The translations under genes and the position numbers were made by a program. This document shows positions 1 to 38,410 of a stretch of 38,410 nucleotides of DNA, piece by piece; the stretch's first letter is position 1, and each line of letters opens with the position of its first letter. The stretch spans positions 1-38,410 of the forward strand of contig JALUTR010000216.1 of the NCBI GenBank assembly GCA_027021785.1, given 5' to 3'. The stretch comes from Fidelibacterota bacterium (GTDB lineage: Bacteria > Fidelibacterota > Marinisomatia > Marinisomatales > JAADGP01). The notes under the pieces were generated by a model. It searched no databases. It was not told the origin of the DNA and saw only the letters and a program-made list of their open reading frames with translations.

Positions 1-309
1 CGGAAACCGAATGATTACGGGGTAGAAATACTGGATTCCAGAAATATCACACGACCCTACAAGGTGATCGCGGTAATATATTGTTCCGGTGGTTTGTTTG
101 ATAATGATAATGACATAGTGGACAGAATTCGTAAGGAGGCTAAAAAATTAGGGGGCGACGCTTTGATTGATCTGGACAAGAAGACGATCAGCTATTTCAG
201 CGGTTCGGCGGTAAAGGTTTTGGACTTTGTTCTTTTTGATACCATAGTCGATACCGAGTGGGAAGCAAAAGTAATCGCCTGGGGAAACGGGGAGGTAAAT
301 CCCGAATAA
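1..309 (+). CDS. Partial hypothetical protein (3' end of gene)
   Basis: The reading frame is open from the first base of the window to the TAA at 307-309, so the gene begins upstream and only its last 102 residues are visible. A GTG at 64 could serve as a start, but the frame upstream (R-K-P-N-D-Y-G-V-E-I-L-D-S-R) reads like protein, so I treat it as a 5'-truncated CDS. The visible part has an alternating beta/alpha pattern: hydrophobic strand VIAVIYCSGG, a charged helix IVDRIRKEAKKLGGDALI, then two more strands. This resembles the end of a small alpha/beta domain. I do not recognise the family and assign no function. It lies 42 bp upstream of the TonB receptor on the same strand, but co-transcription cannot be shown. 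Confidence 0.6.
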   Translation, partial: RKPNDYGVEILDSRNITRPYKVIAVIYCSGGLFDNDNDIVDRIRKEAKKLGGDALIDLDKKTISYFSGSAVKVLDFVLFDTIVDTEWEAKVIAWGNGEVNPE

Positions 310-351
310 CAATTCAGCAGCAGCAAGAGAGTCGACAATTGGTTACATTTA

Positions 352-2820
352 ATGTTCGAGCATATAATTCATAAACTGTTAATAACAGTTACCGCGATTG
401 TGTTTTTTGCTGCTGCTCCTGTTATCAGTCAACAGAATTCCAACTTATTGATCCATGGTGCGGTTCTTACTGACGATAACATACCATTGCCATTTGCAAA
501 TGTTATTGTCGAGGGAACCGAAACGGGAACAATTACCGAAAACGATGGATCTTTTCGTCTCCTCTTACCCCCCGCAGATTCAGTAAAAATAAGATTTGAT
601 TACATTGGTTATGAGCCCAAAAGACTCCTGTTAACACGAAAAGATTTAACCGGGGAGCCCATAATCATTGTTTTGAACATAAAATCATTGTCTTTCAGCC
701 CGATCGAAATCATCGGAAAATCGACCATGGAAAAAAGTCAACTTATCGAACCTTCCCTGCGGATGATCGGGATTCGTGACTTGCAGTCAGTCCCTTCCAT
801 CGGTGGCGGCGATGTATTCAGGGCGCTGCAGAATTTCCCGGGCGTTAATTCATCCAGTGAACTTTCCAATCAATTGTACGTACGCGGCGGGACTCCGGAC
901 CAAAACCTGGTGCTGATAAACGGAATCCCCGTTTATCAACCCTTTCATTTGTTTGGTTTATCCTCATCTGTGGACGATGCTGCCATCGAGTATGTTCGCT
1001 ATTATTCCGGGGGCTTTTCCGTTCGCTTCGGCGATCGTATGAGTTCGGTTCTGGACATCGTCACAAAACCCGGTAGTGATACCCTGACAGCATACCTGGA
1101 TATTAATCTAATCAACGCCGGAGGAACAGTGTCCGGGTCCCTGGGGGATAAATTACGCTGGCGCGTCACCGGCCGAAGGACCTACCTGGACGCTCTGAGC
1201 CGGCCCTTCGGGAAAAAGTTTCCCTATTACTTCTACGACCTGGAAGGGAAAATATCCTTCCTTCCCAACTCACATTCTTTAATAACCCTTAACACATTTG
1301 TCTCCGAAGACGATTACAAGGTCGGGTATGATCGAATAATGTATAACAGATTATACAAATACCATCCTGACAAGGCCATCGCGTATGCGGATTCCAATCA
1401 ATACCGAAAGATCAATAAAAGTCAATTAGGATGGACCAACAGACTCCTGAGCCTGAGGTGGATGAACCGGCATTCACCGGAACACATGAGTGAAGTTACC
1501 GTTTATTTCAGTTCTCTGGGCCAGGACCTTTTCAACCGGAAATCATTCATTCCCAATCCGAAAGCATCCAAATCAACCAGGGACGAAGTGCAATATTATA
1601 ACCGGGAATATTACGATTACAGGAGCGATGCGGCCGTCGCGGAGACGAAACTGGTGGACGTCGGAATTAACCTGTTTCACGAATGGACATTATCCAAAAT
1701 TTCGGAGGTTTCCCTGGGTAGCGGATATTCCCTACGGAATCTGAATTATACCTGGAATACATCGGATTTTGATATAATCAGTCCCTATATAAATATATTC
1801 ATGGACTTCCCCCCCGATTCCATGAATACCAATCTGGAACTAAAAACGGTGTATGGTTTCGCGGAGTATATCCTGCAACCGGTGAAAGGGCTTTGGCTGC
1901 GGGGAGGGCTTCGTTTAACAAACTACTCCGTCTATTCAAAAACGGCCGTCGATCCAAGGGTCAACCTCACCTGGACATTCAATCCAAACTGGACGGTAAA
2001 GCTTAGCTGGGGGCTTTTCAGCCAGGCATTGTCTTCCGCTACGGAGTACGGTTTTTACAATGTAGCCAGTCTTTATTTTCCCAATAAGGTTAATTTTCCG
2101 CAAGCCGGTCACACTCTGGCAGGTGTAATTTTTGATAACCGGAATAATCTGCTGCTGGATTTTTCCGTCTATTCCAAATCATTTTCAAACCTGTTGTATT
2201 ATAATAAAAAGGGAGAAGCGGGCACGGGAAAAGGTGTTTCACATGGAATTGAATTTTTGTCCTCCTACACACCGAATTCATCCGTATTCATACAACTGGC
2301 TTACGGGTATTCAATTACTGAAAAAACCCAGGGTGGGGAAAGATTTTATCCCAATTATGACCAACGACATAAAATCAACCTGCGGGCCGGGATTCAGTTA
2401 AAACGAAATTGGATGCTGAACGTGAATTGGTCGTTCACCACCGGTCGACCCGGTAACCTGGCTACAAATCTGGCATATTCCGCAGATATTTCCGGAGATG
2501 ATACGGGAGTATTTATCCAGCCAATACCTTTCGTTTTGGAGCTTCCCAAAAACGTATTTCGCTACCCGGCTTTCCATCGTTTGGATATTTCATTAACGAA
2601 AACCTGGTCTCTCAGGAAAGGTCTTTTCTCCGGTTATTTTCAGATCCTCAATCTTTACAATCGGGCCAACGTCGTGTATTATGAAGACATCAAGGAGGAA
2701 TATAAGGAAGTACCGGACCCCGATCTCCCCGGTCATACCATCACCAAACCGGTCTATACTTCCAGGCAATTTAACGGCTTCCCATTTTTCCCCACCATCG
2801 GAATATCTTATGCGTTTTAA
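352..2820 (+). CDS. TonB-dependent outer-membrane receptor with carboxypeptidase-regulatory-like domain
   Basis: An 822-residue energy-coupled outer-membrane receptor, substrate unknown. Residues 1-26 are a signal peptide (KLLITVTAIVFFAAAPVISQ). Residues about 30-115 form a CarboxypepD_reg-like Ig fold (HGAVLTDDNIPLPFANVIV...GTETGTITENDGSF), the N-terminal extension usual in FCB-group receptors. The plug follows at about 135-235 (LQSVPSIGGGDVFRALQNFPGV, LYVRGGTPDQNLVLINGIPVYQP, and FSVRFGDRMSSVLDIVTKPG). The rest is a beta-barrel rich in aromatic strands and ending in YAF, with the terminal Phe expected for Bam recognition. The length fits the family. The next gene starts inside the last codons of this one (11-bp overlap), which implies translational coupling. 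No clear Shine-Dalgarno precedes the ATG. The domain assignment is firm; no sequence feature identifies the ligand. Confidence 0.93.
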   Translation: MFEHIIHKLLITVTAIVFFAAAPVISQQNSNLLIHGAVLTDDNIPLPFANVIVEGTETGTITENDGSFRLLLPPADSVKIRFDYIGYEPKRLLLTRKDLTGEPIIIVLNIKSLSFSPIEIIGKSTMEKSQLIEPSLRMIGIRDLQSVPSIGGGDVFRALQNFPGVNSSSELSNQLYVRGGTPDQNLVLINGIPVYQPFHLFGLSSSVDDAAIEYVRYYSGGFSVRFGDRMSSVLDIVTKPGSDTLTAYLDINLINAGGTVSGSLGDKLRWRVTGRRTYLDALSRPFGKKFPYYFYDLEGKISFLPNSHSLITLNTFVSEDDYKVGYDRIMYNRLYKYHPDKAIAYADSNQYRKINKSQLGWTNRLLSLRWMNRHSPEHMSEVTVYFSSLGQDLFNRKSFIPNPKASKSTRDEVQYYNREYYDYRSDAAVAETKLVDVGINLFHEWTLSKISEVSLGSGYSLRNLNYTWNTSDFDIISPYINIFMDFPPDSMNTNLELKTVYGFAEYILQPVKGLWLRGGLRLTNYSVYSKTAVDPRVNLTWTFNPNWTVKLSWGLFSQALSSATEYGFYNVASLYFPNKVNFPQAGHTLAGVIFDNRNNLLLDFSVYSKSFSNLLYYNKKGEAGTGKGVSHGIEFLSSYTPNSSVFIQLAYGYSITEKTQGGERFYPNYDQRHKINLRAGIQLKRNWMLNVNWSFTTGRPGNLATNLAYSADISGDDTGVFIQPIPFVLELPKNVFRYPAFHRLDISLTKTWSLRKGLFSGYFQILNLYNRANVVYYEDIKEEYKEVPDPDLPGHTITKPVYTSRQFNGFPFFPTIGISYAF

Positions 2821-3709
2821 ACACATTATTACCATAGCCTGGCTCCTTTTCCTGACCTCCGGTTGCAGCACCGAACCGGAATTGAATCCGGATAAATTAC
2901 ATGAATACCGGTTTATTCTCTGTACACTCAATATGACGCCCGGCAGGTACGGGATTCCTGAGCAAAACTTCGTCCAACAAGTTAGTGTCCAGAAAGTACG
3001 CTACCTTATCGACTTGGTTTTCAATCCCGACAAAGAACAAACCTTTGGCGTTAATGACGCGGAAGTCTCCATAATCGGCCCCGACTCCACTTTTCACTTC
3101 AAAAATATCGGAAACGGTTTGTATGAATATGCGCGCCAGGATACGATTACACCTTTCCGATACGGCGCCCAATATTCCCTTAAGGTTATTTTCCCCGATG
3201 GAACAGAAGCTGTGTCGACGATTACTACGCCTATGATTTATTTCGAACCGAAAAAAGACACCATTCGGGTGCAACCCGATAGTGTCACCTCGTGGACGTA
3301 TCCACCGGAAGGCGGACGATACCCTTTAACATATACCGGAGCGCATTTCAGTGATACCATATTTTTCCGCATTACCGAAGGATCCGTATTAAACAGCCCG
3401 GCTCCCTCCATTTTCTTATCAGGCCATTCCTGGAATACCGAATCCTTTTGGGTAGCGATGGACACAACTGCAGAATCACTTATCTTCCGGACCGCCGCCG
3501 ATAAACCCGGCGATTTTGTTAACCGTAAAGTGATTGGATCGTATATGGTCTTTCATCAGGGATTTATCGATTATAACAATATGACAAGAGATGATTCCTG
3601 GCCGATAGAGAATCTTGAGGAAATATCAAATATCAATGGAGCTTTTGGAATATTTACCGCGCCTCCTTATGACATTAATAAACAATATATTTTAGCCTTG
3701 AAAAAGTAA
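2810..3709 (+). CDS. DUF4249-like surface lipoprotein partnered with the TonB receptor
   Basis: A 299-residue lipoprotein. I chose the ATG at 2810 because it gives a textbook lipoprotein signal (MRFKHIITIAWLLFLTSGC, lipobox LTSG/C). The open frame extends further upstream only within the receptor gene. The mature part has the pattern of DUF4249 proteins: an early segment on the variable, an Ig-like module with VNDAEVSIIGPDSTFHF, the GNGLYEY turn, and a GAQYSLKVIFPDGTEAVSTITTP strand pair. In Bacteroidota these lipoproteins are encoded next to TonB receptors and are thought to sit on the outer-membrane surface as accessory components. The 11-bp overlap with the receptor supports the pairing. 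The family call rests on pattern recognition only and the C-terminal half is less typical. Confidence 0.72.
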   Translation: MRFKHIITIAWLLFLTSGCSTEPELNPDKLHEYRFILCTLNMTPGRYGIPEQNFVQQVSVQKVRYLIDLVFNPDKEQTFGVNDAEVSIIGPDSTFHFKNIGNGLYEYARQDTITPFRYGAQYSLKVIFPDGTEAVSTITTPMIYFEPKKDTIRVQPDSVTSWTYPPEGGRYPLTYTGAHFSDTIFFRITEGSVLNSPAPSIFLSGHSWNTESFWVAMDTTAESLIFRTAADKPGDFVNRKVIGSYMVFHQGFIDYNNMTRDDSWPIENLEEISNINGAFGIFTAPPYDINKQYILALKK

Positions 3710-3739
3710 CCGACAAATAAAACCGACAAGGGAGTTCAC

Positions 3740-4390
3740 ATGTTTGTAATATTACCTTCAACACAGCGATTGACAACCCTGAAAAAAATGAAACAAACAT
3801 TCATTTTTTTCGCCTTTCTTTCGTTCCTTAGCGCCGAAAACGGAAAAGTCCCGCTCATCGACCTGCACTACGTCATAGCTCCTGCTCCAAATTTTCAGTA
3901 CGCGTCAAATGAAAGCGGCAATAACCGGGATTACACTTTCGGCCTTTCGTTTCCGGTACCAAAAAAACAAAACTTCCGCTTCGGAATCGATATCATGCTG
4001 AAATCGTGGACGGCTTACCGGCTTTACCGGTTTGAGCAGGATTTATTGTACGAAAACCAGAGTGTCGGCAATACGGATGAACTGTTTGAACACAGCCTTT
4101 TGGGAGCGGCGCCATATCTGAGCGGGACAATCAATAATAAGGGCGATTTCTGGGACAAAGCAACTTTTTCATTTGGAGTTTTGGCGGGTCACCCCGATAC
4201 GCCGAATAAGGTATGGCTCAAGAAATGGGGGAAAATAACGGACAGGATTGTGTTTACACCGTTCCTCCGACTCGAGCGTCCCCTGATTGCAAAGTATCCG
4301 TGGATCATCGGAATGGCCCAGTTTTATTATGTGCCCGGAGCGGGGCTCGTCTCCTCGTTGTTGATCGGCGCGGATGTCAGATTGTGGTGA
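3740..4390 (+). CDS. Small predicted outer-membrane beta-barrel protein
   Basis: A 216-residue protein of unknown function. The ATG at 3740 has a good ribosome site (AAGGGAG about 8 nt upstream). A second ATG at 3788 would begin directly at a signal peptide (KQTFIFFAFLSFLSAENG), so the true N-terminus is uncertain, but either start gives an exported protein. The mature part has alternating short amphipathic strands (FGLSFPVPKKQNFRFGIDIMLK, ATFSFGVLAGH, IVFTPFLRLERPL, SSLLIGADVRLW) and ends in an aromatic residue, as small outer-membrane barrels do. It follows the receptor/lipoprotein pair by 30 bp on the same strand, so it is probably the third gene of that operon. The gene converges on the downstream permease, leaving 27 bp between the two stops. 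Confidence 0.75.
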   Translation: MFVILPSTQRLTTLKKMKQTFIFFAFLSFLSAENGKVPLIDLHYVIAPAPNFQYASNESGNNRDYTFGLSFPVPKKQNFRFGIDIMLKSWTAYRLYRFEQDLLYENQSVGNTDELFEHSLLGAAPYLSGTINNKGDFWDKATFSFGVLAGHPDTPNKVWLKKWGKITDRIVFTPFLRLERPLIAKYPWIIGMAQFYYVPGAGLVSSLLIGADVRLW

Positions 4391-4417
4391 GGGGAGCGAG
4401 GGGGAAAATCGGCGGGA

Positions 4418-6226
4418 TCAATATCCCCCGGGCGAAAACGGCCATAAAAGGGGGATAAGAAAACTGGCGGTAATCCACAGCACAATCGACAGCGGCAATC
4501 CAACCCGCATGTAATCGGTGAATTTATACCCGCCGGGGCCATAAACCATCAGGTTGGTCTGGTACCCCACCGGCGTGATAAAAGAAGACGAAGCAGCAAA
4601 ACAAATGGCGAAGATAAACGGACGGGGGTCCAATCCCATTTTGGCGGCCATGGTCAGGGCAATCGGTGTCATGATAATCGCGGTGGCGGCATTGGACGAA
4701 ACTTCGGTCATAATCAGCGTGATCAAATACAGCACAGCCAACATGATGTTGGGTTGAATCGATTCCGGGAAGCGGGTCATCAGATTGTACAGGTTGGTCC
4801 CTACCCAATCGGCCGTGCCGCTGGTCTGAATTACCTGTCCCAGGGGAATCAGGGCGGCGATCAGGATAATTACCTGCCAACGGATGGCGTAGTATGATTC
4901 ATTGGGCGTGATCAAGCCGAAAACCAACAAAACCGCCACTCCGATGATGGTTCCTTTCAGGATGGTTGTATACCCGACGGCGGCCAAGCCGATAATGCTT
5001 AAAATAACAACAATGCTTAACCACCAGAAACGCTGTTTCCGTAAAGTAACATCTATTTCCTCCATGACGATGAAGTCACCGGTGGAGGCAAGGGCGCGTA
5101 TTTTTTCCCGCGGTCCGTAAACCAACAACGTATCGTACGCCGCCAGTAAGACATGGGCGATCTTTCTCCGGAATAATTCCCCCTCCCTCCGGATCGCCAG
5201 CACAAAACAGCCGAAGCGGCGACGAAAATTCACTTCTTTCAAACTCTTACCGACCAGGTCGGATTTGTCGGTCAGCAAACATTCCACCAACACATTATTT
5301 TCACGTAAAAGTTCACTGTGGGTCAATTTCTGATCCGTAAGCATGGCCACCTTTTCCACTTCCTTCAGTCGCAGGAAATTATCCAACGCGCCACGAATGA
5401 AAAGAATATCTCCGGCCTGTAGTTTCGTGTCGCGGATATTGGTGGTAATGGTTTTATCGCCACGGAGAATATCCAATACGGTCACGTCGTAATTCTTATT
5501 AAGTCCCCGCTGCAAACAGGTTTTACCTACCAGGGGAGAATCCGGCAGGACTTTCACCTCGGTCAGGAAACCACCCATGTGGAAACTTTTGGTCAAACTT
5601 GATGTGACGGTCCTCGAAGGCAGCAGTTTGTTCCCAAGCAATAGGATATAGGATAACCCGATAACCAGTTGAATCGCGCCGTAGCGCGCGAACTCGAACA
5701 TCCCAAGTGGAATTTGATTGTCAGTTTTAACGAAAATGGAATTCACCAGTAGGTTGGTGGAGGTGCCGACCAGGGTAAGGGTTCCCCCAAGAATGGCGGC
5801 ATAGCTAAGGGGAATCAATACCTTGGACGGACTGATCCGATAGGATTGCGCGATCCGCATGGTGATGGGAATAAATATGGCGACAACGGCGGTATTATTA
5901 ACAACCGCGGAAGCTAAGGCAATGCTAAGCAGGTAAACGGTCAATCCCAACACCATGGAACGATTGAAGAGCTGGTTGATTTTTACAATCAAATATTCCA
6001 ATACGTGCGTTTTCTGGATGGCATTACTCAATACAAACAGTAAGGCAATGGTAATAACCGCCGGATTCGAGAAACCTGTAATGGCATCATTTGGCGATAC
6101 CAATCCGGCGATCAGCAAGATTCCCAGGATGGTAAATGCCGTTACATCAATCGGCAACGCTTCCGTCACAAACAGGATGAAACCCAGGGTAACTATACTT
6201 AATACAACGGCAATTTCGACAGTCAT
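4418..6226 (-). CDS. SLC13/DASS-family anion permease with two RCK_C (TrkA-C) domains
   Basis: A 602-residue inner-membrane transporter of the ion-transporter/DASS superfamily. An N-terminal membrane half (about 1-200) holds the first signature (NNTAVVAIFIP near 110, and GTSTNLLVNS near 154-163, the SNT-type hairpin that binds carboxylate or sulfate and Na+ in the family). Two soluble RCK_C domains follow at about 205-290 and 300-390 (SPLVGKTCLQRGLNKNYDVTVLDILRG...AGDILFIRG and VGKSLKEVNFRRRFGCFVLAIRREG...DTLLVYG). A second membrane half carries the matching SNAAT motif at about 511-515 and GYQTNLMVYGPGGYKFTDY near the end. SLC13 proteins with inserted RCK_C domains are often annotated as sulfate or citrate permeases; the substrate is not readable here. 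It is a close paralogue of the next gene on the same strand. Likely uptake of sulfate or a dicarboxylate. Confidence 0.92.
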   Translation of the reverse strand: MTVEIAVVLSIVTLGFILFVTEALPIDVTAFTILGILLIAGLVSPNDAITGFSNPAVITIALLFVLSNAIQKTHVLEYLIVKINQLFNRSMVLGLTVYLLSIALASAVVNNTAVVAIFIPITMRIAQSYRISPSKVLIPLSYAAILGGTLTLVGTSTNLLVNSIFVKTDNQIPLGMFEFARYGAIQLVIGLSYILLLGNKLLPSRTVTSSLTKSFHMGGFLTEVKVLPDSPLVGKTCLQRGLNKNYDVTVLDILRGDKTITTNIRDTKLQAGDILFIRGALDNFLRLKEVEKVAMLTDQKLTHSELLRENNVLVECLLTDKSDLVGKSLKEVNFRRRFGCFVLAIRREGELFRRKIAHVLLAAYDTLLVYGPREKIRALASTGDFIVMEEIDVTLRKQRFWWLSIVVILSIIGLAAVGYTTILKGTIIGVAVLLVFGLITPNESYYAIRWQVIILIAALIPLGQVIQTSGTADWVGTNLYNLMTRFPESIQPNIMLAVLYLITLIMTEVSSNAATAIIMTPIALTMAAKMGLDPRPFIFAICFAASSSFITPVGYQTNLMVYGPGGYKFTDYMRVGLPLSIVLWITASFLIPLLWPFSPGGY

Positions 6227-6784
6227 AAGAAAGATCTAATAATTACCTGCAAAACGGAAAACGATATCCATTGGTGCTGTGCCATGATCGGAAATTTAAC
6301 TCTAATTGTAACTTAACTGTAATTCCCTTTTTACCCGGATTATCCCCTTATGAATCGGGATTCTTATTGTCAGACACGAATTGCACAAATTTTTCGAAGG
6401 AATATGAAACCGACTATATTTTTGTTTTCAGACATCCAACAAGGCTAAGTGACAGGTCAAGGCAAAGGAAATTGAACAGTGGCATAACTTGGTACGTCGG
6501 AATTCATCATAAAAATTGTATTATGTTTCCCGTCATTTCAACGGTGAATGAACGGTCGGCGCCCCTGCGGGTATTAATTGGCACGTATTCGATTCAGAAG
6601 ATTAACCCCGGATATATCGTTTATCGTAATCAAATTCTTCCTACTGATGTACGCATCACTTGCAAAATCGGCATAGGCTTTCAAATTGCATGCGTGAAAC
6701 CAAATATACGAATTTTACGAAAGAATTATTTTATTAATAACGCTCTTGACCGGAAAACATGATCCTGCGGGGTCTCCCAACAAT

Positions 6785-6816
6785 CCCCTCCATCAAGAGG
6801 GGTGGCCCCGAAGGGG
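6785..6816. repeat. GC-rich double-hairpin repeat remnant
   Basis: Two adjacent small inverted repeats: arms CCCCTC and GAGGGG around a 6-nt loop, then CCCC/GGGG around GAA, followed by ACGGGGTG. The block is sharply more GC-rich than its surroundings. The form resembles the short palindromic repeats scattered through intergenic regions of many FCB-group genomes. Only one copy was found in this window, so its status as a dispersed repeat is inference. Confidence 0.45.
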
Positions 6817-6972
6817 ACGGGGTGTGTACCGGATAATTGCATTTTCACCGACGCTTTGGTTTGCGATGGTGTTTTATCACGAGGGTACGAAGTGGTTTTA
6901 TTGAAGATTGACAATTGTCGATCGAAAATTTCTGGATGCCAAAAACTTTTCATTTCATTTCCTTCGCGGTGA

Positions 6973-7003
6973 ATAACCGCAAAGATCCAGAGCACGCAAA
7001 GAG
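6973..7003 (-). repeat. R2 dispersed repeat, copy 1 (CTTTGCG-type)
   Basis: On the minus strand it reads CTCTTTGCGTGCTCTGGATC followed by TTTGCGGTTAT. It matches, in inverted orientation, the copy at 7056-7085, and it matches the copy at 30548-30577. On the plus strand it is followed by two T-runs (about 7004-7023), so it could act as a transcript end, although no plus-strand gene lies upstream. The function is unknown. Confidence 0.6.
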
Positions 7004-7055
7004 ATTTTTTTAATGTTTTTTTCTTGAGTCAAATAATGCTTTCGTACTTTAATAA

Positions 7056-7085
7056 ACCTTCGCGTCCTTGGCATCTCAGCGGTAA
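7056..7085 (+). repeat. R2 dispersed repeat, copy 2
   Basis: The plus strand reads ACCTTCGCGTCCTTGGCATC followed by TCAGCGGTAAA. It begins 14 bp beyond the stop codon of the minus-strand permease gene ending at 7099. Its placement and orientation relative to that stop match copy 3, which lies 17 bp beyond the stop at 30594. It is the inverse of copy 1, with about 50 bp between them, so the two could pair imperfectly into a long stem. Confidence 0.6.
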
Positions 7086-7098
7086 AGCCGGAAACCCG

Positions 7099-8895
7099 TC
7101 AGGAAAAAGGCCAGAATATGGGGATGAATATAATGGCGGCTATCCAGAGCGCAACAGCCAACGGCAAGCCGACCTTGATATAGTCGGTAAACTTATACCC
7201 CCCCGGGCCATAGACCATTAGATTGGTTTGATAACCAACCGGGGTTACCAACGAGGCCGAAGCCGCGTAACAAATCGCGAAGATGAAAGGACGGGGATTC
7301 AGACCCATTTGGGATGCCATTACCAGGGCAATGGGGGTCATGATGATAGCCGTCGCCGCGTTGGATGACACTTCCGTGAGAATCATTGTTAACAAATAAA
7401 TAAACGACAGCAACACAATGGGTTGATACTGGTCGGGGAAAATACCGATCAACCGGGACAATCCCCCGCCGATCCAATCGGCCGTGCCGGTACTCTGGAT
7501 TACATAACCCAGGGGGATCAGGGCCGCAATCAGGACGATAACCTGCCAGTGGATGGATTGATAGGCTTCATTGGGACGCAGGACCCGGAAGATCAGGAGA
7601 ATTACCACACCGACCAAGGTCCCTTTGAGAATCGGTACCCACCCTAAAGCGGCCAACATAACCGCCAGAACAATAACAACTGCACTTAACCACCAAAACC
7701 GATGCTTCTTCAATGTCGCGTCGATTTCCTCTAATACGATAAAATCTCCGGAGGCTGCCAGTTCATTGATTTTATCACGTGTCCCATAAACCAATAATGT
7801 ATCGAATACATTCAAAATCACATGGGAAATCTTCCTTCGTAAAATGGTTCCTTCCCGGCGAATCGCCAATACGAAACACCCGAATTTTTGTCTGAAACCG
7901 GTATCTTTTAAACTCTTTCCAGGCAAACCGGATTTTTCCGTGAGCAAACATTCAACCAGGATATTGTTCTCGTTCCGCAATTCCTCATGGGTAAGTTTTT
8001 CATCGGTTAACATGGTGATTTTTTCAATTTCCTTCATTCTCAGGAAGTCATCCAATGATCCCCTGACAAAGAGCACATCCCCTTCCTTTAAAACCGTGTC
8101 GCGAATGTTGGTGGAAATCAATTTATCGCCCCGCAAAATATCCAGAACAATAACATCATAATTCTGGTTAATACCACGTTCCAGGCACGTTTTCCCCACT
8201 AACGGCGAATCTTTCGTGATTTTCACCTCGGTCAGATAGCCTCCCATGTGATAGCTCTTCGTCAAACTTGAAGTCACCGTTCTTGACGGCAACATACGAT
8301 AAGCAAAAACGATGATATAGACCAACCCGATCGCCAGTTTGATTCCACCGAACCTGGCAAATTCAAACATCCCCAATGGTGGATAATCGGTGCTTTGGAG
8401 CAAAATCGAATTGACCAATAAATTCGTGGAAGTACCCACCAGGGTCAGAGTTCCGCCCAATACGGCGGCATAACTCAGGGGGATTAGAACCTTCGAGGGG
8501 CTGATACGATACTTATGTGCCAGCCGGATCGTTACCGGCATGAATATCGCCACAATGGCGGTATTATTCACGACGGCGGAAGCGATCGCGATGGAAACGA
8601 GGTACAGGGTTAATCCCAGGGTCTTGGACCGCCGCGCGAGTTTATTGAGATGTAAAACCAGATATTCCAACAGGCCGGTCTTTTGCAAAGAGTGGCTCAG
8701 GATAAACAACGCGGCGATGGTAATTACCGCCGGATTGGAGAAACCTTTTATACTGTCTGCCGGGGACAATAATCCCGATACCAGTAATATCCCCAAGACC
8801 GTAAGCGCCGTAACATCAATAGGCAATGCTTCCGTTACAAACAAAATGAAGGCTAACCCGATGACAAACAGAATGAAACCGATTTCTATGGTCAT
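7099..8895 (-). CDS. SLC13/DASS-family anion permease with two RCK_C domains (paralogue)
   Basis: A 598-residue paralogue of the 4418-6226 product, collinear over its whole length and identical in long stretches (FILFVTEALPIDVTA near the N-terminus, SYAA-LGGTLTLVGTSTNLL, and MVYGPGGYKFTDY near the C-terminus). The layout is the same: membrane half with NNTA and GTSTNLL signatures, two RCK_C domains (SPLVGKTCLERG...DVLFVRG; GLPGKSLKDTGFRQKFGCFVLAIRREG), membrane half with SSNAATAIIMTPIAL. Differences lie mainly in loops and in some membrane segments (VLAVMLAALGWVPILKG versus ILSIIGLAAVGYTTILKG). Duplication followed by divergence suggests related but distinct substrates or affinities. The ATG at 8895 is the natural start because it aligns with the paralogue. 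The substrate is unknown. Confidence 0.92.
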   Translation of the reverse strand: MTIEIGFILFVIGLAFILFVTEALPIDVTALTVLGILLVSGLLSPADSIKGFSNPAVITIAALFILSHSLQKTGLLEYLVLHLNKLARRSKTLGLTLYLVSIAIASAVVNNTAIVAIFMPVTIRLAHKYRISPSKVLIPLSYAAVLGGTLTLVGTSTNLLVNSILLQSTDYPPLGMFEFARFGGIKLAIGLVYIIVFAYRMLPSRTVTSSLTKSYHMGGYLTEVKITKDSPLVGKTCLERGINQNYDVIVLDILRGDKLISTNIRDTVLKEGDVLFVRGSLDDFLRMKEIEKITMLTDEKLTHEELRNENNILVECLLTEKSGLPGKSLKDTGFRQKFGCFVLAIRREGTILRRKISHVILNVFDTLLVYGTRDKINELAASGDFIVLEEIDATLKKHRFWWLSAVVIVLAVMLAALGWVPILKGTLVGVVILLIFRVLRPNEAYQSIHWQVIVLIAALIPLGYVIQSTGTADWIGGGLSRLIGIFPDQYQPIVLLSFIYLLTMILTEVSSNAATAIIMTPIALVMASQMGLNPRPFIFAICYAASASLVTPVGYQTNLMVYGPGGYKFTDYIKVGLPLAVALWIAAIIFIPIFWPFS

Positions 8896-9196
8896 TCGTA
8901 ATCTTTCAGTTACGCACGTTTATTTTCATCCGGCCTTCGTCTAACAAGATCCGGGAACCGATCGCAGGCGGCGGAGCAGTCCCCCGGCGGGTCTGTTTTT
9001 TTTGTGCATCTTTCATCTCCTGGAGAACGGGTATCGGCTTCCCGGCATTTTCATTACTTGTTCCCCTTCCCAAACTAAAGACGTCTCTCTTCTCCCGCGC
9101 CCCGGATTTTTTAACTCAGTTAAAACGAATTACAATAAGAATGTCGGGATACGGGTTACCACAATTGCTTCTCCCGCGACCGATCAAGGCATTAAA
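8896..9196. other. Non-coding spacer upstream of the permease gene
   Basis: 301 bp between the permease start (minus strand) and the stop of the HD-GYP gene (minus strand). An open frame running through it on the plus strand is the antisense shadow of the HD-GYP gene. I see a GC-rich patch at about 8960-8995 followed by a T-run on the plus strand, but no convincing terminator or promoter motif. Confidence 0.5.
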
Positions 9197-10894
9197 TCAG
9201 ATTTGAACTTCATCGATTTGTTTGGGATCAAGGTTCTCCTGAGCGTATTTCAGGTAGATTTTTTCTTTCACGAAAACCTCAAAGAGATCGGGATCGATGT
9301 GGGCGTCGTTTTTCATGAAGCCGAGAATGCGCATCGCCTGACTCAACGTTTTTCCTTTTTTGTACGGCCGGTCGCGGGCGGTAAGGGCCTCGAAGATATC
9401 CGCGATCGCCATTATCCGGGCCTGGATGGACATTTCATTCCTGGTCAATCCTTTGGGATACCCGGTTCCATCCAGTTTCTCATGATGTCCGCCGGCAAAT
9501 TCGGGGACATTCTGCAGGTTTTTCGGATAGGGCAATTGGGTCAACATGTGAATTGTTTCCACAATATGATTATTGATTATTTTCCGTTCTTCATGCGTGA
9601 GGGTTCCGCGATTAATGTTGAGATTGTACACCTCATTATCGGTCAGGAACGGTTTCCATTCGCCGTTTTCCTTCCAGCGATACCCGGCAATCTTTTCCAC
9701 CCGCTTCTTTTTTTCCTCACTCATAAATTCTCCGCCGATATTGGCCTCCCGTAAAAACTCCATATCATCGTCCAACCGGGCAATTTTCGCCCGATACTTC
9801 TCTTTTAATTGTTTCAGCGCCGCTTCGCGATCGGCTTCATTCAGGGTGTCATCGGACATGAGTCTCAATTTACGCTTGAGATATTTTATTTCTTCATCTC
9901 GTTTCAATACCTCAAACCGGGTGGAAACGGTATGGATACGATCGTATATTGTCTCCAGTTTTGTCGCTTTATCGACGACATACTCGGGGGTTGTGACCTT
10001 ACCGCAATCGTGCAACCAGGCGGCGATTTTCAACTCATACATTTCCTCTTCGCTGAAATGAACATCCGCCAGGGGACCTTCCTTCACGTTATTCACGGCT
10101 TCGGCCAACATCAGCGTAATAATGGGCACGCGTTCGCAATGTCCACCGGTGTACGGTGATTTGGCATCAATGGCTGAGGCGATTAATTTGATGAAAGACT
10201 CAAATAAAACCTGTAGTTCCCGCATTAAATTCTTATTGGTGATAGCCACTGCGGCCTGACTCGCCAGTCCTTCCACCAATTGTTGAACTTCCTTTGAAAA
10301 GGAAATTGTATCGCCGGTTTTCGGATCCTTGGCATTTAACAGTTGCAGCACACCGATGATCTCATCCTGATGGTCCTTCAGAGGCACCGTAAGAAAGGAC
10401 TTCGAACGGTAGCCGGTTTTTTTATCGAACATTTTCGTCCCGGAAAAATCAAACCCTTCCGCTGTGTATGCGTCCTCGATATTCACCGTTTCTCCGGTCA
10501 ACCCGACATAGGCCGCGATCATGCTTCTGTTGGGAGAACCGTCTTCCTGATACAGACGAACAGGATAAAACGGAATTTCTTTCCCCGACGTTCCACCCAT
10601 GTGAAAATTAAGTGAATCGGTCATCATGATGGCAAAACGCAAGCGTTGATCTTCGGTCATCATGTACAATGTTCCGCCATCGGCATTGGCGATTCGCTTG
10701 GCTTCCAGGAGAATCATCTCCAACAATTTATCCATGTCCTTTTCCCGGGACAGTGCCAGTCCGATTTCGGACAACTTCTCGATTTGCGCCCGAAGTTCGC
10801 GGATATATTCCTTAATACCTTCCGGGGTCGATTCCAGCAGTTGTTTAATTTCTTCCGCGGTAAGGGAAAATGCGGTATTCTTTGTTTTATTCAT
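9197..10894 (-). CDS. GAF-HD-GYP cyclic-di-GMP phosphodiesterase
   Basis: A 565-residue cytoplasmic signalling protein predicted to hydrolyse c-di-GMP. A short coiled segment (20-42) leads into a GAF domain at about 42-220 (LALSREKDMDKLLEMIL, ADGGTLYMM, KSFLTVPL, IIGVLQLLNAKD, FSKEVQQLVEGLASQAAVAI). The HD-GYP domain starts near 228: GHCERV at 251-256, AAWLHDCGKV with the HD pair at 295-296, then HIVETIHML (H443), the HHEKLDGTGYP signature at 470-480, and ADIFEALTARDRPYKK. Metal ligands and the GYP motif are intact, so it should be active. About 145 residues of charged, largely helical sequence separate HDCGK from H443, much more than in a compact HD-GYP domain. There is no transmembrane segment; the GAF domain is the likely sensor. 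The ATG has GGATGG upstream. Confidence 0.93.
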   Translation of the reverse strand: MNKTKNTAFSLTAEEIKQLLESTPEGIKEYIRELRAQIEKLSEIGLALSREKDMDKLLEMILLEAKRIANADGGTLYMMTEDQRLRFAIMMTDSLNFHMGGTSGKEIPFYPVRLYQEDGSPNRSMIAAYVGLTGETVNIEDAYTAEGFDFSGTKMFDKKTGYRSKSFLTVPLKDHQDEIIGVLQLLNAKDPKTGDTISFSKEVQQLVEGLASQAAVAITNKNLMRELQVLFESFIKLIASAIDAKSPYTGGHCERVPIITLMLAEAVNNVKEGPLADVHFSEEEMYELKIAAWLHDCGKVTTPEYVVDKATKLETIYDRIHTVSTRFEVLKRDEEIKYLKRKLRLMSDDTLNEADREAALKQLKEKYRAKIARLDDDMEFLREANIGGEFMSEEKKKRVEKIAGYRWKENGEWKPFLTDNEVYNLNINRGTLTHEERKIINNHIVETIHMLTQLPYPKNLQNVPEFAGGHHEKLDGTGYPKGLTRNEMSIQARIMAIADIFEALTARDRPYKKGKTLSQAMRILGFMKNDAHIDPDLFEVFVKEKIYLKYAQENLDPKQIDEVQI

Positions 10895-11210
10895 ACACCA
10901 TCCAATTTCTTATCTGATGAAAAACTTACGACTGGGGTGATCGATTCTCAACGGTTACTTCATCTTTATTTGCAACCGATAAAATGATTTCCGTGGAATT
11001 TATCCGTTTCGGAATTATTAACCCAACTTTTTCGACAGAGAAAGTCGTACCTGATGATGCCGGAGCGTTCGGTCCCGGAGATGGGAAATGTGGTGGGACT
11101 TCAGACGAAGCATTGCGACCGTCGGGGGAAGTCGGTAACCGGGGAAACAGACGCCCGGTCCTCCCCCGACCGGCGGACCAGGCGTCCGTTCCTTTAATCA
11201 CACCGGATAT
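10895..11210. other. Spacer with competing stem-loops
   Basis: 316 bp between the hydrolase stop (11211) and the HD-GYP start (10894), both on the minus strand. Apart from the inverted repeats at 11121-11186, described separately, I see no gene. The candidate frames are Pro/Ser/Gly-rich and lack protein-like structure. Confidence 0.5.
11121..11186. terminator. Two interlocked inverted repeats; possible terminator or attenuator
   Basis: The main stem pairs GACGCC-GGTCC (11150-11161, one unpaired c) with GGACC-GGCGTC (11175-11186) around a 13-nt loop. The 9 bases at the start of that loop, TCCCCCGAC (11162-11170), are an exact complement of GTCGGGGGA at 11121-11129. The two helices are therefore either alternatives or a pseudoknot. 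The element lies just beyond the stop of the minus-strand hydrolase and upstream of the minus-strand HD-GYP gene. No strong T-run follows on either strand, so intrinsic termination is uncertain. Confidence 0.5.
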
Positions 11211-12272
11211 TCAACCGGTTTCCTTATTATTTTTTATAATTCGCGTTTCACCGTGTTGTATTGTAAAGAATTCACTTTCCCGCATTCCGGCTTTTTCGCG
11301 TTCTTCTTTCAACAATTCCACCGGTTCCGTCACCGGTTCGTCCGACAGGATAAATGTACCGTAATGGATCCCGACCGATTGTCTTGCCCGGACGTCCTTA
11401 TGCACCTGAATTGCCTGAGCGGGATTTACGTGAATGGGCAACATGAACCATTCGGGTCCATAGGACCCGATCGGGATAGCCGCCAAATCAAAGGGTCCGT
11501 ATTTAATACCAACCTCACTGAATAAAGGACTGTGACCGGTATCTCCGGCAAACCAGAAACGCTGTTCGGTACCGATGATCGCCCAACTGCTCCAGAGCGT
11601 TCTGTTCCGATCAAAAGGACTTCGGCCGGAAAAATGTTGGGACGGCGTACATACGATTGTAACGCGACCCAACTGATACTCCTGCCACCAATCCATTTCA
11701 ATCACGTTGGTTATGCCCCTTTTAACAAACCACCGTTTAACACCCCGGGGGACAAACCAAACGGGTTGGTTGCCCAGGGCTTTCACGGTGGCTTCATCCA
11801 GGTGATCGTAGTGGTTATGGGAAATAACCACGGCATCGATCGCCGGCAACGCTTCAGGGGGGAAAGGAACCGGTGTGAAACGCCTGGGGCCGAATAATTG
11901 GGACGGGGAACAACGTTCGCTGAAAATGGGGTCGGTCAGAATGGTAAGCCCTTCAATCTGCACCAATAACGTGGAATGTCCAACCCAGGTTATCGTCAAT
12001 TCGTTCGGTTTACTGTTGATTATGTCCCATTTCGGTTCAATTACAGGGAAAAGATCCCGGGCGGAGGAAAAAGATGGGACTTTTCCTATCCGGTTAAACT
12101 GCCATTTAAGGAGGCCCGAAAACTGGTTTCCTTGTCTCAGTCCCGGATTTTGAAAACGGTTCGATTTGTTTCGGTTCATATCCATTCTTTGTGGCAATAT
12201 CGATAAACTCAATAATACACTGCTTATTAACGAAATAAAAAAGGTTGCCAAAACCATTCTGAACATTATCAT
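11211..12272 (-). CDS. NAPE-PLD-like metallo-beta-lactamase-fold hydrolase
   Basis: A membrane-anchored zinc hydrolase of about 353 residues. A hydrophobic N-terminus (MVLATFFISLISSVLLSLSILP) is a signal anchor. The MBL fold begins with ITWVGHSTLLVQIEGLTILTDPIFSERCSP, followed by the HNHYDH zinc motif, PSQHFSGRSPFDRNRTLWSSWAI, FAGDTGHS and a final IHYGTF strand. This set (WVGHST, TDP, HxHxDH, SQH-S-R, GDTGHS) is the pattern of the N-acyl-phosphatidylethanolamine phospholipase D-like/UlaG-like branch, which acts on phosphodiesters such as lipids. The substrate here is unknown. The longest open frame begins at a TTG at 12278; I prefer the ATG two codons later. Two further in-frame ATGs (12266, 12257) are also possible, and no ribosome site decides. 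Confidence 0.88.
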   Translation of the reverse strand: MIMFRMVLATFFISLISSVLLSLSILPQRMDMNRNKSNRFQNPGLRQGNQFSGLLKWQFNRIGKVPSFSSARDLFPVIEPKWDIINSKPNELTITWVGHSTLLVQIEGLTILTDPIFSERCSPSQLFGPRRFTPVPFPPEALPAIDAVVISHNHYDHLDEATVKALGNQPVWFVPRGVKRWFVKRGITNVIEMDWWQEYQLGRVTIVCTPSQHFSGRSPFDRNRTLWSSWAIIGTEQRFWFAGDTGHSPLFSEVGIKYGPFDLAAIPIGSYGPEWFMLPIHVNPAQAIQVHKDVRARQSVGIHYGTFILSDEPVTEPVELLKEEREKAGMRESEFFTIQHGETRIIKNNKETG

Positions 12273-12789
12273 ATTCAAATACGACCGACCTTGACAGCCA
12301 CTTATTTTACCTGAAATTTCAGGCTGGGGATCAATAAAGACACCAATGGTCCGTTTTTAAATGTCCGATCAGGCTGAGACGCAAGCTGAAACAAGGGGAA
12401 TCGAACCTTGGTGTAACCTTGTGATAGGTCAGGATTCATTGCAAAAACCGGAAACCAATGACCTCATTTGTTACGGGTAATATCACCGGTATTGGATTAT
12501 CCACATCGATCGTCCGCGTGACATCAATTCATGTTAATTGTGTTATGTTTTTCTTTATTGAAAACATGCTCATCTGTTTTGTGTCCCTTAGTAAGTCCGG
12601 GGCTACGCTCTGCAAGTAACTTTACCTGAGCTCTTTTCAATTTTAATGTGCCTGTGAACTATTTTTACACCAGTTAAACTTTATACGATACACGAACTAT
12701 ACGGTACGGATTACGATTGTTGTTTAATTTGTTCGTTGATGATAACCCGGGCTACGCTCCGATGTGTTTTCCACTGGGCGTATCTCGGT
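12273..12789. other. Intergenic spacer
   Basis: About 517 bp, AT-rich, without a credible gene. It holds two similar short GC-rich words, CCGGGGCTACGCTCTG at about 12598-12613 and CCGGGCTACGCTCCG near 12748-12762, in the same orientation. They look like fragments of a short intergenic repeat. The promoter of the minus-strand hydrolase must lie at its left edge; no consensus is obvious. Confidence 0.5.
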
Positions 12790-13179
12790 TCATTTTTGAA
12801 TATATTTTTTTATTTTATCCATCATCTCCCGGCGGTTAATCGGCTTGGACAAATAGTCATTACACCCGGCGCCCATACAATTTTCCCTGTCCCGGGCAAA
12901 AGCATGGGCAGTGGTGGCAATGACGGGAACTCCTTTCCAGCGATCAAAAGTCCGCAAGTAACGGACCAGGTCCAACCCGTCTTCGTCACCTTGCAAGGAT
13001 AAATCCAAAAGGATCAAATCAACCGGTTTGGTTTCCATTTTTTGTTTTGCCTCCGCAACTGAAACGGCAAAACAAACATCGTATTCATCTCTCAGTAAAA
13101 ATGACATCAATAATTGCGTGTTTTTATCATCCTCGACAACCAATACCACCGGTTTCTGTTTTTCATTAGCAGACATCAT
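12790..13179 (-). CDS. Orphan CheY-like receiver (response regulator)
   Basis: A 129-residue single-domain receiver. The acidic pair E16-D17-D18 follows the first strand (VVLVVEDD), the phospho-acceptor is D59 in LILLDLSLQG, the switch Thr is in VIATTAHA (T89/T90), and the conserved Lys is K112 in YLSKPI. All catalytic positions are present, so it should accept phosphate. No DNA-binding or other output domain follows, and no kinase gene is adjacent; the nearest histidine kinase is at 27034-29982. It may work by protein-protein contact, as CheY/Spo0F-type proteins do. It is flanked by spacers of about 500 and 300 bp, so it is probably transcribed alone. A close second ATG lies one codon inside. 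Confidence 0.95.
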   Translation of the reverse strand: MMSANEKQKPVVLVVEDDKNTQLLMSFLLRDEYDVCFAVSVAEAKQKMETKPVDLILLDLSLQGDEDGLDLVRYLRTFDRWKGVPVIATTAHAFARDRENCMGAGCNDYLSKPINRREMMDKIKKYIQK

Positions 13180-13475
13180 AAGATACTAATCAGTTCATTT
13201 ACACGGTTTTCATTATTCGTATTCCCTGGGTGTTTTCTTTGCAATTCAGATCTCCCCCAACCAATGGGATTTAAATTATTGGGTAGCTAAACAATGATTT
13301 GACAATGATTTCCATTAATAGCATAACGAGTGAATTTACCCCATCGGGAAAAAAGACCCAAACTGTATTGCGCCTGTCGGCTATGACAGAAAGACGACAA
13401 TCCAAACTTACTATTATAATGTAAATAACCGCCGGTCGTGATTTCTGTTATTCTGCTTTGCATTAAACAACCGGA

Positions 13476-15770
13476 TCAGAAGGCGTAAGTCAGGTTGGCC
13501 GTGGCAATGATATTGTTGTTTTTCCCCTGGACGGTTGAACTGCGCCGGTATTCGGTGATCATGTTCGCGGTGAGATTGTCAATGAGTGAGAATCGAAAAC
13601 CACCTCTTATCCCAAAGCGTGTTAAATCCGTCTGCCCGGCTCCGGAAGTGTAATTTACTCCTCCAAGCAGGTTAAGCTTCCGGTTAAACAATCCGTATTC
13701 GGCATCAAATTTCAGGCTCGTAAACGTTTGCCTGGCTATCATTCCCGGACCGATGCTGAATTCACTGGCGTTGGAAGTAATGTTGATGGAGGTCTTCAAG
13801 GGAATTGCGAAGCGGGAATTAATCGTCAGGTTATATACACTGGAAGTTAATCCCGGATCGATAAAAGTGGTATCGAGATCCCGGTTGTCATACAGGTCAT
13901 TTTTTTCCAGATTAACAATAGTTCCCGAAATATCGTGTTGCATATCAAAGGCGTTAAAACGGTAATTCAAGGTCGCCGTAACGTTTGCGGTCTGAGTATT
14001 CTCACGATTATCCGAGTAATTTATCTCACCTGTCGATTGATTAACCAGTGTATCCAGGTAAGTTATTCCATTATTGCGCCCAAATATTCGAAAGCTCAGG
14101 TTTACCGTGGGTAAATTCGGTCCCGGAAGAAAGGTCAAATTCGTTAAAATCGTATTCTGGCTGGTAACATTGGTAACCGCTGTGGAAATGTTATCATCCT
14201 GGTATTTGTAAAGTAATGTCAGGAGTAATCGATTTTTAAACAACTGAATTTTATCACTTATCGAGAACTCACGATTATTGTTTAACAGGTAGGGATTTGC
14301 CAGCGACATAAATTCCGGTCCGACCTGTGAATATTCGGCTACAATATAGTGGCCAAAATAATTCAGCTTCGCGCGCGTACGCATTGCTATCGAAGGCATG
14401 CTTAAAACAGCTTCGCCGAAGGAAACCTTACTGCTGTCGCCAAATATGGAAATATCAATGGGTGAAAGAGGTGACATATTCTGGTTTATAATGAAGAAAT
14501 CCTTTACGTCTTTCGGATCGAAGGGAAGTTCATCCAAATCAAGCGAACCGGCGAGATTATTATCAAGGGTATCGTCCAATAGTGTATCCAATTGTGCCTT
14601 GGACATGGCGCCGTCCCAGATATCGCGGTTCAGCATACTAAACGCCAACTCTCCTTCCAGCAATATTCGCTTGTGGTCCAGGTAAAAACCCAAATCCGTA
14701 CCCAGGACAATATTGTCCTGTGGCGCGGGGCCTTCCCAGTCGGATTGTTTTGCCAATTGGACGGAAAGATTCGGAACGTCGCCCATGGCGATCAATTCCG
14801 AATAGGTATAAATACCGGCGGCTATTCCGAGAGTATCACTGGTAAGTTCAATCCGGGCATTATTCAGATCTTTTTTAACGCTTGTCATATCGTCGCGAAC
14901 TTTTACCAGGCTTAACCCCAATTGGAAGTTTTCACCCCTGCCAAAGCTGAGTCGCCCCCCCTTTAATTCCTGGCGAAACGTGTAGCCTTTACGGTTCAAC
15001 TCCATAACCAGTTGATCACCCTCCCTGGTGAACTTTTCCAGGGAATACGATTCATTCGTACCAAGCCCACCCTGGACGGCACGGTTAATATCGCCCTGAA
15101 CATAATGAAAGTTGATGACGCCCAGTTTGAAATTGGCATCCACTCCCCGCACACGCTTCCCATCGACCATGAATCTGCTTAATTTAGGATTCGTATCGCC
15201 AATATTTAAATCCAGGTAACGGCCTAACGATACCCCGAATCCGAAACGGTTCCGGGGTTGGATCAAAGGATCTTCCTCGGTTGTAATCTTGATATTCGTT
15301 TTAAAGCGCAACCAGTCCCCGTAAGAACCGTTCAGGTTGATTCCGAATTGACCAACCGCCAATTCTTCTACTTCGTATTTATCGTACCGGTATCCGGTGG
15401 TAACTCTCCCGCCAAGTTCGAATAAATCGGCGGCACGTTGTTTTCCGGCCACCTGGAAAGTCCAGGTTTTCGTCACGGGCGGACGACCTTCCTCGCCCCG
15501 GACAAAAATTCGAATTTCATGCTTTCCCGGAGTCATTACCGACGGCGTATATGAAATCATATCGGCATCAATCATGGCCCGACTGGTTAAATCCTGTCCG
15601 TCAATGTAAAGACGCACATTGGCAGGGTTCACTTCTCCCAATTCGAAAAAAGAGGCCGCAATCAGCGCTTCGGTTTTAAGAACCGTCGAACCGGGTTCCG
15701 GACTGAATATCTGAATTGACTGGGCACACAAACCCGACAAAAGAAATAACGAAAGAACCAATCTTTTCAT
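13476..15770 (-). CDS. Large outer-membrane beta-barrel protein with N-terminal Ig-like domain
   Basis: Predicted 764-residue outer-membrane protein of unknown function. The longest frame opens at 15872, but I chose the ATG at 15770 because it starts a clean signal peptide (MKRLVLSLFLLSGLCAQS) and lies 4 nt after the stop of the FecR gene. An Ig-like module follows (IQIFSPEPGSTVLKTEALIAASFFELGEV, VRLYIDGQDLTS, ISYTPSVMTPGKHEIRIFVRG, KTWTFQV). The remainder is a long series of amphipathic strands separated by polar turns, ending TANLTYAF with the C-terminal Phe typical of Bam clients. Many strands have the Y/F-x-L-x alternation of porin-like barrels, but there is no TonB plug. It is the last gene of a three-gene operon with a FecR-domain protein and a secreted Ig-like protein. 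Confidence 0.85.
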   Translation of the reverse strand: MKRLVLSLFLLSGLCAQSIQIFSPEPGSTVLKTEALIAASFFELGEVNPANVRLYIDGQDLTSRAMIDADMISYTPSVMTPGKHEIRIFVRGEEGRPPVTKTWTFQVAGKQRAADLFELGGRVTTGYRYDKYEVEELAVGQFGINLNGSYGDWLRFKTNIKITTEEDPLIQPRNRFGFGVSLGRYLDLNIGDTNPKLSRFMVDGKRVRGVDANFKLGVINFHYVQGDINRAVQGGLGTNESYSLEKFTREGDQLVMELNRKGYTFRQELKGGRLSFGRGENFQLGLSLVKVRDDMTSVKKDLNNARIELTSDTLGIAAGIYTYSELIAMGDVPNLSVQLAKQSDWEGPAPQDNIVLGTDLGFYLDHKRILLEGELAFSMLNRDIWDGAMSKAQLDTLLDDTLDNNLAGSLDLDELPFDPKDVKDFFIINQNMSPLSPIDISIFGDSSKVSFGEAVLSMPSIAMRTRAKLNYFGHYIVAEYSQVGPEFMSLANPYLLNNNREFSISDKIQLFKNRLLLTLLYKYQDDNISTAVTNVTSQNTILTNLTFLPGPNLPTVNLSFRIFGRNNGITYLDTLVNQSTGEINYSDNRENTQTANVTATLNYRFNAFDMQHDISGTIVNLEKNDLYDNRDLDTTFIDPGLTSSVYNLTINSRFAIPLKTSINITSNASEFSIGPGMIARQTFTSLKFDAEYGLFNRKLNLLGGVNYTSGAGQTDLTRFGIRGGFRFSLIDNLTANMITEYRRSSTVQGKNNNIIATANLTYAF

Positions 15771-15774
15771 GGTT

Positions 15775-16449
15775 CTATCGATATTGAATAACAATGGTTT
15801 TAATGTTGCCATTCTCATCCTCAATCTCAAAACGAAGTTCATGTTGTTCAGGTCCTTCCCCGTCTTCTTCACCGAAATCCGGAATATCAGACTCCTCGGT
15901 CATCGTCACATTCAGGTCGCCATCAGGAGTGGAGTTAGCGGTTTCGCCTTCATTTACGGTGGCGCTTTGGCCGGTCGAATTGTTGGTTACCACAATGCTC
16001 CCAATCAGAGTGATGAACAAATCACCAAAAACGGGATCCGAAATAACAATAATATCGGTACCCTTTACCGACGCCACGGAAGTCGGGGTGGCAATGATGA
16101 ATTCCTTGCCTTTTTGTTTGGATACGGATGCCATCATCGTTCCGTACGATAAGGATACGCGCTTAATAATGCCCTCCGCCGTCTTTTCCCCGCCGATTAA
16201 AAACTCGGCATCGTTGCGGACTTTAATTGTCGTCTTATCATCGAGATACATGGCGACGGCAAAACCGTCCTTTCCGGTACGAATCACGTCTTCATTTACC
16301 AGACCTGTTCCCCGTTTCAGCGGTTCCACGAGCTTTGTCTCGGCCTGGATTAATTTCACGTCCCCCTTGGCCTTCATGACAATTGCCACTTTACTGCCGG
16401 CCGTTAAGACCGTAGCCAACATAATTGATAATATAATCAGCCGTTTCAT
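15775..16449 (-). CDS. Exported FecR-domain protein
   Basis: A 224-residue protein with a cleavable signal peptide (MKRLIILSIMLATVLTAGS). The FecR core occupies about residues 20-170: VAIVMKAKGDVKLIQ, an RTGKDGFAVAMYLDDKTTIKVRNDAEFLI beta-hairpin repeat, LSYGTMMASVSKQKGKEFIIATPTSVASVKGTDIIV and LIGSIVVTNNSTG. The C-terminus is acidic (ESDIPDFGEEDGEGPEQHE), then a final strand NIKTIVIQYR. Classical FecR proteins are membrane-anchored sigma-factor regulators. This one has no N-terminal cytoplasmic anti-sigma segment and no neighbouring sigma gene, so it more likely has an envelope structural or binding role. It overlaps the upstream gene by 4 bp (ATGA) and is followed after 4 nt by the barrel gene, so the three genes are translationally coupled. 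Confidence 0.9.
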   Translation of the reverse strand: MKRLIILSIMLATVLTAGSKVAIVMKAKGDVKLIQAETKLVEPLKRGTGLVNEDVIRTGKDGFAVAMYLDDKTTIKVRNDAEFLIGGEKTAEGIIKRVSLSYGTMMASVSKQKGKEFIIATPTSVASVKGTDIIVISDPVFGDLFITLIGSIVVTNNSTGQSATVNEGETANSTPDGDLNVTMTEESDIPDFGEEDGEGPEQHELRFEIEDENGNIKTIVIQYR

Positions 16450-17663
16450 TCTTCCACCTCCACCGAAATAACTGTAATCGGATGATAGGTAGTATTCCCT
16501 AACGAATCGGTCTCGGCCACTCCCTGAGTAAGAAGTGACTGAATTACGGACAGATCGACACTGTTACCGTCCAGGATGATATTTCCATTGGTGGAATAAG
16601 CGGCATAAGGTTTCCCGGATCCGAATAAGGAGTTAAACTGTTCATCACCAATCAACGATTGCAGGGTTATCATGACCGGATCGGTAAGGACACCGGCTCC
16701 GCTTTCCGCACCTTCCGAAGCGGTAAAATCCTTCACTTTAAAAGCAAAGATTTCACTGAGTATCCCATCCATTCCGGCGGTGGTGTCCAATACTTTCAGG
16801 ACCTGCCACACATAGACTTTTCCCGGTTCCAATTCACCGGCATCGGTAGCCGGATATTGAAACGAAGTTACACCGCGCCCTACCGGATACCAACCCTGGT
16901 TTTGATCAAGTGGTAACCTGGTTAAGGATTCAATAGCTTCCTCCACGGTGGCATGTTGCCCCGGAATAAACTCAGCCACGCGAATGTAAAACATACATCC
17001 CTCCGGTATATTACACGGATCTGATTCCCACTGCAAAACCGGATAATTTGTATAAACTTCATTAATCGACGTGTCGGCTAAGGTGATGCTGCCAGGGGTC
17101 ATTAACTGCAGGTAAGTCGGCGTTGAAACATTGATTACCTCTTCACGTTGGACAAAAATATCATTCGGGTCATCGCCGTTCATGATAGAGACGATAAAAC
17201 GGTAAATACCATCCGGTAAACGTCCGGATTGTACTACTGTGTTAAACAATTCTTCAGCTTCACCTATCTCGATTCGCTCTTCGATGGTAACTCGGAACGG
17301 TACCCGGTTACCCTCCACGTCATAGATTTCCCTGGTATCAATGGTCAGATCCTGGTTATTCAGGACAATTGGCGCCTTCAACCAGAACGGATCGGTTACC
17401 ATGCGAATAAGCGGTTCATCATACATATTTAGCGTCTCTGAATTAATCTGAATCTCGAATTCTATTATAACCGATGTGCTGTCTTCTTCGGTCGATAAAG
17501 TGGCGTTAAAAATAGGAACATTCGAGCTCCCGGTGTTCAAATCGATCGAACTTACGTAATAGGTCACATACGGTGTAAAATCAATAATCAGTTGAACGGG
17601 GCCGGATCCCTGACCAAAAGCTACCGCGACGGCGATCAAAAGCCATAATGGTCCTCTCTTCAT
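16446..17663 (-). CDS. Secreted beta-rich protein, first gene of the FecR operon
   Basis: A 405-residue exported protein of unknown function. Signal peptide MKRGPLWLLIAVAVAFGQG; no lipobox. The mature part is beta-rich with several Ig/FN3-like segments: VIIEFEIQINSETLN, GRLPDGIYRFIVSIMNGDD, then TNYPVLQWESDPCNIPEGCMFYIRVAEF...GKVYVWQVLKVLDT, which resembles a fibronectin-type fold, as in proteins where ligand properties are listed (PVLQWE / VWQV). Two cysteines (DPCNIPEGC) may form a disulfide. The C-terminus (SVDLSVIQSLLTQGV...) is less ordered. The start is firm: TAGGAG lies 7 nt upstream of the ATG. Coupling to the FecR gene by a 4-bp overlap says the products act together in the envelope. 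Confidence 0.8.
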   Translation of the reverse strand: MKRGPLWLLIAVAVAFGQGSGPVQLIIDFTPYVTYYVSSIDLNTGSSNVPIFNATLSTEEDSTSVIIEFEIQINSETLNMYDEPLIRMVTDPFWLKAPIVLNNQDLTIDTREIYDVEGNRVPFRVTIEERIEIGEAEELFNTVVQSGRLPDGIYRFIVSIMNGDDPNDIFVQREEVINVSTPTYLQLMTPGSITLADTSINEVYTNYPVLQWESDPCNIPEGCMFYIRVAEFIPGQHATVEEAIESLTRLPLDQNQGWYPVGRGVTSFQYPATDAGELEPGKVYVWQVLKVLDTTAGMDGILSEIFAFKVKDFTASEGAESGAGVLTDPVMITLQSLIGDEQFNSLFGSGKPYAAYSTNGNIILDGNSVDLSVIQSLLTQGVAETDSLGNTTYHPITVISVEVEE

Positions 17664-18098
17664 AATATCTCCTAGGATTACGTTATTTAATTGCTACACC
17701 CTTAAAGCCTGGGCAATAAGGTAATACAGTCAATATTATTATAAAAGATTAATTCCGGCTTTGGTGACACGCCGCACAAGAACGTGATACGCGAAACGTG
17801 TCGGAATGTAGTGGATATCCCAACGGAGAGAAAACGTAATTTGTGGATGCGGAAAAAAGCCTATCATTCTGAGGCCACCGTAGCGGGGAATTATTCTTTT
17901 TACCATTACAAGTATTCTGGCAATCCAATAACGAATAAGTGATCTATTACCGGCAGACATTAATTACAAGTATCAAGTGTCCCCGATAACGCCTCCTTCC
18001 GGAAATCAAACCACTACCATACCGGATAGCCAAAGGAATTTCCTGTTCCTTCAGGCAGATTCTCACTATTTTCACTCCTGAATCTTTTTCTTTCACCC
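17664..18098. other. Divergent promoter region with a repeat-like fragment
   Basis: 435 bp between the divergent FecR operon (-) and oxidoreductase gene (+), so it must carry both promoters. On the minus strand the AT-rich TATAATAATATTGACTG lies at about 17726-17743 and could contain promoter elements. At about 17862-17895 the plus strand reads ATCATTCTGAGGCCACCGTA then GCGGGGAATTATTC, reminiscent of the TCATTCTGAG...GAAT short intergenic repeats common in many genomes. A small open frame on the minus strand runs through this fragment and is not protein-like. Confidence 0.5.
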
Positions 18099-19691
18099 AT
18101 GCCTACGACATACGATTACATCATTATCGGATCGGGATTTGGCGGGTCAGTCTCCGCTTTAAGGCTGGCTGAAAAAGGATACAGTATCGCGGTCATCGAA
18201 CAGGGAAAGCGCTATTACCCGACCGACTTTCCAAAAACCAACTGGAACCTGCGTAAATATTTCTGGCTGCCCCAATTTGCTTTGTACGGTTTTCAGGCCA
18301 TGACCCTGATGAAGGACGTGTTTATTCTTCACGGAGCCGGAGTCGGCGGGGGCAGTCTGGTCTACGCGAATAACTTATTAATCCCCCCCGATGACGTGTT
18401 CAACGATCCCGCCTGGGGCGGCCCCGGCTGGAAGGAAAAATTGGCGCCCTATTACGAACGGGCCCGCAAAATGCTCGGCGCGACCCCCAGCAAGGTCGTC
18501 GCCAAAGCGGACAAACTTTTACAGGAATGCGCCGCGGAAATAGGAAAGGGGGACACCTTCCATGTGAACGATGTGGGGGTATTCTTCGGCGAACCGGGAG
18601 TTACCGTACCGGATCCCTATTTCAAGGGGCAAGGTCCCGACCGGACAGGATGTATGCTATGCGGCGGGTGCATGGTCGGGTGTCGTTACGGCGCGAAAAA
18701 TACCCTGGATATGAATTACCTTTATTTCGCAGAAAAATTGGGCGTCGGGATTATCCCCGAAACATGCGTCATCGATGTTCGCCCCCGGGGCGATCAGGGG
18801 TATCTTCTTACGACCGAACGGGTTACCGGTGTCTTTCGTCGCAGACAAACATACTTCTCAAAAGGGGTTATTTTTTCCGGCGGGGTCATGGGCACGGTAA
18901 AATTATTGTTAAAATGCAAAACCAACGGTTCCCTGCCCAATCTTTCGGACCAATTAGGGAATTTCGTTCGCACCAACAGCGAGGCCCTTGTCGGAGCCAA
19001 AGCACGCGGGAAGGACGTCGATTATTCCCAGGGGATTGCCATTACTTCCGGAATTTATCCCGATCCCGACACACATATCGAAGCCGTTCGCTACGGCAAA
19101 GGACAGGATGCCATGTCCGGGCTGGCCACGATCCTGGTCGGCGGAGGCAAACCGTGGCCCCGTCCCCTGCGCTTCCTGGGGAACATTATTCGTCACCCCA
19201 TCAGATTCCTGAGATCTTTGTACCCTTTTGGATGGGCGCAAAGAACCACGATTCTGTTGGTGATGCAAAAAATAGACAACTATCTCCGTTTCGAATACAA
19301 ACGCCGCTGGTGGCGACTTGGTGGTAAATCCATGAATTCCGATTGGAACACCGAAAAAAAGGTCCCCTCCTACATCCCGGTGGCTAACGAATTTGCGGAG
19401 CGTCTGGCAAAAAAAATGAACGGCGACGCGTTCAGTGTGTTACCGGAAGTTTTGTTCGACACCTCTTCCACGGCCCATATTTTAGGCGGTTGCAATATGT
19501 CCGAATCCCCGGATCAGGGCGTAATCGATTATTCAGGCAAAATCCATAATTATGACAATCTCTATGTAGTGGACGGCTCCATCGTGCCCGTCAATCTCGG
19601 CGTAAACCCCAGCCTCACAATTACGGCTCTGGCCGAATATATCATGGATCAATTCCCCGAGTACGACAACCATCCTGGTTGTCGTCTTTAA
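18099..19691 (+). CDS. GMC-family FAD oxidoreductase with ferredoxin-like cysteine cluster
   Basis: A 530-residue flavoprotein related to the cholesterol-oxidase/GMC group. Dinucleotide-binding motif GSGFGGS near residues 12-18, with the adenosine-ribose glutamate in VIEQGKRY; HGAGVGGGSLVYANN is the second FAD signature; the C-terminal SSTAHILGGCNMSESPDQGVID...YVVDGSIVPVNLGVNPSLTITALAEYIM carries the conserved His and Asn region. C185, C188, C191 and C195 (CMLCGGCMVGC) have the CxxCxxCxxxC spacing of a [4Fe-4S] ligand set, found in this oxidoreductase subgroup. The substrate is unknown; family members oxidise sterols or other alcohols. The last eight codons (DNHPGCRL) and the stop lie in the R1 repeat, so the native C-terminus probably ended near MDQFPEY. 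No ribosome site is evident. No signal peptide, so it is cytoplasmic. Confidence 0.9.
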   Translation: MPTTYDYIIIGSGFGGSVSALRLAEKGYSIAVIEQGKRYYPTDFPKTNWNLRKYFWLPQFALYGFQAMTLMKDVFILHGAGVGGGSLVYANNLLIPPDDVFNDPAWGGPGWKEKLAPYYERARKMLGATPSKVVAKADKLLQECAAEIGKGDTFHVNDVGVFFGEPGVTVPDPYFKGQGPDRTGCMLCGGCMVGCRYGAKNTLDMNYLYFAEKLGVGIIPETCVIDVRPRGDQGYLLTTERVTGVFRRRQTYFSKGVIFSGGVMGTVKLLLKCKTNGSLPNLSDQLGNFVRTNSEALVGAKARGKDVDYSQGIAITSGIYPDPDTHIEAVRYGKGQDAMSGLATILVGGGKPWPRPLRFLGNIIRHPIRFLRSLYPFGWAQRTTILLVMQKIDNYLRFEYKRRWWRLGGKSMNSDWNTEKKVPSYIPVANEFAERLAKKMNGDAFSVLPEVLFDTSSTAHILGGCNMSESPDQGVIDYSGKIHNYDNLYVVDGSIVPVNLGVNPSLTITALAEYIMDQFPEYDNHPGCRL

Positions 19692-19748
19692 TCAGTGTAC
19701 TGAACAATTAACTGTTGTCGTCAAGCAGAGATGCTTGACGTACACGTG
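19664..19748 (+). repeat. R1 hairpin repeat, copy 1
   Basis: About 85 bp with two hairpins. Hairpin A pairs CGACAACCA with TGGTTGTCG around TCC (19664-19684). Hairpin B pairs CGTCAAGCA with TGCTTGACG around the GNRA-type loop GAGA (19719-19740). It overlaps the last codons and stop of the oxidoreductase gene and is followed directly by copy 2. It sits between two convergent genes. A related copy is at 22325-22391. Confidence 0.8.
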
Positions 19749-19831
19749 CGACAACCATCCCTGGTTGTCGACGTAAATCAGGGCACCGGACAACTGACAG
19801 TCGTCAAGCAAGCCTGCTTGTCGAAGTAACA
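19749..19831 (+). repeat. R1 hairpin repeat, copy 2 (tandem)
   Basis: Starts exactly where copy 1 ends. Hairpin A (19749-19770) is again a perfect 9-bp stem, CGACAACCA and TGGTTGTCG, with loop TCCC. Hairpin B (19802-19823) keeps 8 of 9 pairs, with one T-T mismatch and loop AGCC. The linker preserves the pattern AATCAG..AC.G.ACAA. A possible third fragment, GTGCAGGATGCCTGAG, follows near 19850-19865. Confidence 0.75.
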
Positions 19832-19871
19832 CATAGGCGGTGCTTCACGTGCAGGATGCCTGAGACACTTT

Positions 19872-21248
19872 TTATTTTAATATGAGCATTTTCTTCGTTT
19901 CCCGGAACCCGCTTCGCGTCCGGAGCCGGTAAAAATAAACTCCGGATGTGTAGTCTGACGCATCGACAAAAATCACATGCGGTCCCGGATTCTGCTTCGC
20001 ATTTACCAGGGTATTAATCTTTCTACCGGAAATATCAAAAATATCGAGAAAAACATATTCGGGATCGATCAACATATATCTAATAACGGTAGTGAATCTG
20101 AAAGGGTTGGGAAAGTTTTGGAACAGTTGCAACCGAATATGGAGCGTATCATCCGGGTAGGGGCCGCCCCAGGGCTCCGGATAAACATCAGGCGGATAAA
20201 AACTACGTGCATTTGAAACGAGATCGGCCAAACCTTCCCCCAATACGACTGCGATCCTGAAGGATAAGGTATCACCAACTTTCAAATCGTAGGGCCCGAA
20301 CGACAAAACAAAATGACTTCCTTCGTAGTTTACCTGATTGTCCATTATCTCACCGCCGGCCATTAATTCGCGGTATTTCTCACTGTCGGAATAAGGAACA
20401 ATTCCCGGCGGGCCATTGCGATTGTTACCATACTTGAACGTCCAGTTTATCGAATCCGCGGCCAGGTATTCATCCGCTTGATCCGGGAATATCTGAAATC
20501 CGATGGGACTGATCGCCTGGCCATCCGTACCACCGGGGCCATCCAATCCGACTGCCATATTCAAGTCTCCGTAAAACAACGCCCTGTCGTCAGGTACATA
20601 GCAATCAAAGGCGCTGCAATTAATGCCGACCCTGGGAACCACCCAATAAGTAAAGTAGACCCCTTTCAAATCCCACCTGGTAGGGATAACATAAAAAGAA
20701 AGAACGATTACATCTTCAAGCAGAGAACTGCTCCAGGCATAGCTGGTTTGGATTACGTCAATATATAACGGCTTATGATCAGGAACTATTAAAGCGGCTT
20801 CATTATAATCACTATAACGGCACACGAAATCCTGATCGGAAAAACCCACATAATAATCCGGCCAATAGGGGATGTTAGCGGTATTCCCATGTGAAACAAC
20901 CCAAACGGTATCCCAGGGTTCGCCGGAAGCATAAAATTCAAAACCACTCATGAAAGGATTCCAGGAAGTTGTCACGCTCACCAGGGTGTCATTATCGGGA
21001 GTAATCCCACCAACCCATAAACCGGCCTGGGCAATGTGTTCTTCACCGCTGTTCGGAGGGTATTCACAATTGAATCGCCCGGAATAATACCCTCCTGTGG
21101 GAGAGAGTGTTCCGACGTTGGAAATCAATAACCGGACTTTTCCCACGTCATGACGCTTGTAATCGAAGACGGAGTCCTGAGCGACTAAGAAATTAGTGAA
21201 CGTGATCAGGCCGATAAACCAAATCAAAATTATTCTAAGAACAAGCAT
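19872..21248 (-). CDS. Secreted protein with type IX secretion C-terminal sorting domain
   Basis: A 458-residue exported protein. Signal peptide about 1-23 (ILIWFIGLITFTNFLVAQ). The middle (about 24-360) is beta-rich and aromatic, with segments such as QAGLWVGGITPDNDTLVSVTT and GEPWDTVWVV, and a repeated YxDP-free pattern I do not recognise as an enzyme. The last 80 residues are a standard por/type IX sorting domain: LQLFQNFPNPFRFTTVIRY, FDISGRKINTLVN, GVYFYRLRT and the final KKMLILK. The protein is therefore expected to cross the outer membrane through the T9SS and be anchored at or released from the surface. No T9SS apparatus gene is in the window. It converges on the oxidoreductase gene across the tandem R1 copies. 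Function of the N-terminal part is unknown. Confidence 0.88.
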   Translation of the reverse strand: MLVLRIILIWFIGLITFTNFLVAQDSVFDYKRHDVGKVRLLISNVGTLSPTGGYYSGRFNCEYPPNSGEEHIAQAGLWVGGITPDNDTLVSVTTSWNPFMSGFEFYASGEPWDTVWVVSHGNTANIPYWPDYYVGFSDQDFVCRYSDYNEAALIVPDHKPLYIDVIQTSYAWSSSLLEDVIVLSFYVIPTRWDLKGVYFTYWVVPRVGINCSAFDCYVPDDRALFYGDLNMAVGLDGPGGTDGQAISPIGFQIFPDQADEYLAADSINWTFKYGNNRNGPPGIVPYSDSEKYRELMAGGEIMDNQVNYEGSHFVLSFGPYDLKVGDTLSFRIAVVLGEGLADLVSNARSFYPPDVYPEPWGGPYPDDTLHIRLQLFQNFPNPFRFTTVIRYMLIDPEYVFLDIFDISGRKINTLVNAKQNPGPHVIFVDASDYTSGVYFYRLRTRSGFRETKKMLILK

Positions 21249-21301
21249 CGAAACATTATCGCATTTATAAAACGGCTATAGGAAATACCCCCGTCCTATT
21301 T

Positions 21302-21335
21302 TACACCGATTTTGTGTAGTCAAAAATCGGGTGTA
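21302..21335. promoter_or_regulatory. Inverted repeat in a divergent promoter region
   Basis: The arms TACACCGATTTT and AAAATCGGGTGTA pair over 12 bp with one bulged g, around an 8-10-nt spacer, and TTTTT follows on the plus strand (21335-21339). It lies in the 224-bp region between the divergent T9SS cargo gene (start 21248, minus) and the dehydrogenase (start 21473, plus). No gene ends on the plus strand just upstream, so an operator or a 5' leader structure is more likely than a terminator, though the shape fits one. Confidence 0.45.
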
Positions 21336-21472
21336 TTTTTAACATGATTGAAATTGTAAAAAGCATGATCTACATACCCGGTGACCGGAGCGTTCCGGCC
21401 ATGTAGAACATAGCTGCAATTTTCATCTTTTTCATCAATTTTCAAACAATAATCCGAACCAACGGGGATTTT

Positions 21473-22264
21473 ATGAGAAAAAACAGTATTCTTGAGGACA
21501 AAACAGCATTAATCACCGGCGCCTCCAGCGGACTGGGTACTGATTTTGCCAGGGACCTGGCAAACTACGGCTGCAACCTGATTCTGGTGGCCCGCCGGGA
21601 GGACAGGTTGGCAGCTTTGAAACAGGAAATAGTCGATAAACATAACGTTGAAGTTGCCGTTATACCGATGGATTTACTTTCGCCGGACGCACCGCGGATT
21701 ATGTATAATCAAATCCGGAAGGCGGGGAAAACCGTCGCCGTCCTGATAAATAACGCCGGATTCGGAATCTACGGTAAATTCATCGACACCCCTTGGGACA
21801 AAATAAAAAAACTAATCGATCTGGATATAGGAGTTTTGGTACAATTAACAAAATTATTCCTGGGTGACATGGTTAAAAACGACTTCGGTTACATTATGCA
21901 AATAGCCTCCATCGGGGCATTCCAACCAACCCCGATGTACGCCTGTTACGGGGCGGCAAAAAGTTTCGTTCTCAACTTCGGAGAGGCCCTGAATTATGAA
22001 TTAAAAGATACCAACGTATCCTGCACCGTTGTGTCGCCGGGGCCAACCAAGACCGAGTTTCTCGAGGTCGCCGGACAAAAACCCAACCTTTATCAGCGCC
22101 TGACCATGATGTCCGGCGAAGAGGTCGCGCGAATCGGAATCACTGCCATGTTAGATAGAAGATCAAGCGTTGTTACCGGCAAGATGAACGCTTTTACCGT
22201 CTGGCTGAACCGGTGGGTCCCGCGCCGATTATCAACGGCATCGGCCTATGTGCTGACGAAATAA
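21473..22264 (+). CDS. Short-chain dehydrogenase/reductase
   Basis: A 263-residue NAD(P)H-dependent oxidoreductase of the classical SDR family. The cofactor motif TGASSGLG starts near residue 15; NNAG is near 92-95; the catalytic Ser is in IASIGAF and the Tyr-Lys pair in YACYGAAK (YxxxK). ARRED after the second strand, with two basic residues, suggests NADP(H) preference. The length is normal. The closest named relatives by pattern are the DltE/YqjQ-like SDRs (VVSPGPTKTEF, SGEEVARIGITAMLDRRSSVVTG), substrate unknown. The C-terminal NRWVPRR...AYVLTK extension is common in that subgroup. It converges with the MobA-like gene; R1 copy 3 lies between the two stops. Confidence 0.93.
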   Translation: MRKNSILEDKTALITGASSGLGTDFARDLANYGCNLILVARREDRLAALKQEIVDKHNVEVAVIPMDLLSPDAPRIMYNQIRKAGKTVAVLINNAGFGIYGKFIDTPWDKIKKLIDLDIGVLVQLTKLFLGDMVKNDFGYIMQIASIGAFQPTPMYACYGAAKSFVLNFGEALNYELKDTNVSCTVVSPGPTKTEFLEVAGQKPNLYQRLTMMSGEEVARIGITAMLDRRSSVVTGKMNAFTVWLNRWVPRRLSTASAYVLTK

Positions 22265-22324
22265 AAATGTGGGAATAGGATGAATTGGTAACTTCCGTCC
22301 ACGCTGCGCTACGGCGGGTAAGCA

Positions 22325-22391
22325 CCGGTTGTCGTCTCTAATTCGGTTTAAACTGACCTTCGTTGTCAGGCGGAGATGCTTGACGCACAAA
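22325..22391 (+). repeat. R1 hairpin repeat, copy 3 (5'-truncated)
   Basis: Matches copy 1 from GGTTGTCGTCT onward (TAAT, a variable linker, then GTTGTCAGGCGGAGATGCTT and GACGCACAA). Hairpin B (22365-22384) pairs GTCAGGCG with TGCTTGAC around the same GAGA loop. Two of the eight pairs are G-U wobbles that hold only in plus-strand RNA. The left half of hairpin A is missing. The repeat encodes the last 15 or so residues and the stop of the opposite MobA-like gene. Confidence 0.75.
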
Positions 22392-22967
22392 TTTTTCATA
22401 TTCATCCATCGTGTCGCAATCAATGAATATTCCTTGCGAATCGACCGGCACCGGAACGGTATCCCGCTCATATTGTTGCAGCAATTTTCGCGCCCCCCGG
22501 TCCCCGTCCAGGTTGGCCAAATCGGCAAACAACCGCCTAGGAAACAGAACCGGGTGGCCTCGTCTTCCATCCTTAACCGGAAAAACAATTTTATCCCCGC
22601 CCTCACTTTCAAAAACGGTTCTTAATTTCACCACGGTTGACTCTCCGATGAAAGGCATATCTCCCAAGGCAATGAGAACGCCGCTCGTTGCTTGCGGCAA
22701 CGCCTCAATACCGCGTTTGACGGAAGCCGACATGCCTTCACGCCACTCGGGATTGAAGGCGAAAACCGCTTCCGTGTCTTTCAAAACGCGACGGATATTC
22801 GCTTCATCAAAACCGGTAACCACAATAACCGGTCGACAACCACCGGATAGGACCGTTTCATACACAATCCTGACCAGGGGGTGACCGGACAAAGGCAACA
22901 GGAGTTTATTCTTTTGGGGGATTCGGGCTGATTCTCCCGCCGCCAGAATAATGGCCGCGATTCCCAT
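22338..22967 (-). CDS. MobA-like nucleotidyltransferase
   Basis: A 209-residue NTP transferase of the MobA/MocA type, which moves a nucleotide onto a molybdopterin or sugar-phosphate-like acceptor. The signature AAIILAAGESARIPQKNKLLLPLSGHPL is the nucleotide-binding loop with its Lys, followed by IVVTGFDEANIRRVL, NPEWREGMSASVKRG and LIALGDMPFIGESTV, which contains the metal-binding Asp (GDMP). GRRGHPVLFPRRLFADLANLDGDRGARKLLQ is the acceptor-side block of the molybdenum cofactor cytidylyl/guanylyltransferase group. No other molybdenum-cofactor gene is nearby. The frame opens at an ATG at 22982; I prefer 22967 because GAGG lies 9 nt upstream of it. The C-terminal VRQASPPDNEGQFKPN is encoded within R1, so the tail is not family-conserved. 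Confidence 0.88.
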   Translation of the reverse strand: MGIAAIILAAGESARIPQKNKLLLPLSGHPLVRIVYETVLSGGCRPVIVVTGFDEANIRRVLKDTEAVFAFNPEWREGMSASVKRGIEALPQATSGVLIALGDMPFIGESTVVKLRTVFESEGGDKIVFPVKDGRRGHPVLFPRRLFADLANLDGDRGARKLLQQYERDTVPVPVDSQGIFIDCDTMDEYEKFVRQASPPDNEGQFKPN

Positions 22968-23136
22968 GCCTGACGACCTCATGATCGCTGATTATAGCGG
23001 GGAATTGAACATGCGTCGGACAATATCGTAATTCCATTCCCGGTTGAAAATTTTCGTTTCCCGGGAAAATCCCTATCCTGCGGTAAACGAGCGGATACAA
23101 GGCACAAAAAGTATCCCTTTCGGCATCGAATCATGA

Positions 23137-24471
23137 TCAGTGCAATTTGTATTTGCTCCCCCCGATAAATTCCCTGAGAAGGGAATCCGGGGGAATCAAT
23201 GATTCATCATCGAATTGATCAATTTCGGAAAGCAGATCATAGATTCTCCTGGCTCGCAAATAAGCGTCACTATGCTTAGGATCCTTTTCCCACAGTTCCA
23301 AAAAGCCCGGGAAAAAATGGTAGGCATATTTCTTCAGGATGGGAAGTTCATACGGCAAAGCTCCGTTGAGGAGATAATCCGCGTTGCCGATAAACGGAAT
23401 AATATGTTTCATTTCACTGCGACGCACATAATGCCAGTGCCCGATCGTACGAACAGGATCGTATCCGCGCTGGGATTGATCCCGCACCATGCGACGTAAC
23501 AGGCGAATATCGGTCCAACGGATGAATTTATCGTTCCCGGTCCGAAGTTGGGAAATGGTTTCAATATAAACTTTAAATTTCCTGTCCCCCTCGATACTGC
23601 GGGTCATGGGTTCATACAAACCATGTAACGAGTCAATTAACAGCATCTGGCCATCCCTGACGACAACTTCCGTAACATTGTCAAAACGTTTACCTTGCTT
23701 AAAATCGTAATATGGCATTTTAATGGTTTCACCGTCAATCAAAGCCCGCAGATGTCGATCAATCAACGTGATATCAAGGGCTTCCGGAGCTTCGAAATCG
23801 TAATCGCCGTGCTCATCCTTAGGATGCATTTCCAGATCGAAAAAATAATGGTCGAGGTTCAGGGGAAAGGTATCGATGCCCAACCGATTCAGACGCCGGG
23901 CCAGTTTGGCGGTCGTGGTGGTTTTCCCGGAAGAGGAAGGGCCTGCCACAATGATGAGTTTGATCCGGTTTTTCTCTCTTCGGATGGCCTGAGCGACACG
24001 GTCGATGCTATCATCAAAGGCCCGGTCCGCCGCCTGTACCAGATCCTTCAATTTCCCGGACCGGATTATTTGATTCAGTTTTTCCACGGTATCGCAGCCA
24101 TGAAACAGATTCCAGACCAGGGTTTCATACATTATCCTATAAGGCAATCGGGTTTGTTTCCCGGCCTGTGACGCTTCCCGCTCCCGGCGGCGGTAATCGC
24201 GATAAAGAATAAACGCTTTGGCTGTTCGGACGTGCCCGTTTCCGATCAATACCCTTTCGACCATGTCCTGTATTTCTTCCACCAGGGGCATATCGGGCGG
24301 CCGGAAACATTCGTTCAACATGGCAACCACTTGATCGGAGAGTTCCTCACTTAAAGGACGATTATGCCCACCGACCGAAGCGGCGGCACGATAAATTGCC
24401 TCTGTTATTTTATCCTGATCAAAAGGAACAACACGTCCGTCCCGTTTGACGATGCTTTCAATTTTATTCAT
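23137..24471 (-). CDS. ATP-cone/uridine kinase-like fusion protein
   Basis: A 444-residue cytoplasmic protein. Residues about 1-95 form an ATP-cone (IESIVKRDGRVVPFDQDKITEAIYRAA...VLIGNGHVRTAKAFILYRDYRRRE), the nucleotide-sensing domain otherwise seen in ribonucleotide reductases and NrdR. After a helical linker, a phosphoribulokinase/uridine kinase domain begins near 185: Walker A AGPSSSGKTTTTAKL, LDHYFFDLEMHPKDEHGDYDFEAPEALD, and LLIDSLHGLYEPM. It probably phosphorylates uridine or a related substrate under nucleotide control. This fusion is a known arrangement. Three starts are possible: TTG at 24501, ATG at 24483 and ATG at 24471; I took the last because it begins directly at the ATP-cone. 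No ribosome site is correctly spaced. Confidence 0.9.
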   Translation of the reverse strand: MNKIESIVKRDGRVVPFDQDKITEAIYRAAASVGGHNRPLSEELSDQVVAMLNECFRPPDMPLVEEIQDMVERVLIGNGHVRTAKAFILYRDYRRREREASQAGKQTRLPYRIMYETLVWNLFHGCDTVEKLNQIIRSGKLKDLVQAADRAFDDSIDRVAQAIRREKNRIKLIIVAGPSSSGKTTTTAKLARRLNRLGIDTFPLNLDHYFFDLEMHPKDEHGDYDFEAPEALDITLIDRHLRALIDGETIKMPYYDFKQGKRFDNVTEVVVRDGQMLLIDSLHGLYEPMTRSIEGDRKFKVYIETISQLRTGNDKFIRWTDIRLLRRMVRDQSQRGYDPVRTIGHWHYVRRSEMKHIIPFIGNADYLLNGALPYELPILKKYAYHFFPGFLELWEKDPKHSDAYLRARRIYDLLSEIDQFDDESLIPPDSLLREFIGGSKYKLH

Positions 24472-24609
24472 TATCGTGACCATATCTCCCGGACTAACCA
24501 AACGCTCCGGGATGATACCGTTTCCCTGAGATTACCATTCTCACTCGCACGCGCACATCAGGAACATAAGATTTGAACATGTTCGATTCAAGCCAAAACG
24601 TATCGAAAG

Positions 24610-24644
24610 AAAGTCCCCGGCACTTTGAAAGTGCCGGGGACTTT
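24610..24644 (-). terminator. Perfect 35-bp palindrome; terminator after clpB
   Basis: Two 17-bp arms beginning AAAGTCCCCGGCAC and ending GTGCCGGGGACTTT meet at a single central g (24627). In RNA this gives a stem of about 15 bp with a small A/U-rich loop. It lies 45 bp downstream of the minus-strand clpB stop, and on that strand it is followed by CTTTCTTTCG. It is 140 bp before the start of the kinase-fusion gene on the same strand, so it should end the clpB transcript. The perfect symmetry also allows action on both strands. Confidence 0.8.
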
Positions 24645-24688
24645 ACCGGACTTTTCTTTGTGTTTGTGACGGTCAATTATTGGTACGT

Positions 24689-26764
24689 TTATTGTTCCGT
24701 GATGACCAGGTGGTTATCCTGAACCCGTACCCGGGCCTTTATGGCTTCCGGATGTTCGAGCATGAACTTTGACAACGATGCCAATATTTCGCGCCGGATC
24801 ATCCGTTTTATGGGACGGGCGCCATATTCCGGACTATAACCGTGTTTCGTCAGGTAATCATGAACCTCGGGATCAATGATCAATTCCATATTTTGTTGCT
24901 CCAGGACCTTTTTTACCTGCGTCAACTGGAGATCCACTATTTTGCGAATTACGGACTCGTCCAGATCGTTAAACGTCATGATTTCATCGATCCGATTTAA
25001 AAATTCCGGCCGCATATATTTCTTTAACTGGTCAAAGGGCATATTCGAAGTCATAATAATAATCGTGTTTTTAAAATTGACCGTACGCCCCTTGGTATCG
25101 GTCAGTCGGCCGTCATCCAGTATCTGCAATAATATATTTAACACATTCGGATGGGCTTTTTCTATCTCATCGAATAAAATCACGGAGTAAGGTCGGCGAC
25201 GGATTTTCTCTGTTAATTGTCCGCCTTCATCGTAACCAATATACCCCGGCGGACTCCCGATAAGTTTGGCCACCGAATGTTGTTCCATGTATTCACTCAT
25301 GTCGATCCGCACCAGGGCCTTTTCGTCGTCGAACAGAACTTCCGCCAGGGCTTTTGCCAGTTCCGTTTTACCCACACCCGTATTCCCGGTAAACAGGAAA
25401 GACCCCAATGGTCGGGCCTGGTCCGAAACCCCCATTTTGGACATGCGAATAACATCGGCAACCCGCTCGATTGCCGCGTCCTGGCCAATAACCCGTTTCC
25501 GCAACTGATCTTCCAGATGAAGTAATTTTTCCTTCTCGCCGGCGAGCATTTTCGTAACGGGAATCCCGGTCCATTTCGACACAATTTCGGCAATGTCCTC
25601 CGTATCCACTTCCAGTTTCAAAAAGCGGTTATTTTCCAAAGCGGTATTTTCCGCCTCGATCTGTTTTTCGATTTCGGGGATATCACTATACAGTATTTTC
25701 GCCGAAGTCTGGTAGTCTCCTTCCCGTTGGGCTCGTTCGGACTGGATTGTCAATTCTTCCACCTTTTCCTTTAAAGCCTGAATCCTGGCCACCCGCGCTT
25801 TTTCCTGTTCCCAAATTGTGTTCAGTTCTTTCAATTTGGATTTCAGAGCATGAATCTCTTTCTTGACCACTTCCAGCCGATCCTTGGACCGTTGATCTTT
25901 TTCTTTTTTAAGGGCTTCACGTTCCACTTCCAGTTGCAGCAATCGACGACGGGCGTCATCAATCACGGCCGGCGCGGAATTCATTTCCATTCGTATCTTG
26001 GCGGCCGCTTCGTCAACCAGGTCCACCGCTTTATCCGGTAAAAACCGATCGGAAATATAGCGGTCGGAAAGCGTCGCGGCGGCGATTAAAGCCGAGTCTT
26101 TGATCCGTAAACCATGATGCAATTCATACTTGTCCTTGATTCCCCTTAAAATTGTAATGGTGTCTTCCACACTGGGTTCATCAATAAAAACCTGCTGGAA
26201 ACGCCGTTCCAGGGCCGCGTCTTTTTCGATATATTTCTGATATTCACTCAGCGTGGTGGCGCCAATCACCTTCATCCGGCCGCGAGCCAGCTCCGGTTTG
26301 ATCATGTTGGACACATCCATCTGACCTTCGGCGTTTCCGGCGCCGACAATCATGTGCAACTCATCAATGAAAACAATAATTTCGCCATCACTGGCGACAA
26401 CCTGTTTAATAAAATTCTTTAACCGCTCCTCGAATTGTCCCCGGTACATGGCCCCGGCCACCATAGCGCTCAGGTCCAGGGTAATCAGTTGTTTGTTCTT
26501 GATATTTTCAGGGACATCTCCCTCCACAATCCGTCGGGCCAATCCTTCCACAACGGTGGTTTTCCCCGTCCCCGGTTCTCCGATCAGAACCGGATTGTTT
26601 TTCGTACGGCGGGATAAAATCTGGATAATCCGACGGATCTCCTCTTCCCGTCCGATAACGGGATCAATTTTCCCCTCCTGGGCTAACCTGGTTAAGTTAA
26701 TCCCATACTTCTCAATAGCATTGACACCTTCTTCAGGATTGAATTGTTGTGCTGTTTGATTCAT
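24689..26764 (-). CDS. clpB: ClpB/Hsp104-type AAA+ disaggregase lacking the N-terminal domain
   Basis: A 691-residue two-ring AAA+ unfoldase that would extract proteins from aggregates with DnaK. D1: Walker A GEPGTGKT, Walker B IIVFIDELH, pore loop AGAMYRGQFEERL. Middle domain: a full-length coiled coil (QLEVEREALKKEKDQ... to EIVSKWTGIP) that defines ClpB rather than ClpA/C. D2: Walker A GNTGVGKT, Walker B VILFDEIEKAH, pore loop GYIGYDEGG. Typical ClpB is about 860 residues. The entire N-domain (roughly 140 residues) is absent, and the segment between TSN and RPEFLNR in D2 is about 10 residues instead of about 30. The ATG at 26764 has a strong AGGAG 5 nt upstream, so the short form is the real product. 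Catalytic residues are intact. Confidence 0.92.
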   Translation of the reverse strand: MNQTAQQFNPEEGVNAIEKYGINLTRLAQEGKIDPVIGREEEIRRIIQILSRRTKNNPVLIGEPGTGKTTVVEGLARRIVEGDVPENIKNKQLITLDLSAMVAGAMYRGQFEERLKNFIKQVVASDGEIIVFIDELHMIVGAGNAEGQMDVSNMIKPELARGRMKVIGATTLSEYQKYIEKDAALERRFQQVFIDEPSVEDTITILRGIKDKYELHHGLRIKDSALIAAATLSDRYISDRFLPDKAVDLVDEAAAKIRMEMNSAPAVIDDARRRLLQLEVEREALKKEKDQRSKDRLEVVKKEIHALKSKLKELNTIWEQEKARVARIQALKEKVEELTIQSERAQREGDYQTSAKILYSDIPEIEKQIEAENTALENNRFLKLEVDTEDIAEIVSKWTGIPVTKMLAGEKEKLLHLEDQLRKRVIGQDAAIERVADVIRMSKMGVSDQARPLGSFLFTGNTGVGKTELAKALAEVLFDDEKALVRIDMSEYMEQHSVAKLIGSPPGYIGYDEGGQLTEKIRRRPYSVILFDEIEKAHPNVLNILLQILDDGRLTDTKGRTVNFKNTIIIMTSNMPFDQLKKYMRPEFLNRIDEIMTFNDLDESVIRKIVDLQLTQVKKVLEQQNMELIIDPEVHDYLTKHGYSPEYGARPIKRMIRREILASLSKFMLEHPEAIKARVRVQDNHLVITEQ

Positions 26765-26842
26765 AATACTCCTCTCATTTTGCCCTCCCGTCCCTGCAGA
26801 TAGGGTGCCAACAAACTTATTACGTCATATATCCAGAGATCA

Positions 26843-26870
26843 TTGTCAAGATGACAACTGACTCTGACAA
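26843..26870. promoter_or_regulatory. TTGTCA/TGACAA inverted and direct repeats upstream of clpB
   Basis: A perfect 15-bp palindrome, TTGTCA-AGA-TGACAA (26843-26857), is followed by a third half-site TGACAA at 26865-26870, about 80-105 bp upstream of the clpB ATG. On the minus strand this places TTGACA as a possible -35 element. The array resembles an operator that overlaps a promoter. It is not a CIRCE element. No -10 is at an ideal distance, so the promoter reading is tentative. Confidence 0.45.
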
Positions 26871-27033
26871 TATCCCTCACAAGGTGTTGTTAAAGAAAGA
26901 TAAAGGAAGCCGCCCGAATACCGTTTTTACTCCGGCCGGCACATAACCATCCGATTTACGTCGCTATTTGCGGTTTGGATTCCCGTTGCAGTAATCCAAC
27001 GGACGATTTAGGTCCATAACATGCGTCAGTTCT

Positions 27034-29982
27034 TTATATCGGAAGTTTTTCCCTCGATGAATCCGCTTTCCCGGCATATTTGAAAAACATCGTGAATTCA
27101 GTGCCGACACCCTTTTTGCTTTTAACCTTTATTGAGACATGATTCATATCAAGGTACTGTTTGACTAAGGCCAAACCAAGACCCACGCCCTGGAATCTCT
27201 TGGTATACCCCGTGCTTTCCTGAGAAAAAATCGTGAATATTTGTTTCAGATATTCCTTCGACATGCCAATACCCGTATCCCGGACCGAAAGCGCCAATTG
27301 CTCACCTTTACTTTTCAATGAAATTTCTACCCCGCCTTTTTCTGTATATTTTATGGCATTGTCCACGATATTGGAAACGGCCTGGGTGATACAATAGGCA
27401 TCGGCTTTGATCATTGGGTTCTTTGCTGTTGCCTTAAAAGTCAATTTAAGACCTTTATTTTCAGCCAGGCTGTGCATTTCGGTGATCACATTTTTTACCA
27501 CTTGTTCCAGATTCAAGAGCCTGGGTTTTAATTCCATCGTTCCGGTCTCAATCTGGGACATATCAAGGATTTCATGCACGGTGCGCATCAACCGGTTACC
27601 GCTGTTTCTGATTATTTCAAAGAAACTTCTTTCCTCGGGACCGACATCAGGTCCTATTCTCTGTTCCAGCAAATCCGTGAATCCCAGTATGGCGTTGAGA
27701 GGGGTTCGTATTTCATGCGACATGTTCGCTAAAAACAGCGATTTTACCTTTTCCGCCTGTTGCGCCTTAACCAATGCCTGTTTCAGCTCCCGATTAATTC
27801 TTTTGCTTTCGGTTACATCACGAATTATTCCCTGATATCCGATTATTTTCCCCCTGGCTCCTCGACGAACAACGGCCGATATCAGGCAAACCATGTCGGT
27901 CCCGTCTTTTTTACGCAACACGGCTTCAAAATCTTCAACATATCCCACCGTATCAATCTCTTTAATGAATCGCTTGCGTTCAGCGGGATTCGCATAAAGA
28001 TGCGCAACATGTAATCCGATCATTTCATCCCGGGAATAACCAAAGAGATTAAGGCCCGCCCGGTTCATTTCCACAATGGTCCCCTTCTTTTCCGAAATAT
28101 AGATCGCATCCCGTGACTCTTCAAACAGGGTGCGAAATTTTTCCTCCGCTTGTTTGCGTTCGATCAGCTCCCGTTGGACCTCACTGTATAAACGTGTGTT
28201 CTGGATAGCGATTGCCGACACACTTGCCATTCCGCTCAATAAGGAAACATCTCCCGCCGAGTAAGCATTCGGTTGTTTACTTTGGACCTGCAATATACCG
28301 ATTACTTTTTTCGCTATTTTCATGGGGACCAAAACAGCGGAATTCGTCGTATCGGTTCTTTCTTTTACCGGCGGAAGCCCCCGTTTTACCGTTCCATCGT
28401 TCCCGATGTTGTAAACCGTTTTTACTCTTTCGACCGCTTTGCGCCAATCGGTGCAATTCATCGGTTCCCCGGTACGAATAACCTCACTCTGAATACCGTA
28501 ACCTTCTTTTTCGAGGGGAATCGGAGGAAAATTTTCCGCCTTTCGCACTTTACCATCAATAACCACGAAACCCGCCCTGATTAACTTTTCTTTCGAATCA
28601 TAGTAGGAAATAATAAAAGCGCCGATATCCAATAACCGACTTACATGTTTATAGATAATCCTGTAAATCTTTTCAAGGTCATGCTGCACTTCACCCAAAG
28701 CCAGTGCCAATTGGTTAATCGCCACCTGTTGTTCTAATAATTTTTTCTCCTTTTCTTCGGCTTTTTTACGGTCGGTGATATCATGGATCGTACCGACCAT
28801 CCCGGTCAGGCCACCCTGCCCGTCCTTAATGACTGCTATGGAGAATAACGCCGGGAATATCGTACCGTTTTTCCTTTTAAAATAAAAATCATCCCTTATC
28901 AGATACCCTTTCTCGAACAATTCACTAAAATGAGAAGCCTTGTCGTTCTCGGTATACATTTGTTCCGGTATTATTATTGAACAACTTTTTCCAACCAGTT
29001 CATCGGGAGTAAAACCCAGCACCCTGGCAGTTGATTCATTACAGGACACGATCCTGTAATCCATATCCACAATGACGATTGCGTCAAGGATCGTATTCAG
29101 TGTTGTTGTAAGCAGCTTATTGGATTTACTCAGGGATTCCTCAGCCTGCTTTGCTTCCGTTATATCCAACAGGGTTCCCACGATAGCCGGTTTTCCCCGG
29201 TAAACCGTCCGGGAACCATAGACTTCAACAATAATCGTTTGCTTATCTTTGGTTATTCCCCGGAATTGATAACGAATAGCCTCGACCTTTCCCGTTATCC
29301 GTTTCTTCATGTATTTTTCCACCATGGGCCAATCCTCGGGCAGGGTCAGATCCCGGGGACCTTTCCGATCAATTAATTCATTGGTGGAATAGCCAAACAA
29401 CTCGGCCACTTTTGGATTCACATATTTAAATATTCCATCCTGGATCAGATAAATACCCACCAACGATTTTTCGGCAATTCCCCTGAATTTACTCTCCGAT
29501 TCACGAATTGCCGTTTCGGCCTTTTTTCGTTCCGTAATATCACGGATAATGGCTCTGGCCCCAACGATCTTATCATCTTCAATCTGGGGGGAGGCGCTTA
29601 CTTCAACATCGATCCGGACTCCCTGCTTGGTTCTCAGGGCGGTTTCATAGGCCTTAACCTTTTTACCACTTAATACTTTTTTGAACATTTCAGACGTTAT
29701 TAAACGATAATCGGGGTGAACAATATCAACTAACGGTTTTCCGACAATTTCCCTTTTTTTATACCCCAGAGTTTTTAATTCCGCCGGATTTGCGTCGACT
29801 ATCCTGCCGTTCATATCCACTATGTGGATCATATCGGTTACTTCATTGAAAAGACTTCGATACTTTTCCTTACTTCTTCTTAAGGCATCCTCGGTCTTTT
29901 CCAACCAGACAATGCGTTTCCGGAGTTGAAGAAGTTGTTCCTGCAACTCTTCTCTCGTATTATGGATACGTTCCAATTTCAC
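27034..29982 (-). CDS. Soluble multi-PAS/GAF sensor histidine kinase
   Basis: A 982-residue hybrid-free histidine kinase with no transmembrane segment. After a coiled N-terminus, PAS domains occupy about 40-155, 163-278, 287-405 and 615-728. Each ends in the DIT-like PAC motif (RDITERKKAE, LDITEAKQAE, HDITDRKKAE, RDVTESKRIN). A GAF domain lies at about 420-600 (AINQLALALGEVQHDLEKIYRII...AVLVPMKIAKKVIGILQVQSK). HisKA follows, with the phospho-acceptor H756 in ANMSHEIRTPLNAI, then HATPase_c with the N-box NIVDNAIKY (871-879), DTGIGMS and GVGLGLALV. All catalytic boxes are present. It probably senses a cytoplasmic or redox signal; the ligand is unknown. It starts at GTG with AAGGGAGG upstream. 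There is no receiver domain; an orphan receiver lies at 12790-13179. Confidence 0.95.
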   Translation of the reverse strand: MKLERIHNTREELQEQLLQLRKRIVWLEKTEDALRRSKEKYRSLFNEVTDMIHIVDMNGRIVDANPAELKTLGYKKREIVGKPLVDIVHPDYRLITSEMFKKVLSGKKVKAYETALRTKQGVRIDVEVSASPQIEDDKIVGARAIIRDITERKKAETAIRESESKFRGIAEKSLVGIYLIQDGIFKYVNPKVAELFGYSTNELIDRKGPRDLTLPEDWPMVEKYMKKRITGKVEAIRYQFRGITKDKQTIIVEVYGSRTVYRGKPAIVGTLLDITEAKQAEESLSKSNKLLTTTLNTILDAIVIVDMDYRIVSCNESTARVLGFTPDELVGKSCSIIIPEQMYTENDKASHFSELFEKGYLIRDDFYFKRKNGTIFPALFSIAVIKDGQGGLTGMVGTIHDITDRKKAEEKEKKLLEQQVAINQLALALGEVQHDLEKIYRIIYKHVSRLLDIGAFIISYYDSKEKLIRAGFVVIDGKVRKAENFPPIPLEKEGYGIQSEVIRTGEPMNCTDWRKAVERVKTVYNIGNDGTVKRGLPPVKERTDTTNSAVLVPMKIAKKVIGILQVQSKQPNAYSAGDVSLLSGMASVSAIAIQNTRLYSEVQRELIERKQAEEKFRTLFEESRDAIYISEKKGTIVEMNRAGLNLFGYSRDEMIGLHVAHLYANPAERKRFIKEIDTVGYVEDFEAVLRKKDGTDMVCLISAVVRRGARGKIIGYQGIIRDVTESKRINRELKQALVKAQQAEKVKSLFLANMSHEIRTPLNAILGFTDLLEQRIGPDVGPEERSFFEIIRNSGNRLMRTVHEILDMSQIETGTMELKPRLLNLEQVVKNVITEMHSLAENKGLKLTFKATAKNPMIKADAYCITQAVSNIVDNAIKYTEKGGVEISLKSKGEQLALSVRDTGIGMSKEYLKQIFTIFSQESTGYTKRFQGVGLGLALVKQYLDMNHVSIKVKSKKGVGTEFTMFFKYAGKADSSREKLPI

Positions 29983-30593
29983 CCTCCCTTCCTAAACACC
30001 AAACCACGGTATACGACTAAATCTCTTTGTTCCACCGAACAATCACTTCTCCATTCCTTCAATCCGTTATGCGAATTATACAGTTCCCCCGGAAAACCGG
30101 GTTGGAATATTGAGAAGTTAATTGTTTTTATACGTTCTGTACTCCCCTCAACTTTTAAGTATGAAAATAATTAAATTTTCTAACCCGGACATTTCAGTTG
30201 TAATGGAATGGAATAATCAGGTCAAACAGCGTAAAATATGAACAAATTAATTTACATGTTTAGCGGTCATTTCCGCACTAATTAATAACCCCGCGCTTAT
30301 GTTTTTCCACTTTACCAATATTATCCGTCGGTTTGTACCGTGTTGGTTTTGTTTCTTTAAGAGGTTTGAGTTGGGAAGAATTCGGGTTGCGATGTTGAAA
30401 GGAACATTTATGATATCCAATATTCAGATCTTTACTCTGCTTAACTTGGATATTATCCTCATGGGTGTCCTCCCGAAAAATCATGTTAACTTATAAGATT
30501 ATGCCGATTGTTCCCCATCGCTCGTGAGTATTTTTTATTTTCAATAACCTTGCGTTCTTTGCGTCTTTGCGGTGGTAATCAGGCTGAATGCGC
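29983..30593. other. Intergenic spacer carrying an R2 repeat
   Basis: 611 bp without a credible gene between the propeller protein stop and the kinase start (both minus strand). Two small overlapping frames at 30278-30496 on opposite strands are AT-rich and not protein-like. The right end contains the R2 copy at 30548-30577. The left end (29983-30180) should hold the kinase promoter; no consensus is evident. Confidence 0.55.
30548..30577 (+). repeat. R2 dispersed repeat, copy 3
   Basis: The plus strand reads CCTTGCGTTCTTTGCGTCTT then TGCGGTGGTA, the clearest version of the family, made of phased CTTTGCG words. It lies 17 bp past the stop of the minus-strand propeller gene, in the same position and orientation as copy 2 relative to the permease stop. 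On the minus strand it runs into an A/T-rich tract (GGTTATTGAAAATAAAAAA). Confidence 0.65.
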
Positions 30594-33134
30594 TTATCTG
30601 GGATTTGTATGGAGGTCAATTTTCTTTTTCAAATCGGCTAATTGTTGCTGCAACTGCTCATTTTCCTCTTTCAGTTCGGCCATTCTCAGTTCGCGCCCTA
30701 CGGTTAGTTTATACCACTGTTCCAATTCTTCCAACCTCTCAATCGCCGCCTTTTCCGCTTGTTCGCGATCCAGTATTTCCCGACTTAGCCGCTTATTTGC
30801 CTGCAATAATTCTTTTGTCCTTTCACGGACCTTTTTTTCCAATAAAAGGTTCCGTTGATCAAGGAGCTTCATCCTCCCTTTCACTGCCCCCCAAATAAGC
30901 AATAAGATTGTTGTAATCAGAATCAATTTTGCCCACCAGGTTCCCCACCACGGTTCCAGTATCCGAAAGGATAACGACACGGGAGTTTCACTCCAAACTC
31001 CGCGGGAGCCTCTTGACTGCAACAGAAACGTGTATTTCCCGTATGGCAGGTGTGGATATGTCACGTATGTTTCCTTGACGGGCAAGCTCCAACCACTGTC
31101 AATATTCATTAATTTATATCGATAGCGCACACTTTCGGGATTCCCCAGGTCAATCCCGATAAATTTGATCGTTACGTCATTATGTCGGTAATCGAAAACC
31201 AGATTGCTAAAATCGCTGATCGTCTTGCCGTTGTTTTGTATAGACAGGATGTATGTTTCCGGCCGGATTTGCGAGGGGAAACTTTTTTGCTTTCGATATT
31301 TTACCAATCCACCGATCCCTCCGAACCAAAGATTTCCTTCTCGATCCTGATAAAAGGAAGATATATTAAATTCGGAAGTAACCAGGCCCGTTCGCATATT
31401 AAATACCTTAACCTGATTATCCCGCCTTTGAAATAATCCGTGGCTGGTTCCGAACCAGATTCCATCCTCCTTGGTCGGCAATATTTCCCAAACCGTATGA
31501 CGCTTGGTGAAGACGGGGATAATCTTTTCTCCGTCCCACTTATAGGCGCCTTTCGAGGAAGCAAAATAGATATTCCCTTCCCCGTCTCTTGAAATACCGA
31601 AAAATTTCTCAGGGAAATTGGGCGAAGGCGGATCCAATTTGACCCACTTGCCGTTTTCTAAATACCAAAGTCCCTGACCATTTGTGGCTAACCACAATAA
31701 CCCGTTTGTATCTTTTTCCAGGGCCCAGAAAGAATATTTTCGATCTTTTAAATTATAGGTTATTTCCGTCACGCTATCGCCGACAACCCGGTAGAGATTT
31801 TGATAGGCGGTGATATAAATATCCTTATCTCTCGTCAGCGTAATTCTCCTCAGGGTTTTGTCATCCAATTGATTGCTGATTTCATTTCTCAGAGGGATGC
31901 CATTATTCAAAATAATCAACCCCTTCGACGTCGCGCCCCATATTTGATCCTGAATAACCTGGATATGTTTGATCCCCATGTACTTTTCCAGCAGTGGCGA
32001 ACGGATTGGAATAAATCGGTTTCTTTTAAGCTGGTATATTCCTTTGCTTTGGGTACCGACCCAAATTGTGCCGTCACTTGTTTGACAAACACCGGTGATA
32101 TAAGGATCAACCAGTCCGTCACTTTTCGAAAAATTCACAAATTGACGTTGGGTTATTCTGGATAAGCCGTTGGCGGTGCCGATAAAAATAGTCCCATACT
32201 CATCGATGAAAGTACAGGTTGCTCTGAAGGAAGGAAGCCCGGAATCGTAATCCAATATCTCGACCACTTTGCGGTTTTTTACATGGATTAATCCCCCGCC
32301 ATTATTGGCCGTACTGACCCAAACATTATTTTCGTCTTCTTCCAAAATATGAAATACAAATCGTTCTTCACCCGGGGTATTCAGCAGCGTGGTATCTTTT
32401 TCACCGCCAAGAATAAATATACCCTTTTTGGTACCAATCCAAATTTCACCATTTGAACGTGGTAATATGTAACGGACATAGTTGGCCGGCAAACCGTCGT
32501 CAACCGTAAAAACAATTCCCGGAACATTGTCCCTGATTTTCTGAACACCGTTCCTGTAAGTTCCGACCCAGATATTTCCCCCGGTATCGATTGCTCCGGA
32601 AATAACCTCTTCCGACACCAACCCGTCGGCAAGTCCCAGATTTGTTATCGTTGTATCCTCAAATATATAAAGACCACCCGGTTCCGCCCCCAGGAGCACC
32701 CGACCATCTTTCCCCTGATAAAGGAAGTTAATATTTGCGCGCGGGTAACGTTCATCGAATATGATCCTGGACGTGCTGTCGCCTTTTAATTCCCACAATC
32801 CTTCGGTCGCTTCCGCAATCCAGAGAACACCCGGTTCTTTCTCGATGATTCCCCTGACCAGGGAAAACGGGAATCCCTCGTATGAGGTATAAGGACGAAT
32901 ATTAGCCCCATCATAGCGGGCCAGCCCGCCAAGCGTACCCAACCACAGAAATCCCTTCGAGTCCTTTAAAATAGCGGAAATGGTACTTTGGGGCAATCCA
33001 TCGTCAACGGTCAGGGATTTGAATGGGTATGTGACCCCGAATAAGATGTTTGCCATTAACAAACACAACAACATTATTTTGTGTTTTGTGAATGACCACG
33101 GTCTATTGCTAAGGTACTGTGTGAGATTTCTCAT
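30594..33134 (-). CDS. Reg_prop propeller/Y_Y_Y membrane sensor without output domain
   Basis: An 846-residue periplasmic-facing sensor. Signal or anchor segment HKIMLLCLLMANILFGV, then two seven-bladed-type Reg_prop repeats: about 14 copies of the DGLP-Q-S/GxxWxGT pattern (VDDGLPQSTISAILKDSKGFLWLGTLGGLARYDG, WVGTYRNGVQKI, IWIGTKKGIFIL, LWFGGIGGLVKY). A Y_Y_Y domain follows at about 665-725 (VTIKFIGIDLGNPESVRYRYKL, YGKYTFLLQSRGSRGVWSE), a transmembrane helix at about 734-752, and a cytoplasmic coiled coil to the end. The usual histidine kinase, GGDEF or AraC output is missing. The C-terminus (RLEELEQWYKLTVGRELRMAELKEE) matches coiled tails of PAS/GAF sensors, so it probably docks onto a partner kinase. 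The neighbouring kinase gene is a candidate. Confidence 0.9.
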   Translation of the reverse strand: MRNLTQYLSNRPWSFTKHKIMLLCLLMANILFGVTYPFKSLTVDDGLPQSTISAILKDSKGFLWLGTLGGLARYDGANIRPYTSYEGFPFSLVRGIIEKEPGVLWIAEATEGLWELKGDSTSRIIFDERYPRANINFLYQGKDGRVLLGAEPGGLYIFEDTTITNLGLADGLVSEEVISGAIDTGGNIWVGTYRNGVQKIRDNVPGIVFTVDDGLPANYVRYILPRSNGEIWIGTKKGIFILGGEKDTTLLNTPGEERFVFHILEEDENNVWVSTANNGGGLIHVKNRKVVEILDYDSGLPSFRATCTFIDEYGTIFIGTANGLSRITQRQFVNFSKSDGLVDPYITGVCQTSDGTIWVGTQSKGIYQLKRNRFIPIRSPLLEKYMGIKHIQVIQDQIWGATSKGLIILNNGIPLRNEISNQLDDKTLRRITLTRDKDIYITAYQNLYRVVGDSVTEITYNLKDRKYSFWALEKDTNGLLWLATNGQGLWYLENGKWVKLDPPSPNFPEKFFGISRDGEGNIYFASSKGAYKWDGEKIIPVFTKRHTVWEILPTKEDGIWFGTSHGLFQRRDNQVKVFNMRTGLVTSEFNISSFYQDREGNLWFGGIGGLVKYRKQKSFPSQIRPETYILSIQNNGKTISDFSNLVFDYRHNDVTIKFIGIDLGNPESVRYRYKLMNIDSGWSLPVKETYVTYPHLPYGKYTFLLQSRGSRGVWSETPVSLSFRILEPWWGTWWAKLILITTILLLIWGAVKGRMKLLDQRNLLLEKKVRERTKELLQANKRLSREILDREQAEKAAIERLEELEQWYKLTVGRELRMAELKEENEQLQQQLADLKKKIDLHTNPR

Positions 33135-33717
33135 TCGAATTAAATGGGGATAATGGAATCGATACCCGGGAATTCCGTTGACGGTTTTCCGTCATGAGTC
33201 CTTGTATCATTTAATGCAAACGTTTGCATACACCAAATGTATTCAATCACTATTAAAAGCACAACAATCAATTATTATATGCTAATAGCGAAGAAGAGTC
33301 AATTCAATGGGAATGTTCCATCAACAATAAGTCGCAGCGATGGGGGCCGAATTTGAAGAGCCAATCCGTCGGCTGACGGAAAACGAAGCGAAATCACGAC
33401 GGATGGACGGATGGCAGGAAACCAATCCGTCAGTTAACCGAAAAGCCGGTCTAAGGAGAAAATAAGAAAAATATAATTTATCGATTATCATCCCGCGGCG
33501 GGTTAGTTTTCATCGCTCGTCTTTCGTCTCTTGTCTCCTGAACCCAAAATGTCCATTGAAAAAAACATTTTATTGAAGGCCGAATATAACCGGGGCATTA
33601 CCGTTTACAAATACCATATAAAGAAAAACGCCTCTTAAAAAAGAGACGTTATTTTTCATAAACCGCTTAATAGTGGTCCGGTTATTTAAACATCCCGATC
33701 GTGAAAAAACACTATTT
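33135..33717. other. Spacer with small repeats and a terminator
   Basis: 583 bp with no credible gene. It holds a duplicated 23-bp word at 33361-33383 and 33422-33444 (CCAATCCGTC with a matching tail, 19 of 23 positions identical, 61-bp period). A TCGTCTTTCGTCTCTTGTCT microrepeat is near 33516-33535. The terminator at 33627-33650 lies at the glycan-operon end, and the upstream region of the propeller gene is at the left edge. Confidence 0.55.
33627..33650 (-). terminator. Intrinsic terminator of the glycan operon
   Basis: On the minus strand AACGTCTCTT pairs with AAGAGGCGTT around TTTT, with every position paired in RNA because T over G forms a wobble, followed by TTTCTTTA. On the plus strand the same position is a C-A mismatch. 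This shows the hairpin works in minus-strand RNA. It lies 68 bp beyond the stop at 33718. Confidence 0.8.
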
Positions 33718-35082
33718 TCAGGTTTCCAATGCTGTTAACAATTTTTGTGCTTTTTCGATAGCTCCTATTTTTCCGAACAACCCCGCCAAACGCTTTAAAA
33801 CTTCGGTGTTCCCGGGCATTTGGGCATGGATTTCCTCGTAGGCCGCGATTGCTTTTCGATAATTCTTCTGTTTAATTGCCACCACCCCAAGCATCTCAAC
33901 ATACTTAAGATCACCACTCGTGAGCTGAATAAGCTTACTCAAATATTTTTCCGCCTCATCAAACGCGCCGGTTTGCATACATATTTCGGTTAACTGTTCC
34001 AATAGCGGGATATTTCGCGGTTTCTTGCGATACACTTTTGTCAGACAGGTCAAAGCATCTTCCGGTTTGTCGAGTTGTTGATATACCCCACCCAGGGTAA
34101 ATAAGATCTTTTCTTCTTCAATTACCACATCCGTGGAGATTGTTTTTTCTTTCCGTTTTAAGGCTCGTGTCTTCACGAGCAGTTCTTCTAGCCAGGAAGC
34201 CGCCTCCTCATATTTTCTTTCCGCGAAAGATATTTTATACAATAAATAATATCCTCCGGCCTGGAGGGGTTTGGTTCCGATTGATTTATGCGCCTTGCGT
34301 CTTGCCTCTTCCAGGCGATTCAGTTTCAACAAGGCTTCGGCCCAGGTATTCAACAAGGATACGCTCATTGCCGGATCAAATTGTTTCAAATTGAAAGCTG
34401 TCCGATAATGATTCAGGGCCTTTCGCGGATTTCCCGTCAAAACGTAATGTTGTGCCAGGGTATAATGGGCATAAGCGCTGTCGGGAGCTTCTTTTACCAT
34501 TCTTTTCAATAGATTCCGATTCCTTCGATTCTTCCTCTCCGCCTTTTCTCCCGCAAAACTGTAACCGAGATGATAAAGAAAAACCCGCGATTGTCTTTCC
34601 TCCCCCTTGAGTCTGGCCGCGCTTGGTGAAACCTGTTCATGAATCCTTCCCGTAAAAAATATGCCTTTGTGATTCGTAAACAGTCGATGCGCGCTTGACA
34701 GGGTGTACGTTTCCTCGTCTTTCTTAATATTTTTAATGGTAACCTTATAAATAACGGGACGGTTTTCGGACTTCAATACACTTTTCAATGCAGGTATTGA
34801 TTCCGGCAATAAACGTTCATCGGCGTCCATCCATAATATCCAGTCACCCGTGGCATATTTGATTGATTCATTTCTCGCTGCTGAAAAGTCATCACACCAG
34901 TCAAAATAATGAACTTCGGCGCCGAACTGTCTTGCAATTTTTACCGTGTCGTCCGTTGAACCGGTATCCACAATAATTATTTGGTCAACCACATCCCTGA
35001 CACTCTCCAGGCAATCATGCAGATATCGGTCTTCATTTTTAACAATCATGCATAAGGACAAGGTACAGTAATTCTTTGCCAT
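33718..35082 (-). CDS. Family 2 glycosyltransferase with TPR repeats
   Basis: A 454-residue cytoplasmic protein. The GT-A domain (1-220) begins LSLCMIVKNEDRYLHDCLESV and continues with IIIVDTGSTDDTVKIARQFGAEVHYFDW, RNESIKYATGDWILWMDADERL, where D86 and D88 form the DxD metal/nucleotide-sugar site, and HRLFTNHKGIFFTGRIHEQV. Tetratricopeptide repeats follow from about 200 (PDSAYAHYTLAQHYVLTGNPRKALNHYRTAF, ALTCLTKVYRKKP, AIAAYEEIHAQMPGNTEVLKRLAGLFGKIG). Such GT2-TPR proteins transfer sugars onto protein or glycan acceptors. The catalytic motif is complete. The frame also opens at a TTG at 35091 that overlaps the previous stop. The ATG at 35082 lies 5 nt after that stop and fits the family. Confidence 0.92.
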   Translation of the reverse strand: MAKNYCTLSLCMIVKNEDRYLHDCLESVRDVVDQIIIVDTGSTDDTVKIARQFGAEVHYFDWCDDFSAARNESIKYATGDWILWMDADERLLPESIPALKSVLKSENRPVIYKVTIKNIKKDEETYTLSSAHRLFTNHKGIFFTGRIHEQVSPSAARLKGEERQSRVFLYHLGYSFAGEKAERKNRRNRNLLKRMVKEAPDSAYAHYTLAQHYVLTGNPRKALNHYRTAFNLKQFDPAMSVSLLNTWAEALLKLNRLEEARRKAHKSIGTKPLQAGGYYLLYKISFAERKYEEAASWLEELLVKTRALKRKEKTISTDVVIEEEKILFTLGGVYQQLDKPEDALTCLTKVYRKKPRNIPLLEQLTEICMQTGAFDEAEKYLSKLIQLTSGDLKYVEMLGVVAIKQKNYRKAIAAYEEIHAQMPGNTEVLKRLAGLFGKIGAIEKAQKLLTALET

Positions 35083-35087
35083 TCCTG

Positions 35088-36266
35088 TCAAACGCCTTTT
35101 ACCATCACCTGTTTTAACATACCATCAATGAAATTCAATAAGTCGGGACGGAATTCGTTTAAATAGGTAAATACGGAACGAATATTAAGGTCCTGTTTTT
35201 CAGCCAGCGCCTGGATATTCACGATTGTCTTCAATAATTCATCGCCGGATTCCCTTTGATGCAATATCTCCAACAGCAGACACACCGGTTCCACGAAACA
35301 CTCGTAAAATGAAAACGAATCCCAGGCGGGAATAAGGGCCAGCATAATCGCTTCCTGTAATAAATAGATCGCTTCCTTATCGCGATCCACTTTTTGTAAC
35401 AGTTTCGCCAGGGCGAGTTTGAAACGAATATCCGGCGCGAGCGCGTTCTGAAGCTGAACCAATGAATTGATCGTATTTTTATCAATTAAATTATTACGCA
35501 GCAGGTCTTCGGCAAAAAACCCGAATAACCCGGTTGCACCGGATATTGTCAACATTGTATCCGCGCTTTTCTCCGTCAGAACCTGGATTCCATTCTGGGT
35601 GGCAATCCGTGAATCGTTTTCCTGCCCTAACCTGCGATACAACAATGCCAGGCGGTAATAAAGTTCAACATCATGGGGATCGGTGTCCAACGCCGCCTTT
35701 ATCGCCGCTACGGTATTCCTCATTTGCTTATTTCTTAATTCCTTAACATGATGATAAAGAACAACCTCCCGCAGAAGACCTATCTTAGAATCCCTGTTTT
35801 CAATAACATCGGTCTGTTTACCAAAAAGGATTGGGCCTTCGTCAATCACCGGATTGAATTCCAACCCCGACATTTTGCGGTACAAACAGGGCTTATAATA
35901 GAAATCATCAGGATTCTCAAGGGAGTATTCCTTCAAATAATACGCCTGAAAGTGATTGGTTGACAGATGCCGGTGTATTTGGCGGATATTATTACCAACC
36001 AATTCATGGCCGGGATCTAACTGTAAAATCCAATCCCCATGGGCTTGATCGTAAGCCCGCTTCCGGGCTTCGGCATAATTCACGTTATTACCGTCTATCA
36101 CCGTTGCGTCAAATTCCCTTGCTATCCGCTGGGTCCCGTCAACCGAGCCCAAATCGATGACGATAATTTCGTTAATCAGGGGATAAACCGTACTCAACGT
36201 TATCGGCAAATGTTCCGCATTGTTACCGGTAACTATGCATAACGAAATATTGGCGGTATTCTTCAT
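35088..36266 (-). CDS. GT2-like protein with TPR-like repeats and degenerate DxD motif
   Basis: A 392-residue paralogue of the next protein. The N-terminal GT-A fold is recognisable: ISLCIVTGNNAEHLPITLSTVYPLINEIIVIDLGSVDGTQRIAREFDATVIDG, then AEARKRAYDQAHGDWILQLDPGHELV. At the DxD position it has D84-P-G86 instead of D-A-D, so the second metal-binding Asp is missing. The middle keeps IDEGPILFG and LYHHV. Helical repeats follow (AAIKAALDTDPHDVELYYRLALLYRRLGQ, FKLALAKLLQKVDRDKEAIYLLQEAI). It may be a non-catalytic partner of the active GT2 protein, or act with altered metal use. The stop lies 5 nt before the next ATG. No ribosome site precedes the start. Confidence 0.85.
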   Translation of the reverse strand: MKNTANISLCIVTGNNAEHLPITLSTVYPLINEIIVIDLGSVDGTQRIAREFDATVIDGNNVNYAEARKRAYDQAHGDWILQLDPGHELVGNNIRQIHRHLSTNHFQAYYLKEYSLENPDDFYYKPCLYRKMSGLEFNPVIDEGPILFGKQTDVIENRDSKIGLLREVVLYHHVKELRNKQMRNTVAAIKAALDTDPHDVELYYRLALLYRRLGQENDSRIATQNGIQVLTEKSADTMLTISGATGLFGFFAEDLLRNNLIDKNTINSLVQLQNALAPDIRFKLALAKLLQKVDRDKEAIYLLQEAIMLALIPAWDSFSFYECFVEPVCLLLEILHQRESGDELLKTIVNIQALAEKQDLNIRSVFTYLNEFRPDLLNFIDGMLKQVMVKGV

Positions 36267-36318
36267 CCGGTATTACAACTCATAAAGAATGTCAGATATA
36301 AAAGGTCCGGTGGTTTTG

Positions 36319-37302
36319 TCACGCCAGTTTCCTTTCGATTTTCTCAAACATTTCCCGCGTCTTACCCAATCCCAATTTCAAATTCAACAGTTCCCGATCG
36401 ACTTCGTAATACTTATCTTCATTCGCATCCAACCGCTTCACCAGAATTCCTTTTCGGACCAGGGTTTTTAGCTCATGGCTGAATTCATCCAGGGACTTTT
36501 TCAGATCCGATTTACACCGTTCCTCAAAATATTTAATGTTCAGATCGGAAGCTGTCGCCTGTTCATTCATTAATTTATCAATAAATTTCAATATCTGAAG
36601 CTCTTTTGGTGATCGCTCCTCAAACTCCGGGGAAATTTCTTTCCCCCAACGCACCAGGAATTTCTCTTTGCAGAACTCGGAAAAATTGTTGAATTCCTTT
36701 AAATCATCGGTGGTAAACAGTCGTCCTTTTTCATAATTAATTTCACCTCTTGCCAGGGGAGTCAGTGATAGTTTATTCATCACTTTAACCACCTGTTCAA
36801 TCGGGGTATTCAATAAAAAAGCGATAGTTTCGGCCGAATCCTGCCAGGGGATGGATACCCGGTCATGATTATCCGGTGTTTCGTTGGCCAGTAAAATTGA
36901 AAGTAAAAAGACAATTTGCTTCGCCACATCTTCAGGCGTCAGGGTGTTTTGTTTTTTATTAGCCTCCCTCAGTCGTTCGACTAAAATCGCGTAGAACGAT
37001 TGCATCCACAGCGGTGTTTCCTCCAACTTTTTATCAAACAACAGGCGATTAATCTCCAGGCATGTCACTTCCGTCAAAGCAGTAACGGTTGCTGAGCGGG
37101 GACGATTATCCACCAGTGACATCTCGCCGAAGATCGAGCCTTTTCCGAGAATGGCCAATACTACTTTTTGCTTCTTGTTTATCGTGGAAACTTCCACTTT
37201 GCCGGATTGAATGATAAACATCGAGGAGCCGGGGTCATCCTCGTGAAAAATGACTTCTCCCGCTTTTATGTTTTTAACAATTTGTTTTTCGATGAAACTC
37301 AC
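36319..37302 (-). CDS. Cyclic-nucleotide-binding regulator (Crp-like)
   Basis: A 327-residue regulator. The N-terminal cyclic-nucleotide-binding domain (1-115) has GEVIFHEDDPGSSMFIIQSGKVEV and the phosphate-binding cassette FGEMSLVDNRPRSATV (58-73) with the key Glu60 and Arg69, so it should bind a cyclic nucleotide. A helical segment leads to a degenerate Crp-type helix-turn-helix (SAETIAFLLNTPIEQVVKVMNKLSL, about 160-185). An extra C-terminal helical domain of about 115 residues (ISPEFEERSPKELQILKFIDKLM...LVRKGILVKRLDANEDKYYEVDREL) looks like a winged helix. It starts at GTG with a strong GAGGAGG 4-5 nt upstream, and is 9 bp after the GT9 stop. It sits inside the glycan operon and may regulate it. 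Confidence 0.88.
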   Translation of the reverse strand: MSFIEKQIVKNIKAGEVIFHEDDPGSSMFIIQSGKVEVSTINKKQKVVLAILGKGSIFGEMSLVDNRPRSATVTALTEVTCLEINRLLFDKKLEETPLWMQSFYAILVERLREANKKQNTLTPEDVAKQIVFLLSILLANETPDNHDRVSIPWQDSAETIAFLLNTPIEQVVKVMNKLSLTPLARGEINYEKGRLFTTDDLKEFNNFSEFCKEKFLVRWGKEISPEFEERSPKELQILKFIDKLMNEQATASDLNIKYFEERCKSDLKKSLDEFSHELKTLVRKGILVKRLDANEDKYYEVDRELLNLKLGLGKTREMFEKIERKLA

Positions 37303-37311
37303 TTTTCCTCC

Positions 37312-38178
37312 TCAGGACTTATGAACCCTTTTGAGCAGGGGCTCGAGACCTTTGATCACTTGTTCAACCGTTATTCCGGTCTGGCACTTGACTTCATTGG
37401 GACAGGGGTCTTTGGGGTGCACCGAAACAGCGTTATTTTCCCGGTAACAGGGTGAACATGTTTCCGCCGTCCAAAGATTTACGGCGGAAGGATAACCGGA
37501 TCCGACCGGGCTGGTGCTTCCGAAAAGGACCACCGCCGGTTTTGCCAAAGCGCCGGCAACATGGTTTGGAAAACTATCGATTCCGACAAATATATCGGTT
37601 TCGCTGACGCAGGCCGCGGCCAGCCGAATATTCATTATACCCACCATCGAAACCGCGTTCTTCAGCGGCGGTTCGTTTTTAGCACCGATCTGGATAAACA
37701 CCAGTCGGCCGAAAAAGTGGTCGACCAACCGTTGCCAGTTATCAAAAGACCATTCCTTGTAGGGAGACCACCCGGCGCGAATATGAATGGTGGCCGTGGG
37801 AAGTCCGTTAAACTTCCTTATTATACTCCTTGCATAACTCAGTTCATCATCGGTAAAACGGATTATTCCCCGCACCGATTCCAATTCAATACCGCAGCAT
37901 TCCGCAAATTCGTGAGCGATATGCCTTTCCAGTGGCATATCCGGATATCCTTTGGCCAGCGGGTACTCAAAATACACTTTTTTATCAGCCGGGTGATTCA
38001 CGGGGGAAATCTCATCAATATCCGGATTATTCAGCAACAGGTCCGGGTTCAATGTAACATATCGAATATGTGCTTCCGGATACCGTTTCCGCAACGCCCT
38101 CACTGCCGGTGTTGTCATTAAAACATCCCCGATAGCCCCAGCCCGGCAACATTCAATCGTATACCGTTTCCCAGCCAT
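37312..38178 (-). CDS. Family 9 glycosyltransferase (heptosyltransferase-like)
   Basis: A 288-residue GT-B enzyme. Signature blocks of ADP-heptose:LPS heptosyltransferases: IECCRAGAIGDVLMTTPAVRALRKRYPEAHIRYVT at the N-terminus, IHIRAGWSPYKEWSFDNWQRLVDHF in the middle, and VSETDIFVGIDSFPNHVAGALAKPAVVLFGSTSP at the nucleotide-sugar site (the family D-S-G-P/-H-A pattern appears as DSFPNHVAGA). A cluster of cysteines near the C-terminus (ETCSPCYRENNAV...KDPCPNEVKCQTGI) is found in a subset of GT9 proteins. It is likely to add heptose or a related sugar to surface polysaccharide or LPS core. The frame opens at a TTG at 38184; I chose the ATG at 38178 with GGAT 8 nt upstream. Confidence 0.92.
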   Translation of the reverse strand: MAGKRYTIECCRAGAIGDVLMTTPAVRALRKRYPEAHIRYVTLNPDLLLNNPDIDEISPVNHPADKKVYFEYPLAKGYPDMPLERHIAHEFAECCGIELESVRGIIRFTDDELSYARSIIRKFNGLPTATIHIRAGWSPYKEWSFDNWQRLVDHFFGRLVFIQIGAKNEPPLKNAVSMVGIMNIRLAAACVSETDIFVGIDSFPNHVAGALAKPAVVLFGSTSPVGSGYPSAVNLWTAETCSPCYRENNAVSVHPKDPCPNEVKCQTGITVEQVIKGLEPLLKRVHKS

Positions 38179-38226
38179 AATCAATATCCGTTTAAGTCAA
38201 ATCCATGTATGACGCAATCCATGCCC

Positions 38227-38410
38227 TCACCGATAACCAAAACGCTTCATCGCTTCCCCGACGGTGTTTAACACGAATTCATTGTCCGCGGGGCTGAAGG
38301 CTTCCCTATACGCATGGACTTTTCCCTTCCCCGGTTTGATTACATTATCGCGCCGGCCGGGCCTGCGGGGCATAATAACCGGGCGCCCAAGGAAAGCGCC
38401 GATCTGTTTG
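38227..38410 (-). CDS. Partial gene, possibly sulfotransferase-like C-terminus
   Basis: The minus-strand frame is open from the window edge to a TGA at 38227-38229, giving 60 visible residues. It ends AFSPADNEFVLNTVGEAMKRFGYR, after the basic stretch PRRPGRRDNVIKPGKGKVHAYREAF. The final helix followed by R-FGY resembles the C-terminal end of sulfotransferase-family proteins (L-SPE-...-GY), which often occur in surface-glycan operons. With only the last 60 residues, this is a tentative match. The gap to the GT9 start is about 48 bp on the same strand, so it is probably the preceding gene of the operon. The rest of the gene lies outside the window. Confidence 0.5.
   Translation of the reverse strand, partial: KQIGAFLGRPVIMPRRPGRRDNVIKPGKGKVHAYREAFSPADNEFVLNTVGEAMKRFGYR

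Follow-up and report, generated by a model that had tools for sequence, protein, structure and literature searches.

The FecA-FecR-FecI system joins an outer-membrane barrel, a periplasmic FecR and an inner output. To our knowledge, few of the signals perceived by CHASE2 domains have been identified, and no job has been assigned to many exported FecR proteins that lack a sigma factor. A link between FecR and CHASE2 is already known from published gene clusters. Most CHASE2 cyclases of Campylobacterota are found in clusters that include an outer-membrane protein with a FecR domain (PMC9239204), and the BiofilmReg operon of Burkholderia encodes a LysM-FecR protein beside a CHASE2 histidine kinase (PMC5192318). 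In Sinorhizobium meliloti, genetic evidence showed that the outer-membrane beta-barrel NsrA is needed for signal perception via the CHASE2 cyclases CyaK, CyaD1 and CyaD2 (PMC7529298, PMC13001267).

The locus described here lies in the window, a 38,410-nt stretch of DNA from a Fidelibacterota bacterium. It comprises three genes, A, B and C, and belongs to an operon family whose full form adds a CHASE2 cyclase gene; this Fidelibacterota operon is a variant of the published FecR-CHASE2 link. The features of the locus are the following:

16446..17663, minus strand: gene A, an open reading frame for a 405-aa exported protein of an unnamed family
15775..16449, minus strand: gene B, 224 aa, with a signal-like N-terminus and a FecR domain, without an anti-sigma part
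16045..16290, minus strand: FecR domain of B, residues 54-135 (PF04773)
16048..16050, minus strand: residue 134 of B, Ile in the window and Trp in 95% of cyclase-linked FecRs
13476..15770, minus strand: gene C, 764 aa, with an Ig-like domain and a predicted outer-membrane beta-barrel ending in a C-terminal Phe
15441..15722, minus strand: Ig-like domain of C, residues 17-110 (AlphaFold pLDDT about 70-85; weak Foldseek Ig matches)
12790..13179, minus strand: receiver-only response regulator (PF00072), 297 nt downstream of the trio

The operon resembles the Campylobacterota cluster in combining a CHASE2 cyclase with a FecR-domain protein, which is called outer-membrane there, but that cluster has phosphodiesterase and TPR protein members, no A or C family is reported in it, and it is not described beside rRNA genes (PMC9239204). 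With BiofilmReg it shares an exported FecR-domain protein adjoining a CHASE2 sensor without a sigma factor, whereas in that operon FecR is fused to LysM and CHASE2 belongs to a histidine kinase that comes with a response regulator (PMC5192318). The likeness to the NsrA system, drawn by description, is an outer-membrane barrel that works with CHASE2 inner-membrane adenylate cyclases; NsrA is, however, a distinct barrel protein (barrel part at residues 600-1200), and the parts of the sources considered describe no A-FecR-C operon (PMC7529298, PMC13001267).

Lsa33 and LipL45 of Leptospira are likewise exported FecR-domain proteins without a sigma factor, but LipL45 is a lipoprotein and B has no lipobox. 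The barrel-FecR-output layout of the Fec system is recognisable, with a cyclase replacing the sigma factor; in contrast to Fec, no sigma factor, anti-sigma domain or recognised TonB-dependent receptor is present here, and the cyclase is the presumed output. Within the limited scope of the literature searched, we found no account of the A and C families, the four-gene form, the phylum-wide fixity or the cyclase-less branch.

Layout and products of the window trio

The open reading frame analysis placed the trio on the minus strand (A, 17663-16446; B, 16449-15775; C, 15770-13476). The stop of A and the start of B overlap by 4 bp at 16446-16449, and a 4-nt gap separates the end of B at 15775 from the best start of C at 15770, just as an earlier note on this DNA had described the junctions. 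A GTG at 15872 would give a longer C frame but is the less likely start, since a signal-like stretch follows directly on the ATG at 15770. Scanning the window for promoters and terminators returned no more than shuffled sequence did. Comparison with a genome of the same genus gave dN/dS values of 0.083 for A, 0.050 for B and 0.068 for C, showing strong purifying selection on all three genes. These values (0.05-0.08), together with the order and strand kept in 75 of 75 loci, indicate that the trio is not a chance arrangement.

B matched PF04773 FecR with 37.9 bits (cut-off 24), and the FecR domain was matched by 40 of 40 aligned B homologues. Neither the anti-sigma domain (DUF4880) nor any other known Pfam domain scored above its own cut-off. 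The lone hydrophobic stretch of B is its very N-terminus, which reads as an export signal; Pfam and hydrophobicity analyses revealed no cytoplasmic anti-sigma N-terminal domain with a transmembrane helix. These observations agree with the earlier description of B as an exported FecR protein that lacks an anti-sigma part; a signal-like N-terminus and a FecR domain are all that we recognised in it. The claim that no sigma gene is near was also borne out. The genome has nine sigma70 region-2 genes and four FecR genes (in the window and on contigs C381, C75 and C65), and no sigma gene, adjacent ECF sigma factors included, was found on any of the four FecR contigs. The FecR domain and the nine sigma70 region-2 genes might suggest a classic FecR anti-sigma factor acting on a distant sigma gene, but B has no anti-sigma domain, the FecR contigs are free of sigma genes, and the linkage observed in the family is to a cyclase. 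We regard this role as highly improbable, and a classic sigma/anti-sigma function was rejected on the missing domain and the sigma-free contigs.

A gave no Pfam or NCBIfam family match and no strong PDB match. With sets of 40-43 homologues, still no Pfam or NCBIfam family was found for A or C, and PDB profile searches returned no match naming either. A single weak profile match to a PKD/Ig-type domain was obtained for A, and its AlphaFold model, built from a three-sequence alignment, is beta-rich with low confidence (mean pLDDT 43.7). Of the earlier reading of A as a secreted Ig-like protein, export is retained and the Ig-like label is weak. The homologue alignment revealed a conserved Cys pair (C217 and C223) in nearly invariant columns. 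In several genomes (G144, G132, G223, G120, G201), the matches to A are broken by stop codons, perhaps reflecting assembly errors or decay of A.

The sole confidently modelled stretch of C is residues 17-110. The AlphaFold model of the whole protein, likewise from a three-sequence alignment, has a mean pLDDT of 31.9, and its barrel part, with about 20 strands, is of very low confidence (pLDDT about 20-40); Foldseek with this model returned weak Ig-domain and loose barrel matches. One C homologue matches OMP_b-brl, signal-like N-termini occur among the homologues, and 76 of 80 full-length homologues end in Phe. A terminal Phe is the usual mark of outer-membrane barrels. C is thus predicted, from the model and this C-terminal signature, to be an outer-membrane beta-barrel. 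For the Ig-plus-barrel architecture proposed earlier, the N-terminal Ig-like domain was recovered in the model; the barrel would correspond to the beta-rich remainder.

The cyclase-linked operon in the genome and the phylum

Contig C381 of the same genome carries a complete second copy of the trio (41%, 41% and 31% identity to window A, B and C, respectively). Only 4 nt behind its C gene lies a gene whose 847-aa product combines CHASE2 with a class III cyclase domain (Guanylate_cyc). The genome has two CHASE2 genes, on C75 and C381, each beside a FecR gene; no cyclase was found at the window locus within its 38-kb contig. On C75 (L017:8082-11252, plus strand), a simpler pair is present, with FecR just upstream of the CHASE2 cyclase and without A or C. 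The C65 gene (L008:4368-6656, plus strand) encodes a 762-aa exported protein with an N-terminal FecR, a Pro/Glu-rich linker, DxDxDG-type aspartate-rich repeats and a beta-rich C-terminal part, which looks like a FecR-barrel fusion. Behind the C381 cyclase, after a small transposase-like ORF, we observed a receiver-plus-PglZ protein of PorX-like architecture (L007:2583-4142, minus strand).

The phylum sample comprised 239 Fidelibacterota (Marinimicrobia) genomes, 94 of them of good quality; most are metagenome-assembled, so that absences are soft. Among the loci collected (80 fetched regions, the window and C381), A-B-C order and strand are kept in all 75 that contain the three genes, most of the others being cut by contig ends or masked. 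The median gaps are -1 nt between A and B, 35 nt between B and C, and 16 nt between C and the cyclase. A CHASE2-domain class III adenylyl cyclase follows the trio in 59 loci, C381 included, which links the FecR gene to a CHASE2 cyclase gene in this family. The earlier note had suggested testing whether the trio is conserved as a unit; within Fidelibacterota it is, and the unlinked, scattered orthologues that would have spoken against the note were not what we found. Its description of a three-gene operon was too narrow, having overlooked the cyclase as a fourth gene.

We detected A in 144 of the 239 genomes (70 of the 94 good-quality ones), C in 164 (73 of 94) and CHASE2 in 177. C and CHASE2 were both present in 158 genomes, C alone in 6, CHASE2 alone in 19 and neither in 56; the Fisher value for this co-occurrence is strong and was computed ignoring shared ancestry. 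The listed genomes of the small-genome genus g2 (0.7-1.0 Mb) contained no A, C or CHASE2. One narrow contig scan beyond the phylum sample yielded only L004 and L005 as true relatives, both from near the lineage of the window; L006, matched over only 19 residues, was treated as chance.

The linked cyclases keep the metal-binding motif, the Lys of DKxxGD (57 of 57) and the substrate Thr (52 of 52 readable), and thereby have the residues needed for catalysis by a class III adenylyl cyclase. We take this combination of metal, Lys and Thr motifs to be that of class IIIb adenylyl cyclases. On these residues, the linked CHASE2 enzyme is predicted to make cAMP.

The full operon usually lies directly downstream of 23S-5S rRNA genes on the same strand. 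Of about 49 full loci whose upstream sequence is readable for 250 nt or more, 39 have a 5S gene that ends some 110-750 nt before A and is itself preceded by 23S, C381 included (L007:12683-12800 for the 5S, with the preceding 23S; further examples among L046-L123). Many contigs end just upstream of A because the rRNA genes adjoin. In four full loci, a long stretch of upstream sequence contains no rRNA (L092, L103, L121, L122), and the cyclase-less copies of the window clade are not beside rRNA. An intrinsic terminator follows the 5S gene in 31 of 41 loci, which disfavours co-transcription with the rRNA, so that shared transcription is not an obvious reason for the placement. Behind the 5S gene on C381, its 3' part recurs in decayed tandem copies, each followed by a terminator-like hairpin (L007:12320-12680, minus strand).

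Origin and possible wiring of the window copy

In a quick tree of C, the cyclase-less copies group together (22 rows, all from the window's order) beside the cyclase-linked copies of that order; the branch joining their two subgroups has an SH-aLRT of 94, just below the 95 mark. The simplest account of these sequences would be one old duplication followed by loss of the cyclase gene. One sub-line has a longer FecR (520-700 aa), and the other, including the window, mostly has a shortened C; the window C is without the N-terminal extension. A further trio, L067 (G145:C194), sits beside rRNA in the cyclase-linked branch with no cyclase found downstream, apparently a separate cyclase loss. A search among the neighbours of about 20 cyclase-less copies found no conserved partner gene beyond A-B-C. 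Divergent from gene A, a GMC-type oxidoreductase gene (18099-19691, plus strand) is present in the window and again in L005, indicating that the neighbourhood of the duplicate is partly retained between genera.

The alignment of B showed Trp at the residue-134 site in 95% of 56 cyclase-linked FecRs. This Trp is absent from all 15 short cyclase-less FecRs, the window included, and is retained in four of four long cyclase-less FecRs (L057, L058, L073 and L077, all 520-700 aa). Trp134 is put forward, from its distribution, as a candidate contact with the cyclase. Its loss in the window copy suggests that this copy is no longer coupled to a cyclase in the same way.

The loss of Trp134 from all the short cyclase-less FecRs, and the missing extension of C, would also fit a copy that has been re-wired, either to another output, for example the receiver protein downstream, or as a decoy for the cyclase-linked trio. 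The response regulator lies close downstream within the genus, and two genomes of the window's order, G212 and G197, have a C match and no CHASE2 match. These genomes are, however, only 82% and 71% complete. Neighbour comparison found the response regulator adjoining the trio in the same genus only, so that it is probably not part of the conserved unit. Re-wiring appears rather unlikely, though not negligible; it covers the window copy only and is compatible with a signalling role of the full operon. The window copy, an old paralogue from which the cyclase gene has apparently been lost, may feed into the same cAMP pathway as a second input, reporting to the cyclase of the other locus, or may have a cyclase-independent job.

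A proposed trans-envelope relay

We consider it reasonably probable that the trio serves as the receptor of a signalling system that spans the envelope and whose ancestral output is the CHASE2 cyclase and cAMP. In such a relay, C would form the signal end, with a beta-barrel in the outer membrane and a soluble Ig domain; B would be a free periplasmic FecR-domain adaptor touching CHASE2, and A, also exported, would be a partner located in the periplasm or on the surface. Signals from the surface or envelope would thereby reach the extracytoplasmic CHASE2 domain of the inner-membrane class III adenylyl cyclase, which would make cAMP. The operon structure, its linkage across the phylum, the cyclase motifs, the duplication and the purifying selection are observed; the barrel topology, the protein-protein contacts, the direction of the signal and the cAMP product are inferred.

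The earlier note had suggested a surface-assembly or binding complex, of which the conserved unit has been upheld. The trio might be a structural or adhesive surface complex with the cyclase as a passenger or regulator, given that the cyclase-less copies hold A-B-C with no other conserved neighbour and that other exported FecR-domain proteins are named surface adhesins or lipoproteins. B itself gave sub-threshold matches to the Leptospira NCBIfam models of Lsa33 (E 5e-14, 52 of 420 bits) and LipL45 (23 of 350 bits) and to the LapA-type retention module (17.8 bits, NCBIfam cut-off 50), and a profile search gave a weak hit on the structure of an antifreeze protein. The adhesin matches are, however, far under the curated cut-offs, and the full form has a cyclase beside the trio across the phylum. 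We regard this alternative as unlikely. Since the cyclase is the last gene of the operon on C381 and throughout the phylum, signalling is the better reading of the full operon, and the cyclase-less copies may have another job.

Extending the signalling reading, we tentatively propose, at somewhat less than even confidence, that FecR has been repurposed phylum-wide from an anti-sigma factor to an adaptor between a barrel and a CHASE2 adenylyl cyclase, in an operon fixed behind the rRNA operon in most of the phylum, with a second, cyclase-less branch derived by one old duplication. The constant position behind the rRNA genes is itself a case of conserved gene order. The natural cyclase-less duplicates and the candidate residue Trp134 provide built-in controls, and the operon offers a defined four-protein set for FecR-CHASE2 coupling, made up of the putative barrel C, the free FecR B, the new exported family A and the linked CHASE2 cyclase.

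Follow-up and report, generated by a model that had tools for sequence, protein, structure and literature searches.

GTAC-tagged inverted palindromes in a Fidelibacterota genome, very probably the BIMEs of a single RAYT transposase

REPs are short (20-50 nt), mostly intergenic palindromes that occur in many copies and carry a 5' GTAG or GTGG tetranucleotide at the foot of the stem. Repeated inverted pairs of REPs constitute BIMEs (REPINs), and a RAYT gene with cognate REPs on either side, with which it co-evolves, constitutes a REPtron (PMC2817692, PMC3116915). GTAG or GTGG is the tag in nearly every RAYT/REP pair described so far; no other tags were looked for in the published survey.

Here we examine R1, a repeat found in a 38,410-nt stretch of DNA from a Fidelibacterota bacterium (the window). 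R1 resembles the REPtron palindromes (PMC2817692, PMC3116915) in its short hairpins preceded by a 5' tetranucleotide, their arrangement as inverted pairs in tandem arrays, their mostly intergenic location, their presence on either side of a single-copy RAYT gene and the co-evolution of their stems with that RAYT. It differs in its tag, which is GTAC (or GTGC) rather than GTAG or GTGG, in a TCC loop common to several lineages, in long variants of both halves that contain an inner hairpin, and in a copy number below the more than 100 per genome usual for REPs. R1 belongs to the known REP/RAYT type, with the natural GTAC tag as a variant feature. We hold it very probable that R1 is a BIME (REPIN) made of two inverted REPs, reading GTAC-A ... 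B-CATG on one strand and repeated head to tail, and that its cognate transposase, on which it depends as a non-autonomous element, is the single RAYT encoded on contig C85 of the same genome. What looked like an RNA element thus becomes a family of DNA hairpins whose enzyme is identified, and this alters what needs measuring.

Inverted REP pairs in the window and across the genome

Each half of R1 consists of 5'-GTAC, a stem of 7-9 bp, the loop ATCCY and the return stem, with half A on the plus strand and half B on the minus strand. Written on the strand that carries the TCC loop, A is 5'-GTAC G-A-CAA-C-C ATCCT GGTTGTC and B is 5'-GTAC G-T-CAA-G-C ATCCTT GCTTGAC; the two differ at two stem positions, both of them compensated. 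Hairpins A and B are therefore one element, present in both orientations, a point that the original prediction missed.

Three related copies are present in the window at about the places first proposed (19664-19748, 19749-19831 and 22325-22391; Table 1). A search of the window with the B pattern returns eight matches against 0.35 expected, six of which are the three copies, each read on both strands. The A pattern returns seven against 0.98 expected, although its exact matches are copy 1's two only and the remaining ones, with three mismatches, are background. No shuffle scored as high in either search. The boundaries needed revision. Copies 1 and 2 begin 3 nt earlier than proposed, at their GTAC and GTGC tags, respectively, and copy 2 extends well past 19831, to 19868, with a B half that comparison by eye with intact long B copies (for example L022:3349-3401) identifies as a long variant in degenerate form. 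The three copies are indeed related, but the two 9-bp hairpins are not common to all of them: copy 3 lacks a 9-bp hairpin A and retains its 3' arm alone, in a stretch that, aligned with other genomic copies, corresponds to the 3' portion, now decayed, of a longer form of A that contains an inner hairpin.

Table 1 REPs and adjoining genes in the window.
Feature	Coordinates	Strand	Description
GMC-type oxidoreductase	18099..19691	+	last 9 codons (YDNHPGCRL) and stop in or adjoining REP A of unit 1
REP A, unit 1	19661..19684	+	tag GTAC, stem CGACAACCA/TGGTTGTCG, loop TCC
REP B, unit 1	19719..19743	-	tag GTAC (minus strand), stem GTCAAGC/GCTTGAC, loop ATCTCT
REP A, unit 2	19746..19770	+	tag GTGC, stem CGACAACCA/TGGTTGTCG, loop TCCC
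REP B, unit 2	19803..19868	-	degenerate long variant with inner loop; tag GTGT, left arm CTCAGGC
Convergent neighbour	19872..21248	-	weak match to Por secretion C-terminal sorting domain, below curated cut-off
Short-chain dehydrogenase	21473..22264	+	neighbour upstream of unit 3
REP A remnant (long variant), unit 3	22289..22334	+	5' arm decayed; covariance-model match C216:22289-22393, 47.2 bits
MobA-like nucleotidyltransferase	22338..22982	-	C-terminus VRQASPPDNEGQFKPN encoded by REP B of unit 3 and beyond
REP B, unit 3	22365..22388	-	tag GTGC, stem GTCAAGC/GCCTGAC, loop ATCTCC

Hairpin B (CGTCAAGC...) begins with CGTC and has the stem and loop length (9 bp and 4 nt) of the CGTC-tagged REPs, a superfamily that has no transposase of its own (Di Nocera et al. 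2013; PMC3733652). Membership of R1 in that superfamily is nevertheless extremely improbable, and we rejected it: CGTC lies within the stem, paired with GACG, instead of forming an unpaired tag, hairpin A starts with CGAC, and a cognate, dedicated RAYT exists.

We determined the spread of R1 in its genome (G000; 3.2 Mb in 446 contigs) by pattern, covariance-model and contig-level searches of the draft assembly. The B palindrome occurs on approximately 14 contigs, with many copies at contig ends, as expected if the repeat interrupts the assembly. Genome-wide, GTACGWCAASCATCC matches 73 times and its reversed control 8 times, and a covariance model built from 14 units gives 64 matches, both strands of the same units being counted. 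Scanning a subset of the contigs identified 78 REPs, compared to none in reversed sequence. Copy number stands at 70 half-sites or more, roughly 70-80, in an assembly that breaks at repeats, which is low for a REP family. These palindromes lie mostly between ORFs. A conserved tetranucleotide is present at their foot, but it is GTAC (49 of 78) or GTGC (9 of 78) instead of GTAG or GTGG; the loop starts with ATCC in 43 and with ATCT in 14. GTAC is likewise the tag of 37 of the 43 REPs in the sister species (G001).

Inverted pairing is pervasive. Neighbouring REPs alternate in strand (27 +-, 16 -+ and 3 ++ pairs), their tags are usually 1-2 nt apart and their tail-to-tail spacers mostly measure 36-37 nt. 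The tandem arrays, homogeneous and spread over the genome, include ones of 10 and 7 REPs. Both A and B exist in a short form with a 5-6 nt loop and in a long form with a loop of approximately 35 nt that contains an inner stem. Contigs C74 and C119 represent one locus with near-identical flanks differing by a few SNPs, but hold two and three units, respectively. Judged from these sequences, array copy number is dynamic, with units gained or lost between alleles. Such changes could also stem from recombination between the repeats, and transposition itself is what we infer.

A single-copy RAYT and hairpins that vary with it

Contig C85 carries an intact 218-aa RAYT ORF with 10 REPs directly upstream and 7 directly downstream, and this gene is present in a single copy in G000. 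The protein matches the NCBIfam family REP_Tyr_transpos (NF047646) with an E value of 8.7e-19 and 67.8 bits, and it and its homologues score 67.8-79.3 bits, under the 80-bit cut-off; against Pfam Y1_Tnp it scores 24.9 (cut-off 23). A PDB search with the C85 protein as a single sequence found nothing significant, while a profile of seven RAYTs retrieved E. coli TnpA_REP (4ER8; E 6.2e-6) as its sole match. The HUH motif (N115, H116, V117 and H118, forming NHVH), Trp160 and the tyrosine Tyr181 are invariant in all seven proteins.

By its motifs this RAYT appears nearest to TnpA_Y1 subclass 2.4 (RAYT group 4), a placement judged by eye. That subclass is characterized by NH[IFV]H, WQ and YIxNNP motifs, a long or double-foot REP tagged GT[AG]G, and REP insertions in the gene (PMC6006769). 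The C85 protein shares with it the NHVH motif, Y[IV]LNNP (YVLNNP, or YILNNP in two homologues), a length of approximately 200 aa and an occurrence outside Proteobacteria. It departs from the subclass in having WT in place of WQ (WT, WE or WK across these RAYTs), in a gene free of REP insertion and in a G000 REP that is not double-foot. A more distant homologue in the Bacteroidetes bin L031 is flanked by a GTAG-tagged double-foot REP (GTAGGGC...GCCCTAC) that resembles those of subclass 2.4 (PMC6006769).

A Y1 transposase situated between repeats is also the arrangement expected if the array and RAYT moved together as one insertion sequence of the IS200/IS605 kind, the dispersed units being deleted remnants. 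IS200/IS605 elements share with R1 an HUH/Tyr enzyme that reads single-strand hairpins and a guide tetranucleotide 5' of the foot. We regard this explanation as very unlikely given that the transposase gene is single copy, not multicopy, against approximately 70 REPs, that the best-matching family is REP_Tyr_transpos while IS200 is reached only at E 0.003-0.005 and by two homologues, and that the arrays run in the same orientation on both sides of the gene, leaving no mobile unit with distinct left and right ends.

We searched 61 genomes for RAYT homologues at a threshold of E < 1e-30. A homologue is present in nine, including the genome of origin. Matches to the R1 model occur in eight of these nine genomes compared to nine of the other 52 (Fisher p = 6e-5). 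Wherever a genome has 10 or more matches, which is so in four, it also carries the gene. The flanks of RAYT at 12 loci contain 47 perfect hairpins (at least 8 bp), distributed over 23 of the 24 flanks. First-order shuffles yield 0-3 such hairpins, 16.8 kb of more distant flank holds 3, and the genes themselves contain none.

The stems of these hairpins are specific to lineage, for example GACAACC in G000, G001 and G023, AACAGGC in G016, CACGACC in G049, and ATAATC or ACAATC in G007 and G057. Within a genome the copies are too similar for covariation to be informative, with a double change at a single pair, so an alignment between lineages was required. There, in 16 hairpins with a loop of 4, eight of nine stem pairs vary on both sides, and the covariation score is 0.81 compared to 0.04-0.11 when the partners are slid. 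As the rows were chosen for near-perfect stems, the percentage of paired positions is no independent test, unlike the range of pair types seen. Invariant across all 16 hairpins are the 5' GT and the T that opens the loop. RAYT and REP thus co-evolve, and this family offers a natural test of how a domesticated transposase changes together with its palindromes.

Another proposal is that R1 is a neutral, decaying repeat with no present function. Copy 3 and the second copy's B half do show evident decay, as do many of the singletons, which are degenerate. Yet the RAYT of the sister species, at 81% identity, retains an intact reading frame and catalytic residues, and the stems of the C85 arrays are nearly all perfect, which makes neutral decay a decidedly improbable account of the family.

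GTAC as a candidate guide

If R1 is a RAYT-dependent BIME, its spread can be envisaged by analogy with the TnpA_REP enzymes of E. coli, Stenotrophomonas and Marinomonas. When the locus becomes single-stranded, the tagged strand of a REP would fold, and RAYT would bind the stem, loop and tag of that one strand (PMC8266576; structures cited in PMC6006769). The catalytic tyrosine would then cut near the foot, at whichever dinucleotide the tag selects through base pairing, and the cut strand could be passed to another site, so that REPs multiply and arrays grow or shrink.

GTAC would in this scheme act as a guide that specifies cleavage at GA (or GT). On substrates in which GTAC replaced GTAG, cleavage by the Marinomonas enzyme fell at GA and GT, while S. 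maltophilia TnpA_REP left a GTAC substrate uncleaved (PMC8266576); the latter result, like the departure from GTAG or GTGG itself, counts against our reading of R1. The two bases that follow the right arm are GA in 51, GT in 11 and GG in 8 of the 78 REPs of G000, and GA in 26 and GG in 15 of the 43 REPs of G001. A 3' GA or GT fits a GTAC guide, although the first base is partly explained by the G being that of the closing stem pair.

The REPs of the homologues are tagged GTAG, GTGG or GTAA. With these cases read by eye, we tentatively suggest, as a possibility somewhat short of an even chance, that the RAYT family possesses a natural series of guides (GTAC, GTGC, GTAG, GTGG, GTAA and GTCC) and that the dinucleotide at the 3' foot follows the guide (GA or GT for GTAC, CA for GTGG and TA for GTAA). 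If so, the REP tag would be a guide able to evolve and thereby to redirect cleavage, in line with what the engineered Marinomonas mutants suggested (PMC8266576). Within an incomplete coverage of the literature, we found GTAC alongside RAYT and REP in one paper alone, as an engineered mutant. A RAYT family whose REPs have GTAC or another fourth base, lineage-specific stems and a retained TCC loop allows the guide model of single-strand transposases to be tested on natural variants.

Gene ends, strand and REP-encoded C-termini

The original prediction interpreted the hairpins as selected in plus-strand RNA and offered a terminator, a 3'-end stabiliser or a mobile RNA module. It was right in that the hairpin repeat is maintained and no set of random palindromes, and the mobile module comes close, but at the level of DNA; selection on plus-strand RNA found no support. 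The proposal that selection acts on both hairpins in the transcript, where they would terminate the plus-strand gene or stabilise its 3' end, draws on three observations: the hairpins are kept, mRNA stabilisation and termination are known for REPs elsewhere (cited in PMC6006769 and PMC3733652), and R1 shows a moderate preference for gene 3' ends, with 25 of these within 150 nt compared to 12 5' ends (p = 0.047). The claimed link to gene ends holds to this extent, although the preference is weak and the gene calls are crude.

Evidence on strand argues against this proposal, which we judge quite unlikely. Copy 3 does contain two G-U pairs on the plus strand that are A-C mismatches on the minus strand, as first read, but across 121 REPs of two genomes G-U and A-C mismatches stand at 14:15 on the unit strand. 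Orientation is equally unbiased: where a gene ends at the repeat, the unit is sense to it in 13 cases and antisense in 12. No terminator-like site (a hairpin followed by a run of T) is present at 19661-19868 or 22289-22391, and Rfam gave no match above its gathering score in the window or at the C85 locus. The GNRA-type loop is not conserved either: GAGA, the loop first noted in copies 1 and 3, is a minority loop, the short B loops in unit orientation being AGGA (7), GAGA (4), GGGA (2) and TGGA (1). The conserved GTAC tag and TCC loop lie on opposite strands in A and B, which fits a RAYT that reads hairpins of single-stranded DNA and not one RNA strand.

All three window copies lie between convergent ORFs, as described originally, but this is no rule. 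By a crude gene caller, arrays across G000 occupy 6 convergent, 7 tandem and 5 divergent intergenic regions, with 14 left unassigned, and those between divergent genes again speak against an RNA element at gene ends. Placement near gene ends has been reported for REPs in general (Di Nocera et al., PMC3733652). Retention near gene 3' ends probably marks the sites at which insertion is least harmful; any effects on mRNA 3' ends would then be a by-product, and transcription across REPs may have side effects.

Copy 1 does not strictly follow its plus-strand CDS, as the original prediction had it: the GMC-type oxidoreductase frame crosses hairpin A and stops beyond it. The corresponding gene end in G001 has a lone long A REP 13 nt past the stop codon, and no REP is found there in three further relatives (G010, G011 and G006), whereas in the window the frame enters REP A and takes its last residues, YDNHPGCRL, before the stop. 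At copy 3, the MobA-like ORF on the minus strand crosses the entire B half. Its gene end holds one decayed unit in the window and one A and two long B REPs in G001, and in both species the protein tail begins with the REP B-encoded sequence VRQAS. Since this start of the tail is common to the two, REP insertion at the MobA site predates their split. REPs thus supply the C-termini of two window proteins, and such C-termini persist across species.

RAYT–palindrome pairs

Besides the R1-cognate REP-associated tyrosine transposase (RAYT), the genome that contributed the window carries three more Y1 transposase genes, each flanked by a separate palindrome family, giving a total of four RAYT–palindrome pairs within a single genome. 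In other genomes, a RAYT relative from the Bacteroidetes bin FW602_bin.19 (locus L031) has a double-foot REP with the tag GTAG in its flanks, and the RAYT of genome G057 (loci L139 and L070, G057:C21) is broken into two pieces by a TAG/frame break, although at least 15 R1-like matches are still present there.

REP copy number and coding sequence

Two alleles of one locus in the window's genome, on contigs C74 and C119, carry two versus three units, a difference of one REP pair, and SNPs separate the alleles in the flank. Within the window, the GMC oxidoreductase takes its C-terminal residues and stop codon from REP sequence, and the MobA-like protein its tail; this tail begins with VRQAS in both the window and the sister species.

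Locations of features
Feature	Location	Sequence
Palindrome at Y1 gene (internal TAA in gene)	L027 (C88)	CCCAGCCGTTTACGGCTGGG
Palindrome at Y1 gene	L028 (C381)	AAGTCCCCGGCACTTTGAAAGTGCCGGGGACTT
Palindromes at Y1 gene	L030 (C372)	GTAGGGTGCATTCCATGCACC/GGTGCGTACAACGCACCCTAC
GTAG double-foot REP	L031:2945-2990, 3637-3668	GTAGGGCAACCAGGCTGGTCGCCCTAC
Alleles of one locus	L022:3144-3401, L018:33-365	
GMC oxidoreductase end	window 19662-19691	
MobA-like protein tail	window 22338-22388	
602-aa ORF (minus strand)	window 4418-6226	
598-aa ORF (minus strand)	window 7099-8895	
31-nt dispersed repeat	window 6976-7006, 30543-30573	CGCAAAGA type

Other repeats and paralogues in the window

The neighboring 602- and 598-aa ORFs are tandem paralogues, with about 70% DNA identity across long stretches. 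The two copies of the 31-nt repeat, which is unrelated to R1, lie 23.5 kb apart in inverted orientation and are 77% complementary.
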